Shown: piece after piece, positions 1-64,000 of the stretch
Position numbering within the stretch: position 1 is the stretch's first letter
Layout: each line of letters starts with the position of its first letter
DNA from: Reyranella sp.
GTDB lineage: Bacteria; Pseudomonadota; Alphaproteobacteria; Reyranellales; Reyranellaceae
Length of the DNA: 64,000 bases
Direction: 5' to 3'
NCBI GenBank assembly: GCA_021732285.1
Contig: JAKFVH010000072.1
Coordinates: 1 to 64,000, forward strand
The notes under the pieces: generated by a model
Database searches by the model: none
The model's input: only the letters and a program-made list of their open reading frames with translations
What the model was told of the DNA's origin: nothing
Program-made: the position numbers and the translations under genes

Positions 1-1
1 G

Positions 2-124
2 CGTGAAGCGGCGGGCTGGCGGTTCGACGTCGAACTGCGCGCGCTGAGCAAGGACGGCACGGGCTGTGAAGCTGACGGAAAGCTGTCGTTCCACAGTGGC
101 CAGCCGCTCGCCATGGTAGCCTGA
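2..124 (+). CDS. C-terminal fragment of an unidentified protein (5' end outside window)
   Basis: An open frame runs from the left edge of the window to TGA at 122-124 and gives the last 40 residues of a protein, ending in GQPLAMVA. The composition is ordinary for a GC-rich coding frame. The next gene begins 6 bases after the stop, so the two are probably co-transcribed. No motif is present, so I do not assign a function. The fragment could also be a chance open frame, but the tight spacing to the next gene favours a real 3' end. Confidence 0.5.
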   Translation, partial: REAAGWRFDVELRALSKDGTGCEADGKLSFHSGQPLAMVA

Positions 125-130
125 GCAGCA

Positions 131-1276
131 ATGGCCTCTTCCGACATCGTCGTGACGCCCGTCAGCGGCAAATCCGACCTCAAAGCCTTCATCGACCTGC
201 CCAAGCGCCTCTACGCCGGCCACAAGGGTTACATCCCGCATCTCGACGCCGAGCGGCGCGAGGCGTTCACGCCGGGCAAGAACCCGCTGTTCGGCCACGT
301 CGAGGTCCAGTTCTTCCTGGCCCGCCGCGGCGGCCGCGTCGTCGGCCGCATCGCAGCCCAAGTCGACCGCGCCTATCTGGAACGCTACGCCGACGACACC
401 GGCCATTTCGGCTGCCTCGCCGCCGAGGACGATCCCGCGATCTTCGCTGCCCTGTTCGCGGCAGCCGAGAACTGGCTGCGTGGCAAGGGCCTGAAGCGGG
501 CGACCGGCCCGTTCAACCTCTCGGTCAACGAGGAGGTCGGGCTGCTGGTCTGGGGCTTCGAGAGTCGTCCGGTGCTGCTGGTGCCCTACGATCCGCCGTA
601 TGCCGGCGCGCGAGTAGAAGCCTGCGGCTACGCCAAGCTGAAAGACGTCTTCTCCTACGACTACGACGTCCAGAACGCACCCGAGACGATCGGCGCCAAG
701 CTGATGGCGCGCGCCGGCATGGCCGGCCGGGTCAAGGTCCGCACCGCCAACATGAGGATGTTCGACGCCGAGGTCAGGACCCTGGTCGGCATCTTCAACG
801 ATGCCTGGAGCGACAACTGGGGCTTCGTGCCCTTCACCCAGGCCGAGATCGACCACGCCTCGAAAGCCTTCGGCCCGGTGATCGTGCCTGAGCTCGCGGT
901 GTTCGTGGAGGTCGACGACGAGGCTGTCGCCTTCATCGTAGCGCTGACCAACCTCAACGAGGCGATCGAGGAGTTCAACGGCAGCCTGAACCCGATCAAC
1001 CTCATAAAGCTCCTGTGGCGGCTCAAGATCGCCGGTGTCGGCAGCACGCGCGTGCCGCTGATGGGGGTGAAGAAGAAGTTCCGCAATCACCCTCTGATGG
1101 GCGCCGGGCTCGCCATGATGGCGATCGATCATCTGCGGGCCAACGGCAAGCGGCTGGGCAAGACCAGCGCCGAGCTGGGCTGGATCCTCGAGGACAACAA
1201 GGCGACCAACAACATCATCCGCTCGGTCGGCGGGGTGCACTACAAGACGCACCGCATCTACGAGAAGGCCTTGTGA
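131..1276 (+). CDS. GNAT-superfamily acyltransferase-like protein (YghO-like)
   Basis: The 381-residue product starts at ATG 131. It resembles the large two-lobed GNAT-like proteins annotated as YghO or acyl-CoA N-acyltransferase superfamily. The C-terminal third contains the probable GNAT core, with KTSAELGWILEDNKATNNII followed by RSVGGVHYKTHRIYEK; this resembles the region in such enzymes where an aromatic residue follows the cofactor loop. The substrate is unknown. The stop codon overlaps the GTG start of the downstream MFS transporter by four bases (GTGA), so translation of the two is coupled and they may act together, for example by modifying and exporting a small molecule. That functional link is inference. 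Confidence 0.7.
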   Translation: MASSDIVVTPVSGKSDLKAFIDLPKRLYAGHKGYIPHLDAERREAFTPGKNPLFGHVEVQFFLARRGGRVVGRIAAQVDRAYLERYADDTGHFGCLAAEDDPAIFAALFAAAENWLRGKGLKRATGPFNLSVNEEVGLLVWGFESRPVLLVPYDPPYAGARVEACGYAKLKDVFSYDYDVQNAPETIGAKLMARAGMAGRVKVRTANMRMFDAEVRTLVGIFNDAWSDNWGFVPFTQAEIDHASKAFGPVIVPELAVFVEVDDEAVAFIVALTNLNEAIEEFNGSLNPINLIKLLWRLKIAGVGSTRVPLMGVKKKFRNHPLMGAGLAMMAIDHLRANGKRLGKTSAELGWILEDNKATNNIIRSVGGVHYKTHRIYEKAL

Positions 1277-2496
1277 GCCATCCGGCGGCCTTCGCGCCGC
1301 TCGCCAACCGCGCCTTCCTCGCCCTGTGGATCGCCAACCTGCTCTCCAACACCGGCGGCTGGATGGCGAGCACGGGTGCGGCCTGGGAGATGACCAGCCT
1401 CACGTCCGAGCCGATTTTCGTGGCGCTGCTGGCCGCATCCGGCACGTTGCCGATGTTCCTGTTCTGCTTCTTCGCCGGCATCCTCGCCGACCGCTTCGAC
1501 CGGCGGCTCTATATCATCGCCTGCCAGGTCTGGATGATGGCCGTGGCCGCGACCCTGGCGATGCTGGCCTTCTTCGGCCTGCTCAGCCACTGGACCCTTC
1601 TGGGGCTCACCTTCTGCATCGGGCTGGGCAACGCCATGAACGCGCCGGCCTGGCACGCCATCGTGCCCGAGATCGTCTCGGGCACGCAGCTTCGGCCGGC
1701 AATCGCGCTCAACAGCGCGGGCTTCAACCTCGCGCGCACTGTGGGCCCGGTGGTCGGCCAGATCCTGCTCGGCCTCGTGGGCGTCTTCCTTCTTTTTGCC
1801 ATCAACGCCGCCACCTACATCGGCGTCATCTTCGCCATGTCGAGCTGGAAGAGGAGCGCCGAGGCCCGGGCCAGCCAGCGCCGCGAAGGCTTCGTCGAAG
1901 CCGCCCGGTCCGGCGTGGCCTTCGTGCGCAACTCGGCGGAGCTCAAGGCTGTATTCGCCCGCGGCCTCTGCTTCTTCACGCCGGGCATCGCCATCGGCAC
2001 CTTGCTGCCGGTGATCGGCCGCTTCGAGCTCGGCCTCGACGAGTTCGCCTTCGGCATCCTCTACGCCGTGTTCGGCGTCGGCGCCGTGGCCGCTGCCATG
2101 ATGATGCCACTCATCAACCGCCTGCTCGGGCCCGATCGTGCAAACATCTGGGCAATGGGCATCCACGCCTTTGCCACATTGGTCGCTGCACTCGTCATGA
2201 CGCCCTACGTCGTCGGCGCCTGCGTGGCGCTCTCGGGCGCCTGCTGGATCACCGTCATCGCCAACAACGGCGCCTCGGTGCAGATGATCCTCCCCAATTT
2301 CATGCGGGCGCGAGGCATGGCGGTACACCAGATGGTGTTTTTCGGCTCGATGGTCGTGGGCTCGCTCCTGTGGGGCAAGATCGCCACCTTGCTCGGCACG
2401 CAGGCCGCGTTGATCCTCTCGGCCGCCTCGCTGGTGCCCTTCACCGTGCTCGCCGCCTGGATCCGACTGCCGCGCTCGACGCTGCCACGCACCTGA
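1273..2496 (+). CDS. MFS transporter, EntS/MFS_3-like exporter
   Basis: The product is about 407 residues and almost wholly hydrophobic, with roughly 12 predicted membrane segments. It begins FAPLANRAFLALWIANLLSN, the typical opening of the MFS_3 (enterobactin exporter EntS-like) family, and has the loop FAGILADRFDRR between segments 2 and 3, a good match to the MFS signature. I choose GTG at 1273 because it overlaps the stop of the preceding GNAT-like gene as GTGA; longer upstream frames are only the shadow of that gene. The protein should sit in the inner membrane and export a small molecule. Its substrate cannot be read from the sequence. Confidence 0.85.
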   Translation: MSHPAAFAPLANRAFLALWIANLLSNTGGWMASTGAAWEMTSLTSEPIFVALLAASGTLPMFLFCFFAGILADRFDRRLYIIACQVWMMAVAATLAMLAFFGLLSHWTLLGLTFCIGLGNAMNAPAWHAIVPEIVSGTQLRPAIALNSAGFNLARTVGPVVGQILLGLVGVFLLFAINAATYIGVIFAMSSWKRSAEARASQRREGFVEAARSGVAFVRNSAELKAVFARGLCFFTPGIAIGTLLPVIGRFELGLDEFAFGILYAVFGVGAVAAAMMMPLINRLLGPDRANIWAMGIHAFATLVAALVMTPYVVGACVALSGACWITVIANNGASVQMILPNFMRARGMAVHQMVFFGSMVVGSLLWGKIATLLGTQAALILSAASLVPFTVLAAWIRLPRSTLPRT

Positions 2497-2553
2497 CCTG
2501 TGGACTTCGGAACACAAGACACACAAAAATTTGCCTGCCGGGGCAGAATCTTC

Positions 2554-2581
2554 TTGTAACCGCGTCGATTAGTTGTATTTA
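2554..2581 (+). promoter_or_regulatory. possible sigma-70 promoter for the polyamine leader transcript
   Basis: TTGTAA at 2554-2559 and TATTTA at 2576-2581 are separated by 16 bases and lie upstream of the structured leader of the decarboxylase gene. The match to consensus is modest, but this is the most AT-rich part of the 411-base gap. It is a position guess only. Confidence 0.3.
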
Positions 2582-2654
2582 CGGATTCAAGACGCCCAAC
2601 GCACGTGCCGCTGGCCCATAGTGGTTACGCAACGACGGAAAGTGTTCTTTTTGG

Positions 2655-2907
2655 CAGCGCCGGCTTCGAGCCGGGTCCGGGAAGGAGCTTCTGATATGTT
2701 TGCTTACCGCGCGGGGCGTGCTCCCCGCTATTCCGTCATTTGCCCGGTGAGTTCTGACCGGGCCGCTTCGTTCGATCTTCCGCTCCTGCAGCGGACAGAG
2801 ACCCCGTCGAGTATCGGCTGACGCACGCCGCCTTTAGCGCCGTACGTCCCGTTCGACTTTTCCACCGAACCAGCCTTTTGACCTGATTGACGGGGAACCC
2901 CCCAGCG
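2655..2907 (+). promoter_or_regulatory. structured 5' leader of the ornithine decarboxylase gene (possible speF-type leader)
   Basis: This stretch between the MFS gene and odc holds a row of hairpins. CGGCT/AGCCG at 2661-2673 lies just before a strong Shine-Dalgarno; GCGGGG/CCCCGC at 2711-2728, GCCCGGT/ACCGGGC at 2742-2763 and TCCGCT/AGCGGA at 2779-2795 lie inside a small ORF; GTTCG/CGAAC lies at 2851-2870. The GGGGA that would serve as odc ribosome binding site (2892-2896) is followed by a C-run that could pair with it. From memory, alphaproteobacterial ODC genes often carry the Rfam speF leader. I could not test whether this is that element. Attenuation or translational control by polyamines is inferred. 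Confidence 0.55.
2696..2821 (+). CDS. 41-residue leader peptide upstream of ornithine decarboxylase
   Basis: ATG at 2696 is preceded by AAGGAG at 2682-2687 with 8-base spacing, the best ribosome binding site in the neighbourhood. The frame ends at TGA 2819-2821, 86 bases before odc. The peptide begins MFAYRAGRAPRYS and contains DRAASFDLPLLQR near its end. It has no resemblance to a folded domain. Position and strong initiation suggest a regulatory uORF whose translation controls folding of the leader hairpins that lie inside it. The SFD-hydrophobic-Arg tract is loosely like the ornithine-sensing tail of gammaproteobacterial SpeFL as I remember it. The peptide is seen in the sequence; the sensing role is a hypothesis. 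Confidence 0.55.
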   Translation: MFAYRAGRAPRYSVICPVSSDRAASFDLPLLQRTETPSSIG

Positions 2908-4038
2908 ATGACCGAGCGTATCTTTCGTTATCTCCGAGAGCAGCAGCCCGAGACGCCGTGCCTGGTGATCGACCTCGACGTGGTCGAGAACAATTTCAGG
3001 CGCATGCGCGAGCTGCTGCCGGCGGCTCACATCTTCTACGCCGTGAAGGCCAACCCGGCCGCGCAGATCCTGTCGCGCCTGTCGGGCCTGGGCTCGAAGT
3101 TCGACACCGCGAGCCGCGGTGAGATCGAGCTCGTGCAGGCGACCGGCGTCAGCATGGACCGCGTCTCCTTCGGCAACACCATCAAGAAGGAAAAGGACAT
3201 CGCCTGGGCCTACCAGCAGGGCGTGCGCCTGTTCGCCTTCGACAGCGAGGCCGAGCTGCAGAAGCTGAGCCGCGTCGCCCCCGGCGCGCGCGTGTTCTGC
3301 CGCGTGCTGGTCGATTGCGGCGGCGCCGAGTGGCCGCTCAGCAAGAAGTTCGGCTGCGCGCCGGAGATGGCCAAGGACCTGCTGCGCAAGGCCAAGGACT
3401 GGGGCCTCGACCCCTACGGCATCTCCTTCCATGTCGGCAGCCAGCAGACCGACCTCGAGCAGTGGGACAAGGCGCTCGGCCAGGTCTCGCAGATGTTCTT
3501 CGCGCTGGCCGAAGAGGGTGTCGACCTGCGCATGGTCAACCTGGGCGGCGGCTTCCCGGCGCGCTATCGCGCCGAGGTCAACAGCCTGGAGGCCTACTGC
3601 GAGGCGGTGACCCGCGCGCTGGTGCGCCACTTCGGCAACCGCATGCCCGAGGTGATCATCGAGCCCGGCCGCTCCATGGTGGGCGACGCGGGCGTGATCC
3701 AGAGCGAGGTGGTCCTGGTCTCGCGCAAGGCGGCCAACGACCGCAAGCGCTGGGTCTACCTCGACATCGGCAAGTTCTCGGGCCTCGCCGAGACCATGGG
3801 CGAGAGCATCAAGTACCGCCTGCGCACCGGCCGTGACGGCACGCGCGTGGGGCCGGTGGTGCTGGCCGGCCCGACCTGCGACTCGGCCGACATCCTGTAT
3901 GAAAAGACCGAGTACAAGCTGCCGTTGTCGCTGAAGCCCGGCGACAAGGTCGAGATTCTGGCCACTGGCGCCTATACGACGACCTACTCGTCGGTCGCCT
4001 TCAACGGCTTCGCGCCCCTCAGGGCGATCTGCATCTAG
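2908..4038 (+). CDS. odc: ornithine decarboxylase, alanine-racemase-fold (group IV) PLP enzyme
   Basis: The product is 376 residues and matches the fold-III ornithine/lysine decarboxylases of alphaproteobacteria. FYAVKANPA carries the PLP lysine (K47), NLGGGFPARY and EPGRSMVGDAG are the phosphate-binding segments, and GPTCDSAD carries the catalytic cysteine (C324) and substrate-binding aspartate. It converts ornithine to putrescine in the cytoplasm. The ATG at 2908 is preferred over an in-frame TTG at 2887, because known enzymes begin close to TPCLVIDLD. Homospermidine synthase follows, so the putrescine is probably used for homospermidine. Some family members also take lysine; specificity cannot be settled here. 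The structured leader upstream suggests post-transcriptional control. Confidence 0.9.
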   Translation: MTERIFRYLREQQPETPCLVIDLDVVENNFRRMRELLPAAHIFYAVKANPAAQILSRLSGLGSKFDTASRGEIELVQATGVSMDRVSFGNTIKKEKDIAWAYQQGVRLFAFDSEAELQKLSRVAPGARVFCRVLVDCGGAEWPLSKKFGCAPEMAKDLLRKAKDWGLDPYGISFHVGSQQTDLEQWDKALGQVSQMFFALAEEGVDLRMVNLGGGFPARYRAEVNSLEAYCEAVTRALVRHFGNRMPEVIIEPGRSMVGDAGVIQSEVVLVSRKAANDRKRWVYLDIGKFSGLAETMGESIKYRLRTGRDGTRVGPVVLAGPTCDSADILYEKTEYKLPLSLKPGDKVEILATGAYTTTYSSVAFNGFAPLRAICI

Positions 4039-4065
4039 CCCTTCGTTCTGTAACGAACAGACGTT

Positions 4066-4091
4066 AACGGGGCCTTGAGAAAGGCCCCGTT
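4066..4091 (+). terminator. strong hairpin between odc and hss
   Basis: AACGGGGCCTT (4066-4076) and AAGGCCCCGTT (4081-4091) form a perfect 11-bp stem with a GAGA loop, 28 bases after the odc stop. A second small hairpin, TTCGTT/AACGAA, sits at 4042-4057. There is no uninterrupted T-run (GCCGTTTATC follows), so it may terminate partially or act as a 3' stabiliser and lower hss expression relative to odc. Confidence 0.6.
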
Positions 4092-4144
4092 GCCGTTTAT
4101 CGACCACTTTTAGACAAGGCCAGAGGCCAGACAGGGACGCTGAA

Positions 4145-5596
4145 ATGGCGAAGAAACTCGCGCGCAAGGGCAAGAAGAAGCTCTCCAAGAAGTACGCTTC
4201 GTTCTCGGGCCGCATGGTCATGATCGGCTTCGGCTCGATCGGCCAGGGCGTGATGCCGCTGATCTTCCGGCACATCGACATCAAGCCCGAGCAGATCACG
4301 GTCATCTCGGCCGAGGATCGCGGCGGCCTGAAGGAGCTGAAGAAGTTCGGCGTCCGCTTCATCAGGAAGCGCCTGACCCGCGAGAACTTCCGCCAGACCC
4401 TGGAGAAGCGCCTGGCCAAGGGCGACTTCCTGGTCAACCTGTCGGTCGAGGTTGCCTCGACGGCCCTGGTCGAGCTCTGCCAGGAGAAAGGCGCGCTCTA
4501 CATCGACACCTGCATCGAGCCCTGGCCGGGCGGCTACACCGATCCCAGCCTGTCGGTGTCGCTGCGCTCCAACTATGCGCTGCGCGAGAACATGCTGAAG
4601 CTCGCGCCCAAGTACCGCGGCGGCCCGACGGCGGTGATCGCCCACGGCGCCAACCCGGGCCTGGTCTCGCATTTCGTCAAGAAGGCCCTGGTCAACATCG
4701 CCAAGGACACCGGCAAGGGCGTCGTCAAGCCGACCACCCGCGAGGGCTGGGGCGAGCTGGCGCGCGATCTCGGCGTGCAGGTCATCCACATCGCCGAGCG
4801 CGACACCCAGGTCTCCAGGAAGCCCAAGAAGGTCGGCGAGTTCGTCAACACCTGGTCGATCGACGGCTTCGTCTCGGAGGGCAGCCAGCCCGCCGAGATG
4901 GGCTGGGGCACCCACGAGAAGGGCCTGCCGTTCGACGGCGCGCGCCACGAGTTCGGCTGCGACGCCGCGATCTACCTCAACCGGCCGGGCCTGATCACGC
5001 GCGTGCGCACCTGGACGCCGCTCGAGGGGCCGTTCCACGGCTTCATCATCACCCACAACGAATCGATCTCGATGGCGGACTATTTCACGTTGCGCCAGGG
5101 CCAGCACGCCGTCTACCGGCCGACCGTGCACTATGCCTATCACCCGTGCGACCAGGCGATCATGTCCATGCACGAATGCGCGGGCAAGAACCTGCACCAG
5201 CAGAAGACGCAGCGCCTGATCGTCGACGAGATCACCTCGGGCCGCGACGAGCTCGGCGTGCTGCTGATGGGCCATGCCAAGGGCGCCTACTGGTACGGCT
5301 CGCAGCTCGACATCCACGAGGCGCGCGAGCTCACGCCCTACAACAACGCGACCTCGATCCAGGTCTGCGCGCCCGTGCTGTCGGGCATCATCTGGGCGCT
5401 GGAGAACCCCGATCGCGGCATCGTCGAGGCCGACGAGATGGATTTCGAGCGCAACCTCGAGATCTGCATGCCCTATCTCGGGCCGGTGGTCGGCAAGTAC
5501 AGCGACTGGACGCCGCTCAAGGACCGCGACGGGCTGTTCCCCGAGGACCTCGACCGGACCGATCCCTGGCAGTTCAAGAACTTCCGGGTGACCTGA
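4145..5596 (+). CDS. hss: homospermidine synthase
   Basis: The 483-residue product is the usual length for bacterial homospermidine synthase (EC 2.5.1.44), which joins two putrescines, or putrescine and spermidine, in an NAD-dependent cytoplasmic reaction. VMIGFGSIGQGV near residue 30 is the nucleotide-binding glycine motif. IAHGANPGLVSHFVKKAL and PYNNATSIQVCAPVLSGI are long conserved family segments. ATG 4145 gives a very basic first 20 residues (MAKKLARKGKKKLSKK) ahead of the Rossmann core; this is a little longer than many relatives, but no better start exists. The gene follows odc by 106 bases that contain a hairpin, so the pair forms a putrescine-to-homospermidine pathway with possible partial termination between them. 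Confidence 0.93.
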   Translation: MAKKLARKGKKKLSKKYASFSGRMVMIGFGSIGQGVMPLIFRHIDIKPEQITVISAEDRGGLKELKKFGVRFIRKRLTRENFRQTLEKRLAKGDFLVNLSVEVASTALVELCQEKGALYIDTCIEPWPGGYTDPSLSVSLRSNYALRENMLKLAPKYRGGPTAVIAHGANPGLVSHFVKKALVNIAKDTGKGVVKPTTREGWGELARDLGVQVIHIAERDTQVSRKPKKVGEFVNTWSIDGFVSEGSQPAEMGWGTHEKGLPFDGARHEFGCDAAIYLNRPGLITRVRTWTPLEGPFHGFIITHNESISMADYFTLRQGQHAVYRPTVHYAYHPCDQAIMSMHECAGKNLHQQKTQRLIVDEITSGRDELGVLLMGHAKGAYWYGSQLDIHEARELTPYNNATSIQVCAPVLSGIIWALENPDRGIVEADEMDFERNLEICMPYLGPVVGKYSDWTPLKDRDGLFPEDLDRTDPWQFKNFRVT

Positions 5597-5808
5597 CTTG
5601 CAAGGCAATCGCGCGCCGCGCCGCGCGCGCCCTCATGTCAGCTTTCCTTCGCCGATGTGTGCTAAGTCACATTTGCGCCCCGCAAAGCCCGTCACAGTGG
5701 GGGCTGAAGGCTGACACCTCGGCCCTGGCACGAAAATGACGGAGCTTGACGGGCGGCATGTGGTCTCCGACGTTGCGGAGAACAAGGCGCGCTTGAACGG
5801 AGGATCCC

Positions 5809-6669
5809 ATGGGCCGGCTGATCAGCCAGGGCAGCAAGGGCGAGGACGTCCGTGCCATTCAGGATGTGCTGAACTTCCACATCCGTCGCCTGACGCCTTT
5901 GGCGGTGGATGGTGACTTCGGCCCCCTGACCCACGCGCGTGTGGTCGAGTTTCAGAAGGTGAACGCGCTGAAGGCCGATGGAATTGTCGGACCACGGACG
6001 ATGACCAAGTTGTTCGAGGAAGAGCAACTGCCGATCGCGATCGCCCTGGTGCCGCAACTGGCGCCGAAGGTCGGTGGGCCGCCACGTGGCATCCAGCCGC
6101 CTCGTCTGATCCCGCCATTGACGTTGCCGCCGCTGACGCCGCCGGTACTGACCCCATTCTTCCTTCCCCCCGACTCGTCCGCCCGCATTCCGGTGCTGAC
6201 GCCCGCTGGCCAGACCGTGAGCTTCCTCACGACGGTGCCGGTTCGCAATGATCCGGTCGATCCTGCGACACGAAGCTTCGTCGAAATCATGCGGCTCCTC
6301 GATCGCCTGCCCCAGTCGTTTCCTTTCCGCGGCACGATCATTGGCGCGGTACCGAGACCCGTTCCCAAAGTCGGCCCTCTCGCGCTCGACCCGGTATCGC
6401 CCATGAGTTTTGGCTTCCAGTGGGGCGTCAAGCCGGTGTTCGACTTCAAGTCGATCGGCCCGCCGATTCAGTTCGCGGTGGGCGGTGCCGTGAATGCCCG
6501 CTACGTCCTGAAGCTGGTCGACAAGCCTGGGGCAACGGTCCCCCAGCTCGGGCTGTTCGTGCAGGGTGACTTCAGAGGCACCATTGACTGGACGAGCCAG
6601 GCGGCAGAATCGAGACCGCAGATTGATCTCAAGGGCTCGTTCTTCGGCGGCCTCCAGGGGCGCTTTTAG
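5809..6669 (+). CDS. peptidoglycan-binding-domain protein with proline-rich linker
   Basis: The 286-residue product starts at ATG 5809 after GGAGGA with good spacing. Residues 1-70 form a PG_binding_1 domain (GSKGEDVRAIQDVLNFH, VDGDFGPLTHARVVEFQ, DGIVGPRTM). A linker rich in Pro, Leu and Thr follows at about 85-125, with PPLTLPPLTPPVLTP-like repeats. The last 150 residues are an unrecognised domain rich in beta-type segments, ending in GSFFGGLQGRF. No signal peptide precedes the PG-binding domain, which is odd for a cell-wall binder; it may be exported by a non-classical route or bind another repeat glycan. The 212 bases upstream hold no gene that I can support. Confidence 0.75.
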   Translation: MGRLISQGSKGEDVRAIQDVLNFHIRRLTPLAVDGDFGPLTHARVVEFQKVNALKADGIVGPRTMTKLFEEEQLPIAIALVPQLAPKVGGPPRGIQPPRLIPPLTLPPLTPPVLTPFFLPPDSSARIPVLTPAGQTVSFLTTVPVRNDPVDPATRSFVEIMRLLDRLPQSFPFRGTIIGAVPRPVPKVGPLALDPVSPMSFGFQWGVKPVFDFKSIGPPIQFAVGGAVNARYVLKLVDKPGATVPQLGLFVQGDFRGTIDWTSQAAESRPQIDLKGSFFGGLQGRF

Positions 6670-6684
6670 GGCGAAAGCTCACAT

Positions 6685-7113
6685 CTAGTCGCGCCAGCGG
6701 CACCGCTCCAAATCCAGGCGGTTGCCGGCGTCGAATTTGAGGCCTTCCTTTTCCAGCAAGCGCCGCTGGACGATGTCGCCGCCATTGCGGGACAGGCTGT
6801 AGGACACCTCGCCCTTGGCGTTGACGACACGGTGCCACGGGATCCTGGTTGCCGGGGGAAGGCGCTGAAGGACACGGCCGACAAGGCGGGCACGCCTCGG
6901 CATGCCGGCCATCGCGGCGACCTGGCCATAGGTCGCAACCCAGCCCTTGGGGATGCGGCGGATCACGGCGCAAATGGCTTCGACTGCTGCATCGCCTCGG
7001 ACAGCGGCAGTTTGGGACAGCGCTCGCTTCGGCAGCTTGCGCCGATCCCCGGTCGCCCAGCTTTGCAACAGTCTGGACGCTGTCAGCCCGAGGCCCTTGT
7101 CAGGACGACGCAT
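6685..7113 (-). CDS. alkyltransferase-like (ATL) protein, MGMT-fold DNA damage sensor
   Basis: The 142-residue product carries the C-terminal DNA-binding domain of O6-alkylguanine-DNA alkyltransferases: VIRRIPKGWVATYGQVAAMAG, then a GRVLQRLP helix region. The catalytic PCHRV motif is changed to PWHRVV, with tryptophan in place of the acceptor cysteine. That replacement defines ATL proteins, which bind alkylated guanine and hand it to nucleotide excision repair instead of repairing it directly. An N-terminal stretch of about 40 basic residues precedes the domain. The gene lies 19 bases after the GH88 gene on the same strand, probably as the last gene of that operon, and is convergent with the PG-binding gene. 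Confidence 0.88.
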   Translation of the reverse strand: MRRPDKGLGLTASRLLQSWATGDRRKLPKRALSQTAAVRGDAAVEAICAVIRRIPKGWVATYGQVAAMAGMPRRARLVGRVLQRLPPATRIPWHRVVNAKGEVSYSLSRNGGDIVQRRLLEKEGLKFDAGNRLDLERCRWRD

Positions 7114-7132
7114 GGTGCGGATTCCCCTCGTG

Positions 7133-8299
7133 TCAGGCTTTGCCGTCGAGCGAGAGAATAGACCAGTCCGTCGACAGTTCGCGATAGAGGCACTCGGCGA
7201 TCCAGTAGTTGCCGTAGGGCATCACGTCCTCCTGTGGGAAGCGGCCCAGTCGCGGCTTGCCGGCCTCGACATGGCGCATGCGGCCCCAGCTTCCGTGCAG
7301 CACGACGCCGCCCGGCGTCAGGAAGTCGGCCAGGAGAATTTTAAGGGTTTCCCGCGCAACGTTCCGGTAGCGCTGCGCCCGGTCCGGCAGCCAGCGCGCC
7401 AGGCGCAGCAGGACGGCGGTCGCGATGCAGGCGGCACAGGAATCGTAGGGAAGCTTGTCGCGCTCGGGGTCGTTGTAGTCGTAGCGCGGCACCCAGCCTT
7501 GCGGCGCATGCGCCACGTACCAGTCGGCGGCCGATCGCGCCGCGTCCAGATAGTGCGGCTTCCGGCTGGCTTCATAGGCGTGGGAGAAGCCCAGCATGGC
7601 CCAGGCCTGGCCGCGCGCCCAGACACTGTCGTTTGACCATCCTTGCAGGCTGAACAGGCCGGTGACGGCGCGGGTCTCAGGATGGAGCGCCGCCGCGTGG
7701 CACGACGAGCCGTCGGCGCGCAGCAGGCCGATCTCCAGCACGGTATCGAGGTGGCGGTAGGCAAGGGCAGCCCGTTCGGGCTCCCACTGGGAGGCCCAAA
7801 ACATCGATGGAAGGTTGAGGCCGGTGTCGATGACGATCCGGTCGGCCCCGGCGATCTGGAGGAACGCGTTGGCCTTTCGATCGAAGATGTTCGCGAAGTT
7901 GTCGCCGCCGGCCAGCGTCCAGGCCTTCAGATCCTCGCGTCCGGTGATCTGATGGCCGAGCGTCAGGGCGTAGTACATGTCGATGCCGGTCGACGAGAAC
8001 ACCGTGGGATGCCGGGCAAGCACGGGCCCGATCCGCTGGCAAAGCGTCAGGGCGGCATCGCCATACCGGCGTTCGCGCGTCAGCAGATGCAGGAGCCAGA
8101 GACGACCGGCGAGAAAGCCGACCCACTGGAAGTTCGCCCAGCTGTCCCAGACGTAGTCGTCGTCCCAGCTGTATCCGCCAGTCATGTAGTTCAGGCGCGG
8201 CACGCGGCGGCCGAGCGCCAGGTCATCGCAGACCACGTCGGCGCCGTTGCACAGTTGGCGAACGGCTCGCTCAAGCGTCCGCTTGTAGTTTTCGTCCAT
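7133..8299 (-). CDS. glycoside hydrolase family 88-like (unsaturated glucuronyl hydrolase)
   Basis: The 388-residue product has the GH88 alpha/alpha-barrel landmarks: VIDTGLNLPSMFWAS around residue 156, where D158 matches the catalytic Asp of the family motif, and NDSVWARGQAWAMLGFSHAY around 220. The second catalytic acid of the family is not cleanly visible; D107 in STGIDMYYAL is the nearest candidate. The family removes delta-4,5-unsaturated uronic acids from oligosaccharides left by polysaccharide lyases. No signal peptide is seen, so it should act in the cytoplasm. It starts 2 bases after the dgdA-like gene ends, so the two are translated together. A polyuronide substrate is plausible but not shown by neighbours; a uronate dehydrogenase lies at 30.8 kb. 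Confidence 0.85.
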   Translation of the reverse strand: MDENYKRTLERAVRQLCNGADVVCDDLALGRRVPRLNYMTGGYSWDDDYVWDSWANFQWVGFLAGRLWLLHLLTRERRYGDAALTLCQRIGPVLARHPTVFSSTGIDMYYALTLGHQITGREDLKAWTLAGGDNFANIFDRKANAFLQIAGADRIVIDTGLNLPSMFWASQWEPERAALAYRHLDTVLEIGLLRADGSSCHAAALHPETRAVTGLFSLQGWSNDSVWARGQAWAMLGFSHAYEASRKPHYLDAARSAADWYVAHAPQGWVPRYDYNDPERDKLPYDSCAACIATAVLLRLARWLPDRAQRYRNVARETLKILLADFLTPGGVVLHGSWGRMRHVEAGKPRLGRFPQEDVMPYGNYWIAECLYRELSTDWSILSLDGKA

Positions 8300-8301
8300 G
8301 T

Positions 8302-9707
<1,406 letters not shown>

Positions 9708-10598
9708 ATGGCGCGGTCGAGGTTGCCGCTGAGAGGTATTGCCGTCTTCGCGGCGGTTGCCCGGCTTGGCAGCGTCAAGGCGGCGGCAAAGGAGCTCAGC
9801 CTGTCGCCCTCCGCGGTCAGTCACCAGATCCGGGCGCTCGAAGACGAATTGGGTGTCGAACTGTTCAAGCGCGTCAGCCGCGGCATAAAGCTGTCGGCCG
9901 ACGCCGCCCGCTATGCCGAGATACTCGACGAGCTGTTCGAACGCATGCGCCACGCAACGGCGGACGTGGCGGCGCCGGGCTGGAGCCGGGAATCGACCAA
10001 CGTCGTTCGCCTCATGACCCCGCCGTCGCTGGCAACGCACTGGCTGATGCCGCGCCTGCCTGCTTTCATCGAGGCTCATCCCGGCATCGACCTTCGGGTG
10101 TTTGCCGTGCGGACCGCCGACGGCAACGCTGACGATTTCGACATCACGATCGGCTACGGCGCCGCGACACGATGGAAGGGGCGCGCAAGACCTCTGCTGA
10201 AGGAGGTCATCCAGCCTTACTGCGCGCCGAAGCGGCTGCGCGGCAAAGGTGCCCTCAGCGCCGCCCAGCTCCTGTCCCAACCGTTGATCCAGAGCCAGGA
10301 GAACGCCGTGTCATGGGAGACATGGTTCGGCCAACGGGGAATCCGCTTCGACAAGTCCAGGGTGCAGCCGCTTCAACTCGACCCGTCCTATGTCGCCATC
10401 GAGGCGGCGGTCAAAGGCGTCGGCGTCATCCTCGAGAGCAGCCTGCTGACGGAAGAGCACGTCCGCGCGGGCAGGCTCGTGGCGCCGCTGCGCGAGGCGA
10501 GGCCGCCATCGACGTCGTATTGGTTGCTGCCTCTTCACAAGGGTGCCCGACCGGCGATGGTCAAGGCGCACAAATGGCTCCTCGAGCAAGCCAGCTAG
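9708..10598 (+). CDS. LysR-family transcriptional regulator (GcvA-like), likely regulator of dgdA
   Basis: The 296-residue product has the N-terminal winged helix of LysR proteins: IAVFAAVARLGSVKAAAKEL, then SPSAVSHQIRALEDELGVEL and LFKRVSRGIKLSADA. An effector domain follows, with MTPPSLATHWLMPRLPAFIEAHPGIDLR, the typical GcvA-type opening. It should act as a ligand-responsive tetramer at the shared promoter with the dgdA-like gene. ATG 9708 follows GAGG closely. The last four bases overlap the 3' end of a convergent small gene. Confidence 0.92.
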   Translation: MARSRLPLRGIAVFAAVARLGSVKAAAKELSLSPSAVSHQIRALEDELGVELFKRVSRGIKLSADAARYAEILDELFERMRHATADVAAPGWSRESTNVVRLMTPPSLATHWLMPRLPAFIEAHPGIDLRVFAVRTADGNADDFDITIGYGAATRWKGRARPLLKEVIQPYCAPKRLRGKGALSAAQLLSQPLIQSQENAVSWETWFGQRGIRFDKSRVQPLQLDPSYVAIEAAVKGVGVILESSLLTEEHVRAGRLVAPLREARPPSTSYWLLPLHKGARPAMVKAHKWLLEQAS

Positions 10599-11047
10599 AA
10601 GATGCAGTCTGCCCGCGCGGCGGGTGAAATCGGATCTGCCGGCATGTCGAGCTTGCAGTGATAGTCGAACGCGGCGCGATACGGCGCCGCCATGCGCATC
10701 TTCGCCTGGATCGGCAGGACGATACGACCGCCGCGGCGGTCGATCTGCTGGCGGCCATAGGCGATGTTGGTGCCGTCCGGAAAATAAGCCTCGAAGACGG
10801 AGTGTCCGGCCGTGGAGGTGAACTCCATGACCAGGATGGCGCCGGCGACGCATTCGAAGCGCGGGCCGCTGCGCAGGACGCCGGTTTCCGTGGTCTTCCC
10901 CGACGGTCCGGAGATCGTCCACTGCGAGGCTGAGGCCGTCCGCGAGGACTGCCCCTTCAGGGTACCGCAGGTCAACGCATCCGCGGTCTGTCCATGCGCC
11001 TGCCCGGCGAGGACCATCGTCAGCAACACAAGACCTGTTCTTCTCAT
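10595..11047 (-). CDS. small secreted protein of unknown function
   Basis: The 150-residue product begins MRRTGLVLLTMVLAGQAHGQ, a clear Sec signal peptide with cleavage near AHGQ, followed by about 130 residues rich in beta-type segments. Four cysteines (about C27, C65, C130, C147) in the mature part could form two disulfides in the periplasm. I recognise no family. It is convergent with the lysR gene (4-base overlap) and divergent from the oxidase lipoprotein gene, with 43 bases between the two starts. Confidence 0.7.
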   Translation of the reverse strand: MRRTGLVLLTMVLAGQAHGQTADALTCGTLKGQSSRTASASQWTISGPSGKTTETGVLRSGPRFECVAGAILVMEFTSTAGHSVFEAYFPDGTNIAYGRQQIDRRGGRIVLPIQAKMRMAAPYRAAFDYHCKLDMPADPISPAARADCIF

Positions 11048-11090
11048 TCGGGCAGACTACGCAGCCGCAAGCTCTGATGCCAGGAGGGTG

Positions 11091-12254
11091 ATGTTGAACC
11101 GCCGCGGACTGCTGCAGACCTCGTTGGCCGCTGCACTGGCGGGCTGTTCGACGAAACCCGACTCATCCTTCGAGCCCGCCGCGCCGCTGGCGCCCATCCG
11201 CGCCCGCACCGACCGCATCTTCGACATTGCCGTCTGCCTGCGTCCGTTCCGTCCCGCCGGTCCGCGCGTGGAGACCGAGCGCCTGGGCGACACGCTGGTG
11301 GTGCACAATTACGGTCACGGCGGCAGCGGCTGGTCGCTGTCGTGGGGCTCGAGCGCCAGGGCGGTGCGGCTCGCCATGCAGGTCAGTCCGGCGGAGGTGG
11401 CGGTGATCGGCTGCGGCGCGCTCGGGCTCACCTCGGCGATCCTGGCGCAGCGTGCCGGCGCACGCGTCACCATCTACGCCCGCGATCAGCTGACGGAGAC
11501 GACGTCGGCCCGAGCGACCGGCGAATGGACGCCCGATTCGCGCATTGCCCTCGCCCATGACGCGGCAGCGAACTTCGGCACCGTGTGGGAGGAGATGGCG
11601 CGCACCGCCTTCAAGACCCATCGCAACTATCTCGGCCTGCCGGGCACGCCGGTGGAATGGATCGACCAGTACGCCGTTTCCGATGACACGCCACGCGGCA
11701 ACACGGGCAGCAGTACTGGCAGCAGCACCGGCAAGCCGGCCGTCGAGTTCGCGAGCTACGCCCGCCGGATCCGTGACCTGACGCCGAATTGGCGCCGCGT
11801 GCCGGCCGATGCCACGCCGTTCAAGGCGACGTCGGTCTCACGCGGCGAGATCATGGTGTTCAACATCTCCGACTATGGCCACACGCTGATGAACGACTTC
11901 TTCATCGCCGGCGGTCAGTTCCGGCGGGCCGAGTTCCGGGCACCCTCGCAGATCGCCGCCCTGGGCAAGAAGGTGGTCATCAACTGCACGGGCTACGGGG
12001 CGCGGGCGCTGTGGAAGGACGAGACGCTGGTCCCCGTGCGTGGCCAGATCGCGCGGCTGATCCCGCAGCCCGAGGTGCGTTACGGACTGGTCTATCGCCA
12101 CGTGTTGACCGTGCCGCGACGCGACGGCCTGGTCGTTCAATCCTTCGCCGGCGGCGAGATGCAGGGCTGGGACAACACCAACGAAGCGCCCGATCGTGCC
12201 GAGGCCGAGCAGGCGGTGCGGACGCTGGCCGAGCTGTTTCCTACGAGCGCCTGA
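11091..12254 (+). CDS. D-amino-acid-oxidase-like FAD lipoprotein with apparently circularly permuted order
   Basis: The 387-residue product starts MLNRRGLLQT and has lipobox LAGC at C19, with a twin-arginine-like RR-x-L-L, so it is probably a Tat-exported lipoprotein. Residues 49-86 carry CLRPFRPAGPRVE, GDTLVVHNYGHGGSGW and SLSWG, which in ordinary DAAO lie at the extreme C-terminus. The FAD motif GCGALG (107-112) with RVTIYARD comes after them. INCTGYGARAL (298-308) and VPVRGQI follow, and the protein ends at VPRRDGLVV...ELF, the segment that normally precedes the first block. The domain is thus rotated. A short Gly/Ser/Thr insertion lies at 203-214. It may oxidise D-amino acids in the periplasm; FAD loading would fit Tat export. 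Confidence 0.8.
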   Translation: MLNRRGLLQTSLAAALAGCSTKPDSSFEPAAPLAPIRARTDRIFDIAVCLRPFRPAGPRVETERLGDTLVVHNYGHGGSGWSLSWGSSARAVRLAMQVSPAEVAVIGCGALGLTSAILAQRAGARVTIYARDQLTETTSARATGEWTPDSRIALAHDAAANFGTVWEEMARTAFKTHRNYLGLPGTPVEWIDQYAVSDDTPRGNTGSSTGSSTGKPAVEFASYARRIRDLTPNWRRVPADATPFKATSVSRGEIMVFNISDYGHTLMNDFFIAGGQFRRAEFRAPSQIAALGKKVVINCTGYGARALWKDETLVPVRGQIARLIPQPEVRYGLVYRHVLTVPRRDGLVVQSFAGGEMQGWDNTNEAPDRAEAEQAVRTLAELFPTSA

Positions 12255-13725
12255 AGCGCACCGCCGCGAACAGGCCGATCAGCACGACGGCGCCGGCTAC
12301 ATTCACCACGGTCGAGCCGATATAGAGCCACATCGCGAGATAGGCTGACGACATTACGAGCGTCAGCCCGGCGACGCGAGAGCCGAAGGCGGTGAACTCA
12401 TTGAACGAGATGCGCTTGCCGTCCTTTTCCGCCAGGCCCGTCACCGTGACGTTGGCCGAGGCGCCGATCAGCGTGCCGTTGCCGCCGAGGCAGGCGCCGA
12501 GCGACAGCGCCCACCACAGGACCTGGCCGTCGGGACCGGCATCGAGCTTGCCGAGCAGGCTCGCCACCAGTGGGATGGTGACGGCGGTGTAGGGGATGTT
12601 GTCGATGACCGCCGACAGGAAGCCGGAGACCCACAGGATCAGCAGCGCCGCGACCAGCAAGGTCGCCCTGGGCGACAGGCCGAGGCCTTTGGAGATCCGA
12701 TCGATGATCCACGCCAGCGCGTGGGCCAGGCTCTCGATCAGGCCGGTCGCCACGGCGGCGCCAACCAGGATGAACAGGAAGAGGAAGAAGGCCAGGGTCG
12801 GCCATTCGATGTCCTTCTCCAGGATGTCTAAAACGCCGTGCCGGCGCTCCTCGAGCGTAGGCTTGTGTTCCTTGAGATAATAGTAGTCCTGCGCGAACAG
12901 GATGGCGGCCACGCCGATCACCGCCGGCACCGCGACCGGCATGTGCGTGAGGGTGTGGGTCATGAAGCCCAGGAAGATCAGGGCGGTGATCCAGCAGGTC
13001 GCGCGCAGCAGCGCCACGTTCTGCAGCACCGCACCGGTCGGTCTGGCGGCTTCGGCGTGATCGGCATCGGCGCTCCGGCCGATGTCCGTCGGATAGTACC
13101 GCCGGCTGTACCAGACCAGCACGAACATCATGAAGGTGCAGGGCACGGTCAGGTGGTAGATGAAATCCATGAAGGAGAGGCCGGTGCGCGGATCGGCGCC
13201 GATCAGCACGTTGGGCGGGTCGCCGATCAGCGTCGCCGTGCCGCCGATGTTGGCCGCCATCACCATGGGCAGGAAAAAGGCCGAGCCGTTGATCCTGAGG
13301 CGGCGCGCCATCTCCGACGCCATGGGGTAGGTGAAGATCACGGTCGTGACGTTGTCCAGGATCGCCGATAAGGCGCCGGTGAACCAGATGATGAGCCGCG
13401 CTGCCCGGCTTGGATTGCCGCGCGAGCGTTCGAGCAGCCGGTCGACCGCCCAGGGGAAGACGTTGGTGGTCTTGAGCACGCCGACCAGCGCCATCATGGA
13501 AAACAGCAGCAGGATGACGTTGAGATCGACCGCTTCCTTGGCCGCCTCGAACGAGATCAGCTTGAAGGGGGTGAAGTAGGAGATCAGCCAGACGACGGCG
13601 ACGGCGCCGATCGGCACCAGCACGCGATGCACGCGGTCGGCGGCCAGCAGGGCGAAGACGCCGACCAGCATCGCCGCAACGATGCCCTGGCTCAGTGCGT
13701 CGCGCGTGGAGTCGAAGCCCTGCAT
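12241..13725 (-). CDS. ArsB/NhaD-type ion transporter
   Basis: The 494-residue product has about 11-13 hydrophobic segments and the family hallmarks GALSAILDNVTTVIFTYPMA, ANIGGTATLIGDPPNVLIGA and, in the second half, SGFLSAVIDNIPYTAVTIPL and GACLGGNGTLIGASANV. The two inverted repeats with DN and PPN/ASAN signatures match the ion transporter superfamily containing NhaD and ArsB. It probably exchanges Na+ and H+ or carries an anion across the inner membrane; the substrate is not decided. ATG 13725 is preferred over the TTG one codon upstream. Its 3' end overlaps that of the convergent oxidase gene by 14 bases. Confidence 0.88.
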   Translation of the reverse strand: MQGFDSTRDALSQGIVAAMLVGVFALLAADRVHRVLVPIGAVAVVWLISYFTPFKLISFEAAKEAVDLNVILLLFSMMALVGVLKTTNVFPWAVDRLLERSRGNPSRAARLIIWFTGALSAILDNVTTVIFTYPMASEMARRLRINGSAFFLPMVMAANIGGTATLIGDPPNVLIGADPRTGLSFMDFIYHLTVPCTFMMFVLVWYSRRYYPTDIGRSADADHAEAARPTGAVLQNVALLRATCWITALIFLGFMTHTLTHMPVAVPAVIGVAAILFAQDYYYLKEHKPTLEERRHGVLDILEKDIEWPTLAFFLFLFILVGAAVATGLIESLAHALAWIIDRISKGLGLSPRATLLVAALLILWVSGFLSAVIDNIPYTAVTIPLVASLLGKLDAGPDGQVLWWALSLGACLGGNGTLIGASANVTVTGLAEKDGKRISFNEFTAFGSRVAGLTLVMSSAYLAMWLYIGSTVVNVAGAVVLIGLFAAVRFRRS

Positions 13726-13745
13726 CAATTGTCGCCCCGAGTGGG

Positions 13746-13823
13746 CCCTGTCATCCCGAGCGCAGCGAGGGACCTTTGAGCAAGCGCCGCGAAAGGTCCC
13801 TCGCTGCGCTCGGGATGACAGGG
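13746..13823. repeat. dispersed palindrome family A, copy 1 (32-bp perfect arms)
   Basis: The arm at 13746-13777 is perfectly complementary to 13792-13823 with a 14-base loop. The core reads GTCATCCCGAGCGCAGCGAG. A second copy with the same core lies at 37376-37444. It sits between the transporter start and the 3' end of the SDR gene. Such long intergenic palindromes are common in alphaproteobacteria; no ORF is present. Confidence 0.9.
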
Positions 13824-13845
13824 TGCGCGGCTCGGCATCCGTGCG

Positions 13846-14622
13846 TCACCCCATGTACGTCGCCGACACGCCACCGTCGACGGTGAGCGTGTGGCCGTTG
13901 ACGAAGGACGCTGCCGGCGAGGCGAGGAACAGCGCGGCACCGGCGATCTCGTGCGGTTCGGCCCAGCGCTTGGCCGGGCAGCGCTCGCGCAAGCGTTCGC
14001 CAGCCGGCGAGGCATGGTACTCCGCGTTGGTCTCGGTGGCGAAGAAGCCGGGCGCCAGGGCGTTGGAGGTGATGCCGGTGGCGCCGAGTTCCGAGGCGAG
14101 TGCGCGGGCCAGCGCCGACAAGCCGCCCTTGGCCGTGGTGTAGGACGAGGCGCCGGGCGTCGCGAGGTTGGCCACGATCGAGGTCACCATGATCAGGCGG
14201 CCCCAGCTGCGCTCGATCATGCCGGGCACCACCAGCTTGACCAGCGAATGGGCGGCCACGAGATCGACGTCGACCAGGCGGGCGAAGTCCTCGGGCTCGA
14301 TCTCGGCAAAGGGCCGGCGATCGCGCTCGCCGACATTGTGGACCAGGATGTCGATTGGACCCGCGCTCCCCATCGCCTGACGCATGGCCGTCCGGTCGGC
14401 CATGTCGAAGGTGATGGCGCCGGCTTCTAAGCCCGCACTGTGCAGGGTGGCGAGCCGCGGCGCCAGCCGCTCGGCCGAGCGGCCGTGCAGCAGCACTCGG
14501 GCGCCGGCCTGGGCCAGCGCCTGGGCGATCTCCCAGCCCAGGCCGCGGCCGGATCCGGTGATGAGGGCAGTGCGGCCGGCAAGGCGGAACTGATCGGGAA
14601 AGATCGACACGGGGTGGGACAT
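13846..14622 (-). CDS. short-chain dehydrogenase, gluconate 5-dehydrogenase-like
   Basis: The 258-residue product has the SDR cofactor motif TGSGRGLG near residue 24, the NVG element (HNVGERD), the catalytic Ser in VTSIVAN, and Tyr/Lys in SYTTAKGG. LFLASPAASFVNGHTLTVDGG is the usual C-terminal segment. The length and RLAGRTALITG opening fit the gluconate 5-dehydrogenase group, which interconverts 5-ketogluconate and gluconate. Substrate specificity in SDRs is hard to read, so this is a family-level call. The start is ATG 14622; an upstream ATG in frame would add 21 residues with no similarity to SDRs. It is divergent from the glycerophosphodiesterase gene. Confidence 0.85.
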   Translation of the reverse strand: MSHPVSIFPDQFRLAGRTALITGSGRGLGWEIAQALAQAGARVLLHGRSAERLAPRLATLHSAGLEAGAITFDMADRTAMRQAMGSAGPIDILVHNVGERDRRPFAEIEPEDFARLVDVDLVAAHSLVKLVVPGMIERSWGRLIMVTSIVANLATPGASSYTTAKGGLSALARALASELGATGITSNALAPGFFATETNAEYHASPAGERLRERCPAKRWAEPHEIAGAALFLASPAASFVNGHTLTVDGGVSATYMG

Positions 14623-14662
14623 TCGTCTATTGCGATGGTTCGAGTTAGCTTTGTATTGGCGA

Positions 14663-15355
14663 ATGCTGCAACTGCCCAAAGTCATCGGCCATCGCGGCGC
14701 GGCGGCCTATTCCCCGGAAAACACGCTGGAATCGTTCCGCGAGGCCCGCCGGCGCGGCGCCACCTGGGTCGAGACCGACATCAAGCTCACCGCCGACGGC
14801 GTGCCGATCGTGATGCACGATGAGTCGCTGAAGCGCACCACGGGCGTCGATCGCCTGGTGGCGCAGACACCGCGCGCCGAGCTGCCGGCGGGCGTGCCGA
14901 CCTTCGAGGAGGCGATCGCCTGCTTTGGCGAGGAGGGGCTGGGCTGCAATGTCGAGATCAAGCCCTGTCCCGGCCGCGAGGCCGAGACGGGTCGCGTCGT
15001 GGTCGAGACGCTGCGCCGCTGCTGGCCGGCCCATCTGCCGGCCCCGCTGCTGTCGAGCTTCAAGGACGAGTCCCTGGCGGCGGCCCGCGCGGCTGCGCCG
15101 GAATTCGCGCGCGCCCTGCTGCTCGGCAAGTTCGTCGAGGATTGGCGCGCCCGGGTCGACGCCGTGGCGGCGCTGGGCGTCAACACCAACGGCGAGAAGC
15201 TCACGGCGCCCTGGACCTGCGCCATCAAGGACGCCGGCCTGGTGCTCGGCGTCTACACCATCGACGATCCCAAGGTGGCGCGGGTTCTGGTCGGCATGGG
15301 GGTCGACGTCGTCATCACCGATGCGCCTGACGTCATTTTGGCGGCCCTCGCCTGA
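14663..15355 (+). CDS. ugpQ: glycerophosphodiester phosphodiesterase
   Basis: The 230-residue product carries KVIGHRGAAAYSPENTLESF (catalytic HRG and the ENT element), TDIKLTADGVPIVMHDESLKR (catalytic H in MHD), and NVEIKPC (metal-binding Glu), and ends with GVDVVITDAPD. This is the cytoplasmic GDPD family that releases glycerol 3-phosphate from deacylated phospholipids. ATG 14663 is chosen because the GDPD core begins within six residues; an upstream start at 14630 would add 11 residues with no family support. It lies directly upstream of the ugp transporter genes, so imported glycerophosphodiesters can be hydrolysed. A repeat element separates it from ugpB. Confidence 0.9.
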   Translation: MLQLPKVIGHRGAAAYSPENTLESFREARRRGATWVETDIKLTADGVPIVMHDESLKRTTGVDRLVAQTPRAELPAGVPTFEEAIACFGEEGLGCNVEIKPCPGREAETGRVVVETLRRCWPAHLPAPLLSSFKDESLAAARAAAPEFARALLLGKFVEDWRARVDAVAALGVNTNGEKLTAPWTCAIKDAGLVLGVYTIDDPKVARVLVGMGVDVVITDAPDVILAALA

Positions 15356-15360
15356 AATTC

Positions 15361-15500
15361 TTCCTCCCCAGCGAAGCTGGGGAGGTGGCGCCGTCATACG
15401 GCGACGGAGGGGTCAAGAGCGACAACGAGTTTGTGGCTCATGACCCCTCCGCCCGCTTCGCGGGCACCTCCCCTTCGCGGGCTCCGCGAAGGGGAGGAAA
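15361..15500. repeat. structured repeat family B, copy 1
   Basis: This is a 140-base element of five hairpins: CCTCCCCAGC/GCTGGGGAGG with GAA loop (15363-15385), CGCCGT/ACGGCG, GGAGGGGTCA (15406-15415) pairing with TGACCCCTCC (15441-15450), GCCCGC-TTC-GCGGGC (15451-15465), and a 14-bp stem at 15467-15497. Copy 2 at 42947-43082 keeps every stem while changing bases on both sides of several pairs. It lies between ugpQ and the Pho-box-like site. Confidence 0.9.
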
Positions 15501-15533
15501 TTGGGGTTGCGTTCGTCACACAGCCTTGGTGGA

Positions 15534-15551
15534 CTGTCATCAGACTGCAAT
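15534..15551 (+). promoter_or_regulatory. Pho-box-like PhoB operator upstream of ugpB
   Basis: CTGTCAT (15534-15540), four bases, then CTGCAAT (15545-15551) fits the CTGTCAT-N4-CTGTCAT Pho box with a perfect first half and 5 of 7 in the second. It lies 67 bases before the ugpB start. In many proteobacteria ugp operons belong to the PhoR/PhoB phosphate-starvation regulon, so induction by low phosphate is a reasonable inference. Confidence 0.65.
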
Positions 15552-15617
15552 AAAACAGACACATGGCAGTCTTGGCACCCATCGATACATCGGCGGGGTC
15601 TTAGGGAGGTTCTGGTT

Positions 15618-16934
15618 ATGACACGGATTCTATTGTCCTCCGTTGCGGCGGCGGCCGTTCTGGCGAGCGCTCCCAGCGCTTTTGCGCAGACCGAAATCCA
15701 ATGGTGGCACGCCATGGGCGGCAACCTCGGCGAGGCGGTCAATGCCCTGGCCGACGGCTTCAACAAGAGCCAGTCCGAATACAAGGTGAATGCTGTCTTC
15801 AAGGGTTCGTACACCGATACCCTGACGGCCGCGATCGCCGCCTTCCGCGCCAAGCAGCCGCCGCACATCGTGCAGGTCTTCGAGGTCGGCACCGCCAACA
15901 TGATGGCCGCCAAGGGCGCGGTCTACCCCGTGTACCAGCTCATGGCCGACGCCAAGGAGCCGTTCGACCCCAAGGCCTATATCGCCCCGGTCTACGGTTA
16001 CTACTCGACGACCGACGGCAAGCTCCTGTCGATGCCGTTCAACTCTTCGACGCCGGTGCTCTACTGGAACAAGGACCTGCTCTCCAAGGCAGGGCTCGAT
16101 CCCAACAAGCCGCCGGCAACCTGGCCCGAGCTGGGCGAGATGGCCAAGAAGGCCGTCGCCGCCGGCGCCAAGTGCGGGTTCACGCCGCAATGGCAGACCT
16201 GGACGATGATCGAGAACTACGGCGCCTGGCACAATCTGCCGTACTCGACCAAGGACAACGGTTTTGCCGGCGTCGACGTCGAGCTGAAGTTCAACGATGC
16301 GCCGCGCATCAAGCTGATCCAGATGCTGGCCGACTGGAGCAAGGACAAGACGTTCGTGTATGGCGGCCGCGAGGGCAAATCGACGGCGCTGTTCACCGCG
16401 GGCGACTGCGCGTTCCACATCGCCTCGTCGGCCACCGCGTCGGCGATCGACAAGGCGCTGGGCACCGACAAGTTCGGCATCGGCATGATGCCCTATTCGC
16501 CCGACGTCATTGCCAAGCCGCAGAACTCGATCATCGGCGGCGCCACCCTGTGGGTGCTGCAGGGCAAGCCGGCCGCCGAGTACAAGGGCGTCGCCAAGTT
16601 CCTGAGCTACCTCGCCAGCACGCCGGTGCAGGCCAAGTGGCACCAGGAAACGGGCTACGTGCCGGTTACCCTGGCTGCCGCCGAGGTCACCGAGAAGGAC
16701 GGCTTCTACAAGAAGTTCCCGGGCCGCGACGTCGCGGTGAAGGAGCTGACCCTCAACCCGCCGACGCCGAACTCCAAGGGCCTGCGCATCGGCAACTTCG
16801 TGCAGATCCGTGACGTCGTCGACGAAGAGCTCGAGTCCGTATGGTCCGGCAAGAAGGACGCCAAGACCGCGCTCGATGACGCGGTGAAGCGCGGCAACGA
16901 GCTGGTCAAGAAGTTCGCCGACGCCAACAAGTAA
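15618..16934 (+). CDS. ugpB: sn-glycerol-3-phosphate ABC transporter, periplasmic binding protein
   Basis: The 438-residue product has a signal peptide (MTRILLSSVAAAAVLASAPS, cleavage after AFAQ). The UgpB opening IQWWHAMGGNLGEAVNALAD follows, then KGSYTDTLTAAIAAFRAKQP, MPFNSSTPVLYWNKD and GGATLWVLQGK. It captures glycerol 3-phosphate or glycerophosphocholine in the periplasm for UgpAE. ATG 15618 follows AGGGAGGT with ideal spacing. It is the first gene of ugpBAEC, behind a Pho-box-like site. A stem-loop after the stop may stabilise its mRNA, as is usual for abundant binding proteins. Confidence 0.95.
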   Translation: MTRILLSSVAAAAVLASAPSAFAQTEIQWWHAMGGNLGEAVNALADGFNKSQSEYKVNAVFKGSYTDTLTAAIAAFRAKQPPHIVQVFEVGTANMMAAKGAVYPVYQLMADAKEPFDPKAYIAPVYGYYSTTDGKLLSMPFNSSTPVLYWNKDLLSKAGLDPNKPPATWPELGEMAKKAVAAGAKCGFTPQWQTWTMIENYGAWHNLPYSTKDNGFAGVDVELKFNDAPRIKLIQMLADWSKDKTFVYGGREGKSTALFTAGDCAFHIASSATASAIDKALGTDKFGIGMMPYSPDVIAKPQNSIIGGATLWVLQGKPAAEYKGVAKFLSYLASTPVQAKWHQETGYVPVTLAAAEVTEKDGFYKKFPGRDVAVKELTLNPPTPNSKGLRIGNFVQIRDVVDEELESVWSGKKDAKTALDDAVKRGNELVKKFADANK

Positions 16935-16946
16935 CCGCTTCCGGGC

Positions 16947-16968
16947 CTCCCCCGGCATCGCGGGGGAG
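16947..16968 (+). terminator. stem-loop between ugpB and ugpA
   Basis: CTCCCCCG (16947-16954) pairs with CGGGGGAG (16961-16968) around a 6-base loop. An alternative stem GGCCTCC/GGAGGCC (16944-16950 with 16975-16981) encloses it. There is no T-run. It is likely an mRNA-processing or stabilising hairpin, or a leaky terminator, that raises ugpB over the permease genes. Confidence 0.6.
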
Positions 16969-17003
16969 ACGTCCGGAGGCCGGTTTTGGGGGAAAACGGG
17001 GGG

Positions 17004-17885
17004 ATGGAGAAGAAGGTCACCTTCAACGAACGGTCGCTGCCGTACCTGCTGGTCGCGCCGCAGATCGTCATCACCCTGGTCTTCTTCTTCTGGCCGTCAG
17101 GCCAGGCGATCTGGCAGTCGGTGCTGGTCGAGGACGCCTTCGGCGGCAACACCAAGTTCGTCTGGTTCGACAACTTCGCCCATCTCTTCAGCGAATCTTC
17201 CTACTGGGCCTCGGTGCGCGTCACCGTGGTGTTCAGCTTCCTGGTCGCCACGATCGGGCTCGCCGTCTCGCTGCTGCTGGCGGTGATGGCCGACCGCGTC
17301 ATCCGCGGCGCCGGCGGCTACAAGGCCTTCCTGGTGTGGCCCTATGCCGTGGCGCCGGCGGTGGCGGGCGTGCTGTGGGGCTTCCTGTTCAACCCCTCGG
17401 TCGGCATCGTCGCCTGGCTGCTGCACGGCATCGGCATCGAGTTCAACTACGTCATCAACGGCAACCAGGCGCTGCTGCTGGTGGTGATGGCCGCTGTCTG
17501 GAACCAGGTCAGCTACAACTTCCTGTTTTTCCTGGCCGGCCTGCAGTCGATTCCACGCTCGCTGATCGAGGCCGCGGCCATCGACGGCGCGGGGCCGGGC
17601 CGGCGCTTCTGGGACATCATGTTCCCGCTGCTCTCGCCGACCGGCTTCTTCCTGCTGGTCATCAACATCCTCTACGCCTTCTTCGGCACCTTCGGCGTGG
17701 TCGACGCCTTGACCAAGGGCGGCCCGGGCCAGGCCACCAACATCCTGGTCTACAAGGTCTACAACGACGGCTTCCGCGGCCAGGATCTCGGAGGTTCCTC
17801 GGCGCAGTCGGTGGTGCTGATGATCGTGGTCATCGTGCTCACCGTCGTGCAGTTCCGTTTCATCGAGCGGCGGGTGCACTACTGA
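17004..17885 (+). CDS. ugpA: sn-glycerol-3-phosphate ABC transporter permease UgpA
   Basis: The 293-residue integral membrane protein has about six segments. It begins [20 protein letters not shown], as UgpA does, and has the permease EAA loop [20 protein letters not shown] at about residues 190-210, which contacts UgpC. ATG 17004 after ACGGGGGG is chosen; a TTG at 16986 would only add six residues. The stop codon overlaps the ugpE start (TGATG), so the two permease subunits are coupled. Confidence 0.93.
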
Positions 17886-18736
17886 TGGTCGAGAACCGCC
17901 CCTTCGTGACCTTCCTGAGCCACCTCGTGCTCATCCTCGGCGTGGTCGTCATCGCCTTCCCGCTATGGATGACCTTCGTGGCGTCGACCCACGACCAGTC
18001 GACGATGCTGCGCTCGCCCGTGCCGCTGCTGCCCGGCCCCCATCTGATCGAAAACTACCGGCAGGTCCTGTTCGAGGGCTTCGGCCGCGGCTTCGGCGGC
18101 GCGCCGATCTGGCTCACGCTGATGAACAGCACGATCATGGCGCTGGGCGTGGCGCTGGGAAAGATCGCCATCTCGATCATCTCGGCTTTCGCCATCGTCT
18201 ATTTCCGCTTCCCGTTCCGCATGGTCTTCTTCTGGGCGATCTTCGTCACCCTGATGCTGCCGGTCGAGGTGCGCATCGTGCCGACCTACGGCGTGGTCGC
18301 GCGGCTCGGCATGCTCGACGCCTATTCCGGCCTGATCATCCCGCTGATCGCCTCGGCGACCGCGACCTTTCTGTTCCGGCAGTTCTTCCTCAGTGTCCCC
18401 GACGAACTCACCGAGGCGGCGCGCGTCGACGGCGCCTCGCCGATGCGCTTCTTCTGGGACATCCTGCTGCCGATGAGCCGCACCTCGATCGCGGCCCTGT
18501 TCGTGATCCAGTTCATCTACGGCTGGAACCAGTATCTCTGGCCGTTGCTGATCACGACGAAGGAGAGTTTCTACACCGTGGTCATGGCGGTCTCCCGCCA
18601 GGCCAACGCCGTCGATGCGACCCCGAGCTGGAACCTGCTGATGGCCATGGCGCTGCTCGCCATGCTGCCGCCGGTGCTGGTCGTCGTGTTCATGCAGCGC
18701 CAGTTCGTGCGCGGCCTCGTTGAAACGGAGAAATAG
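17885..18736 (+). CDS. ugpE: sn-glycerol-3-phosphate ABC transporter permease UgpE
   Basis: The 283-residue product starts at ATG 17885, overlapping the ugpA stop by one base. It has six hydrophobic segments. [20 protein letters not shown] is the EAA loop for the ATPase, and [20 protein letters not shown] is typical for UgpE. It pairs with UgpA in the inner membrane as the translocation channel for glycerol 3-phosphate. The ugpC start follows one base after the stop. Confidence 0.94.
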
Positions 18737-18737
18737 G

Positions 18738-19832
<1,095 letters not shown>

Positions 19833-19848
19833 TCGGCACCTGATAGCC

Positions 19849-20325
19849 ATGACCGCCGCAGGCGCAAAGCGTTACGGCACAGCGAGCGTAGAAGACCGCG
19901 CCAAGGCCGGCCTCGAATTCGTGCGCGGCCTGGTCGACGGCACGCTGCCACTCAACACCATGGCGCGCACTCTGGGTTACGACGTCGTCGAGGCGTCGGA
20001 AGGACGAGTCGTGGTGACGGCAACTCCGACCGCCGAGCAGCTCAATCCCGAGGGCACGGTGCATGGCGGCCTGGCGGCGACGCTGCTCGACACCTGCATG
20101 GGGCTCGCGGTGCGCACGCTCACGGGCGCCGGCGCCGGCTCGACAACGCTGGAGTTCAAGATCGCCTTCATCCGGCCGATCACGCCCGAGACCGGGCCGG
20201 TGCGCGGCGAGGGTGTCGTGCTGAGCATGGGCCGCCGCGTCGGCTCGGCCGAGGGCCGGCTGACCGATCAAGAGGGCAAGTTGCTGGCGCATGCCACGAC
20301 CACCTGTCTGGTGTTCGACAGGTAA
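19849..20325 (+). CDS. PaaI-like hotdog-fold thioesterase
   Basis: The 158-residue product contains the hotdog motif HGGLAATLLDTCMGLAV (residues about 67-83), with the family's acidic residue D76 in the helix, and ends with a beta-rich half (TTLEFKIAFIRPITPETGPV). The PaaI/ACOT13-type enzymes hydrolyse acyl- or aryl-CoA thioesters in the cytoplasm. The substrate is not evident. It lies 16 bases after ugpC and may be the distal gene of that transcript, although no link to glycerol phosphate is known to me. Confidence 0.85.
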   Translation: MTAAGAKRYGTASVEDRAKAGLEFVRGLVDGTLPLNTMARTLGYDVVEASEGRVVVTATPTAEQLNPEGTVHGGLAATLLDTCMGLAVRTLTGAGAGSTTLEFKIAFIRPITPETGPVRGEGVVLSMGRRVGSAEGRLTDQEGKLLAHATTTCLVFDR

Positions 20326-20427
20326 ACGAGGCGGCGCTGATACAATTCGGCCCATGAGCATCGTCTTCAGTTTGCCAATGATTCCGCTGCTTTTGGGCGA
20401 TCATCAGTCGAAATGGCCCCCCTGACC

Positions 20428-20577
20428 GGCCGGGGATCAATCCAGATTGGACCGATTGGCGGGCGATGGCCGCCAATCTGAAGCCAATGACTGCAGACCC
20501 CGGCCAATCGCCTCTGTAGGGTGCGCCCAGCCTTCAGTTCCTTCCCACTCCCGAGGAACACCCCAACTGAAGGTCTG
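20428..20577 (+). ncRNA. candidate structured non-coding RNA
   Basis: GGCCGGGG (20428-20435) can pair with CCCCGGCC (20498-20505) and encloses a perfect 9-bp hairpin GATTGGCGG/CCGCCAATC (20454-20478, 7-base loop). Downstream, CTTCAGTT (20532-20539) pairs with AACTGAAG (20565-20572) around an inner GTTCCT/AGGAAC. The block ends at a 17-bp terminator-like palindrome. Several long perfect stems in a row within an ORF-free gap suggest a stable RNA, but strand and limits are unproven. It does not match tmRNA, SRP RNA, RNase P or 6S RNA features that I know. Confidence 0.4.
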
Positions 20578-20627
20578 GAAACAGGATCGGCAGCATCCCC
20601 AACATCACAGGCTGCCGATCCTGTTTC
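20578..20627 (+). terminator. 17-bp perfect inverted repeat, likely bidirectional terminator
   Basis: The arm at 20578-20594 (GAAACAGGATCGGCAGC) is perfectly complementary to 20611-20627 with a 16-base loop; the arm ends in GTTTC. AAAC at one end and GTTT at the other make it terminator-like in both directions, although the T-run is short. It would end a transcript from the structured block upstream or read-through from the ugp/thioesterase operon. Confidence 0.6.
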
Positions 20628-20844
20628 ACCCCACCCCGCTCAAGGCAAAATTCCATCTCGAACCGAACTGCGCCGTGCCAAGCGAGCGTCGTTGCATGCG
20701 GCTCTCGCCCGACACTTCCAGGTTGGATGCTCTGACCCCCTTATCCGTCCGAAGTGGAGGCGACGGCGATTTGCGACAAATGTGTGACCCGTTACGCTTT
20801 TCTTCGGAGGGCAAGAGTCGGGCGATCACGTGAGAGGGGGACAG

Positions 20845-21480
20845 ATGGACATCCTGGTGATTGAAGGCGCCGCGTCGCGGCGCGTTGCGGTGGCGCAGTA
20901 TCTCCTGCGAGCCACGCACAGGGTCACGATCAGCAGTTCGATCGCGGAGGCCAGGGAGATCCTGCAATTCATCACGAAGAAGTCGGAAATGCCCGACGCC
21001 GTCGTGATCGATGACAGGATCGTATCGGGCGACGCCACGAGCTTCCGCGAGGAGATCGCCGATCGCTTCCCGGAAGCTGCCTGGGTGCCGCTGCCATCGG
21101 ACCGCAGCCTGCAATGGCTGGGCGACTGGCTGCAGAGCACGGCGAACCGGACGGCGGCGCGACGCAGACGGTCGGTGGCGCGCGGCTCGAGCGTGCTGGT
21201 CGTCGAGACGAGCCGCGCGGCGAGAGAGGCCGCCCATGCCCGCTTCGCGTCGGAGGGCGCCACGGTACGTACCTGCTCTTCGTTCAAGGGTGCACGCGAG
21301 ACGATGGCGAAATGGAGCGTCCGCAAGATGCGGCCGGACTTCATCGTGTCGCCGATCCAGGGACGCGACGGCGACGGCATCTCCTTCTTCCTCGATGCCA
21401 AGCGGCGCTTTCCCGACGCGCGATGGATCATCTCCGATGCCAGCGAGAAAGAGCAGACCGCGCTGATGCGGCCTGTCTGA
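20845..21480 (+). CDS. protein with two degenerate response-regulator receiver-like domains
   Basis: The 211-residue product starts at ATG 20845, 5 bases after GAGGGGGA; a GTG at 20830 is less likely. Residues 1-88 (MDILVIEGAASRR, then DAVVIDDRIV, then VPLPSD) and 115-205 (SSVLVVETSRAAR, then DFIVSPIQGRDG) each follow the beta-alpha order of a CheY receiver. In the first, D56/D57 end strand 3 but the paired acids of strand 1 are reduced to one Glu and no active-site Lys is clear. In the second, Ser169 replaces the phospho-acceptor Asp. Both look like pseudo-receivers. No output domain is attached, so it may be a protein-protein adaptor. The autotransporter gene is convergent, 3 bases away. 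Confidence 0.6.
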   Translation: MDILVIEGAASRRVAVAQYLLRATHRVTISSSIAEAREILQFITKKSEMPDAVVIDDRIVSGDATSFREEIADRFPEAAWVPLPSDRSLQWLGDWLQSTANRTAARRRRSVARGSSVLVVETSRAAREAAHARFASEGATVRTCSSFKGARETMAKWSVRKMRPDFIVSPIQGRDGDGISFFLDAKRRFPDARWIISDASEKEQTALMRPV

Positions 21481-21483
21481 TCG

Positions 21484-24400
21484 CTACCAGGTCATGCGGA
21501 CGCCGGCGGTGAGGGCGTGCGCGCTGTCCTGCCCCGAGATGTCGCCCTCGTAACGAAGATAGATCGACGTCGCCTCGGCGATCGCGGTGTTGGCCGAGAG
21601 GCCGAGCACCACGCCGTCGCGCTGCGGCGACACGCCGAAGGTCGTGAACGGCATCGCCGGAGCGCCGGCCAGGGTGGCGGTGACGGGGCGGCCGACGTCG
21701 GCATATTCGTGGCTCCAGCCCAGGCGCAGCTGCATTAGAAGCTTCTCGCGCCAGCCGAGGTCCATCGAACCGCCGATCTGCGCGCCGATCACCGAGCGCA
21801 GCGAATTGGTCGTCTGCTGGGCGATCGAGAGGTTGAGCGATTGCGCCCCGGTCTCGGTGAAGGCGTTCTGGGTGCCGGTGTACGCCTGCAGCCTTGCGAA
21901 CGGCGTGACGAAGGCGTTGGCGTTGGTGCCGAGGTCGAAGCGGTAGCCGGTCTCGAGCTGGCCATACCACTGGTTGGCGCCGGTCTGGCCGAGGGCGGTG
22001 CGCGGCTGCAGGCCGGGGATGGTGATGTTCCGCCACATCTGGTTCCAGGTGTAGGCGTAGCCGATCAGGCCGTCGGCATAGACCTTGTCCTGGGCGAAAC
22101 TGCCATAGAGGCCGACCTGGAAGGTGTTCGAGCGGCCGAGGCCGTCGAAGCCGCCGACCCACTGGGTGCCGGTCGAGTAGCCGGTAGTGAGGCCGACACG
22201 GAAGTTGTCCGTCACCAGGCGATCGAGGCCCGCTGCGAAGCCGCCGACATTGTAGGTGACGGAGCCCACGGGCTGATTGGCGCCGATGGTGCCGAGCCCG
22301 CCCAGCGCGCCGCCCCAGGCGCCCCACTTCGGCGGCGTGGTGCTGTCGCAGGCGACATCGCAGGCTTCGGCCAGGGCCACGCGACTGCTGGCTGCAGAGC
22401 CACTGCCACCGGTCTGGTTGGCGAAGTTGTTCATGAAGAGCTGGGCGCCCTGGACCATGGAGGTCGAGAAGCCCGCGTAGTTGTTGCCCGAGATCGCCTG
22501 CAGCGTCGCCTGCGCCTGCGCATTGGTGAAGGTGTTGAAGGCCATGGCGCCCAGCACCGTGGCGAAGTCGCCGGTGGCGTTGTTGACGTTGGCGTCGAGG
22601 ACGTTGCCGACCGCGATCTGCGTCGGCGTCGTGCCGGCGGCGGCAAAGCCGCCGATCGCCAGGTTGAGATAGGCGTTGTTGGCGTCGTAGCTCAGGTTCG
22701 ACAGCAGGAAGGGATAGAGCTCGTTGACCGACGCGAAGGTGGTGCCGTTGAGGCCGCCGGTCGCGCTCAGGATGGTGTAGGTCGTCGAGGGCGCGAAGGC
22801 CATGCCGGGCAGCGCGGTCACGAACACCTGCCCGCCGAGCGTCGCCGTGCCGGCGACATTGATGCGGTCACTGAGGCCCGCGCCGCCGACCTCGGTCATG
22901 TAGGTGGCGCCCTGCGCCTGAGAGAAGTTGCCGGTGACGGTCAGCGTGCCGATCGAGTTGCCGGGCCCCACAACGCCGCTGTTGTAGAGGTTGCCGACGC
23001 TGCCGGTGCCGCCGAGCGTGGCGCCGGGCAGAACGAAAACGTTGCCGCCGAGGCTGCCGCCGACGTTGAGGCTGGCATTGCTGACGACGGTGTAGCCGTT
23101 GAAGCTGCTGCTGTTGCCCGTGAGGTTCAGCGATCCGCCGCCCTGCACGGTGAACGTGCCGTTGCCGGCGAGCGAGGAGCCCAGCGTGTTGGACTGCGCG
23201 CTGTTCAGCACCAGCAGGCCGTTGCCGTTGACATTAACCGTGCCGCCGCTGCCATTGAGCGAGCCGAGCAGCTGGGTGTTGCCGTTGAGGTTGAAGCCGC
23301 CGCCGTTGACCGTGAGCGCGCTGGCATAGGGCAGGGTGGAACCCGGGCCGAGCGACAGGCTGCCGCCGGTGACCGTCGTGCCGCCCGTATAAGTGTTGCT
23401 TCCCGTCAGCGAGATGTCGCCGCCGGCGATCGTCAGCGCGCCGGGGCCGGACACGGAGTTCCCGAGCACCACCGTGCCTGTCGACGACAGCGTGGTGTTG
23501 GCCATCAGGTAGGTGGGAATGGTCGAGCTCAAGGTCGGCAGCGTGACGTTGCCCTGCAGGGCAACAATCGGCGTGACGCTGCCGTAGCCGGAGGCGACGT
23601 TGCCCGTCCATTGATAGCCGACGAAGCCGTTGGTCGGGTCGAAGAAGTAGTTGAACCCTGCGTAGAACTGGCGGCCGGTATTGATGAAGACCGTGCTGCC
23701 CGGCACCACCTGGACGGAGTTTGGCGTCAGCGGATTGCTCGTCGAGCCGGTGGTGAAATTGTAGGTGGCGGGCTGCGGCGAGGTCTGGCCCGGCAGGAAG
23801 ATCTGCACGAGCTGGCCCGAGCTGGCGCAGCTGTCGCCGCTGCAGTTGACGGTGGCGATGTTGGCGCCGGCCGGCGGCGTCAGGAACGAGTAGGGGATGC
23901 CGCTGTCGGGCAGGATGAGGCCGCTGCCCGTGGCGCCGCCGACCGCGATGGTCATCGGCGCCTGCGTCCACGCCGCCGCCTGCTGCCCCGCGGCGGCGGC
24001 ATTGGGCGCCAGCTTCACGAAGGCGTAGTTGGCAGTGTTCGCATTGGTGAGGCCGAGATAAACCCCGTTGTTGGTGACGAGGTAGCCCTGGGCGTAGTTC
24101 GAGCTGTTCGTCGCGGTGCCGTTGACCCTCGAGATGTTGATGAAGGGATTGACATTGGTGCCTGCCGACAGCGACGGGGTGATGGCGCTCTCGCCGCGGT
24201 CGAAACCGACGCCCATGTAGGCGACGCCTGTCACGACTTGGCCGGGAGGAGTTGCCTGGCAACCCTTGTTCGTGAACCGGCAGGTCTGGGTTTGCGCCTG
24301 CAGGGCAACGACGGACGCGGAGGCTGCTACTGTGCCGCCGTTCATGATGTTGACGGTGGCCGCATAGAACTGGCCGTTCAGCTGTATGCCGCTGCTGCTG

Positions 24401-24714
24401 TAGTACTGCATGCCCGATCCGAGGGACGGCTGGCTCCCCACAGGGAAGATCTCGGAGGAGGCAATGATCCCAGTCGAGCCGGTGTCCATCGTGAACTGGG
24501 TCGTCGGCCCGCCATTCAACTGAAGGTTGATCTTGGGGGCCTGGTTCATCAGTACCCCGTTCTGCACGAAATTCATCGCCCCGTTGACGTACGGGACGTA
24601 GACGCTGCCGGCGCCGGCCGGGTACAGGTTGAACTGGGCGAGGGCGGGCTCGCTGCCGATCGGAGCGGCGAGGCACGTCGTTGCCAGCAACACGCGGCGA
24701 ATGAACTGATGCAC
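21484..24714 (-). CDS. autotransporter (type Va) with pepsin-like aspartic protease passenger
   Basis: The product is about 1076 residues from GTG 24714, which follows GGGGAG; the longer frame upstream lacks signal-peptide character. A signal peptide runs to ALAQ (27). Residues about 55-370 resemble a bilobal pepsin: FTMDTGSTG (D77), a flap-like YYSSSG (104-109), VTGVAYMGVGF (161-171), a second LILPDSG (D270) and FINTGRQFYAGFNYFFDP (343-360). Residues about 375-800 hold autotransporter beta-strand repeats (GSNTYTGGTTVTGGSLSLGP). The last 270 residues form the 12-stranded outer-membrane barrel, ending in VRMTW with a terminal aromatic. It should be exported by Sec and display or release the protease domain at the cell surface. 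Proteolytic activity is inferred from motifs. Confidence 0.82.
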   Translation of the reverse strand: MHQFIRRVLLATTCLAAPIGSEPALAQFNLYPAGAGSVYVPYVNGAMNFVQNGVLMNQAPKINLQLNGGPTTQFTMDTGSTGIIASSEIFPVGSQPSLGSGMQYYSSSGIQLNGQFYAATVNIMNGGTVAASASVVALQAQTQTCRFTNKGCQATPPGQVVTGVAYMGVGFDRGESAITPSLSAGTNVNPFINISRVNGTATNSSNYAQGYLVTNNGVYLGLTNANTANYAFVKLAPNAAAAGQQAAAWTQAPMTIAVGGATGSGLILPDSGIPYSFLTPPAGANIATVNCSGDSCASSGQLVQIFLPGQTSPQPATYNFTTGSTSNPLTPNSVQVVPGSTVFINTGRQFYAGFNYFFDPTNGFVGYQWTGNVASGYGSVTPIVALQGNVTLPTLSSTIPTYLMANTTLSSTGTVVLGNSVSGPGALTIAGGDISLTGSNTYTGGTTVTGGSLSLGPGSTLPYASALTVNGGGFNLNGNTQLLGSLNGSGGTVNVNGNGLLVLNSAQSNTLGSSLAGNGTFTVQGGGSLNLTGNSSSFNGYTVVSNASLNVGGSLGGNVFVLPGATLGGTGSVGNLYNSGVVGPGNSIGTLTVTGNFSQAQGATYMTEVGGAGLSDRINVAGTATLGGQVFVTALPGMAFAPSTTYTILSATGGLNGTTFASVNELYPFLLSNLSYDANNAYLNLAIGGFAAAGTTPTQIAVGNVLDANVNNATGDFATVLGAMAFNTFTNAQAQATLQAISGNNYAGFSTSMVQGAQLFMNNFANQTGGSGSAASSRVALAEACDVACDSTTPPKWGAWGGALGGLGTIGANQPVGSVTYNVGGFAAGLDRLVTDNFRVGLTTGYSTGTQWVGGFDGLGRSNTFQVGLYGSFAQDKVYADGLIGYAYTWNQMWRNITIPGLQPRTALGQTGANQWYGQLETGYRFDLGTNANAFVTPFARLQAYTGTQNAFTETGAQSLNLSIAQQTTNSLRSVIGAQIGGSMDLGWREKLLMQLRLGWSHEYADVGRPVTATLAGAPAMPFTTFGVSPQRDGVVLGLSANTAIAEATSIYLRYEGDISGQDSAHALTAGVRMTW

Positions 24715-24879
24715 CGGCCACTCCCCCCAATACTGGATACTCTTGTTGTTTTGGCTACCGATAGGCCAGTCGGTGACGCGACGTCGCTTTATTCTGGCAT
24801 GCCGCAAGGCTAATTGCACTGCCAATGTGGACTTGCTGCAGACCGTCGGACAAGGAGTGAAATTTGGTCGTAAGACCCG

Positions 24880-25959
24880 TCAGCGGTGCGGCTGGCGGCG
24901 ATAGTGCTCGGCCAGGGCGTCGTGGCCGAAATCGCTGGCGAGATCGCGCCACACCGAATGGATGTGGTTGGCGCCGTTCTGGGTGTTGTCGTGCTCGATC
25001 AGGGTCGCGGGTCCGTGGACGCGGAAATAGTAGGCTTCGCCCGGCGTGAGCGAGCCCGCCCAGGCGAAGCGGAAGCGGTCGAGGCCCTGTTGCATCACGC
25101 GCTGCTTCTGGCTGGCGACGAGATCGGGCGTCAGCGTCGCCAGGAAAGTCTCCACCAGCGCCTCGACGCGCTGGCGCGAGGCGCCGTCCATGGCGCCGAG
25201 TTCCAGCCCGCGCGGCTGGCCGAGATCCTGCTCGCGCTGCGGGCTCGCCACGATCTCGCCGAACGAGCGGTTGGCGATCAGCGCCGTGCGCCGCTGTAGG
25301 TCGTTGAGGCCGGTCATGATCTGGCGCGCCAGGTCCTCGGCACTGCCGAGCAGGCGGAACCCTTTGTTGGACCCGTCGCGCACCGTCGCCGGATGAGCGC
25401 CGACGAAGAACGGCGTCACGGCGACATGGCCCGCGGCGGGCAGCGCAACGTTCAGCGACAGGTGATGGCCCTCGAAGCGCCAGCCCCAGGGAAAACGACC
25501 GGGCATGCCGAACACCGAGAGGTAGTAGCGCCCGGGATCGCGCCAGCTTCCTTGTTGCTCGCGCAAAACGCCTTCGAGCAGGCGCACGCCGTCGAGCAGC
25601 TTCAGTCCTTGCTCGTTGAGCACCGTGGCGAACAGGGCGCGCGCCGCATCGGCTTGCGCGGGGGCCATCTCGCCCAGGCTGAGGCCGGACCGGCTGCGCG
25701 GGATGTAGTGCCAGTCGACGCGATTGGCCGAGTCGAAAGCGATCAGGACCTGGCGGCGCTGGCGGTCGTCGAGCAGGGCGAGGAGACGGTTGGCCTGGTC
25801 CGCGATGCGCTGCTGGGCGTCGGCGCTCTGCGCGCTGGCGCCGCCGAATGGCAGGAAGGTCGCCGCCGCCAGCACGAGCCGCCGCGTCGGCCGCTCGTGC
25901 GCATGGTGGTGCGGGTGCCCCTTCCCGTGATCGTGCGGATGCCAGCCGTCGTGCGGCAT
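24880..25959 (-). CDS. DUF3500-family exported protein with His-rich N-terminus
   Basis: The 359-residue product has a first segment of about 24 residues unusually rich in histidine (HPHDHGKGHPHHHAH), then a Tat-like signal RPTRRLVLAAATFLPFGG with cleavage near ASAQ. The body carries the DUF3500 hallmarks SVFGMPGRFPWGWRFEGHHL and, near the end, LIEHDNTQNGANHIHSVWRD. The family has no established activity that I know; conserved His and Asp residues hint at metal binding. It starts 10 bases after the redoxin gene ends and is the third gene of a DsbD-redoxin operon, so it may depend on periplasmic redox or metal supply. That link is inference. Confidence 0.85.
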   Translation of the reverse strand: MPHDGWHPHDHGKGHPHHHAHERPTRRLVLAAATFLPFGGASAQSADAQQRIADQANRLLALLDDRQRRQVLIAFDSANRVDWHYIPRSRSGLSLGEMAPAQADAARALFATVLNEQGLKLLDGVRLLEGVLREQQGSWRDPGRYYLSVFGMPGRFPWGWRFEGHHLSLNVALPAAGHVAVTPFFVGAHPATVRDGSNKGFRLLGSAEDLARQIMTGLNDLQRRTALIANRSFGEIVASPQREQDLGQPRGLELGAMDGASRQRVEALVETFLATLTPDLVASQKQRVMQQGLDRFRFAWAGSLTPGEAYYFRVHGPATLIEHDNTQNGANHIHSVWRDLASDFGHDALAEHYRRQPHR

Positions 25960-25969
25960 GGCTAAAAGA

Positions 25970-26608
25970 TCAGGACGAGGTGCGCGGGTACTTCAGCGTG
26001 CAGCCGTAGGCGCGTGTCGAGGCCTCGGTCACCGGCTTGCCGGCCAAAACTTCGCCGAGGGCGACGCGCACATACTGCTTGGCCTTGGGAACGTCGCTGG
26101 TGCTCGACGACGGGATCGAATCGATGCCGCCCTTGTAGACCAGCACGCCGTTGGCATCGATGATGTACATGTGCGGCGTCACCGTGGCGCCGTAGGCGCG
26201 GGCGATCTTGCTCTGCGGGTCGAGCAGCACGGCGGCGGGCGCCGCGTTCCAGCTCTTGACGAGGTCGTTGGCCTGCTGGGCAGTGACATGGCCCTGCTCG
26301 CCCTTGGCCGACGACGCCGAGGTCAGCCACACCACGCCCTTGGCGGCGGCTTCGCGCTGCTGGTCCTGCATGTTCTTGGCGTTGTAGTGCTTGCGCACGT
26401 AGGGGCAGCCGTCGTTCGTCGTCTCGATCACCACGACCTTGCCCTTGAGATCGGCCAGCGACCAGGTCTTGCCGTTGCTGTCGACCGCGGTGAACAGCGG
26501 CGCGGGCTTGCCGACATCGGGACCATCGGCGAAGGCCGCGGCCGGCATCAGGGCGACGGCGGCGCTGCCCAGCAGCAGCGAACGACGGGCGACGACGAGA
26601 TTGGACAT
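25970..26608 (-). CDS. exported redoxin (AhpC/TSA/TlpA-type thioredoxin fold)
   Basis: The 212-residue product begins SNLVVARRSLLLGSAAVALM, a Tat-like signal with cleavage near AFAD, then the redoxin fold VGKPAPLFTAVDSNGKTWSL, LKGKVVVIETTNDGCPYVRK and TPHMYIIDANGVLVYKGGID. A single cysteine in NDGCPYV sits at the peroxidatic or resolving position; there is no CxxC. A periplasmic thiol peroxidase or redox carrier is likely. ATG 26608 is preceded by AGGAGG. The gene is between dsbD (21 bases upstream) and the DUF3500 gene, so DsbD may keep it reduced. Confidence 0.85.
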   Translation of the reverse strand: MSNLVVARRSLLLGSAAVALMPAAAFADGPDVGKPAPLFTAVDSNGKTWSLADLKGKVVVIETTNDGCPYVRKHYNAKNMQDQQREAAAKGVVWLTSASSAKGEQGHVTAQQANDLVKSWNAAPAAVLLDPQSKIARAYGATVTPHMYIIDANGVLVYKGGIDSIPSSSTSDVPKAKQYVRVALGEVLAGKPVTEASTRAYGCTLKYPRTSS

Positions 26609-26629
26609 GTTGCCTCCTAGCGCTTGGGC

Positions 26630-28756
26630 CTACCGCTTGGCTTGGGGTATCGTGGCCAGCTCGGACAGAATCAACGACTCGGTGAGCACCTGCGGCAGGA
26701 TCTTGGGCTGCGCGGCACCCGGGACCCAGAAAAGATAGAGCGGAACGCCGGCGCGGCCCAGTTCCTTCAACAAAGATGTGATCTCGGGATCGCGATTGGT
26801 CCAGTCGCCCTTGAGTTTCACGACTCCGGCCTGTTCAAAGCCGTTGCGCACGGCTTGCGTCTCGAGCGCCACGCGCTCGTTGACCAGGCAGGTAATGCAC
26901 CACGCCGCCGTGAAATCGACGAACACCGGTTTTCCCGCAGCGACAGCCTCGTTCATGCGCGCGCGCGAAAAGCGTTCCCAGCCGTCGAAGTTCACGCCGG
27001 CCGCCGGTCCGCCGGACGCCGACGCGGCGGTGGCCGAACCGTCTTCCAGCTTGAGCGCCGCGGCGAAGGCCAGCAGCACGGCGATGGCGGCCAGTCCTCG
27101 GCGCACCCAGGTCGCGGTCGACGCGCCGCTGCCGAGCTTCAGCAGCCAGATCGCGAAGGTGATCAGGATCATGCCGCCCAGCGCATAGATCACGCCGTCG
27201 GCGCCGGTCTGCTGGGTCAGCACCCAGATCATCCACACGGCGGAGGCGTACATCGGGAAGGCGAGGAACTGGCGCAGCCGGTCCATCCACGGACCGGGCC
27301 GCGGCATCAGGCGCTGCAGCGCGGGCGTCATCGACAGCACGAGATAAGGCAGCGCGAGACCGAGACCCAGTGCCAGCAGCACGGCCACGGTCTGCGGCGC
27401 GGGCTGGCTGAGGGCAAAGCCCAACGCCGCCGCCATGAAGGGCGCGGTGCAGGGTGTGGCCACGATCACGGCCAGCACGCCGGTGAAGAACGCGCCCGCG
27501 GTGCCGCCGCGCGCCGCCAAGCCTTGGCCCACACCGGCGAAGCGGCTGGAGAACTCGAACATGCCCGAGAGATTGAGCCCGACGACGAAAAACAGGTAGG
27601 CGATCAGGAGCGAGAACACCGGCGACTGGAACTGGAAGCCCCAGCTCACGTCGCCGACGCTGGCGCGGATGGCGATGACGATCGCGGCCATGGCGGCGAA
27701 GGACACCAGCACGCCCAGTGTGTAGGCCACGCCGTCGCGCCGCATGGCGCTCCTCTCATGGCCGGCAAGCCGCGCGAAGGCCGCGGCCTTCATGGCGAGC
27801 ACCGGGAACACGCAGGGCATCAGGTTCAGGATCAGGCCGCCCAGCAAGGCGAACAGCAGCGCTTCGACCAGCGACAGATGCTCGCCGCCGGCGGCCGCCG
27901 CCAGCGACGCGGTCGGCACGAAGGCCGGATCGAGCTTGGCCGTGACGTCGAAGGCCTGCCTCGCCTCGCCATCGGCCGTCTTCTCGGTCAGCACCAAGGT
28001 GCCTGAAAGGTCGGCGGGCAGGGCCGACTTGGCATCGCCACGCTTCAGCGGGATGCGGATGCCCTCGGCGCCGATGCTGGCCGTTTGCTTGGCCATGCTG
28101 GCGATCGGTCCCCACTCGGCCGGGAAGAAGTAGACGTCGCGGATGGTGTCGGCCTTCAGGCCCTTGGCTTCGACGATCAAGGTGGGATCGCCCGACTTGG
28201 CGACGCCATAGCGCGCCGGCCACGGGCTTTTAATCGGCAGCTGCTGGCGCGCCTTGTCGAAGATCGCGCGGGTGGCGGGCGGCGCCGGCGCGCCGGTCGC
28301 CGTCACCGGCAGGTTGAGCTCGAACTTGCCGTCCTCGGGGATGCAGACGTCCTCGCACACCAGCCAGTTGGCCTCGGCCGCAAGCTTGAAGCTGCCCGAG
28401 GCGGTGGCCGGCGGCGTGATGCGCACCAACAGGGTGGCCTCATCCTTGAAGCCGTAATTGATGATGCCGCTGAGATCGAAGAGATGCGGCCGCGGCCAGA
28501 CGATGGGATCGGCCTTGGCGCCCTCCGGCAGCTTCCATGTGATCTCCGTGGGCAGGCCCGAATCGCCCGGGTTCTTCCAGTAGGTGTGCCACTTCGGCCG
28601 GATGGTCTGGCGCAGCCCGACCCAGAACGGCTCGCCCGGCTTGATCGCCGAGGCGTCGGCCAGAAGCTCGGCGCGCACGTTCTCGGTCTGCACCACCGAT
28701 TGGGCGAAGGCAGGAACCGAGAGCAATGCCAGAAGAAGAGCGAGCAGCCGCTTCAT
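26630..28756 (-). CDS. dsbD: DsbD-family thiol:disulfide interchange protein (ScsB-like)
   Basis: The 708-residue product starts MKRLLALLLALLSVPAFAQ (signal peptide). An N-terminal periplasmic domain of about 270 residues contains a CEDVC pair (NWLVCEDVCIPEDGKF). A membrane domain of about eight segments follows, with PCVFPVLAMK and TPCTAPFM cysteines, and then a C-terminal thioredoxin domain with FTAAWCITCLVNE. It passes electrons from cytoplasmic thioredoxin across the inner membrane to periplasmic thiol proteins, here plausibly the redoxin encoded next. ATG 28756 is chosen because the signal peptide begins there; an upstream start would add eight residues. The order dsbD-redoxin-DUF3500 with short gaps looks like an operon. 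Confidence 0.92.
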   Translation of the reverse strand: MKRLLALLLALLSVPAFAQSVVQTENVRAELLADASAIKPGEPFWVGLRQTIRPKWHTYWKNPGDSGLPTEITWKLPEGAKADPIVWPRPHLFDLSGIINYGFKDEATLLVRITPPATASGSFKLAAEANWLVCEDVCIPEDGKFELNLPVTATGAPAPPATRAIFDKARQQLPIKSPWPARYGVAKSGDPTLIVEAKGLKADTIRDVYFFPAEWGPIASMAKQTASIGAEGIRIPLKRGDAKSALPADLSGTLVLTEKTADGEARQAFDVTAKLDPAFVPTASLAAAAGGEHLSLVEALLFALLGGLILNLMPCVFPVLAMKAAAFARLAGHERSAMRRDGVAYTLGVLVSFAAMAAIVIAIRASVGDVSWGFQFQSPVFSLLIAYLFFVVGLNLSGMFEFSSRFAGVGQGLAARGGTAGAFFTGVLAVIVATPCTAPFMAAALGFALSQPAPQTVAVLLALGLGLALPYLVLSMTPALQRLMPRPGPWMDRLRQFLAFPMYASAVWMIWVLTQQTGADGVIYALGGMILITFAIWLLKLGSGASTATWVRRGLAAIAVLLAFAAALKLEDGSATAASASGGPAAGVNFDGWERFSRARMNEAVAAGKPVFVDFTAAWCITCLVNERVALETQAVRNGFEQAGVVKLKGDWTNRDPEITSLLKELGRAGVPLYLFWVPGAAQPKILPQVLTESLILSELATIPQAKR

Positions 28757-28873
28757 GGGGCCTAGTAAATGACGCTCCACCTACGCCGTTGCAAGGCAAT
28801 CCGGATCACCCGCGCGTGATATTTTGCGCCGTCCGGTACACAAGTCTAAGGTCTTGGCGTCATTGGGGAAATC

Positions 28874-30100
28874 ATGTTGCTTATCGATGAAAAGCGTCTG
28901 CTCGGCGCGCTCGACGAACTGGCCCGGATCGGCGCCATCGACGGCGGCGGCTGCGCGCGACTCGCTCTCACCGACGAGGACAAGGCCGGCCGGGATCTTT
29001 TGGTCGGCTGGATGAAGGCGGCGGGCCTCGACGTGCGCATCGACGCCATCGGCAACGTGATCGGCTTGCGCGCCGGCGCCGAGAGCCTGGCCCCGGTCAT
29101 GACCGGCAGCCACATCGACACGGTGCGCACCGGCGGCCGCTATGACGGCAACTACGGCGTGCTCGCCGGTCTCGAAGTCGTGCGCGCGCTGAACGAGGCC
29201 AAGACGACGACGCGCCGGCCGATCGCCGTCGCCTTCTTCACCAATGAGGAGGGCGCGCGCTTCCAGCCCGACATGATGGGCAGCCTGGTCTATGCCGGCG
29301 GCCTCGGCCTGAATGAGGCCTACGCCGCCGTCGACAAGGACGGCGTTGCAGTCGGCGACGAGCTGCGCCGCATCGGCTATCTCGGCGCCGCCAAGCCGGG
29401 CGTGCTCATGCCGCATGCCTTCGTCGAGCTGCATATCGAGCAGGGCCCGATCCTCGACGAGGAGAAGGTGCAGATCGGCGTCGTCGAGAGCGTGCAGGGC
29501 ATCTCGTGGACCGAGTACACCGTCAACGGCGTCTCCAACCATGCCGGCACGACGCCGATGCGGCTCAGGCGCGACGCGGGCTATCTCGCGGCCTCGGTCA
29601 ATGTCTTCGTGCGGGGGCTGGCGCGCGAGATGGGCGGCGACCAGGTTGGCACCGTGGGCGCGCTGTCGCTTCGGCCCAACCTGATCAACGTCGTGCCCAA
29701 CCGCGCCGTGTTCACCGTCGACCTGCGCAACACCGATGAGGAAAAGCTCAAGCAGGCCGAAGCGCGTGTCGCCGCCCACATCGCCGAGGTCGCCGCGGCC
29801 GAGCGCGTCGAGGTCGAGGCCAAGGTGCTGGCACGCTTCGAGCCGGTGATCTTCGACCAAACCTTGGTCGATCGCGTCGAGCGCCATGCCGGCGCGCTGA
29901 AACTCACGACGCGGCGCATGCCCTCGGGCGCGGGCCATGACGCGCAGATGATGCAGCGCCTCTGCCCGACGGCGATGATCTTCGTGCCCTCGGTCGCGGG
30001 GCTCAGCCACAACGTCAAGGAACACACCGAAGCCGTCGACCTCTTGGCCGGCGCGCAGGTGCTGGCCAACCTGATGCTGGAGCTCGCCTCAGAGGTCTAG
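28874..30100 (+). CDS. M20-family Zn amidase: N-carbamoyl-L-amino acid hydrolase / allantoate amidohydrolase type
   Basis: The 408-residue product has the family's di-metal ligands: TGSHIDTV (H80), GGRYDGNYGVL (D91), TNEEGARF (E125/E126), ELHIEQGP (H187) and a late His in GLSHNVKEH. GVSNHAGTTPMRLRRDA is the dimerisation-lid segment with substrate contacts. Members hydrolyse N-carbamoyl-L-amino acids, beta-ureidopropionate or allantoate in the cytoplasm, and I cannot decide among these from sequence alone. A probable N-carbamoyl-D-amino acid hydrolase lies 1.6 kb downstream, which hints at hydantoin or pyrimidine catabolism. A palindromic repeat follows the stop immediately. Confidence 0.88.
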   Translation: MLLIDEKRLLGALDELARIGAIDGGGCARLALTDEDKAGRDLLVGWMKAAGLDVRIDAIGNVIGLRAGAESLAPVMTGSHIDTVRTGGRYDGNYGVLAGLEVVRALNEAKTTTRRPIAVAFFTNEEGARFQPDMMGSLVYAGGLGLNEAYAAVDKDGVAVGDELRRIGYLGAAKPGVLMPHAFVELHIEQGPILDEEKVQIGVVESVQGISWTEYTVNGVSNHAGTTPMRLRRDAGYLAASVNVFVRGLAREMGGDQVGTVGALSLRPNLINVVPNRAVFTVDLRNTDEEKLKQAEARVAAHIAEVAAAERVEVEAKVLARFEPVIFDQTLVDRVERHAGALKLTTRRMPSGAGHDAQMMQRLCPTAMIFVPSVAGLSHNVKEHTEAVDLLAGAQVLANLMLELASEV

Positions 30101-30101
30101 A

Positions 30102-30216
30102 GCATGATGGGTCCAGCTGGAATCAGCTGGACCCATCGTGCCTCCTGCAACACGCAACTCCGGTGCGCGCGAATGCGATGAGATGGAACCGTATGCGGTT
30201 CCATCTCATCGCATTC
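30102..30216. repeat. pair of long palindromes, family C
   Basis: The first palindrome has 14-bp arms at 30106-30119 and 30124-30137 (GATGGGTCCAGCTG core), extended by three more pairs plus a wobble to 30102-30141. The second has perfect 21-bp arms at 30171-30191 and 30196-30216 with a TATG loop. They lie between the amidase stop and the gene wreck on the minus strand; the second palindrome has probably replaced the true 3' end of the GNAT remnant. Confidence 0.88.
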
Positions 30217-30221
30217 CGCTC

Positions 30222-30411
30222 TAGGCGAAAGACCTGCTCGCCGCGCTTGTCGATGTGCAGCGCCGTCCAGCCCGCTTCGCGATAGAAGCGGTCGGCGCGC
30301 GAGCCAGACTCGGTGCTGAGCGTGGCGGTGCGATGGCCCGCCTCGCGCAGCACGTCGCAGGCCCTTTTAAGCAGGGCGCGGCCGATGCCGCGGCCTTCAT
30401 GGTCCGAGCAT
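30222..30411 (-). pseudogene. C-terminal remnant of a GNAT acetyltransferase
   Basis: Read on the minus strand, this frame gives DHEGRGIGRALLKRACDVLR and then TATLSTESGSRADRFYREAG and GWTALHID, i.e. motif A (RGIGRALL, acetyl-CoA binding) and the C-terminal half of a GNAT enzyme. A TGA in this frame lies just upstream of position 30405, so the N-terminal half is missing. The 3' end runs into a palindromic repeat. The remnant is spliced out of frame to a truncated Nudix gene, which points to an internal deletion between two former neighbours. Confidence 0.75.
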
Positions 30412-30594
30412 CTTCACTTCGATGCCCAGCTCTTCACGCATCTCACGTATTGCCGCAGCTTCGGGAGACTCTCCTGGCTCCAAATGACCGCCGGGCACAG
30501 CCCAACAAGCCGGATAGGATCGTCGCTTGGGCCCTCGCCAGCCAAGCAGGATGGTGTTGCCGCGCGTCAGGATGACGTTGCTGACTTCTCTCAT
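30397..30594 (-). pseudogene. truncated Nudix hydrolase gene (N-terminal half only)
   Basis: The 65-residue frame from ATG 30594 begins MREVSNVILTRGNTILLGWR and holds a complete Nudix box, GHLEPGESPEAAAIREMREE followed by LGI. It stops five residues later, whereas Nudix proteins usually run 130-150 residues. The stop lies at the junction with the GNAT remnant. It is most likely a broken gene; a folded half-domain product is unlikely. Confidence 0.75.
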
Positions 30595-30833
30595 GAATGC
30601 CCTACGTGGCCGGGCTTTTTACCTCAGAACTTGCCCAGGAACAGGTTCGACAGAGCGAGTGAGGACTTCGCCTTCCATCGCGCCAACGCCGAGGCCACAC
30701 GTCATTCCCCGCCGGAGCGGGCGGCTTTCGGTTGACACGCCGGCCGAGCGGCGGACTTATCTCGAGCGCATCCAGCGCGAGCACCTCACGCGCTCGCTCG
30801 AGCGTTATCGCAGACTGGCACAGGGAGAGAAAA

Positions 30834-31661
30834 ATGGCCGACGCTAGCCAGCGCCGCATCGTCTTCACCGGCGCGTCCGGCGGCATCGGCACCATGATCA
30901 GGCCATTGCTGGCGCCGCTCTATCCGGGACTGGTGCTGAGCGACATGGTGGCGCCTAAAAACCTCCTGCCGTCGGAGACGTTCGTCGCCGCCGACCTCAC
31001 CAAGCCCGACGAGGTCGCGGCCGCCGTCAAGGGCGCCGACAGCGTGATCCATCTCGGCGGCTACTCGGTCGAGGGGCCGTGGAACACGATCCTGCAGGCC
31101 AACATCATCGGCTGCTACAACCTCTTCGAGGCGGCGCGCCAGGCCGGCGTGAAGCGCGTGGTCTTCGCCTCGTCCAATCACGCCGTCGGCTTCTATCGGC
31201 GCAAGCGCAAGATCGGCACCGACGTCACGGTGCGGCCCGACAGCCGCTACGGCGTCAGCAAGGCGTTCGGCGAGGCGCTGGGTGCGCTCTATTCCGACAA
31301 GCACGGCATGATCGTGACCTGCCTGCGCATCGGCAACGTCGGGCCGCGGCCGCTCGACGTGCGGCGGCTCTCGATCTGGGTCTCGCCCGAGGACATCGTG
31401 CAGCTGGTCGGCATCGGCCTGAACCATCCCGACATCCGCTTCGAGATCCTGTATGGCGCGTCCAACAACGAAGCGGCCTGGTGGGACAACTCGCGCGCCC
31501 AGGCGTTGGGCTACCGTCCCAAGGGCCGCGCCGAGGATCACCGCGCGCATGCCGAGGCCGAGCAGGCGAAGATCGGGCCCGATCCGGTGGGCGATGTGTT
31601 CCAGGGCGGCACCTTCTGCGCCTCAGAATTCACCAACGACGTGAAGCGGGCAGGTCCCTAA
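30834..31661 (+). CDS. udh: NAD-dependent uronate dehydrogenase
   Basis: The 275-residue short extended SDR closely follows Agrobacterium Udh as I recall it: RRIVFTGASGGIGTMIRPLL (NAD motif), DSVIHLGGYSVEGPWNTILQ, NIIGCYNLFEAAR, RVVFASSNHAVGFY, the catalytic RYGVSKAFGE (Tyr-x3-Lys), and NNEAAWWDNS with QGGTF near the end. It oxidises D-glucuronate or D-galacturonate to the aldarolactone in the cytoplasm. ATG 30834 follows AGGGAGAGAAA. A longer frame upstream has no Udh similarity. Together with the GH88 gene at 7.1 kb it suggests use of uronic acids, though the two loci are far apart. Confidence 0.88.
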   Translation: MADASQRRIVFTGASGGIGTMIRPLLAPLYPGLVLSDMVAPKNLLPSETFVAADLTKPDEVAAAVKGADSVIHLGGYSVEGPWNTILQANIIGCYNLFEAARQAGVKRVVFASSNHAVGFYRRKRKIGTDVTVRPDSRYGVSKAFGEALGALYSDKHGMIVTCLRIGNVGPRPLDVRRLSIWVSPEDIVQLVGIGLNHPDIRFEILYGASNNEAAWWDNSRAQALGYRPKGRAEDHRAHAEAEQAKIGPDPVGDVFQGGTFCASEFTNDVKRAGP

Positions 31662-31713
31662 AGGCGTGGACCTTACTTCCCCGGCGGCGATAATTCCCGC
31701 CGGAGGGTGGCAG

Positions 31714-32646
31714 ATGACTCGTTTCCTGACCGTGGGCGCCGCGCAAATGGCCCCCATCCAGCGCAGCCATACGCGTCGTGACGTGGTCGAGCGCCTGATC
31801 GCGCATCTGCGCGAGGCCAAGCGCATGGGCTGCGAGCTGGTGGTGTTCCCCGAGCTCACGCTGACGACATTCTTTCCGCGCTGGTGGATGACCGACCAGG
31901 CGGAGATCGACGCCTTCTTCGAGCAGGAGATGCCGTCGAACGAGACGGCGCCGCTCTTCACCGAAGCCAAGCGGCTCGCGATGGGCTTCTGCCTGGGCTA
32001 CGCCGAGCTCGCCAACGAGAATGGCCGCCTGCGGCGCTTCAACACCTCGATCCTGGTCGAACGCGATGGCGAGATCGTCGGCAAGTACCGCAAGGTCCAT
32101 CTGCCGGGCCACGCCGAGCACGAGCCGGAGCGTCCGTTCCAGCACCTGGAGAAGCGCTACTTCGAGATCGGCAACTTAGGCTTCCCGGTGTTCAAGGCGT
32201 TCGGCGGCAACATGGGCATGTGCATCTGCAACGACCGGCGCTGGCCCGAGACCTACCGCGTCATGGGCCTGCAGAACGTCGAGATGGTGCTGCTGGGCTA
32301 CAACACGCCCCTGCACAACGCGCCGTCACCCGACCACGACGAGCATTCGTGGTTCCACAACCAGCTTTCCATGCAGGCTGGCGCCTACCAGAACGGCACC
32401 TGGGTGGTGGGCGTGGCCAAGGGCGGCAACGAGGAGGGCGTGCCCTCGCTCGCCGACAGCATGATCGTGGCGCCCTCGGGCAAGGTGGTGGCGCGCGCCG
32501 GCGGCGAGGCCGACGAGCTTATAGTGCATCGCTGCGATCTCGACGCCGGCCAGAGCTATAAGCGCACGACCTTCAACTTCGCTGTCCACCGCCAGCCCGA
32601 CCAGTACCGCATGATCGTCGAGCGCAAAGGGGCGATGGATCCTTAG
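31714..32646 (+). CDS. N-carbamoyl-D-amino acid hydrolase
   Basis: The 310-residue nitrilase-superfamily enzyme matches Agrobacterium D-carbamoylase even in residue numbers. Catalytic E47 lies in VVFPELTLTTFFPRWW, K127 in GKYRKVHLPGH and C172 in MGMCICNDRRWPE. HSWFHNQLSMQAGAYQNGTW and HRQPDQY are further shared blocks. It converts N-carbamoyl-D-amino acids to D-amino acids, CO2 and ammonia. ATG 31714 after GGAGGG is chosen because it restores that numbering; an upstream start would add 16 residues. It follows udh by 52 bases. No hydantoinase is in the window, so its source of substrate is unknown. Confidence 0.92.
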   Translation: MTRFLTVGAAQMAPIQRSHTRRDVVERLIAHLREAKRMGCELVVFPELTLTTFFPRWWMTDQAEIDAFFEQEMPSNETAPLFTEAKRLAMGFCLGYAELANENGRLRRFNTSILVERDGEIVGKYRKVHLPGHAEHEPERPFQHLEKRYFEIGNLGFPVFKAFGGNMGMCICNDRRWPETYRVMGLQNVEMVLLGYNTPLHNAPSPDHDEHSWFHNQLSMQAGAYQNGTWVVGVAKGGNEEGVPSLADSMIVAPSGKVVARAGGEADELIVHRCDLDAGQSYKRTTFNFAVHRQPDQYRMIVERKGAMDP

Positions 32647-32667
32647 CTTCCCGTCATGACGAAAAGG

Positions 32668-33120
32668 TCAGCCGAACTTGCCGTAGCTCTGTTCGGGCGT
32701 GCCGCGGAACAGCGACATGTGGGTGTGGGTGGCGATGAAGGGATCGCCGATCTTGCGGCGGCCCAGCGTGACGGTGGTGCGGCCCGGCCGGTCGAAGCGG
32801 TCGCCGTTGGGATGGAAGCCGTCGGACTGCCACACCGCCATGCCGACCGCCGTCAGCCGGTCGGCCGAGACGATGGCCTCGATCTTGTCGAGGTCATAGC
32901 GGAAGTTGCGGATGGTGCCCCAGACGTTGCGCCACTGCTTCTGCTCGGCGAGGTCGCGGCCGGTCATGAAGTCGGTGAAGGTACCGAACGCGATCATGTC
33001 CTCGGCGAAGATCGGTCGTGCCCCTTCGTAGTCGACGTCGCGGCAGTGCTTGGACAGCGTCTCGAACCACGTTCGAACGGCGGCCATGTCGTCGGGATGC
33101 ACGGGGTTGAGCAATTTCAT
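32668..33120 (-). CDS. SnoaL/NTF2-like protein
   Basis: The 150-residue product has the cone-shaped NTF2-like pattern: an N-terminal helix AVRTWFETLSKHCRDVDYEG, ARPIFAEDMIAFGTF, then sheet strands ending RRKIGDPFIATHTHMSLFRG. The family includes ketosteroid isomerases, polyketide cyclases and many proteins of unknown role, so function is open. It is convergent with the D-carbamoylase gene (21 bases) and lies 12 bases after the SppA-like gene, probably co-transcribed with it. Confidence 0.75.
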   Translation of the reverse strand: MKLLNPVHPDDMAAVRTWFETLSKHCRDVDYEGARPIFAEDMIAFGTFTDFMTGRDLAEQKQWRNVWGTIRNFRYDLDKIEAIVSADRLTAVGMAVWQSDGFHPNGDRFDRPGRTTVTLGRRKIGDPFIATHTHMSLFRGTPEQSYGKFG

Positions 33121-33132
33121 CGCAGTCGATTC

Positions 33133-33975
33133 CTATAATCCAAACCGTTGCCAGTGTAGGCGCTCTTCGATCGCCGCCAACGTCGCCGGGCCGATGCCGT
33201 CGATGCCCGTTCCGCCAACTGATGCGCCGAGCCCGAAGCGCGACAACAGGCGCCGCCGCGGTCCGATCACCGGCAGATGGACCTTGTCGCCGTAGCGTGC
33301 CTGCAGGATGGCGCGCAGCTCACCGATGCCGTCGACCAGACCCAGCTCCAGCCCGCGCTTGCCGGTCCAGAACTCGCCGCTGAACAGGGCTGCCTCGTCG
33401 CCCGACAGCTTGCCGGCGCGGCGTGCGCGCACCCAGTCCTTGAAGCCGTCGTGGATCTCGGCCTGCAGGCGGTGCAGGCGCTCGACATCCTCCGGCTTCT
33501 CCGGGCTGAAGGGATCGAGCATCGACTTGCGCTCGCCCGAGGTGTGCAGGCGCCGCTCGACGCCGAAGCGGGCGATCAGGTCCTGGAAGCCGAAGCCCGC
33601 GCTGATGACGCCGATCGAGCCCACGATCGAGCTCGGGTCGACGATGATCTCGTCGGCGGCGCAGGCCAGCCAGTAGCCGCCCGAGGCCGCGACATCCTCG
33701 ACGAAGGCGATCACCTTCACGTCTTTCTCCGCCGCCAGCAGGCGGATGCGCTGGCCGATCAAGGCCGACTGCACCGGCGAGCCACCGGGCGAGTTGATGG
33801 CGAGCGCGACCGCCTTGGCGCCGCGCGTGTTGAAGGCGCGTGCGAGCAGCGGCGCCACGCTCTCGATGGAAAGACCGCGACTGCCCAAAAGACCACCCGA
33901 GGCGATGACCCCCGACAGTCGGACGACCGGAACGACGGGCCCGCGACGGAAGCGGTCCTTTAACCAACCCAGCAT
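33133..33975 (-). CDS. S49-family signal peptide peptidase SppA/SohB-like
   Basis: The 280-residue product starts MLGWLKDRFRRGPVVPVVRL, with a short hydrophobic N-terminal part. It has the S49 crotonase-like core: VALAINSPGGSPVQSALIG, FVEDVAASGGYWLACAADEI (Ser nucleophile in ASGGY), VGSIGVISAGFGFQDL and ERRLHTSGERKSMLDPFSPE. The Lys in GERKSML is a probable general base for the self-compartmented SppA family. ATG 33975 is preferred, because the upstream frame is the shadow of the methyltransferase gene. It is the second gene of a methyltransferase-sppA pair. Confidence 0.88.
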   Translation of the reverse strand: MLGWLKDRFRRGPVVPVVRLSGVIASGGLLGSRGLSIESVAPLLARAFNTRGAKAVALAINSPGGSPVQSALIGQRIRLLAAEKDVKVIAFVEDVAASGGYWLACAADEIIVDPSSIVGSIGVISAGFGFQDLIARFGVERRLHTSGERKSMLDPFSPEKPEDVERLHRLQAEIHDGFKDWVRARRAGKLSGDEAALFSGEFWTGKRGLELGLVDGIGELRAILQARYGDKVHLPVIGPRRRLLSRFGLGASVGGTGIDGIGPATLAAIEERLHWQRFGL

Positions 33976-34000
33976 GAACGGCAATGTCCCCGCGGCGACC

Positions 34001-34738
34001 TCAGAAGGCAAGCGCGCCGGCGTGGCGCAGGATGGCCTCGGCCTCGTCGGTGTACCGCCCGTCCGGACGATGCAGCGTAAGGGGCGGCGCGTCGCGCCGC
34101 GTCGGCCGGTCGGCGCGGCGGGCACGCACCAGGATGCGTGCCGCAGGCGGCAGGCGCTTCACCGTGACGTCGCCCCAGCCCAGGCGGCCGAGATGGCCAA
34201 AAATCTCGTCCAGGCGGTCGCTGCGATGGATGATGAGCAGGGTGCCTGCAGGTTCCGCCGCTGCCGTCGCCACCGCCAGCCAGCGCGCCAGGTCGGCGCT
34301 GGATTCGACGGTCGCCAGCGCCTTGGACGGATCAGGCGAGGGATCGGCGACCGCGGCGGCGAGATAGGGCGGGTTGGTCACGACGTGATCGAAGCGCCCG
34401 AGATCGGCCGGCAGCGGCTTTGCGAGGTCATGAACGACCGTTCGCACCCGGTCGGCCATGCCGTTGAGGTTGGCATTTCGTTCGGCCAGCTCGGCCAAGG
34501 CCACCTGCAGCTCGATGCCGACTATGCTGCAGCCTGCCAGCCGCGCCGCCAGGCAGAGGCCGACGGCGCCGACGCCGGCGCCCAGATCGAGGATGCGCTG
34601 GCCGGGGGCGGCATCGACGGCGGCCGCCAGCAGCACGGCGTCGATGGCGACGCGATAGCCGCGGGCGGGTTGTAACAACTGTACGCGGCCCCCCAGCAGG
34701 GCGTCTTCGGTCAGGGTCCCTTCCATATCGGGGATCAT
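34001..34738 (-). CDS. class I SAM methyltransferase, TrmN6/YfiC-like (tRNA m6A37 type)
   Basis: The 245-residue product has SAM motif I ILDLGAGVGAVGLCLAARL, motif II GIELQVALAELAERNA, and the adenine-methylating signature VVTNPPYL. It begins LTEDALLGGRVQLLQPARGY, the usual opening of the YfiC/TrmN6 family that methylates A37 of tRNA1(Val); related rRNA enzymes cannot be excluded. Two ATG starts compete (34738 and 34726), neither with a good ribosome site; I give the longer. It is divergent from the polyprenyl synthase gene, with 54 bases between starts, and is followed by the sppA-like gene at 25 bases. Confidence 0.85.
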   Translation of the reverse strand: MIPDMEGTLTEDALLGGRVQLLQPARGYRVAIDAVLLAAAVDAAPGQRILDLGAGVGAVGLCLAARLAGCSIVGIELQVALAELAERNANLNGMADRVRTVVHDLAKPLPADLGRFDHVVTNPPYLAAAVADPSPDPSKALATVESSADLARWLAVATAAAEPAGTLLIIHRSDRLDEIFGHLGRLGWGDVTVKRLPPAARILVRARRADRPTRRDAPPLTLHRPDGRYTDEAEAILRHAGALAF

Positions 34739-34792
34739 GTCACGACATCGTGTCGCAACAACCAAACTTGGTTGGGCGACTATTCTTACGGC

Positions 34793-35812
34793 ATGGCAAC
34801 AGTCGTCACCTTCGAGGGCAAGCGCAAGGCGCCCAGCCTGGAGCCCCTGCTGTCGCTCTGCGCCGACGACATGGCGCAGGTCGACCGCGAGATCCTGGCA
34901 CGCATGCGCTCGCCGGTGGCGTTGATCCCCGAGCTCGCCAACCATCTGGTGGGCGCGGGCGGCAAGCGCATGCGGCCATTGCTGACCGTCGCGGCGGCGC
35001 GGCTGTGCGGCTACGCCGCCACCGACGACCGCCACATCAAGCTCGCGACCTGCGTGGAGTTCATCCATTCGGCCACGCTGCTGCACGACGACGTGGTCGA
35101 TGTCAGCGCGCTCAGGCGCGGCAAGCCCTCGGCCAATGCGGTGTGGGGCGACAAGGCATCGGTGCTGGTCGGCGACTTCCTGTTCACGCGCTCGTTCGAG
35201 CTCATGGTCGATGTCGGCTCGCTCGACATCCTGGGCGTGCTGTCGCGCGCCTCCTCGACCATCGCCGAGGGCGAGGTGCTGCAGCTCGTGAGCCAGCGCG
35301 ATACCTCGACGCCCGAGGCGACCTATCTCGAGATCATCAAGGCCAAGACCGCCAAGCTGTTCGCCGCGGCCGCCGAAGTCGGCGCCATGGTCGCCGGCCG
35401 TGATGGACAGGAGCGGGTGGCGCTCGAAAGCTTCGGCATGAATCTCGGCATCGCCTTTCAGCTGGTCGACGATGCGCTCGACTATGCCGGCCGCGAGGCC
35501 GAGCTCGGCAAGACGGTGGGCGACGATTTCCGCGAGGGCAAGATCACCCTGCCGGTCATCCTGGCCTTCCTGCGCGGCCGCACCGTCGAGCGCGAGTTCT
35601 GGAAGCGCACCATCGAGAAGCTCGACCAGCGCGAGGGCGACCTCGAGCAGGCCAAGGTGCTGCTCGACCGTTATGGCGCCATCGCCGACACGCTGGAACG
35701 CGCCCGGCACTACGGCGCCATGGCGCGCGATGCGCTGGGACTCTTTCCCGACAAGCCGCTCAAGGCCGCCCTGCTCGAGGCCGTCGACTTCGCCATCGAC
35801 CGCGCGCACTGA
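34793..35812 (+). CDS. ispB: trans-polyprenyl diphosphate synthase (octa/decaprenyl, quinone side chain)
   Basis: The 339-residue product has both aspartate-rich motifs of long-chain prenyltransferases: HSATLLHDDVVDVSALRRGK (DDxxD) and AFQLVDDALDYAG (second DDxxD), with KTAKLFAAAAEVGA and GAGGKRMRPLL between and before. It condenses isopentenyl diphosphate onto an allylic primer to make the ubiquinone side chain. Chain length cannot be read reliably; decaprenyl is usual in this class. ATG 34793 is selected; the frame upstream has no family similarity. It is divergent from the methyltransferase gene. Confidence 0.92.
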   Translation: MATVVTFEGKRKAPSLEPLLSLCADDMAQVDREILARMRSPVALIPELANHLVGAGGKRMRPLLTVAAARLCGYAATDDRHIKLATCVEFIHSATLLHDDVVDVSALRRGKPSANAVWGDKASVLVGDFLFTRSFELMVDVGSLDILGVLSRASSTIAEGEVLQLVSQRDTSTPEATYLEIIKAKTAKLFAAAAEVGAMVAGRDGQERVALESFGMNLGIAFQLVDDALDYAGREAELGKTVGDDFREGKITLPVILAFLRGRTVEREFWKRTIEKLDQREGDLEQAKVLLDRYGAIADTLERARHYGAMARDALGLFPDKPLKAALLEAVDFAIDRAH

Positions 35813-35859
35813 GAGGGTCTGTCGAGTTCTTGGCGGCCAAAACCTGCTAGAAACGCAGG

Positions 35860-37344
35860 ATGGCTGCCACGCACATCCTCGCCATCGACCAGGGCACCAC
35901 CAGCACCCGCGCCATCGTGTTCGACGCAACCGGCCGTCCGGTCGCGTCGGCGCAGAAGGAACTGCCGCAGATCTTTCCGAAACCCGGCTGGGTCGAGCAC
36001 GACGCCGAGGAAATATGGTCAGCCACGGTCGAGGTCTGCCGCGGCGCGCTGGCCAAGGCCAAGCTCGACGCCAAGGCGCTGGCCGGCATCGGCATCACCA
36101 ACCAGCGCGAGACCACCGTCGTGTGGGACCGCGCCACCGGCAAGCCGATCCACAACGCCATCGTCTGGCAGGACCGCCGCACCGCCGACCGCTGCGAGGC
36201 GCTGAAGCGCGCCGGCCATGAGAGCGAGGTCACGGCGAAGACCGGCCTGATCCTCGATCCGTACTTTTCCGGCACCAAGATCGCCTGGATCCTCGACCAT
36301 GTCGCCGGCAGCCGCGCCGCGGCGGAGAAGGGGGCGCTGGCGGCCGGCACGATCGAATGCTTCCTGCTGTGGCGCCTGACAGGCGGCAAGGTGCATGCGA
36401 GCGACGCGACGAACGCCAGTCGCAGCCTGCTGCTCGACATCCACAAAGGCACCTGGGACGACGGCCTCTTGAAGCTGCTCGGCGTCCCAGCGCCGCTCCT
36501 GCCCAAGGTCGTCGATTGCTCCGGCGAGCTCGGCGTCGCCTCGGCGGACATTTTAGGCGCGCCGGTACCGGTGCTGGGCATGGCGGGCGACCAGCAGGCC
36601 GCGACCGTGGGCCAGGCCTGCGTAAAGCCCGGCATGGTCAAGGCAACCTACGGCACGGGCTGCTTTGCGTTGCTGAACACCGGCAGCATGGCCGTGCGCT
36701 CGCACAATCGGCTGCTCACCACCATCGCCTATCAGCTGGGCGGCCGGCGGACCTATGCGCTGGAGGGCAGCATCTTCATCGCCGGCGCCGCGGTGCAATG
36801 GCTGCGCGACGGCCTGCACCTGATCGCCAAGTCATCCGACGTCGAGCAGGTCGCTTCCCACGCCAAGCCCGATCACGGCGTCTACATGGTGCCGGCCTTC
36901 GTCGGCCTGGGCGCGCCCTACTGGGATGCCGGCGCGCGCGGCGCGCTGCTGGGACTGACGCGCGACACCGGCCCGGCCGAGATCGCCGCGGCAACACTCG
37001 ATTCGGTGTGCTTCCAGACGCGCGATCTGGTCGACGCCATGCGCGGCGACGGTGCCCAGATCGACGAGCTGCGCGTCGACGGCGGCATGGTGGTGAACGA
37101 TCCCCTGATGCAGCGCCTGGCCGACACCGTGGCCGTTCCCGTCGAACGGCCCAAAGTCACCGAGACCACGGCGCTGGGAGCGGCCTTCCTGGCCGGACTG
37201 CACGCTGGCCTGTGGCCCTCGCTGGAGGCGCTGTCGCAGACCTGGGCCCTCGACCGTGCCTTCCGTCCTGCCGAGGACGCTGCTTCGCGTGACCGTCGTT
37301 ATGCGGGCTGGAAGGACGCGGTTCGCCGGGTGCGGAGTACCTAG
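35860..37344 (+). CDS. glpK: glycerol kinase
   Basis: The 494-residue FGGY kinase begins [20 protein letters not shown], the phosphate-1 loop. It has [29 protein letters not shown], and a C-terminal ATP segment [16 protein letters not shown]. Length and order are those of GlpK (EC 2.7.1.30), which makes sn-glycerol 3-phosphate from glycerol and ATP. It starts 47 bases after the ispB-like gene. With the ugp transporter and glycerophosphodiesterase at 14.7-19.8 kb it completes a glycerol-phosphate theme, although glpD and glpF are not in the window. Confidence 0.95.
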
Positions 37345-37375
37345 GCCCGTCCCACTGCCCAGTCCAAGAAAGTAT

Positions 37376-37444
37376 TGTCATCCCGAGCGCAGCGAGGGAC
37401 CTTTAAGCCGCAGGAAAGGTCCCTCGCTTACGCTCGGGATGACA
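37376..37444. repeat. dispersed palindrome family A, copy 2
   Basis: The arms at 37376-37404 and 37415-37444 carry the same TGTCATCCCGAGCG and GAGGGACCTTT core as the copy at 13746-13823. One arm here has an extra base and a mismatch (CGCTTACGCTC against GCTGCGCTC). It lies directly before the DUF2442 gene, so its 3' arm may be in that gene's untranslated leader. Confidence 0.88.
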
Positions 37445-37450
37445 CAAGTG

Positions 37451-37726
37451 ATGGCTCGACATTCAATTGCCCGAGCGACACCTCGATCGGACTTCACGGT
37501 CGCGATCGAATGGTCGGATGGCTCAAAGAGCGTCGTCGATTTTCGCCCTGACATCGCCAAGGGTGAGGCGCTGTCATATTTGCGGGAGCCTGCTGTTTTC
37601 CTGCATCGACTGTTCGTCCAGTCGGAGGGTCAAAGTCTCGCCTGGGAAACGCCGGGTGGCTTGATCGACTTCCATGTCGATGAGCTTTGGCGGCGTGCCC
37701 ATTCCAAGTCCTTCGCGGCTGAATAG
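37451..37726 (+). CDS. DUF2442-family small protein
   Basis: The 91-residue product contains FTVAIEWSDGSKSVVDFRPD, LREPAVFLHRLFVQSEGQSL and GGLIDFHVDELWRRA, a good match to the DUF2442 pattern (ligand-like domain often beside DUF4160 in toxin-antitoxin-like pairs). No DUF4160 partner is present here. ATG 37451 lies six bases after a long palindrome, which may act as a transcription barrier in front of it. Function is unknown. Confidence 0.75.
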   Translation: MARHSIARATPRSDFTVAIEWSDGSKSVVDFRPDIAKGEALSYLREPAVFLHRLFVQSEGQSLAWETPGGLIDFHVDELWRRAHSKSFAAE

Positions 37727-37771
37727 CGAACGCTTGCCCGACAAGACCTCGGCCATTAGGTTGCGCGCGCC

Positions 37772-38524
37772 ATGCGGACCCGCGCCAACCCCATCTACTG
37801 CGGTGTCGACACGATCGATCTCGCGCAGGCCACCAAGCTGATCCAGTCCATTGCCGGCGGGCCCAGGCCGGCCGTCGGCGGCATCAAGCTGGGGCTGGAA
37901 TTCTTCCTGGCGCACGGCGCGCCGGGCGTGCGCTACGCCTTTCCGACGCCGGTGCGGGCCACGGGGGTCGGCTTCTTCCTCGATCTCAAGCTGCACGACA
38001 TCCCCAACACCGTGGCCGGCGGCATCCGCGCCGTGGTCGAGCTCGCCCCCACCTTCATCACCATCCATGCCGGCGGCGGCCGCGAGATGATGAAGGCGGC
38101 GGTCGACGAGGCCGCCGCGCAGGCCGCCAAGCACAACGTGCCGCGGCCCAAGCTTTTGGGCGTGACGGTGCTGACCTCGCTCGATCGCTCCGATCTCGAG
38201 GCCACCGGCGTCAATGCCGATCCGTCGGACCAGGTCCTGCGGCTGGCGGCCCTGGCGCATGCCAGCGGCCTCGACGGCGTGATCTGCTCACCGCTCGAGA
38301 TCGCCGCCCTGCGCAAGCAGTGCGGTCCCGACTTCGTGCTCATGGTGCCGGGCATCCGGCCGGTCGGCAGCGCCGCTAACGACCAGAAGCGGGCGATGAC
38401 GCCACGCCAGGCGGTCGATCTCGGCGCCACCAACCTGGTAGTCGGCCGGCCGATCTACCAGGCCGCCGATCCGCGCGCCGCCGCCGAGGCGATCGCCCGC
38501 GAGGCGGGGGTCAACGACCTATGA
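37772..38524 (+). CDS. pyrF: orotidine 5'-phosphate decarboxylase
   Basis: The 250-residue TIM barrel has the catalytic FFLDLKLHDIPNTVAGG (the D-x-K-x2-D array with its partner residues), VGGIKLGLEFF, LGVTVLTSLD, and the phosphate-binding VPGIRPVGS and NLVVGRPIYQ. It decarboxylates OMP to UMP in pyrimidine synthesis. The start is ATG 37772 and the length is typical. Its stop overlaps the trpF start as ATGA, so trpF translation is coupled to pyrF; this pairing is common in alphaproteobacteria. Confidence 0.95.
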   Translation: MRTRANPIYCGVDTIDLAQATKLIQSIAGGPRPAVGGIKLGLEFFLAHGAPGVRYAFPTPVRATGVGFFLDLKLHDIPNTVAGGIRAVVELAPTFITIHAGGGREMMKAAVDEAAAQAAKHNVPRPKLLGVTVLTSLDRSDLEATGVNADPSDQVLRLAALAHASGLDGVICSPLEIAALRKQCGPDFVLMVPGIRPVGSAANDQKRAMTPRQAVDLGATNLVVGRPIYQAADPRAAAEAIAREAGVNDL

Positions 38525-39159
38525 CCGTCGAGGCCAAGATCTGCGGGTTGACGACGGCCGAGACGCTCGATGCCGCGATCGAAGGCGGTGCGCGTTTCGT
38601 CGGCTTCAACACCTATCCGCCCTCGCCGCGATACCTCGCCTCGAACGACGTGCTGAGGGCGCTGGGCGCGCGCGTGCCCAAAAGCGTGACGCGCGTCGGT
38701 TTGTTTGTCGATCCTGACGACGCGCTGCTCGACGAGCGCCTGGCGACTGGCGCCATCGACCTGGTGCAGCTTCACGGCTCGGAGACGCCCGGGCGCATCG
38801 CCGCCATCAAGGCGCGCACCGGCAAGCCCGTCATGAAAGTGATCAATGTCGGCGCTGCGAGCGACATCGAGCACGGCATTGCGACCTATGGCGTTGTCGC
38901 CGACCAGCTGATGTTCGACACGGCCGGCGGGAAACTGCCCGGCGGCAACGCCAGGGCTTTCGACTGGACGTTGATGTCGGGACGCAAGGTGCCGCTGCCG
39001 TGGCTGCTGGCGGGTGGACTTACGCCCGACAACGTCGCCGAGGCGGTGCGCGTCACGGGTGCGCATGTTGTCGACGTTTCTTCTGGTGTCGAATCGAGCC
39101 GGGGTGTGAAATCGGTCGAACTGATCCACGCCTTCCTCGATCGCGTGAAGGCGCTCTGA
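38521..39159 (+). CDS. trpF: phosphoribosylanthranilate isomerase
   Basis: The 212-residue barrel begins EAKICGLTTAETLDAAIEGG (catalytic Cys in KICGL) and includes GFNTYPPSPRYL, VQLHGSETPG, LLAGGLTPDNVAEAV and VDVSSGVESSRGVK, all classical TrpF blocks. It performs the third step of tryptophan synthesis from anthranilate. ATG 38521 overlaps the pyrF stop by four bases. A RidA-family gene, then trpB, follow. Confidence 0.95.
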   Translation: MTVEAKICGLTTAETLDAAIEGGARFVGFNTYPPSPRYLASNDVLRALGARVPKSVTRVGLFVDPDDALLDERLATGAIDLVQLHGSETPGRIAAIKARTGKPVMKVINVGAASDIEHGIATYGVVADQLMFDTAGGKLPGGNARAFDWTLMSGRKVPLPWLLAGGLTPDNVAEAVRVTGAHVVDVSSGVESSRGVKSVELIHAFLDRVKAL

Positions 39160-39170
39160 AGGGGGACCGC

Positions 39171-39722
39171 ATGAAAACCGAACAGCGGCTGAAGGAACTC
39201 GGCATCGAGCTCACCAAGCCGACCTCGCCGATGGCCAACTACGTGAACGCCGTGCGCACCGGCAACTTTCTGTATCTCGCCGGCAAGGGCCCCGGCCTGC
39301 CGGGCCATCCGCTGCCGGTCGGCAAGGTCGGCCGCGACTTCACCAAGGAGCAGGGCTACGAGTATGCGCGCCAGACCGGCTTGAGCCTGATCTCCGTCAT
39401 GAAGGCGGAGCTGGGCGACCTCGATCGTGTGAAGCGCATCGTCAAGCTCTTGGGCATGGTCAACGCCACGCCGGAATTCGGCGAGCAGCCCGAGGTGATC
39501 AACGGCTGCTCCGATCTCTTCGTCTCGGTGTTCGGCGATCGCGGCCGGCACGCGCGTTCGGCAGTCGGCATGGGCTCGCTGCCGCGCGGCATCCCGGTCG
39601 AGATCGAGGTGATCGTCGAAGTCGAGGATGCGCCGGCTCGTCGTGCCGCCGCCAAGCCTGCCGCGCGCCGCAAGGCGGCGCCCAAGGCCAAGCGGAAATC
39701 GGCCAGGAGCAAGCGCAGGTAG
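39171..39722 (+). CDS. RidA/YjgF-family protein with basic histone-like tail
   Basis: The 183-residue product starts at ATG 39171 after AAGGGGGA. Residues about 1-150 form a RidA-fold protein ([54 protein letters not shown] with the ligand-binding Arg context). RidA enzymes hydrolyse reactive enamine/imine intermediates from PLP enzymes. The last 30 residues are almost only Ala, Lys, Arg and Pro ([18 protein letters not shown]), like a histone H1 or DNA-binding tail, which is unusual for this family. It sits between trpF and trpB. A role near PLP-dependent TrpB is tempting but unproven. Confidence 0.85.
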
Positions 39723-39780
39723 GGCTTTTGACCGACCCCTGTCGGGGCTGCTAAGTCCGCGCGTCCCGACAGGAATTTTT

Positions 39781-40995
39781 ATGCCAACCTCACCCAACAG
39801 TTTCCGCATCGGTCCCGACGAGCGCGGGCATTTCGGCCTTTTCGGCGGCCGCTACGTCGCCGAAACGCTGATGCCGCTGATCCTCGACCTGGAGAAGGCC
39901 TACAACGAGGCCAAGGCCGATCCGCAGTTCCAGGGCGAGCTGAACTATCTTCTGGCGCAATACGCCGGCCGGCCGAGCCCGCTCTACTACGCGGAACGCC
40001 TCACCAAGCATCTCGGCGGCGCGAAAATCTACTTCAAGCGCGATGAGCTCAATCACACCGGCAGCCACAAGATCAACAACGTGCTGGGTCAGGTGCTTCT
40101 GGCCAAGCGCATGGGCAAGACGCGGGTGATCGCCGAGACCGGCGCGGGCCAGCACGGTGTCGCCACGGCGACCGCGTGCGCGCTGTTCGACATCCCCTGC
40201 GTCGTCTTCATGGGCTCGGTCGACGTCGAGCGTCAGGCGCCCAACGTGTTCCGCATGAAGATGCTGGGCGCGGAGGTGCGGCCGGTGACGTCGGGCTCCT
40301 CGACGCTCAAGGACGCCATGAACGAGGCGATGCGCGACTGGGTGGCGACCTGCGATACGACCTTCTATTGCATCGGCACGGTGGCGGGCCCGCATCCCTA
40401 TCCGGCGATGGTGCGCGACTTCCAGTGCGTGATCGGCAATGAGGTGCGCACGCAGATCATGGAGATGGAAGGCCGGCTGCCCGACACGCTGGTCGCCTGC
40501 ATCGGCGGCGGCTCGAACGCCATGGGCCTGTTCCATCCCTTCCTCGACGACACGGGCGTCCGCATCGTCGGCGTCGAGGCGGGCGGCAAGGGCGTCGAGA
40601 CCGGCGAGCATGCCGCCTCGCTGACCGGCGGCCGCCCCGGCGTGCTGCACGGCAACCGCACCTACCTTCTGCAGGACAAGGAAGGCCAGATCACCGAGGC
40701 GCATTCGATCTCGGCCGGCCTCGACTATCCCGGCATCGGGCCCGAGCATTCCTGGCTGAAGGAGCAGGGCCGCGTCGAATACGTGTCGGCGACCGACAAT
40801 GAGGCGCTGACGGCCTTCCAGCTCCTGTGCAAGCTCGAGGGCATCATCCCGGCCCTCGAGCCCGCGCATGCGCTGGCCCATGTCACCAAGCTCGCGCCCA
40901 CTCTGCCCAAGGACAATCTGCTGGTGATGAATCTCTGCGGCCGCGGCGACAAGGACGTGTTCGCCGTCGCCGAACGGCTGGGCATGAAGGTATAG
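39781..40995 (+). CDS. trpB: tryptophan synthase beta chain
   Basis: The 404-residue product has [20 protein letters not shown], the PLP lysine K97 in [32 protein letters not shown], the phosphate-binding [12 protein letters not shown] and LEPAHALAH. It condenses indole and serine as the beta subunit of TrpAB. ATG 39781 is the conserved start; the longer upstream frame overlaps the RidA gene. In most related operons trpA follows directly; here a two-gene toxin-antitoxin-like module lies between. Confidence 0.96.
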
Positions 40996-41017
40996 TGGGT
41001 TTGGATCGGGAGGCAGC

Positions 41018-41260
41018 ATGACCTTCAGATGGCAAGACCACATCGTTCGGGATCCTGAAATTTGCGGCGGATTGCCAACGATGAGAGGAACCCGCGTCCT
41101 CCTGCGGCAGGTTCTCGCCGACGTCGCTGACGGGACGACAGCTACGGACATCATCGCGGCTTACCCATCCCTCAGGCCCGATCACATTAGGGCGGCTATC
41201 GCCTTCGCTGCGAACAGCGCTAAGGATGACTTGCCGGTGCTCGACAAGCCGGCGGCGTAA
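41018..41260 (+). CDS. DUF433-family antitoxin
   Basis: The 80-residue product matches DUF433: DHIVRDPEICGGLPTMRGTR, then VLADVADGTTATDIIAAYPS and IRAAIAFAAN, a small winged-helix-like domain regularly encoded before PIN-like DUF5615 toxins (the VapB45-VapC45 arrangement). GGGAGG precedes ATG 41018. Its TAA overlaps the next ATG by one base. It lies 22 bases after trpB. Confidence 0.85.
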   Translation: MTFRWQDHIVRDPEICGGLPTMRGTRVLLRQVLADVADGTTATDIIAAYPSLRPDHIRAAIAFAANSAKDDLPVLDKPAA

Positions 41261-41643
41261 TGCGGCTCAAGCTTGACGAGAACATGCCGCGACCTCTAGC
41301 GGAGTCGCTGCGACGGATCGGTCACGACGTCCACACGGCATCCGATGAAGACCTCCTCGGCAAGTCAGACCGCGTCGTTTGGAGCGTCGTAGTGCACGAA
41401 AGGCGGCTACTGCTAACTTTAGACCGCGACTTTGGCCTACTTGCCAGTCAGTCTAGTGATCACGCAGGAGCTATCATCCTGCGCCCGCGTGATGCGAAGA
41501 AAATGGTGATCGAGGTGTTGGCCCTGCGGGCGCTTGCCCTGGCCACTGATATCGATATGACGAACAGAATAATGATTTTCGAAGACGAGCGAATTCGCAT
41601 TCGACCACCGCTCGCTCTCGTCCCACCACAGGATCAATCATGA
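41260..41643 (+). CDS. DUF5615 PIN-like toxin (Mut7-C/VapC-like nuclease)
   Basis: The 127-residue product opens MRLKLDENMPRPLAESLRRI, with the acidic LDEN motif of the PIN-like DUF5615 family. It continues GHDVHTASDEDLLGKSD and LLTLDRDFG, whose Asp residues complete a putative metal site, then AGAIILRPRD. RNase activity is expected from the fold. Its codon usage is less GC-extreme than its neighbours, with several A/T-rich codons near the end, which suggests recent acquisition. The stop overlaps the trpA ATG by four bases, so trpA translation is coupled to the toxin gene. Confidence 0.85.
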   Translation: MRLKLDENMPRPLAESLRRIGHDVHTASDEDLLGKSDRVVWSVVVHERRLLLTLDRDFGLLASQSSDHAGAIILRPRDAKKMVIEVLALRALALATDIDMTNRIMIFEDERIRIRPPLALVPPQDQS

Positions 41644-42473
41644 GCCGCATCACCAAGCGTTTCGAGAAGCTCAAGGCCGACAAGCGCGCCGGCCTCGTGA
41701 TCTACATCTCGGCCGGCGATCCCGATGCCGAGGTCGGCTACGAGATCCTGAAGGGCCTGCCGGCGGCCGGCGCCGACCTGATCGAGCTCGGCATGCCGTT
41801 CACCGATCCGATGGCCGACGGACCCTCGGTCCAGGCCGCGGGCCAGCGCGCGCTTAAGGCCGGCATGACGGTCGACGGCACCTTCGACATGGTGCGCCGC
41901 TTCCGCAAGGAGACCGGTGATGACGACACGCCGATCCTGCTGATGGGCTATTACAACCTCGTCTATCAGCGCGGCGCCGAGCGCTTCTGCAAGGAAGCGG
42001 CAGCCGCGGGCGTGGACGGATTCATCCTGGTCGACCTGCCGCCGGAAGAGGCTGACGAACTGAAGCCGCATGCCGAGGCGAACGGGCTCGACACGGTGCT
42101 GCTGACCGCGCCCACGACCGACGACAAGCGCCTGCCGGCGGTGCTGAAGTACTCCGCGGGCTTCGTCTATTTCGTCTCGGTGCTCGGCATCACCGGCACC
42201 AAGTCGGCGACCGAAGAGGCGGTCGCGACGCATGTCGCGCGCATCAAGCGCCACACCAAGCTGCCGGTCGGCGTCGGCTTCGGCATCAAGACGCCGGAGC
42301 AGGCTGCGGCCGTGGCGCGCCACGCCGATGCCGCTGTCGTCGGTTCCGCCATCGTCGATCGCGTGAAGGCAGGACTCGATTCGAACGGCAAGCCCAGGCC
42401 CGGAGTCGCGGCCGGCGTGTTCGCCGACGTCAAGGCACTTGCAGGCGGCGTGCGCAGCGTCAGCAAGCCGTAA
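41640..42473 (+). CDS. trpA: tryptophan synthase alpha chain
   Basis: The 277-residue TIM barrel has the catalytic Glu in DLIELGMPFTDPMADGPSVQ with the conserved Asp nearby, LLMGYYNLVYQRGAERFCKE, GFILVDLPPEEAD and VSVLGITGTKSATEE, and ends with the phosphate site VGVGFGIKTPEQ and VGSAIVD. It cleaves indole-glycerol phosphate and passes indole to TrpB. ATG 41640 overlaps the end of the DUF5615 gene, so part of its expression may depend on ribosomes leaving the toxin cistron. Confidence 0.96.
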   Translation: MSRITKRFEKLKADKRAGLVIYISAGDPDAEVGYEILKGLPAAGADLIELGMPFTDPMADGPSVQAAGQRALKAGMTVDGTFDMVRRFRKETGDDDTPILLMGYYNLVYQRGAERFCKEAAAAGVDGFILVDLPPEEADELKPHAEANGLDTVLLTAPTTDDKRLPAVLKYSAGFVYFVSVLGITGTKSATEEAVATHVARIKRHTKLPVGVGFGIKTPEQAAAVARHADAAVVGSAIVDRVKAGLDSNGKPRPGVAAGVFADVKALAGGVRSVSKP

Positions 42474-42570
42474 CTTCTCCGCTGTGACCAATCGAGGAAG
42501 ACACCCGACCGTCATTGTCGGGTCACGATCTCGCGCCCATATGCGCGTCGGTCAATGCGGAGGAAAAAAC

Positions 42571-42942
42571 ATGCAGGCGATCGACGTCGAACGGAAGAAC
42601 AGGCTGCACGCCAACTTCATCGCTGCACTCGATCTTCTCGACGCTGAACATCGCGAACCCGATCGCTGGGAAGAGGAGTGCCTGTCCTACGCGCTGGGCG
42701 CGATGGCCTGCGGCATGTATCTCGTCGCCGAGGTCGAGCTTGCCGCCTTCGCGCGGCCGATCGACGAGCGTTCCCCCGACGTGCTGGCAGCACTGGCACA
42801 GAAGCCTGCGCGCTTCACCAAGGACATGCTGCGTCACGGCCTCGACTATGTGAACCAGCGCTACGGTCACGTCGGCGACGCCGCTGATCTGCCGGCCGTG
42901 CTGGCGGCCGGCCAGCAGGACCTGCAGTCGCTGACGGCGTAG
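42571..42942 (+). CDS. hypothetical helical protein
   Basis: The 123-residue product starts at ATG 42571, 7 bases after GGAGGA. It is largely helical (MQAIDVERKNRLHANFIAAL, LSYALGAMACGMYLVAEVEL) with no signal peptide. I recognise no family. The gene lies 97 bases after trpA on the same strand and is followed by a structured repeat, then a convergent hydrolase gene. Clean ribosome site and codon bias support a real gene. Confidence 0.65.
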   Translation: MQAIDVERKNRLHANFIAALDLLDAEHREPDRWEEECLSYALGAMACGMYLVAEVELAAFARPIDERSPDVLAALAQKPARFTKDMLRHGLDYVNQRYGHVGDAADLPAVLAAGQQDLQSLTA

Positions 42943-42946
42943 TTCA

Positions 42947-43082
42947 TTCCTCCCCAGCGAAGCTGGGGAGGTGTCGGCGTCATACGCCGACGGAGGGGTC
43001 ACGAGCTTCAGTACTGTTGCTCATGACCCCTCCGTCCGCTTCGCGGACACCTCCCCATCGCGCGACGCGCGATGGGGAGGAA
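42947..43082. repeat. structured repeat family B, copy 2
   Basis: This repeats the architecture of 15361-15500: CCTCCCCAGC/GCTGGGGAGG (42949-42971), CGGCGT/ACGCCG, GGAGGGGTCA with TGACCCCTCC, GTCCGC-TTC-GCGGAC, and CCTCCCCATCGCGC with GCGCGATGGGGAGG. Stem sequences differ from copy 1 at paired positions while pairing is retained. It lies between convergent genes, where it could also act as a bidirectional terminator. Confidence 0.9.
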
Positions 43083-43088
43083 GGCGAC

Positions 43089-43769
43089 CTAAGCCTTCGC
43101 TTCCTCTTCGTCGTCGTCGAACAGCAGATCGGCGACGAAGGGATTGGTCTTGCGCTCCCAGCCGAAGGTCGACGTCTGGCCGTGGCCGGGCACGAAGGTG
43201 ATGTCGTCGCCGAACGGCCATAGCCGCTTGCGGATCGATGTCAGCAACTGCTCGTGGTTGCCGCGTGGAAAATCCGTGCGCCCGATCGAGCCTCGGAACA
43301 GCACGTCGCCGACGAACGCCACCTTGGCGGGCTTGTGCACGAACACGACATGGCCCGGCGTGTGGCCGGGGCAGTGCACGACGTCGAAGGTGAGGTTGCC
43401 GAGCGCCACTGTCTCGCCGTTGGTGAGCCATCGGTCGGGCACGAACGGCTTGTAGGCCGGGAAGTTGTACTTGGCGCCGGAGGCGGGCAGGCCCTCGATC
43501 AGGAACAGGTCGTCCTCGTGCGGGCCCTCGATCTTCACGCCGTAGTGGTCGGCCATGGTGCCGGCGGCTGAGGCGTGGTCGACGTGGCCGTGGGTCAGCA
43601 GCACCTTGGTGACCTTGATGCCCTGCTGGGCGATCGCTTCCTTCAGCATGTCGAAATCGCCGCCCGGGTCGACGGCCGTGCCCTCCATGGTCTCGTCGCA
43701 CCAGACGATGGAGCAGTTCTGCTGGAACGGGGTGACGGGGGCGATCATGACCTTGAGCATTGCACCCAT
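43089..43769 (-). CDS. metallo-beta-lactamase-fold hydrolase, glyoxalase II-like
   Basis: The 226-residue product has the metal motif [18 protein letters not shown] (HxHxDH), then [30 protein letters not shown] and [20 protein letters not shown], which matches the short YcbL-type hydroxyacylglutathione hydrolase-like group. It binds two metals and probably hydrolyses a thioester such as S-lactoylglutathione. ATG 43769 is preceded by GGGAGG; a second ATG three codons later is weaker. The C-terminus is acidic (FDDDEEEA). It is convergent with the hypothetical gene and divergent from the carboxypeptidase gene. Confidence 0.85.
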
Positions 43770-43836
43770 CTAATGCCTCCCGCGGGCGCGTGGAAGGGCG
43801 TATGCTGCCCCGGGGAGTCTTCATGCGTCGGCGGCA

Positions 43837-45048
43837 ATGAAATTTCGCTTACTGCTTTGCATCCTCGCCCTGGTCAGCCTCACCTTTCCCGCGCGTGCCC
43901 AGATCACCGCGGTGACCTCGCCGTCTGGCCCGGTCCAGGCCGGCCCCTACGTGGTGATCGACGGCAACACCGGCGAGACCCTGCTGGACCGCAATGCCGG
44001 CGCCTTCTGGCATCCGGCCTCGCTCACCAAGATGATGACGATCTACATCATCTTCGAGGAGCTCAAGTCGGGCCGGCTGACGCTTGCTTCGCCCATGGCC
44101 CTGTCGGAAGTGGCGCGCGCCAAGCCGCCGTCCAAGCTTGGCCTCGCGGCGGGCCAGGGCATCACCGTCGAGCAGGGCCTGCAGGCGCTGGTGGCGCGCT
44201 CGGCCAACGACGTGGCCACCGGCTTCGCCGAGCTGATCTCCGGCTCGGAAGCGGCCTTCGGCGTGCGCATGACCGAGACGGCGGCGCGCATCGGCATGAA
44301 CGCCACCCAGTTCCACAACGCCAGCGGCCTGCCCGATGCCGGCCAGCTCACCACCGCGCGCGACATGGCGCTGCTGGGCATGGCGCTGGTGAAGCAGTTC
44401 CCCGAATACTACGGCTACTTCCACACCCGGGAATTCTACCTCGGCAAGACCAAGGTCGGACCGGGCATCAAATTCCTCGACCTCTATGCGCCCTATGCCG
44501 ACGGCTTGAAAACCGGCTTCATCTGCGCCTCGGGCTTCAACATCGTCGGCAGCGCGGTGCGCGACGGACGGCGACTGATCGCCGTCGCCTTCGGTTTCCG
44601 CCGCGCCGACCTGCGCGACGAGTTCATCATCCGTCTGCTCGACGAGGCCTATGCGCTGAAGACCGGCGGCAACCGGCCCAAGATCTGGCAGCTGCGCAAC
44701 GGCCAGGGCGGCCCGGCCACGGTGCTCGACCAGAGCGAGTGCGGCACCATCCGCTACGACATGCCAGGCGACGCGGCCTGGCTCGGCACCTTTCCCGACT
44801 GGCGCTCGGCGCGGCATGCCTACGACGTCGGCCAGTCCGACATCGCGCGGCTGGGCTTCACGCGGCTCGGCAAGGAGTGGATCCTGCCGGTCACCTCCAA
44901 CAAGGTGACCAAGCAGGCCGCCATCATCGCCGACCTCGAGCCCGCCACGGCGCAGGCGCTGTGCGCCGACTACCAGGCGCGAAAATTGTTCTGCCAGGTG
45001 AGGAAACCCCAGGAAATCGTGTCCCCGTTCGGCCTGTTCTGGCGTTGA
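43837..45048 (+). CDS. D-alanyl-D-alanine carboxypeptidase (S11, DacF/PBP5-like)
   Basis: The 403-residue product has a signal peptide ([20 protein letters not shown], cleavage near ARAQ) and the three penicillin-binding motifs: [12 protein letters not shown] (SxxK), [14 protein letters not shown] (SxN) and [14 protein letters not shown] (KTG). [15 protein letters not shown] is a further family block. It trims the terminal D-Ala of peptidoglycan stem peptides in the periplasm. The C-terminal 120 residues are a less conserved domain with two cysteines. It stands between trpA and accD, which are direct neighbours in many relatives. Confidence 0.92.
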
Positions 45049-45104
45049 CCCCAAGGGGCGGCGACCGTCTTGGCCGGCGCGGCGGTTCGTGCGATACCGC
45101 CGAC

Positions 45105-45995
45105 ATGAACTGGCTGACGAACTTCGTCCGACCCAAGCTCAAGGCCCTGATCTCGCGCAAGGAGACGCCGGAGAATCTCTGGCTGAAGTGCCCCAAGTGC
45201 GAGCAGATGCTGTTCATGCGCGACTGGGAGGCCAACCAGGAGGTCTGCACCCACTGCGGCCATCACATGCGCATCCGGCCGCTGAAGCGGCTGCCGCACC
45301 TGTTCGACGAGGGCAAGTACGACCTGCATCCGCTGCCGCGCGTGCCGGTCGATCCGCTGAAGTTCCGTGACACCAAGCGCTACGACGCCAAGCTCAAGGA
45401 AGCCCAGGCCAAGTCCGAAGGCCGCACCGACGCGCTGGTCGTGGCAAGCGGCGCCGTGGGCGGGCGCGCCAGCGTGATGGCGCTGCTCGATTTCGATTTC
45501 ATGGGCGGCTCGATGGGCACGGCGGTGGGCGAGGGGCTGGTGATGGCGGCCGAGCTCGCGGTCGCCCGCAAGGCGCCGCTGATCGTCTTCTCCGCCTCCG
45601 GTGGCGCCCGCATGCAGGAAGGCATCCTGTCGCTGATGCAGCTCACGCGCACCACCATCGCCGTGCGCAAGGTCAAGCAAGCGGGCCTGCCCTACATCGT
45701 CGTGCTGACCGATCCGACGACCGGCGGCGTCTCGGCGTCGTTCGCCATGCTGGGCGACGTGCACCTCGCTGAGCCCGACGCCCTTATCGGCTTTGCCGGC
45801 CCGCGCGTCATCCAGGACACCATCCGCCAGGAGCTGCCGCAGGGCTTCCAGCGCGCCGAGTACCTCTTGGAGCACGGCATGGTCGACGCCGTCGTGCACC
45901 GCCACAAGCTCAGGGAAACCCTGATCCGTCTCATCTCGCTCTTGATGGATCCGATGACCGCGGAAGGCCGCAGCCTGGCCGTCGCGGGCCGCTAA
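45105..45995 (+). CDS. accD: acetyl-CoA carboxylase carboxyltransferase beta subunit
   Basis: The 296-residue product has the N-terminal zinc ribbon LKCPKC ... VCTHCG (C29, C32, C48, C51) and the crotonase-fold core [40 protein letters not shown] and [18 protein letters not shown]. It transfers carboxyl from biotin to acetyl-CoA in the first step of fatty acid synthesis, together with AccA. ATG 45105 restores the [13 protein letters not shown] start common in the class. folC follows 17 bases later. Confidence 0.96.
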
Positions 45996-46012
45996 AGCCC
46001 AAGGCCACAGCG

Positions 46013-47302
46013 ATGACCGATGCGATCCTCGACCGCCTCATGCGGTTGCATCCCAAGCTCATCGACCTCGAGCTTGGCCGCATCGAGCGCCTGCTGGCGG
46101 ATGTCGGCTCGCCACATCTCAGGTTGCCGCCGATCGTCCATGTCGCCGGGACCAACGGCAAGGGCTCGCTGGTCGCCTACCTGCGGGCCATGGCCGAGGC
46201 GGCGGGCTATCGCGTCCATGTCTACACCTCGCCGCACCTGGTGCGCTTCAACGAGCGCATCCGCGTCGCCGGCGAGCTGATCAGCGACGACATGCTGGAG
46301 GACGTGCTGGTCGAGGCCGAACAAGCCAACCGCGAGCAGCCGATCACCTTCTTCGAGATCACGACGGTGTCGGCATTTTTAGCCTTCGCCCGCGTGCCGG
46401 CCGACCTCGCCGTGCTCGAGGTCGGCATGGGCGGGCGCAACGACACGACCAACGTGGTCAATCCCGCGCTCTCGGCGATCACGCCGATCGGCTACGACCA
46501 CACGAGCTTCCTCGGCGACACGCTGGAGAAGATCGCGGCCGAGAAGGCGGGCATCCTGAAGCGCGCCGTGCCGGCCGTGATTGGCCGCCAGCGCGAGGCG
46601 AGCGCCGGCGTGATTGCCAACCGGGCCGGCGAGCTTGCCGCTCCGCTGTTCCGCATGGGACGCGAATGGCAGGTCAAGCCGACGCCCACCGGCTTCCGCT
46701 ACGACAGCGACCTTTTAGGCCTCGACCTGCCGGCGCCGGCGCTGGTCGGCGCCCACCAGCTCGACAATGCCGCCACGGCGGTCGCCTGCATCGAGCGGCT
46801 GCGCGCGGCGCAGTTCCGCATCGACGATGCGGCGGTGAGGAAGGGCCTGGCGTCGGTCGACTGGCCCGCCCGTCTGCAGAAGCTCTCCCGCGGCCCGCTG
46901 GTCGATGCCCTGCCGCCGGCCGGCGAGCTGTGGCTCGACGGCGGCCACAACGAGGATTGCGGCATCGTGCTGGCGCGCCAGGCCGCCGAATGGGCCAAGG
47001 AACCGGCCGCGCTGCCGCTCTACCTGATCTTCGGCATGCTCACGACCAAGGACGCCTCGGGCTTCCTGCGGCCGCTGGGGCGCTACGCCAGCACAGCGCG
47101 CGCCGTGCCGATCGAAGGCCATGCCGCCTACACGCCGCACGAGGCCTGCGCGCGTGCGGCCGACGTCGGTCTGGATTGCCTGCCCGCAAACGACGTCGGC
47201 GCGGCGCTGGAAGACCTTTTGGCCACCCAGCCCGCGCCGATGCGCATCCTGATCTGTGGTTCGCTCTACCTCGCGGGCGACGTGCTGGCCCGCAACGGCT
47301 GA
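46013..47302 (+). CDS. folC: bifunctional folylpolyglutamate / dihydrofolate synthase
   Basis: The 429-residue Mur-ligase-family protein has the ATP loop VHVAGTNGKGSLVAYL, TSPHLVRFNERIRVAGEL, LEVGMGGRNDTTNVV, GYDHTSFLGDTLEKIA with EKAGI, and LDGGHNEDCG in the C-terminal domain. It adds glutamate to folates. The accD-folC neighbourhood is conserved in alphaproteobacteria. Its stop lies in a perfect 14-bp palindrome GCTGAGCGCTCAGC (47298-47311) shared with the stop of the convergent trxA. Confidence 0.93.
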   Translation: MTDAILDRLMRLHPKLIDLELGRIERLLADVGSPHLRLPPIVHVAGTNGKGSLVAYLRAMAEAAGYRVHVYTSPHLVRFNERIRVAGELISDDMLEDVLVEAEQANREQPITFFEITTVSAFLAFARVPADLAVLEVGMGGRNDTTNVVNPALSAITPIGYDHTSFLGDTLEKIAAEKAGILKRAVPAVIGRQREASAGVIANRAGELAAPLFRMGREWQVKPTPTGFRYDSDLLGLDLPAPALVGAHQLDNAATAVACIERLRAAQFRIDDAAVRKGLASVDWPARLQKLSRGPLVDALPPAGELWLDGGHNEDCGIVLARQAAEWAKEPAALPLYLIFGMLTTKDASGFLRPLGRYASTARAVPIEGHAAYTPHEACARAADVGLDCLPANDVGAALEDLLATQPAPMRILICGSLYLAGDVLARNG

Positions 47303-47306
47303 GCGC

Positions 47307-47627
47307 TCAGCTGACGACGGTGTTGATCCAGCTCACCAGTTTCTGCTTGGGCTCGGCGCCGATCTTGGTGGCGGCGACCTGGCCGTTCTTGAACAGCAGC
47401 AGAGTGGGAATCGAGCGGACGTTGTAACGCGACGGCGTCGCCGGGTTCTCGTCGATGTTGACCTTCACCACCTTGAGCTTGCCATCCATCTCCTTGGCGA
47501 TGTCCTCCAGCGAGGGGCCGATCATGCGGCACGGGCCGCACCACTCGGCCCAGAAGTCGACCAGGACGGGCGTGTCGGACTTCAGGACTTCCTGCTCGAA
47601 AGAGGTATCGGTCGCTTTGACGGTCAT
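47307..47627 (-). CDS. trxA: thioredoxin
   Basis: The 106-residue product has the active site [11 protein letters not shown] (C30, C33) and the conserved cis-Pro segment RSIPTLLLF. It is the standard cytoplasmic thioredoxin that reduces protein disulfides and would feed the DsbD encoded at 26.6 kb. The gap of 85 bases to addA holds a GCCGGTC/GACCGGC hairpin (47653-47670). It is convergent with folC, with only 4 bases between stops. Confidence 0.95.
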
Positions 47628-47712
47628 ATGGGTTCTCCCAAAAACACTACAGGCCGGTCGATGGACCGGCGCCGCCCTTGGGACAAGAAGCTAGGAACGC
47701 TCATCGGGCGAG

Positions 47713-50700
47713 TCAAGATGCGGCCGCGTAGGGCATTGATTCATCGAGGGTTTTCGCGTCGATTTCCATCAACAACGGCACAGCCGTCCACAGGAGAAAT
47801 GCCCGCACGGTGCGGCCCGGATAGATCTCGGCCAGCAACGCCCGGTAGAGCGCGAGCTGGCGCCGGTAGGCCAATGCCACCTGCGCTGCAGCCTCCGGCG
47901 GTGGCCGGTTGGTCTTGTAGTCGACGATCAGCACCTCGCGCTCGGACACGGCCAGGCGATCGACCTGGCCGCTCACCGTGAAGGTGCCGCGCCGCGTCCG
48001 CACCGTGCCGGTCAGCGGCACCTCGGCGCGCGAGCTTTCGGCGAACAGGGCGGCGTGCGCCGGCGCCTCGGTGACGGCGAGGGCCTCGTCGCTCCAGCTC
48101 GCGATCTCCTCGTCGGCGAGCCTATGCGCTGCTTGGGCGAGGAAGCGCCGCGCCGCCTCGCGGCGCTCGGCCGGCGGCGTCGCCGGCAGATGGCGCAAAA
48201 GCTCGTGCAGGAGCTGGCCGCGCTTCCAGCGCCGCGGATCGCTCGGTGCCAGCGGGCTGAAGGCGCGCGATCGGGCCAGCGCCTCATCGGGCAGCGGCTG
48301 CGAGGGCGCGAGCGGCGTCGGTGGATCGGGCTCGGTTGGCGCGGGCCTGCGCGCCCAGGGCTGCAACGGCTCGGCCGTCCCGAGTGCCAGCTCGGTCTGT
48401 TCGCGCACGCCGATGGTGCCGGTATTCGTGAGCTCGTAGCCCTCGCCTTCCCAGCCATCGCTGCCCATCTGGGGCAGGGCGGTGAAGTCGAAGGCACGCG
48501 ACTGGGCACGGCCACGCGGCTGGGCGCTGTCGGGCGAGATCTCGGCGTCGCCGCTGGCGCGCAGCCCGGCCTCGATGCGCTCATACCAGCAGCCGCGATC
48601 GGGTTTGCGCGCGCCGAACCAGCCGCCGACATAGAGCCGGTCCTCGGCGCGGGTCATGGCGACGTAGAGCAGGCGGTTCTGCTCTTGCAGGGCACGGTCG
48701 CGCGTCTCGCCGCGCCAGATCCGGGCAGCCTCGTTGGCGTCGTCGGCGCGCGGCACCCAGAGCCGGGTTTCGCCGTCGGCGCCGGCCAGCAGCCGCTCGA
48801 CATCGCGCGGCACGCGCGTGGTGTCCGGCAGGTAGACGATCGGCGCCTGCAGTCCCTTGGAGGCGTGCACCGTCAGGATGCGCACTTCGCGGCGGCGGTT
48901 CTGGTCGAGGTCGCGCTTGATCTCGCCGCCGCCCGCCTCGAACCAGCGCAGGAAGCCCTGCAGCGAATGGCCTTCGCTCTGCTGGTACTGCAGGGCGCGC
49001 GCCAGCAGCTCGTCGATCGGATCGGCGGCCTCGTGACCCAGCCGCTCGAGCAGACGCGCGCGGTCGCCTTCGGGGCCGAGCGCGGTGGCGAAGAAATCGA
49101 ACGGCGTCACGTAGTCGGCGCGACGCAGCCAGCCGGAGAGCCGCCGGTAGGCCGCGGCATAGGAGAGTTCGCCCGCGCGCTCGCGCAAGGCACGCCATAG
49201 ATGGCCGGGCCGCTTCCAGGCCAGAGTGAAGAGTTCGTCCTCGCCGAGCCCGATCAGCGGCGACTTCAGCAGGGCCGCGAGATTGAGATCATCCTGAGGC
49301 AGCAGGACGAAGCGCGCCATGGCCAGCAGGTCCTGGATCGCAAGTTCCTCGCCCAGGTTCAGCCGGTCGACGCCCGCGACCTCGACACCTTCGCGCTTCA
49401 GCTCGCGTACCAGCGCAGTGACGAACTCATTGCGCCGACGCACCAGCACCATGAAATGGCCGGCATGCAGCAGCTCGCCGTCGCGGGCGCGGCGTTCGTT
49501 TCCGATCAGGCCCTTGGCATGCACTGCGATCAGCCGCGCCAGCCGCTGGTGCGGCGGCGCCGCCAATCCCTTCGGACCCGTGACACCCCCCGTGACACCC
49601 GTCGTGTCGATCTCGTCTTCGGAGGCGCTGACCAGCGGCCACAGCTCGACGCGGCCCGGCTCGTCCTTGCGGCTGGGCAGATGGTAGACGTCGCCCGGAT
49701 CGGCGACGCCGTGCGCCGCGTCGTTCTCGCCGAACACCCAGTCGACCGCGTCGAGCACCGCCGGCGTGGAGCGGAACGAGACATTGAGATCGACCGGCTG
49801 GAATTTCTGCTCGGCGCGGCGGATGCGGCCGGCGAACCACTCCCGCATCTCCCTGAGCTTGCGCGGATCGGCGCGCTGGAAGCCGAAGATCGACTGCTTG
49901 ATGTCGCCCACCGCGAACACGGTGCGGCTGCGCTCGACTGCGCCTTGGCCGACGAAGAATTCCTCGGTCAGGCGCCGGATCACTTCCCACTGGTCGGGAT
50001 TGGTGTCCTGCGCCTCGTCGACCAGCACATGGTCGATGCCGCCGTCGAGCTTGTAGAGCACCCAGGCCGCGCTCTCCGCGCTCTCCAGCAGGCGGCGCGT
50101 GGTGACGATCAGGTCGTCGTAGTCGAGGGCGGCGCGGCGACGCTTGGCATGGGTGTAGCGACCGGCGAGGTCGCGGCCAAGGCGCAGCAGCGCGACCGTG
50201 CGCTCGACCAGCGCCGCGCCGTTGATGCGGTCGCGCGCCAGCCCGACTCGCACGGCCTCGCGCTCGAGCACGTCCTCGATGTCCGGCATGGCCTGGATGG
50301 CGGCCTTGGTCGCCAGGCGCTTCAGGATCTCACCCTTGTCGGTGAAGAAGGCCTCGGCGTAGCGCGCCAGCAGGCGCGGCCGGTCCTCGCCGGCGGCCAG
50401 CCATTCGGCAATCAGGCCGGCCCGCTCGACGTCCTTCTTGCCGCCCCGGCGCAGCGCCGCGACGGCGGTGCGCAGAGCGGCGACATCGAATGCCGTTTCC
50501 AGGCAGGCATCGGCCCTGAGCTTGTCTGCCGTGTCGTCGGGCGAGCATCCCATCTCCGCGGCAAGCGCCGTCCGCACGCGCTGCAAGCCGGCCTCGTTGC
50601 CGATCCGTGACAAGAGCCAGGCGCGATCGCCCAAAAGCTTGGTCATCAGCTCGGCGTACTCGGTGATCGAGATGCGCCCCGCCACGGAAGCGAGCGCGTC

Positions 50701-51240
50701 GACCAGCTCCTGCGGCGCTTCGCGCCCCGCCAAGGCTTCCATCTGCTCATCCTGGGCATGGCGCAGCAGCGTCAGCGCCTCGGCTTCGTCCAGCACCTCG
50801 AAGCCCGGTGCGACGCCCGCCTCGAGCGGGAAGCGTTTCAGCAGCGCCTGGCAGAAGGCGTGGATGGTCAGGATGTTGATGCCACCCGGCGCGTCGAGCA
50901 CGCGCGCGAACAGGCGCCGGGCGACGATGCGCTCGGCCGGCTCGGGCTTGCGGTCGATCAGCTTCTCGATGGTTTCGTCGAGCTTGGCATCGTCGGACAT
51001 CGCCCAGCGGCCGAGCTGAGTGGCCAGCCGGTTGCGCATTTCGGCGGCGGCCGCCTTGGTGAAGGTGAGGCAAAGGATGCGCTCGGGCTTCACGCGGTCG
51101 AGCAGCAGGCGCGTCACGCGATCGGTCAGCACCTTGGTCTTGCCGGTGCCGGCATTGGCCTCGACCCAGGCCGACTGGTCGGGAGCGGTGGCGAGGCGCT
51201 GGTCCTGTGTCGCCTGCGCCAGGGGATCGAGCAGGCTCAT
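47713..51240 (-). CDS. addA: AddA helicase-nuclease (double-strand break repair)
   Basis: The 1175-residue product has UvrD-type helicase motifs: Walker A AWVEANAGTGKTKVLTDRVT (about residues 25-44), ERILCLTFTKAAAAEMRNRL, DHVLVDEAQDTNPDQWEVI and LTVHASKGLQAPIVYLPDT. It ends with a RecB-type nuclease domain (SGQVDRLAVSEREVLIVDYK). It forms the AddAB complex that resects broken DNA ends for RecA. ATG 51240 overlaps the addB stop as ATGA. The gene reads as full length and intact. Confidence 0.95.
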   Translation of the reverse strand: MSLLDPLAQATQDQRLATAPDQSAWVEANAGTGKTKVLTDRVTRLLLDRVKPERILCLTFTKAAAAEMRNRLATQLGRWAMSDDAKLDETIEKLIDRKPEPAERIVARRLFARVLDAPGGINILTIHAFCQALLKRFPLEAGVAPGFEVLDEAEALTLLRHAQDEQMEALAGREAPQELVDALASVAGRISITEYAELMTKLLGDRAWLLSRIGNEAGLQRVRTALAAEMGCSPDDTADKLRADACLETAFDVAALRTAVAALRRGGKKDVERAGLIAEWLAAGEDRPRLLARYAEAFFTDKGEILKRLATKAAIQAMPDIEDVLEREAVRVGLARDRINGAALVERTVALLRLGRDLAGRYTHAKRRRAALDYDDLIVTTRRLLESAESAAWVLYKLDGGIDHVLVDEAQDTNPDQWEVIRRLTEEFFVGQGAVERSRTVFAVGDIKQSIFGFQRADPRKLREMREWFAGRIRRAEQKFQPVDLNVSFRSTPAVLDAVDWVFGENDAAHGVADPGDVYHLPSRKDEPGRVELWPLVSASEDEIDTTGVTGGVTGPKGLAAPPHQRLARLIAVHAKGLIGNERRARDGELLHAGHFMVLVRRRNEFVTALVRELKREGVEVAGVDRLNLGEELAIQDLLAMARFVLLPQDDLNLAALLKSPLIGLGEDELFTLAWKRPGHLWRALRERAGELSYAAAYRRLSGWLRRADYVTPFDFFATALGPEGDRARLLERLGHEAADPIDELLARALQYQQSEGHSLQGFLRWFEAGGGEIKRDLDQNRRREVRILTVHASKGLQAPIVYLPDTTRVPRDVERLLAGADGETRLWVPRADDANEAARIWRGETRDRALQEQNRLLYVAMTRAEDRLYVGGWFGARKPDRGCWYERIEAGLRASGDAEISPDSAQPRGRAQSRAFDFTALPQMGSDGWEGEGYELTNTGTIGVREQTELALGTAEPLQPWARRPAPTEPDPPTPLAPSQPLPDEALARSRAFSPLAPSDPRRWKRGQLLHELLRHLPATPPAERREAARRFLAQAAHRLADEEIASWSDEALAVTEAPAHAALFAESSRAEVPLTGTVRTRRGTFTVSGQVDRLAVSEREVLIVDYKTNRPPPEAAAQVALAYRRQLALYRALLAEIYPGRTVRAFLLWTAVPLLMEIDAKTLDESMPYAAAS

Positions 51241-54182
51241 TCCTCGTCGTCCTTGCCCACCGTCGACCATTCGGCGGCGCGTTCGAGATGGGCATAGTCG
51301 TTGAAATACGGGATGTAGGCCGGCCAGGGCAGGGCAGTGTAGGGCGTGCCGGGCTGAGCGAAATGCTCGGCCATCTTCTCGACCAGGGCCAGCATGGCCG
51401 GCACCAGCTCGTCGGCCGCCTTGATCTCGCTCACCTTGCCGCCGTCGCCGAGCCCATTGGCCTGCCAGTAGGACAGGCGCACGGCCGTGGCCTTGCCTGG
51501 CACTTTCTCGAAACCGCCGCGCTCGGCCATCGCCGCTTCGAGCAGCAGCTGCGGGGCGAACAGGGCTTCGAGCTCGTCGTTGGTCGGCACGCGGCCGGTC
51601 TTGTAGTCGATGATCTCCCAGGTGCCGCGCTCGACCTCGTCGACGCGGTCGGCGCGCGCCTCGATCGTGAGCGGCCGGTGCCGCGGCCCGACGGTCAGCG
51701 CCCCCCTGGTCTCGCTGGCGAGCAGCCTGGCGCCGGCGCGCCGGCGCTCGTTCTCGGTGGCGACGAACCAGCGCGCCAGCCGCTGGAAGCGCGGCCACCA
51801 GAAGGCGCGCTCGGCCGGCGCCGTGAGCAGCGCACCGAGATGGCGCTCGCCCAGCGCCTCGAACTCGGCGACCGCGCCGGGCGGCAGCAGGCCCGACGGA
51901 TGGTCGCGCAGGAACTCGTCGAGCGCATCGTGCAGCGCATTGCCGCGATCGGCGGCGCCCAGCGGGGCTTCCAGGGGATCGAGCGCCGCGAGATCCAGGA
52001 TGCGCCGCGCGTAGAGGCCGTAGGGATCGCGCCGCCATTGCTCGATGCTGGAGACCGACAGGCGACGAGGCCGCGCGTCGACGGGCGGGCGCGGCTCGGG
52101 GCGTCGGCCCGGCCGGTAGCCGTTGGCCGGCCGGTCGATCTCATCGACCCAGGCAAGGTAGCTGCGCTGGCCGCGCTGGATGTATTCGGGCGGCGGCTTA
52201 TTGCTGCCGGGCTCGTAGCCGAACAGGGCGTCGAGGCGCGCCAGCCAGCGCGACGGCACGGTGGGCGCCCCGCCTTCGCGTTCGGCGCGCGTCAGCAGCA
52301 CGCGCTCCGCACCCAGCGCTTCGGCGAAGTCGTGCGCCGAGAGGCCGATGCGCCGTTCGGGTTGAGGCAGTCCGAGGGCGGCGCGCATCGGTCGGTTGAG
52401 CCAGGGGCCGGTCTCGACCGCGGGCGGCCAGGTACCCTCGTTCAGTCCGCCCAGCACCAGCAGGTCTGCGCGCTGCAGGCGCGCCTCGAGCGGCCCCCAG
52501 ATGGCAAGCCGCGGATGGCGACCGAAGGCAGGCCGGACGGCCTCCGGCTCGAGCATGGCGGCGAGCAGGCCGGGCCACTCGCCACCCGCGATCGTGTCCT
52601 TGCCGGCCCAGGCGGCGCGCAGGCGGGCCAGCGCGTCGGCCAGGGCCTCGCCCGCCTCGCCAGACCACAGCGCCTCGGCCGATGCGACGGCCTCGGCCGC
52701 AACGATGGTGCCGTCGATCAGGGCATCCGGCGGTGCGCCGGCCTTCATCAGCGCGGCGAGCGCGGCGGTCGACGCACCCAGCCGGTCGATCAGGTCCAGG
52801 ACGGTGCGCTGGTCGGCGGCGTTGCCGAATTTGGCGTTCTCGACGCGCGCGCGGATCGCCGCCATGCCCGGCATCGGCTTGAGGCCGCGCAGGCATTTGC
52901 GATCGAGCCGCCGCGCCGAGGCCAGCAGCGCTGCGCGATCGCCGCCCAGGGTGACCATCGGATGCTTCAGCAGGGCAAGCAGCGCCACCGGCGCGAAGCC
53001 TTCGTCGATTGCCGCGACCAGTATCTGCAGCAGGCCGGCCGGCGGCGTGTCGAGCAGCGGCGTGCCGGCCGAATCGTCGATGTCGATGTTCCAGCGGCGC
53101 AGCTCGGCAGTGACGCGGCGGGCGAGGTCGCGGTCGGGCGTGACCAGCGCGGCGGTGCTGCCGTCGTCTTCCAATGTCCGACGCAAGGCGAGGGCGATGG
53201 CCAGTGCCTCCTGATGCGGCGTCGCGCAGTCGACACGCGTCACGTGCTCGAGCGACGACGGGTGCGGCTGCGACCATTCCTCGCTGGTCTCGGCCGGCCG
53301 CATCAGCTCGGTGATCAGGAGATGCCGCGCCGAGCCGGCGCTGCCCGGCCAGTCGGCGACGCCGGCACGCTCGCGGCCCAGCGCCTTCAGAAGCTCGCGT
53401 AGGCCGAACTGCGGATGGGTCTCGTCGAGCGCCGACCAGCTGCGCTCGTCCATGTCGCGGTCGAGGCCGGGCAGCACGACCTTGCCCTGCGGCAGGCCGG
53501 CGACGACGGACAGCAGCTCGCGCGTCGCGGGCTGCGAACCGGTCGAACCGGCGGCGATCACCCGGGTCGCCGGCGGGTTCTCGCGCCAGCGCGCCGCCTG
53601 GGCGCGGATCGCCTGGGTGCGCCGCTCGATGGCGTCGATTTGGCCCCGGTCGGCCAGCACCCGCGGCCAATGCTCGCCGACGATGCCGAGGAACTTCAGG
53701 GTGCGCTGCCAGTGGCTGGCGAAGTTGCCGTCGACCAGCCCTTCCAGCCGCTCGAAGGGCACGCCCTCGATGGCAAGCTCGTCGAGCAGCCGGCCAAGCT
53801 CGCGCGCCAAAAGCAGCGCCTGGGCCGACGACTGGGCGATCGGCTGCTCGCGATCGCTGAAGGCCGCGACCAGCCGTGCCAGCAGCGCATCGCGCTCGGC
53901 CGGCTCGATGGCGGGCGGCAGGGCAAGCGCGCTGCCGTCGCCCGACGCCACCTCCCATTCGCTTTCATCGACGTCGCCCAGCGGCGCCATGCGCGGCAGG
54001 ATGGTGGGCTTGCCGCCGGCGGCGCGCAGGAAGGCCTCGCGCAGCGCCCGCACCGAGCGGCGGGTCGGCAGCAGGATCAGCACGTCGGCCAGCGCCAGCG
54101 GATCGCCGCCATGCTGGACCAGCACGCCCATCGCCAGCTCATCGGCGAAGCGACGGTCGATGGCGATGGTGAAGACGCTCAT
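51237..54182 (-). CDS. addB: AddB nuclease subunit
   Basis: The 981-residue product begins VFTIAIDRRFADELAMGVL and DVLILLPTRRSVRALREAFL, as alphaproteobacterial AddB does, lacks a true helicase ATP loop, and has the C-terminal nuclease motif IEARADRVDE ... WEIIDYKTGR. LSVSSIEQWRRDPYGLYARRIL precedes it and places the usual Fe-S/nuclease region. It partners AddA. The start at 54182 overlaps the murU stop by four bases and its stop overlaps addA, so all three are coupled. Confidence 0.92.
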   Translation of the reverse strand: MSVFTIAIDRRFADELAMGVLVQHGGDPLALADVLILLPTRRSVRALREAFLRAAGGKPTILPRMAPLGDVDESEWEVASGDGSALALPPAIEPAERDALLARLVAAFSDREQPIAQSSAQALLLARELGRLLDELAIEGVPFERLEGLVDGNFASHWQRTLKFLGIVGEHWPRVLADRGQIDAIERRTQAIRAQAARWRENPPATRVIAAGSTGSQPATRELLSVVAGLPQGKVVLPGLDRDMDERSWSALDETHPQFGLRELLKALGRERAGVADWPGSAGSARHLLITELMRPAETSEEWSQPHPSSLEHVTRVDCATPHQEALAIALALRRTLEDDGSTAALVTPDRDLARRVTAELRRWNIDIDDSAGTPLLDTPPAGLLQILVAAIDEGFAPVALLALLKHPMVTLGGDRAALLASARRLDRKCLRGLKPMPGMAAIRARVENAKFGNAADQRTVLDLIDRLGASTAALAALMKAGAPPDALIDGTIVAAEAVASAEALWSGEAGEALADALARLRAAWAGKDTIAGGEWPGLLAAMLEPEAVRPAFGRHPRLAIWGPLEARLQRADLLVLGGLNEGTWPPAVETGPWLNRPMRAALGLPQPERRIGLSAHDFAEALGAERVLLTRAEREGGAPTVPSRWLARLDALFGYEPGSNKPPPEYIQRGQRSYLAWVDEIDRPANGYRPGRRPEPRPPVDARPRRLSVSSIEQWRRDPYGLYARRILDLAALDPLEAPLGAADRGNALHDALDEFLRDHPSGLLPPGAVAEFEALGERHLGALLTAPAERAFWWPRFQRLARWFVATENERRRAGARLLASETRGALTVGPRHRPLTIEARADRVDEVERGTWEIIDYKTGRVPTNDELEALFAPQLLLEAAMAERGGFEKVPGKATAVRLSYWQANGLGDGGKVSEIKAADELVPAMLALVEKMAEHFAQPGTPYTALPWPAYIPYFNDYAHLERAAEWSTVGKDDEE

Positions 54183-54889
54183 CCCGGCACGCGCTCCGCC
54201 AGCACGCGCTCCGCCGTGGCCAGCGCCTGGGGCGTGCCGATGTGGAACCAGTCGCCGTCGTGGATCATGCCGTGCAGCCGGCCCTCGGCCTCGGTGCGAT
54301 GCCAGAGCTGCAGCAGGGAGAAGGGACCATCGGGCGAATCGCGGAACAGACGCGGCTGGCAGATCGAGACGCTGGCGAAAACATAGGGCGAAAGCGGCGC
54401 CTGGCCGCGATAGCGCAGCCGGCCGCGCGGCTCGATGAAGTAGTCGCCGCGATCCTTGGGCTCGCGCCCGATCACCTTGTGCAACGGGTGCAACAGAAGC
54501 AGGGCATCCATGCGGTCGGCGCCCCATCGCCCTTCCATTCGCCCGAGCGTCGGCTCCTGCGGCCCGTCGCGCCACAGGCTGTCGCCGTTCAGCACGAAGA
54601 ACGGCCCGCTGCCGAGCAGCGGCAGGGCATTCTTCACGCTGCCGCCGGTGTCCAGCAGGCGGTCCTCGACGATCACCTGTGCGCGGCCTTTCACCTGATC
54701 GACGATCTGCTCGGCGAAGACGTGGGCGTTGACCACGATGTTGGTGACGCCATGCGCCTTCAGCCGGGCCAGCGTGTGCTCCAGCATTGGCAGGCCGCCG
54801 ACGCGGATCATCGGCTTCGGCATCTTGTCGGTCAGCGGGCGCATGCGCTCGCCGCGGCCGGCGGCCAGGATCATCGCGGTATCGATCAT
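54179..54889 (-). CDS. murU: N-acetylmuramate-1-phosphate uridylyltransferase
   Basis: The 236-residue nucleotidyltransferase opens TAMILAAGRGERMRPLTDKM, with KPMIRVGGLPMLEHTLARL, the metal-binding FFVLNGDSLW and GDWFHIGTPQAL. It is encoded directly after the sugar kinase AmgK, the known pair of the peptidoglycan-recycling shunt, and would make UDP-MurNAc from MurNAc-1-phosphate. ATG 54889 overlaps the amgK stop. The pathway bypasses fosfomycin-sensitive MurA, which is known for pseudomonads. Confidence 0.9.
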   Translation of the reverse strand: MIDTAMILAAGRGERMRPLTDKMPKPMIRVGGLPMLEHTLARLKAHGVTNIVVNAHVFAEQIVDQVKGRAQVIVEDRLLDTGGSVKNALPLLGSGPFFVLNGDSLWRDGPQEPTLGRMEGRWGADRMDALLLLHPLHKVIGREPKDRGDYFIEPRGRLRYRGQAPLSPYVFASVSICQPRLFRDSPDGPFSLLQLWHRTEAEGRLHGMIHDGDWFHIGTPQALATAERVLAERVPG

Positions 54890-55887
54890 GGAGCTCCAAT
54901 ATGCCGCAACTCGGGCGGCAGCAGGCGGTCGACCCAGGCGCACAAGGGCCGCAGCGCCTCGTGCCGCAGCGCACGCTCGAACATGCGCCAGACGCGCGGC
55001 AGGTGCGGCAGGTACTCGGGCTTGCCGTCACGCTCCAGCAGGCGGACGAACAAGCCGATGATACGGGCATGGCGCTGGGCGGCCATCAAGGCGAAGCCGG
55101 CGGCAAAGTCCTTGGTGTCGAGGCCGGTCTCGCCGAGGTAACGGTCGAGGCAGGCGGCATGCACGGCAGGCGCGACGTCGCGCCGGGCATCCTCGATCAG
55201 GGAGACCAGGTCGTAGGAGGGATGGCCCTGCTGGGCGTCCTGGAAGTCGAGCAGGCCGCAGGCTTTTACGCCGGAACGGCCCGGCAGCCACAGCAGGTTG
55301 TCCTTGTGATAGTCGCGCAGCAGCAGGGTGTCGGCCATCGGAGGCAGGTTGGCGAGGCAGGCGCGCCAGGCGGCGCGATAGGCCATCGTCTCCTCGTCGG
55401 CTGTCGGCCGGCCGCTCGCCGCCGGCAGGTACCATTCCGGCAGCAGCATCGCGGCATCGATCAGCGCCTCGCCGGCATAGGCGCCGAGCCCGGGCAGCAG
55501 CGCGCGCGGGCCGGCGCGATGCAAGACGATCAGCACGTCGGTGGCGCGCTGGTAGAGCTCAGCCTCCTCGCCGCCCGCCGCCAGCACGCGCGCGAAGGTG
55601 TCGTCGCCCAGGTCCTCCAGCAGCAGGAAGCCGTTGCCTTCGTCGACGGCATGGATCACGGGCGCGCTGAGGCCGAGCCCGGCGAGGTGCCGGCCGATGC
55701 GCACGAAGGGCCGCACGTCCTCCTGCGGCGGCGGCGCGTCCATGACCACGGCCGAAGCGCGTGGCCGGCTCAGCCGGAAGTATTTGCGGAACGAGGCGTC
55801 GCCCGCCAGCAGGCGCTCGCCGGCATCGCCCCAGCCGGCGCGGCGCACGAAATCTGCGCGCAGCCTGTCCCTTTCAGAAATCGCCAA
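54886..55887 (-). CDS. amgK: N-acetylmuramate/N-acetylglucosamine kinase (APH fold)
   Basis: The 333-residue aminoglycoside-phosphotransferase-fold kinase has GDASFRKYFRL, the catalytic-loop LLLRDYHKDNLLWL and the Mg-binding GLLDFQDAQQGHPSYDLVSL. It phosphorylates the anomeric position of MurNAc or GlcNAc for MurU. I choose a TTG start at 55887, giving MAISERDRLRADFVRRAGWG, because family members begin just there and AGGGGGA lies 9 bases upstream; no ATG fits. It overlaps the end of tsaE by 14 bases. Confidence 0.87.
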   Translation of the reverse strand: MAISERDRLRADFVRRAGWGDAGERLLAGDASFRKYFRLSRPRASAVVMDAPPPQEDVRPFVRIGRHLAGLGLSAPVIHAVDEGNGFLLLEDLGDDTFARVLAAGGEEAELYQRATDVLIVLHRAGPRALLPGLGAYAGEALIDAAMLLPEWYLPAASGRPTADEETMAYRAAWRACLANLPPMADTLLLRDYHKDNLLWLPGRSGVKACGLLDFQDAQQGHPSYDLVSLIEDARRDVAPAVHAACLDRYLGETGLDTKDFAAGFALMAAQRHARIIGLFVRLLERDGKPEYLPHLPRVWRMFERALRHEALRPLCAWVDRLLPPELRHIGAP

Positions 55888-56335
55888 ACCGTGCGTCCCC
55901 CTGCAGATCGGCGCGCCTGCCTTCGCCCTCCATGGCAAGCGTCACCGTAAGCCGTTCACGGGGCAGCAGCGTCCCAAGCCGCTCGGCCCATTCGACCAGC
56001 GCGATACCGTCGGCGCGCGCCTCTTCCCAGCCCAATTCGAAGACCTGCTCCGGGCTCTCCAGGCGATAGAGATCGAAGTGCCAGAAGGCCCCGCGGCGCG
56101 TGTCGTAGACCTCGACCAGCGTGAAGGTGGGGCTGGGCACGATCAGCCCGCGATCGCCTGAGGCGGCCCGCAGGATAGCGCGGGCCAGTGTCGTCTTGCC
56201 GACGCCCAGCCCGCCTTGCAGGGCCACGACGTCGCGGGGCCTGAGACGCTCGGCCAGCGCTTCGCCCAGCCGCTCGGTCGCGGCCTCATCGGACAACGCG
56301 ACGGAGAGCGAGCGAGGTTGAGCTCGGCCGGTCAA
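55874..56335 (-). CDS. tsaE: tRNA threonylcarbamoyladenosine biosynthesis ATPase TsaE
   Basis: The 153-residue product has Walker A LQGGLGVGKTTLARAIL, VPSPTFTLVEVYDTRRGAFW, HFDLYRLESPEQVFELGWEE and VEWAERLG, all typical TsaE blocks. It works with TsaB and TsaD to install t6A37 in tRNAs and is usually essential. ATG 56335 overlaps the VapD-like stop by four bases (ATGA), so this essential gene sits directly downstream of a toxin gene. Confidence 0.94.
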   Translation of the reverse strand: MTGRAQPRSLSVALSDEAATERLGEALAERLRPRDVVALQGGLGVGKTTLARAILRAASGDRGLIVPSPTFTLVEVYDTRRGAFWHFDLYRLESPEQVFELGWEEARADGIALVEWAERLGTLLPRERLTVTLAMEGEGRRADLQGDARFGDF

Positions 56336-56616
56336 TTTCCCTTCATGAAAGCTGTGAAGTCAGACCACTGCTCGACGCGAAAGGCACGAATGTCTCTCAC
56401 GCTCGCCGGAAACCAAGGCAGTGCCTTCAATGCATTCAATGCGGACAGCAGGTTGGCTAGATCCTCGTTGTCGCAAACGTACACGCTGCCTTGGCGCCAG
56501 TCGAAACCGTAGCCGGCCAAGGTGTTACCGATGTCATTGTAGGCTTGCGTTACGCCTTTCGGATGACGAGTACGGACTTCCTCGACCGTCAGGTCGAACG
56601 CGATCGCAAACATCAA
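56332..56616 (-). CDS. vapD: VapD-family toxin (Cas2-like ribonuclease)
   Basis: The 94-residue product follows the VapD pattern: MFAIAFDLTVEEVRTRHP, QAYNDIGNTLAGYGFDWRQG, SVYVCDNEDLANLLSALNAL and PWFPASVRDIRAFRVEQWSD. VapD has a ferredoxin-like Cas2-type fold; the Haemophilus and Helicobacter proteins are reported RNases. D8 in FDL is the expected metal/catalytic Asp. The start overlaps the antitoxin stop and the stop overlaps the tsaE start, each as ATGA. Confidence 0.88.
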   Translation of the reverse strand: MMFAIAFDLTVEEVRTRHPKGVTQAYNDIGNTLAGYGFDWRQGSVYVCDNEDLANLLSALNALKALPWFPASVRDIRAFRVEQWSDFTAFMKGN

Positions 56617-56831
56617 TCAACCTGGGGATCGCGAATCGCTTCGAGAAATGGATAGTCCAGCTTCTCGCCTGAAAGCAGGACGGAAATTCTCAGCAGCACA
56701 TCGCCATCAGGCGTCGCATTGCCGACGCCTGTAATTTCATACATGGGGCCCGTCCGCCCAAAGCGGCGAACGGTGCCGACCAGAGATCGGGCGTCGAGTA
56801 CACCAGGCTTGCCGACGGTCGCCGTTTCCAT
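56613..56831 (-). CDS. DUF5397/VapX-like antitoxin
   Basis: The 72-residue product starts at ATG 56831 after AAGGAGG, a very strong ribosome site. It contains RSLVGTVRRFGRTGPMYEIT, then GDVLLRISVLLSGEKLDYPF, a short beta-rich protein of the type encoded before vapD. I regard it as the antitoxin by position. The higher initiation strength than that of vapD fits an excess of antitoxin. The module lies between ahcY and tsaE. Confidence 0.75.
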   Translation of the reverse strand: METATVGKPGVLDARSLVGTVRRFGRTGPMYEITGVGNATPDGDVLLRISVLLSGEKLDYPFLEAIRDPQVD

Positions 56832-56903
56832 TGCAACCTCCTTGAACCGAGGTGCTCAGTCTATCAGCGGCCAGCCCCCAGTGCCATGTGGGCCACGCGT
56901 CGA

Positions 56904-58298
56904 TCAGTAACGGTAGAGGTCACCCTTGAACGGGCCGGCCTCGGGCACGCCGATGTACTTGGCCTGATCGGGGCGGAGCTTGGTGAGCTTGGCGCCGACC
57001 TTCTCGAGATGCAGCGCCGCGACCTTCTCGTCGAGGAACTTCGGCAGGGTGTAGACCTTCTTCTCGTACTTGCCCGGGTTGGTCCAGATCTCGACCTGGG
57101 CCAGCGTCTGGTTGGAGAACGAGGCCGACATCACGAAGCTCGGATGGCCGGTGGCGTTGCCCAGGTTCACCAGGCGGCCTTCCGACAGCACGATGATGCG
57201 CTTGCCGTCGGGGAACTCGACCTCGTCGACCTGCGGCTTGACGTTGTGCCACTTGAAGTTCCGCAGGTTGGCGATCTGGATCTCGCTGTCGAAGTGGCCG
57301 ATGTTGCAGACGATGGCGCGGTGCTTCATCGCCTTCATGTGGTCGAGCGTGAGCACGTCGACGTTGCCGGTCGCCGTCACGAAGATGTCGGCCTTGGGCG
57401 CCGCCTCTTCCATCGTCACGACCTCATAGCCTTCCATCGCCGCCTGCAGGGCGCAGATCGGATCGACTTCCGACACCATGACGCGGCAGCCGGCCTGGCG
57501 CAGCGAGGCGGCCGAGCCCTTGCCGACGTCGCCGAAGCCCGCGACCATCGCCACCTTGCCCGACATCATGACGTCGGTGCCGCGGCGGATGCCGTCGACC
57601 AGCGATTCACGGCAGCCGTAGAGGTTGTCGAACTTCGACTTGGTGACCGAGTCGTTGACGTTGATGGCGGGCCACAGGAGCTTGCCTTCCTTGGCCATAG
57701 TGTAGAGCCGGTGCACGCCCGTGGTCGTCTCCTCGGTCACGCCCTTGATCGAGGCGCCGAGCTTGGCGTACCAGCCGGGCTTCGCCTTGTTGGTCTTGGC
57801 GATCGCCTTGTAGAGGACCTCTTCCTCCTCGTTGGTCGGCTTGGCGATCAGCGAGGGATCCATCTCGGCGCGGGCGCCGAGATGGACCAGCAGCGTCGCA
57901 TCGCCGCCGTCGTCGAGGATCATGTTCGGCTCGCCGCCGTCACCCCATTCGAAGATCTTGTGGGTGTAGTCCCAGTACTCCTCGAGGCTCTCGCCCTTGA
58001 TGGCGAACACGGGCGTGCCCGCCTTGGCGATGGCCGCGGCGGCATGGTCCTGCGTCGAGTAGATGTTGCATGAGGCCCAGCGCACGTCGGCGCCCAGCGC
58101 CTTCAGGGTCTCGATCAGCACGCCGGTCTGGATGGTCATGTGCAGCGAGCCGGCGATGCGCGCGCCCTTCAGCGGCTTCTTGGGGCCGTATTCCTTGCGG
58201 ATCGACATCAGGCCCGGCATCTCGGTCTCGGCCATGTCGAGTTCCTTGCGGCCCCAGTCGGCGAGACCGATATCCTTGACGACGTAATCCTGGGCCAT
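56904..58298 (-). CDS. ahcY: adenosylhomocysteinase (SAH hydrolase)
   Basis: The 464-residue product has [59 protein letters not shown], the NAD-binding [20 protein letters not shown], and [12 protein letters not shown]. The C-terminus DLYRY completes the neighbouring subunit's NAD site. It splits S-adenosylhomocysteine to homocysteine and adenosine. The gene follows HPr in the conserved alphaproteobacterial order. Its own upstream region has paired sequence repeats that may bind a regulator. Confidence 0.97.
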
Positions 58299-58366
58299 TT
58301 GGCGCTCCCGGCATTGAATGAGGTGGCGTGGGTCTTATCAGCCACCCGACCCCGCCTCAACGCGCC

Positions 58367-58417
58367 ATATGCGCATATAAGCAAGAATTTATGCCGATAT
58401 TCCCGAGGCTTTATGCC
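58367..58417 (-). promoter_or_regulatory. ahcY upstream region with palindrome and 22-bp-phased repeats
   Basis: Between ahcY and repeat D1 the sequence turns AT-rich. It holds the palindrome ATATGCGCATAT (58367-58378) and two copies of TTTATGCC (58388-58395 and 58410-58417) exactly 22 bases apart, two helical turns. This spacing suits a protein bound on one face of the helix. I see no SAH-riboswitch-like fold. Methionine-cycle regulation is a guess. Confidence 0.45.
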
Positions 58418-58424
58418 CTCATGT

Positions 58425-58495
58425 CTTCCGGACCGCGCGCGTCCCGCGCGCTCATGAGGCGCGCGGGACGCGCGCGGTCCGGAAGAGCATGATCA
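58425..58495. repeat. palindrome family D, copy 1 (27-bp perfect arms)
   Basis: The arms at 58425-58451 and 58459-58485 are perfectly complementary and extremely GC-rich, with loop TCATGAG. The outer sequence CTTCCGGACCGCGCGC and the right flank AGAGCATGATCACT recur at copy 2 (60613-60689). On the minus strand the element starts at the TGA stop of the HPr gene. Confidence 0.9.
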
Positions 58496-58807
58496 CTCCT
58501 CCCCGAACTTCCCCTCGACCAGGGCCGACAGGGCGGCCATGGCATCCGTGGCCTGGCGGCCCGAGCATAAAAGCTCGATTTCGCTGCCGATGCCGGCGGC
58601 CAGCATCATCAGGCCCATGATGGAAAGGCCGGAGACTTCCTGGCCCTTGAAGGAGACCCGCACGACGGCGTCGAACTGGCCGGCGGTGCGCACGAACTTG
58701 GCGGCGGCACGCGCATGCAGGCCGCGCTTGTTGCCGATGGGAAGAGTGCGCCTCAGTTCGCCGATGCTCGCGTCCGCGGCCCCTTCGGGCGTAGCATCAT
58801 CCGTCAC
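58493..58807 (-). CDS. ptsH: HPr-like phosphocarrier (PTS-Ntr/NPr type)
   Basis: The 104-residue product has GNKRGLHARAAAKFVRTA (the phosphorylated His in GLHAR) and EVSGLSIMGLMMLAAGIGSE, whose Ser in GLSIMG is the site used by HPr kinase. The start is GTG 58807, overlapping the EIIA stop as GTGA; it adds about 16 residues ahead of the HPr core. It relays phosphate in the incomplete alphaproteobacterial PTS, which is regulatory rather than for sugar uptake. Its stop codon is the first part of repeat D1. Confidence 0.93.
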   Translation of the reverse strand: MTDDATPEGAADASIGELRRTLPIGNKRGLHARAAAKFVRTAGQFDAVVRVSFKGQEVSGLSIMGLMMLAAGIGSEIELLCSGRQATDAMAALSALVEGKFGEE

Positions 58808-59208
58808 GAAGCTTCCTTGGCCAGGATCCGCGAAGCGACGGTGATGTACTTGCGGCCCGCCTCCTGGGCCATGCGCACGGCCTCGGCGATCGGCCGGGTG
58901 CGGACCGAGGCGAGCTTGACCAGCATCGGCAGGTTGACGCCGGCCAGCACTTCTATGCGCGCCTGCTCCATGATCGAGATGGCGAGGTTGGACGGCGTGC
59001 CGCCGAACATGTCGGTTAGCACGATCACCCCGTCGCCCGTGTCGCAGGCCTTGGCGCTCTCCAAAATCTCGGCGCGCCGCTTCTCCATGTCGTCGTCGGC
59101 GCCGATACAGACCGCCGACACACATTGCTGCGGACCTACGACATGTTCCAGGGCGGCGATGAATTCACGCGCCAGATTGCCGTGGGTCACCAGTACGATG
59201 CCAATCAT
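58804..59208 (-). CDS. PTS EIIA component, mannose family
   Basis: The 134-residue product begins MIGIVLVTHGNLAREFIAAL, with the phospho-accepting His9 in THGN. VIVLTDMFGGTPSNLAISIM and VLAGVNLPMLVKLASVR are the characteristic EIIA-Man blocks. No membrane EIIB/C/D partner is present, so it acts as a regulatory EIIA in the PTS-Ntr-like chain with HPr. It lies 9 bases after rapZ and overlaps the HPr start by four bases. Confidence 0.93.
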   Translation of the reverse strand: MIGIVLVTHGNLAREFIAALEHVVGPQQCVSAVCIGADDDMEKRRAEILESAKACDTGDGVIVLTDMFGGTPSNLAISIMEQARIEVLAGVNLPMLVKLASVRTRPIAEAVRMAQEAGRKYITVASRILAKEAS

Positions 59209-59217
59209 TCGTATGCT

Positions 59218-60153
59218 CTACCCTGCACCGCCAGCCTCCCCGACTGCATCGGCGTCCCGGTGCGAGAGAGTGACCGAGCGCCCCGCGCCGCGCAACCACT
59301 CCGCAAGCTCCTCGGCGACCGCCACCGAGCGGTGCCGGCCCCCCGTGCAGCCTATGGCGATGGTCAAATAGCTCTTGCCCTCGGCGTCGAATCGGGGCAG
59401 CAGCGGCCCGATCAGGCCCTTCAGCGAACCGATGAACGGCCGGTAGTCGGGGTCGCTCGCCACGAAGCCCGCGACCGCCGGATTGCGGCCGGTCAGCGGT
59501 TTCAGCGCCGGCTCGTAGTGGGGGTTTTTCAGGAACCGCACGTCGAACACCAGGTCGGCCTCGCGCGGCAGGCCGCGGCGGTAGGAGAACGACATCACCG
59601 CGAGCCGCGTGTTGAGGCTGCGGCCGAGCGCGAAGTGCCCGACCAGCAGCTGCTTGAAGGCGTGCGGCGAAAGCGCCGAGGTGTCGATCACGACGTCGGC
59701 CGAATCGCGCACCCAGCCGAGCTGCTTGCGCTCCTCGCCGATGCCGTCCTTCACCGGACGGTCGGGCGCCAGCGGATGCGGCCGGCGCGATTCTGTGTAG
59801 CGCCGCAGCAGGGTCTCGCTGTCGCAATCGAGGAACAGCAGGCGCACCGCGATGTCGGCCCGCAGGCGCAGCTCGCGGATGCGGCGCACCAGGTCGTGCG
59901 GCTCGAAGCCGTAGGTGCGTGTGTCGACGCCGAAGGCGAGGGGAGCTGCCATCTCGCCGGGGCTGCCGGCGGTCGAGCGCATCAGGTCGCCGAGCAGGGG
60001 CAGCGGCACGTTGTCGACGGCGACGTAGCCCATGTCCTCGAGGGCGGCCAGCGCCGTGCCGCGGCCGGCGCCGCTCAGGCCCGTCACCAGGACGAACGGA
60101 CGTCGCGTGTCGCGCTGGTCGGTAGGGGTCGAAGTTGCCGGGCTGTCGGGCAT
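59218..60153 (-). CDS. rapZ: RNase adapter / nucleotide-binding protein RapZ
   Basis: The 311-residue product has the P-loop VLVTGLSGAGRGTALAALED (the usual Lys of Walker A is Arg here), EDMGYVAVDNVPLPLL, DTRTYGF, the FLDCDSETLLRRYTESRRPH helix and GCTGGRHRSVAVAEEL near the end. In enterobacteria RapZ guides RNase E to the GlmZ sRNA; in alphaproteobacteria it is placed with HPr kinase and PTS genes. The Arg in the P-loop could weaken nucleotide binding, though I am not sure it is unusual in this class. Confidence 0.92.
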   Translation of the reverse strand: MPDSPATSTPTDQRDTRRPFVLVTGLSGAGRGTALAALEDMGYVAVDNVPLPLLGDLMRSTAGSPGEMAAPLAFGVDTRTYGFEPHDLVRRIRELRLRADIAVRLLFLDCDSETLLRRYTESRRPHPLAPDRPVKDGIGEERKQLGWVRDSADVVIDTSALSPHAFKQLLVGHFALGRSLNTRLAVMSFSYRRGLPREADLVFDVRFLKNPHYEPALKPLTGRNPAVAGFVASDPDYRPFIGSLKGLIGPLLPRFDAEGKSYLTIAIGCTGGRHRSVAVAEELAEWLRGAGRSVTLSHRDADAVGEAGGAG

Positions 60154-60169
60154 GGCTGACGCGCGCCGA

Positions 60170-60610
60170 TCATGCGTTGGCTATTTGCGTCAAGGCAAGG
60201 CGCAACTTTGCAGAGGCGGACGCTTCGAACGGTGCCAGTGAAACAACCGGCAGATCGATTCCCAGGATTTTTTCGCGTGCGGGCTCGGGCAACCGTTCGA
60301 TTCGCTGAGGCTGAGCGAGATCGGCCAGCAGCGCGACCGCGGCGCGTCTCACCAATTGATCACGGCCGACTTTCACGATGCCGAGGCCACGCGCTTCGAT
60401 CAGGCCCGCGATGCGGGCCGGCGCGGTGGCGATCAACTGCTTGCCCTGGCGGTTGAGCTCGGTCTGGTCGTCGGCCACCAGGCGCCAGCCGGTCTCGATC
60501 AGGCGCAGCGCAAGATCCGACTTGCCGGCACCCGAGGGGCCGCGCAACAGCACGGCGCGCCATGTTTTGCCTTGGCGCAGGGCTACGCAGGTCGCATGCA
60601 CGCGGCTCAT
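60170..60610 (-). CDS. hprK: HPr kinase/phosphorylase, short form
   Basis: The 146-residue product consists only of the C-terminal kinase domain: RVHATCVALRQGKTWRAVLL, LLRGPSGAGKSDLALRLIE (P-loop), RLVADDQTELNRQGKQL and APARIAGLIEARGLGIVKV. Loss of the N-terminal domain is normal in alphaproteobacterial HprK. It phosphorylates HPr on serine. ATG 60610 is preceded by GGAAGAG, which is the edge of repeat D2, so the repeat appears to supply the ribosome binding site. Confidence 0.93.
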   Translation of the reverse strand: MSRVHATCVALRQGKTWRAVLLRGPSGAGKSDLALRLIETGWRLVADDQTELNRQGKQLIATAPARIAGLIEARGLGIVKVGRDQLVRRAAVALLADLAQPQRIERLPEPAREKILGIDLPVVSLAPFEASASAKLRLALTQIANA

Positions 60611-60612
60611 GC

Positions 60613-60689
60613 TCTTCCGGACCGCGCGCATCCTGCGCGCTCATGATCATGAGCGAGCTGGAAGCTCGCGGTCCGGAAGACGATGATCA
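60613..60689. repeat. palindrome family D, copy 2, between chvG and hprK
   Basis: Outer arms CTTCCGGACCGCG (60614-60626) and CGCGGTCCGGAAG (60667-60679) enclose three small hairpins, including the palindrome CGCTCATGATCATGAGCG (60638-60655). It shares its ends with copy 1 at 58425-58495. On the minus strand one end forms the TGA stop of chvG and the other lies just before the hprK start codon, so it fits exactly in the gap between the two genes. Confidence 0.88.
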
Positions 60690-62453
60690 CTTGCGACCGT
60701 CGGCCGCGGGCACGCGCACGGTGAAGCGGGCGCCCAGCACGCGGCCGTCAGGAGCGCGGCGGTTGGAGGCCGAGATCGAGCCGCCGTAGGTCTCCATGAT
60801 CTGCCGGCAGATCGACAGCCCGAGCCCCGAATGCTGGCCGAAATGCTCGGTCGGCCGCTCCGAGTAGAAGCGCTCGAAGATCGATTCGAGATTGTCCTGG
60901 GGAATGCCCGGGCCCTCGTCGTCGATGGTGACGGTGAACGGCCCGCCGCGCGGCGCCCGGCTGAGCTCGACCACGATTTTGGAGCCGGACGGGCTGAACG
61001 ACAGCGCATTGTCGATGACGTTGCGGAACACCTGCCCATAGCGGCCGTCATGGCCATGCGCCAGGAAGGGCGGATTGCTGGCCAGCCGGTATTCGACCTC
61101 GACGCCGCCTTTCTGCTCGGCCGTGATGGCGTAGTGGATGACCATGTCGCTCAAGAGCGTGTTTAGGTCGACCTGCTTGACCTCGCCGCGCATCAGCTCG
61201 GCGTCGAGTCGCGAGGCGTCCGAGATGTCGGTGATCAGCCGGTTCAGGCGATTGATGTCGTCGAACACGATCGCCATCAGCTTGTCGCGCCGCTCCGGCT
61301 CGAGATTGGGCCGCGCCGCGACCTCGATCGCCGAGCGCAGCGAGGTCAGCGGGTTTTTCAGCTCGTGGGCCACGTCGGCGGCGAAGCTCTCGATGGTGCC
61401 GATGCGCTGCCACAGCGCGTCGGTCATCGAGCGCAGTGCGTCGTTCAAATCGCCGATCTCGTCGCCGCGCTTGCCGAGGTCGGGGATCTCCGGCCGGCTT
61501 TCGCGCGCCAGACGCACCTCGTCGGCGGCGCGGGCCAGCCGCACGATCGGCTGGGTGATGGTGCCGGCGAGGTAGAGCGACAGCAGCACGGTGATGCCAA
61601 GCGCCGCCGCCGCGATCACCATCATGTCGTAGCGCACCTCGCGCAGCGACGCGGCAATGGCGCGGTTGTCGCGCGTCAGCATCAGCGCGCCCAGCACCTG
61701 CTTGTAACGCTGCACCGGCACGGCGGCGCTCAGGATCAGCATGCCGTCAGGCGAGACGCGCACCGCCGAGGCGTTGAAGCCGCGCAAGGCGCTGGCCGCC
61801 TCGGGGAAGTCGCGCACCGTGGGGACGGAGCGCTCGACATATTCGGGGAAGCGGTCGACGCGCGAGAGCTGGCGGGCGACCCAGTCGCCGACCCGCTCGC
61901 CCCAGTGCGGCTCGACCGCGGGCACGGCCTGCGGCGGCGGCAGCGGCATGACATGGATGCGTCCGGCGTCGCTCAGGATCGACGAATCGCCCAAAAGCTC
62001 GCCGGTCTCGCTGAATAGGCGGGCGCGCACGCCGGTCGGCCGGACCAGCCGGGTGAGAAGCTGGCGGGCGGCGTCGGCGTCGAGGCGGTTGACCGTTGTC
62101 TCGCCGCCCGCCACGGCGACCTCGCCGATGCCCGCCGCCACCATCTCGCCTTGCACCGCAAGCGAGGCGAGCTCGGCGTCGATCAGCTCTTCTTCGTAGT
62201 CGCTGAGATAGACGGCGCCCAAGGTCAGCAGCGCCACCGGGATGATGTTCAGCAGCAGGATGCGGCGGGTGAGTGGCGAATAGCGCCGTGTCGCGCTGCG
62301 CCGGCGGCGCAGCAGCGATGGCGTCTCGGCCGAGGCGGCGCGCGGCGGCAGCTCGTCGCGGTGCCCCAGCGCCGCGGCGATCCTTGCCCGCAGACCCTGC
62401 AGTCCGAACCGTCGTCCGGGCTCAGGCGTCGCGGTATCGGTATCCGATGCCAT
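60687..62453 (-). CDS. chvG: sensor histidine kinase ChvG
   Basis: The 588-residue product has two membrane segments (about 66-84 and 276-298) that bracket a periplasmic sensor domain. A HAMP-like linker follows, then [20 protein letters not shown] with phospho-His363, [20 protein letters not shown] (N box), DDEGPGIP and [18 protein letters not shown] (G boxes). ChvG senses acidic or envelope-stress conditions through ChvI in rhizobia and Agrobacterium. ATG 62453 overlaps the chvI 3' end by 32 bases. The first 55 residues are a basic cytoplasmic extension. Confidence 0.93.
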
Positions 62454-63117
62454 AAAGCGTTTCGATCTGCTCGAACTCGCCGTCGACCTCGCGGAACTTG
62501 CGACGCACCCGCTTGATGTGGCTGTCGATCGTGCGGTCGTCGACGTAGATCGTCTCGCCGTAGGCCGCATCCATCAGCTGGTCGCGGTTCTTCACGTGAC
62601 CCGGCCGCTCGGCCAGCGACTTCAGCAGCAGGAACTCGGTGACCGTGAGGTGCACCTCCTTGCCCTTCCAGGTGCACTGGTGGCGGCTGGGGTCGAGGAT
62701 GAGCTCGCCGCGCACGATGCGCTCGGCCGCGGCCTCGCCCTTGGCGCCGCCGGCGTCGGCGCGGCGCAGCACGGCGCGGATGCGCTCGAGCAGCAGGCGC
62801 TGCGAGAACGGCTTGCGGATGAAATCGTCGGCGCCCATGCGCAGGCCCAGCACCTCGTCGATCTCCTCGTCCTTGGAGGTGAGGAAGATCACCGGGAACT
62901 GCTGGGTCTTGCGGATGCGGTTCAGGAGCTCCATCCCATCCATGCGCGGCATCTTGATGTCGAAGATGCCGAGGTCGGGCGGGGACTGGTTCAGCCCCTC
63001 CAGCGCCGAGGCGCCATCGTTATAGGTCTTGATCTGAAACCCTTCGGCTTCGAGCAGCATCGACACGGAGGTGAGGATATTGCGGTCGTCGTCAACCAGG
63101 GCGATGTTTTTGCGCAC
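62422..63117 (-). CDS. chvI: response regulator ChvI (OmpR family)
   Basis: The 231-residue product has the receiver [20 protein letters not shown] with phospho-acceptor D53 in [17 protein letters not shown], and [20 protein letters not shown] with RKPFSQ. A winged helix follows: [30 protein letters not shown] and [17 protein letters not shown] 63117 with AGGAGA 10 bases upstream is chosen; an upstream frame lacks receiver homology. It activates envelope and metabolic genes with ChvG. It leads the chvI-chvG-hprK-rapZ-EIIA-HPr string. Confidence 0.94.
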
Positions 63118-63238
63118 GGCGTGGCTTCTCCTGTCGGGGCGGACAATGGTAGCACAGTCCGGGTCGTTGCCGCCGCCGCCCCAATCTGCCATCGATGTGA
63201 GTGAATTAAGGCGCTTTTGGCTCCCAACCCATAAAATC

Positions 63239-63955
63239 ATGCAATCCGAAGACATGTCCCGCGGCGTCCGCGACCTCGTGCGCGGCCTCGACCGCGCCTC
63301 CCTGGCGACGGCCCTGCCCGCCGAGGGCGGCGCTTGGCCCTACGCCTCGCTCGTGCTGGCGGCGGTCGACCATGACCTGTCGCCGATCCTGCTGCTGAGC
63401 GATCTCGCCGAACATACCAAGGCCATCACCGCCGACGCCCGCGTATCGCTGCTGTTCGACGGCACCCATGGCCTCGACCAGCCCCTGACCGGGCCGCGGG
63501 TGACGCTGGTCGGCCGTGCGGCGCGCACCGACGATGCCCGTCTGGCACGCCGTTTCCTCAGCCGGCATCCCGACGCGGAGATGTACGCCGGCTTCAAGGA
63601 TTTCCACTTCTATCGGGTTGCCGTCGAGCGCGCCCATCTGGTCGCGGGCTTCGGCAAGATCCGATGGCTTTCGGCCGCCGAGCTGAACGCTGCGCCGTCG
63701 AGCGGCCTGGCCGACGCCGAAGACGGCATCGTCAGCCACATGAACGAAGACCATGCCGACGCGGTGCAACTCTATGCCGGCAAGCTGCTGGGGCTCGACG
63801 GCAGCGACTGGCGGATGACCGGGATCGACACCGAGGGGATCGATCTGCGGCGGAGCGGACAGGTCGCCCGGCTGGCTTTCGAGGCGCCGCTTGTTGCCGC
63901 TTCCGAAGCCCGGAAGGTGTTGGTGGCGTTGGTCGGCAAGGCAAGGGCAGTCTGA
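63239..63955 (+). CDS. HugZ-like pyridoxamine-5'-phosphate-oxidase-fold protein with DUF2470 domain
   Basis: The 238-residue product has a split-barrel flavin-type domain ([40 protein letters not shown]) and, from about residue 160, a DUF2470 domain ([20 protein letters not shown]). HugZ-type members bind or degrade heme; others are of unknown role. It starts at ATG 63239, or 63254 if the second Met is used. It is divergent from chvI across 121 bases that presumably hold both promoters. The last 45 bases of the window after its stop hold no gene. Confidence 0.85.
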
Positions 63956-64000
63956 TTCCGCGGCGCGGCATCTTGTTCGCGGTTGCAAAATCTGATCCAC

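Follow-up and report, generated by a model that had tools for sequence, protein, structure and literature searches.

A predicted two-lobed aspartic protease of the PE_PGRS16/PecA kind as the passenger of a type Va autotransporter in Reyranella

Introduction

Can an autotransporter carry a two-lobed aspartic protease to the bacterial cell surface? The question is raised by a gene in the window, the whole 64,000-nucleotide stretch of Reyranella sp. DNA analysed here, which the original prediction read as an autotransporter with a bilobal, pepsin-like aspartic protease as its passenger. Bacterial two-lobed aspartic proteases are few; the first ones described were predicted to be cytoplasmic, a signal peptide is absent from all seven bacterial family A1 members reported by Rawlings and Bateman (PMC2761423), and the mycobacterial protease PecA has been described as an exception at the surface (PMC6819658). 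Our literature search, whose coverage lay mostly outside subscription journals, returned no description of a bilobal aspartic protease carried as an autotransporter passenger, the related find being rickettsial APRc. We consider it probable that the gene encodes a type Va autotransporter and that the passenger is an aspartic endopeptidase with two lobes, similar in kind to PE_PGRS16/PecA, and we infer its fold, activity, release and substrates from sequence comparison.

Gene architecture and type V features

The autotransporter assignment held. A PF03797 barrel lies at the C-terminus of the same chain, and a signal peptide and passenger precede a glycine-rich, repeat-containing stalk with weak PATR and TIGR02601 matches, as in type Va proteins (Table 1). 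The C-terminal half also matched the model of the autotransporter EprS (NF051851) at 6e-50, and the protein ends in ...AGVRMTW at position 21487. The GTG start is plausible, as had been proposed, with the putative ribosome-binding site GGGGGAG closely upstream and a signal peptide ending in ALA before Q downstream; A-x-A-Q is retained at this position in most homologues of the passenger alignment. Single-sequence searches of the whole protein against Pfam, NCBIfam and PDB returned the barrel, repeats or noise only.

Table 1 Features of the autotransporter gene, in window positions.
Feature	Residues	Positions	Strand	Remarks
Whole autotransporter gene	1,076 aa	21484..24714	minus (24714 -> 21484)	GTG start
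Signal peptide	1-26	24637..24714	minus	cleavage between ALA and Q, judged by eye
Passenger, PE_PGRS16/PecA-like two-lobed aspartic protease domain (predicted)	27-378 (~350 aa)	23581..24636	minus	PE-PGRS_C 5.3e-7; family profile vs 4EHC 1.5e-6
First catalytic motif DTGSTG	77-82	24469..24486	minus	D77, G79, G82 invariant 76/76
Flap-like YYSSSG	104-109	24388..24405	minus	Tyr105 in 70/76
First-lobe psi-loop VAYMGVGF	164-171	24202..24225	minus	hydrophobic-hydrophobic-Gly; G168, G170 invariant
Second catalytic motif DSG	270-272	23899..23907	minus	D270, G272 invariant 76/76
Second-lobe closing block NTGRQFYAGFNYFFD	345-359	23638..23682	minus	G347-to-D359 spacing 12; aligned to BACE1 VMG...VVFD
Linker and beta-strand-repeat stalk	about 379-798	22321..23580	minus	weak PATR, weak TIGR02601
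Gene-conversion tract (proposed), 268 nt	about 662-750	22464..22731	minus	identical to paralogue L040, contig C63
Autotransporter beta-barrel PF03797	799-1056	21547..22320	minus	E 9.6e-52, full 255 positions

Genes for DsbD, a redoxin and a DUF3500 protein stand in a row upstream on the same strand (window 24880-28780), and this row is kept next to the autotransporter in two close species (L042, L071). A convergent gene for a response-regulator-like protein lies on the other side.

Conserved residues and motif spacing

We compared the passenger with 76 homologues (a first alignment of 67, for which 40 loci were retrieved, and nine more from other genera), which were 20-76% identical to that of the window. 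The DTGSTG and DSG motifs of the original prediction lie 193 residues apart, and their aspartates D77 and D270 are invariant in all 76 homologues, which argues that the motifs are not there by chance. Invariant positions make up 15 of the 352 in the alignment, including D77, G79, G82, G114, G168, G170, D270, G272, N345, D359, G363 and G366. The window passenger has five aspartates, and the only invariant ones, D77, D270 and D359, are placed at the two catalytic aspartates and the final VFD of pepsin. Ser80 and Tyr105 are near-invariant, and the lobe 2 motif reads D-A-G in 13 of the 76. The flap-like YYSSSG, the VAYMGVGF segment and the C-terminal block FINTGRQFYAGFNYFFDP were also found in the protein sequence as described.

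Spacing was measured against the pepsin sequence of PDB 3PEP. The first and second aspartates are 193 residues apart (183 in pepsin), the first aspartate and the first psi-loop glycine 91 (90 in pepsin), and the second aspartate and the second psi-loop glycine 77 (87 in pepsin). From this last glycine to the final aspartate the distance is 12 in both, counted from ILG to VFD in pepsin, and it is gap-free in 76/76 homologues. Tyr105 follows D77 by 28 residues, as in the corresponding stretch of 4EHC; in pepsin the distance is 43. The hydrophobic-hydrophobic-Gly of the lobe 1 psi-loop is present (YMG168). In lobe 2, Gly347 stands at the pepsin spacing in 71/76 homologues, preceded mostly by Asn-Thr.

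Ile273 and Arg348 (each in 63/76) stand where pepsin has Thr218 and Asp303. For renin, Rawlings and Bateman connect the lack of this Thr218-Asp303 pair with near-neutral activity (PMC2761423). By analogy, the replacements lead us to predict that the pH optimum is likely to be less acidic than that of pepsin. A conserved cysteine pair, 145/152 (48 and 52 of 76, respectively), may form a disulphide; a link between this bond and the neighbouring DsbD gene is only suggestive, because the neighbourhood is common to close species alone.

Kinship with PE_PGRS16/PecA and resemblance to pepsin

A profile of the family (67 rows) matched PDB 4EHC, the aspartic-proteinase domain of PE_PGRS16, at E 4.4e-6, and a profile of 35 rows that included outgroups matched it at E 1.5e-6, in two colinear pieces carrying DTG and DSG. 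The window passenger itself matched PE-PGRS_C (PF20729) at E 5.3e-7 over domain residues 31-264, with both motifs covered; against a cut-off of 33 bits it scored 29.7 as a domain and 33.4 with its neighbours in the genome search. Many relatives match PE-PGRS_C or Asp_protease_2 in the Pfam scan. When 398 Pseudomonadota genomes were searched with PF20729, seven matched, six of which were also found by the family alignment. Two members, L087 (40 bits) and L116 (35.7 bits), lie above the PF20729 cut-off, satisfy both tests and form a bridge between the families. The C-terminal end of L087, AVAFDARNGRVGFSP, is similar to the usual A1 ending; a match of L087 to a repeat protein was set aside as repeat noise. 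With the NCBIfam model for PecA (NF038019), 5/67 members matched, the best at 5e-4, and the window passenger had no match to this or any other NCBIfam model.

Similarity to pepsin was weak. The original prediction had pointed to family A1 and DUF3443 as families to search, and neither was recovered: PF00026 (pepsin) had no match in this genome or in the Pfam scan of the protein, and DUF3443 was absent from all Pfam scans of the window protein and its relatives. Alignment of the family with hhalign to a small set comprising pepsin and endothiapepsin (both checked against PDB) and cathepsin D was non-significant (probability 1.9%, E 0.026), with DTG and the flap in register. The family profile matched BACE1 in PDB at E 0.35-1.6, aligned at the first aspartate and the closing block; we count these as one weak match, because they are many PDB copies of one protein. 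An AlphaFold2 model built from a two-row alignment had a pLDDT of 34 and bears neither for nor against the fold.

Judged by these profile matches, the closest characterised relatives are mycobacterial aspartic proteases of the PE_PGRS16/PecA group rather than pepsin; the resemblance to pepsin and BACE is only suggestive, and formal membership of peptidase family A1 is unproved. Since the domain resembles PE_PGRS16/PecA and 4EHC is a crystal structure, a pepsin-like two-lobed fold is predicted. The two-lobed aspartic protease of the original prediction thus stands by sequence, and its kinship moves from the pepsins, whose matches are marginal, to PE_PGRS16/PecA.

Distribution and forms of the family

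When 146 genomes of relatives were searched with the passenger, 45 gave a match, and 44 of these belong to the same genus. The gene is one of a genus-wide family with autotransporter and stand-alone forms and no single oddity. Among the 76 rows, 46 were counted as autotransporters, for several of which the contig ends before the barrel, and 30 are exported proteins that stand alone; within the genus these stop 9-13 residues past the domain, and one of them, L041, carries a signal peptide. Sampled relatives outside the genus are almost all stand-alone. No relatives were found in the viral contigs searched. A match in a Xanthomonas sacchari plasmid record is annotated as a hypothetical protein, and a Methylobacterium bullatum record lists no gene at the match.

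In a rapidly built tree with SH-aLRT as its sole support measure, copies of the outer genera were stand-alone and the autotransporters followed as the next layer, with the stand-alone copy found across the genus nested within them; the placement of long branches is unsure. This layering suggests that two changes suffice for the history of the forms, either one fusion and one later loss of the barrel or two fusions.

Some members depart from these forms. L081 1327-2541 (G426, same phylum, other class) is stand-alone and lipoprotein-like (LISC) and groups with the stand-alone copies of the genus, possibly by horizontal transfer. L114 1165-2731 belongs to a different family within the class, and its passenger is cut off from the barrel by a single in-frame stop, while L071 4648-7830 has passenger and barrel in different frames; the stop and the frame split would reflect decay or assembly error.

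Paralogues and proposed gene conversion

The window gene and its paralogue L040, on contig C63 of the same genome (G000), are 91% identical in the barrel and 37% in the passenger, and passengers are 31-40% identical while barrels in the same clade are about 90%. The two paralogues share an identical tract of 268 nt (window 22464-22731) with differing surroundings, and the orthologue in G054 is 72-77% identical there. This pattern points to gene conversion between paralogues on the stalk/barrel side, outside the passenger. G054 has another nearly identical barrel stretch common to two paralogues, and in G047 the passenger encoded at the DsbD-redoxin-DUF3500 locus is only about 31% identical, against 90-93% for the flanks. 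From these sequence comparisons, we read the paralogous barrels as homogenised by gene conversion while the passengers diverge.

G000 contains 16 PF03797 matches. One of these proteins (L099 150-3470, contig C20) has the same kind of barrel and a PAP2 acid-phosphatase-like passenger (E 2.5e-10); most other passengers are repeat-rich, with no recognised enzyme.

Discussion

In the mechanism that we propose, Sec would export the protein, its barrel would become part of the outer membrane, and the passenger would reach the cell surface by way of the stalk, so that the protease is probably displayed on the cell or shed from it. D77 and D270, one from each lobe, would form a single active site under the flap bearing Tyr105 and would activate one water molecule. 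Proteins would then be cleaved at the surface, or nearby if the passenger is released. By analogy with PecA, we expect self-maturation by the passenger, trimming of other proteins (foreign ones or those of the surface), or both. In favour of this reading we count that PecA shares the DTG/DSG pair and is proteolytically active, its D293G mutant being dead (PMC6819658); against it we count the lack of a PF00026 match, the mostly Asn-Thr lobe 2 psi-loop and the inactivity of PE_PGRS16 when its structure was studied, according to PMC6819658.

A rival to this role, though not to the fold, is that of an active protease for nutrition, in which the clefts would differ between paralogues and each would break down other proteins from the environment. 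The several diverged copies per genome agree with such a role, as does the PAP2 phosphatase passenger of the sister autotransporter, also suited to scavenging; the nearest studied relative, PecA, is however a specific processing protease (PMC6819658), and we regard the nutritional role as quite possible at somewhat under even odds.

It is unlikely, in our judgement, that the aspartic-protease fold is used here for adhesin- or lectin-like binding with no catalysis. Inactive A1 relatives exist, for example xylanase inhibitors, and the fast divergence of the passengers (31-40%) beside barrels at about 90% is what adhesins might show. The solved relative PE_PGRS16 was also without activity in its structural study (PMC6819658). 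However, both catalytic aspartates are kept in 76/76 homologues with their glycine neighbours and with near-invariant Ser80 and Tyr105, and this counts against binding because, without catalysis, one aspartate should have been lost in some copy of the family. An ordinary beta-helix passenger with DTG and DSG by chance would agree with Pfam matching the barrel and weak repeats alone in the whole protein, yet it is highly improbable given the invariant motifs, the stand-alone homologues that end just past the domain and the match to the solved domain 4EHC.

The predicted protease passenger can be set beside several known systems. PE_PGRS16, a surface protein whose C-terminal domain (4EHC; PF20729) is likewise two-lobed with DTGSTG, DSG and a flap tyrosine at 28, carries a PE domain, uses type VII secretion in mycobacteria and has no barrel. 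PecA (PE_PGRS35; NF038019) is a DTG/DSG aspartic protease at the surface that cleaves itself and other surface proteins; it too has a PE domain and is a type VII substrate, where the window protein has a signal peptide and a barrel instead. Family A1 (pepsin, BACE1 and bacterial shewasins; PF00026) has DTG, hydrophobic-hydrophobic-Gly, D-x-G and the final Gly-x11-Asp in the same order and at roughly the same distances, but has no significant sequence match to the window family, which has Ile273/Arg348 for Thr218/Asp303. Protease autotransporters (SPATEs, the subtilisin-type SphB1 and EprS) share the barrel, the type V route and a protease passenger; unlike the window passenger, these are serine proteases. 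Rickettsial APRc is a bacterial aspartic protease for which autotransporters have been proposed as substrates; it is of the retropepsin type and itself no autotransporter (PMC4140852), and its role is disputed in PMC10414592.

A broader reading, for which we see an even chance, is a genus-wide surface aspartic protease arsenal that would have arisen by a single fusion of a secreted aspartic protease to an autotransporter barrel, multiplied and diversified in its passengers on barrels homogenised by conversion, and given rise again to a secreted form by barrel loss. If true, type V passengers would include an aspartic-protease class for the first time. The present gene would add another catalytic class to the protease autotransporters, and the sequences lend themselves readily to expression and testing. 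With its stand-alone form exported through Sec and its autotransporter form through type V barrels, the alphaproteobacterial domain would link the related mycobacterial PE_PGRS proteases to a wider, largely unannotated secreted family.
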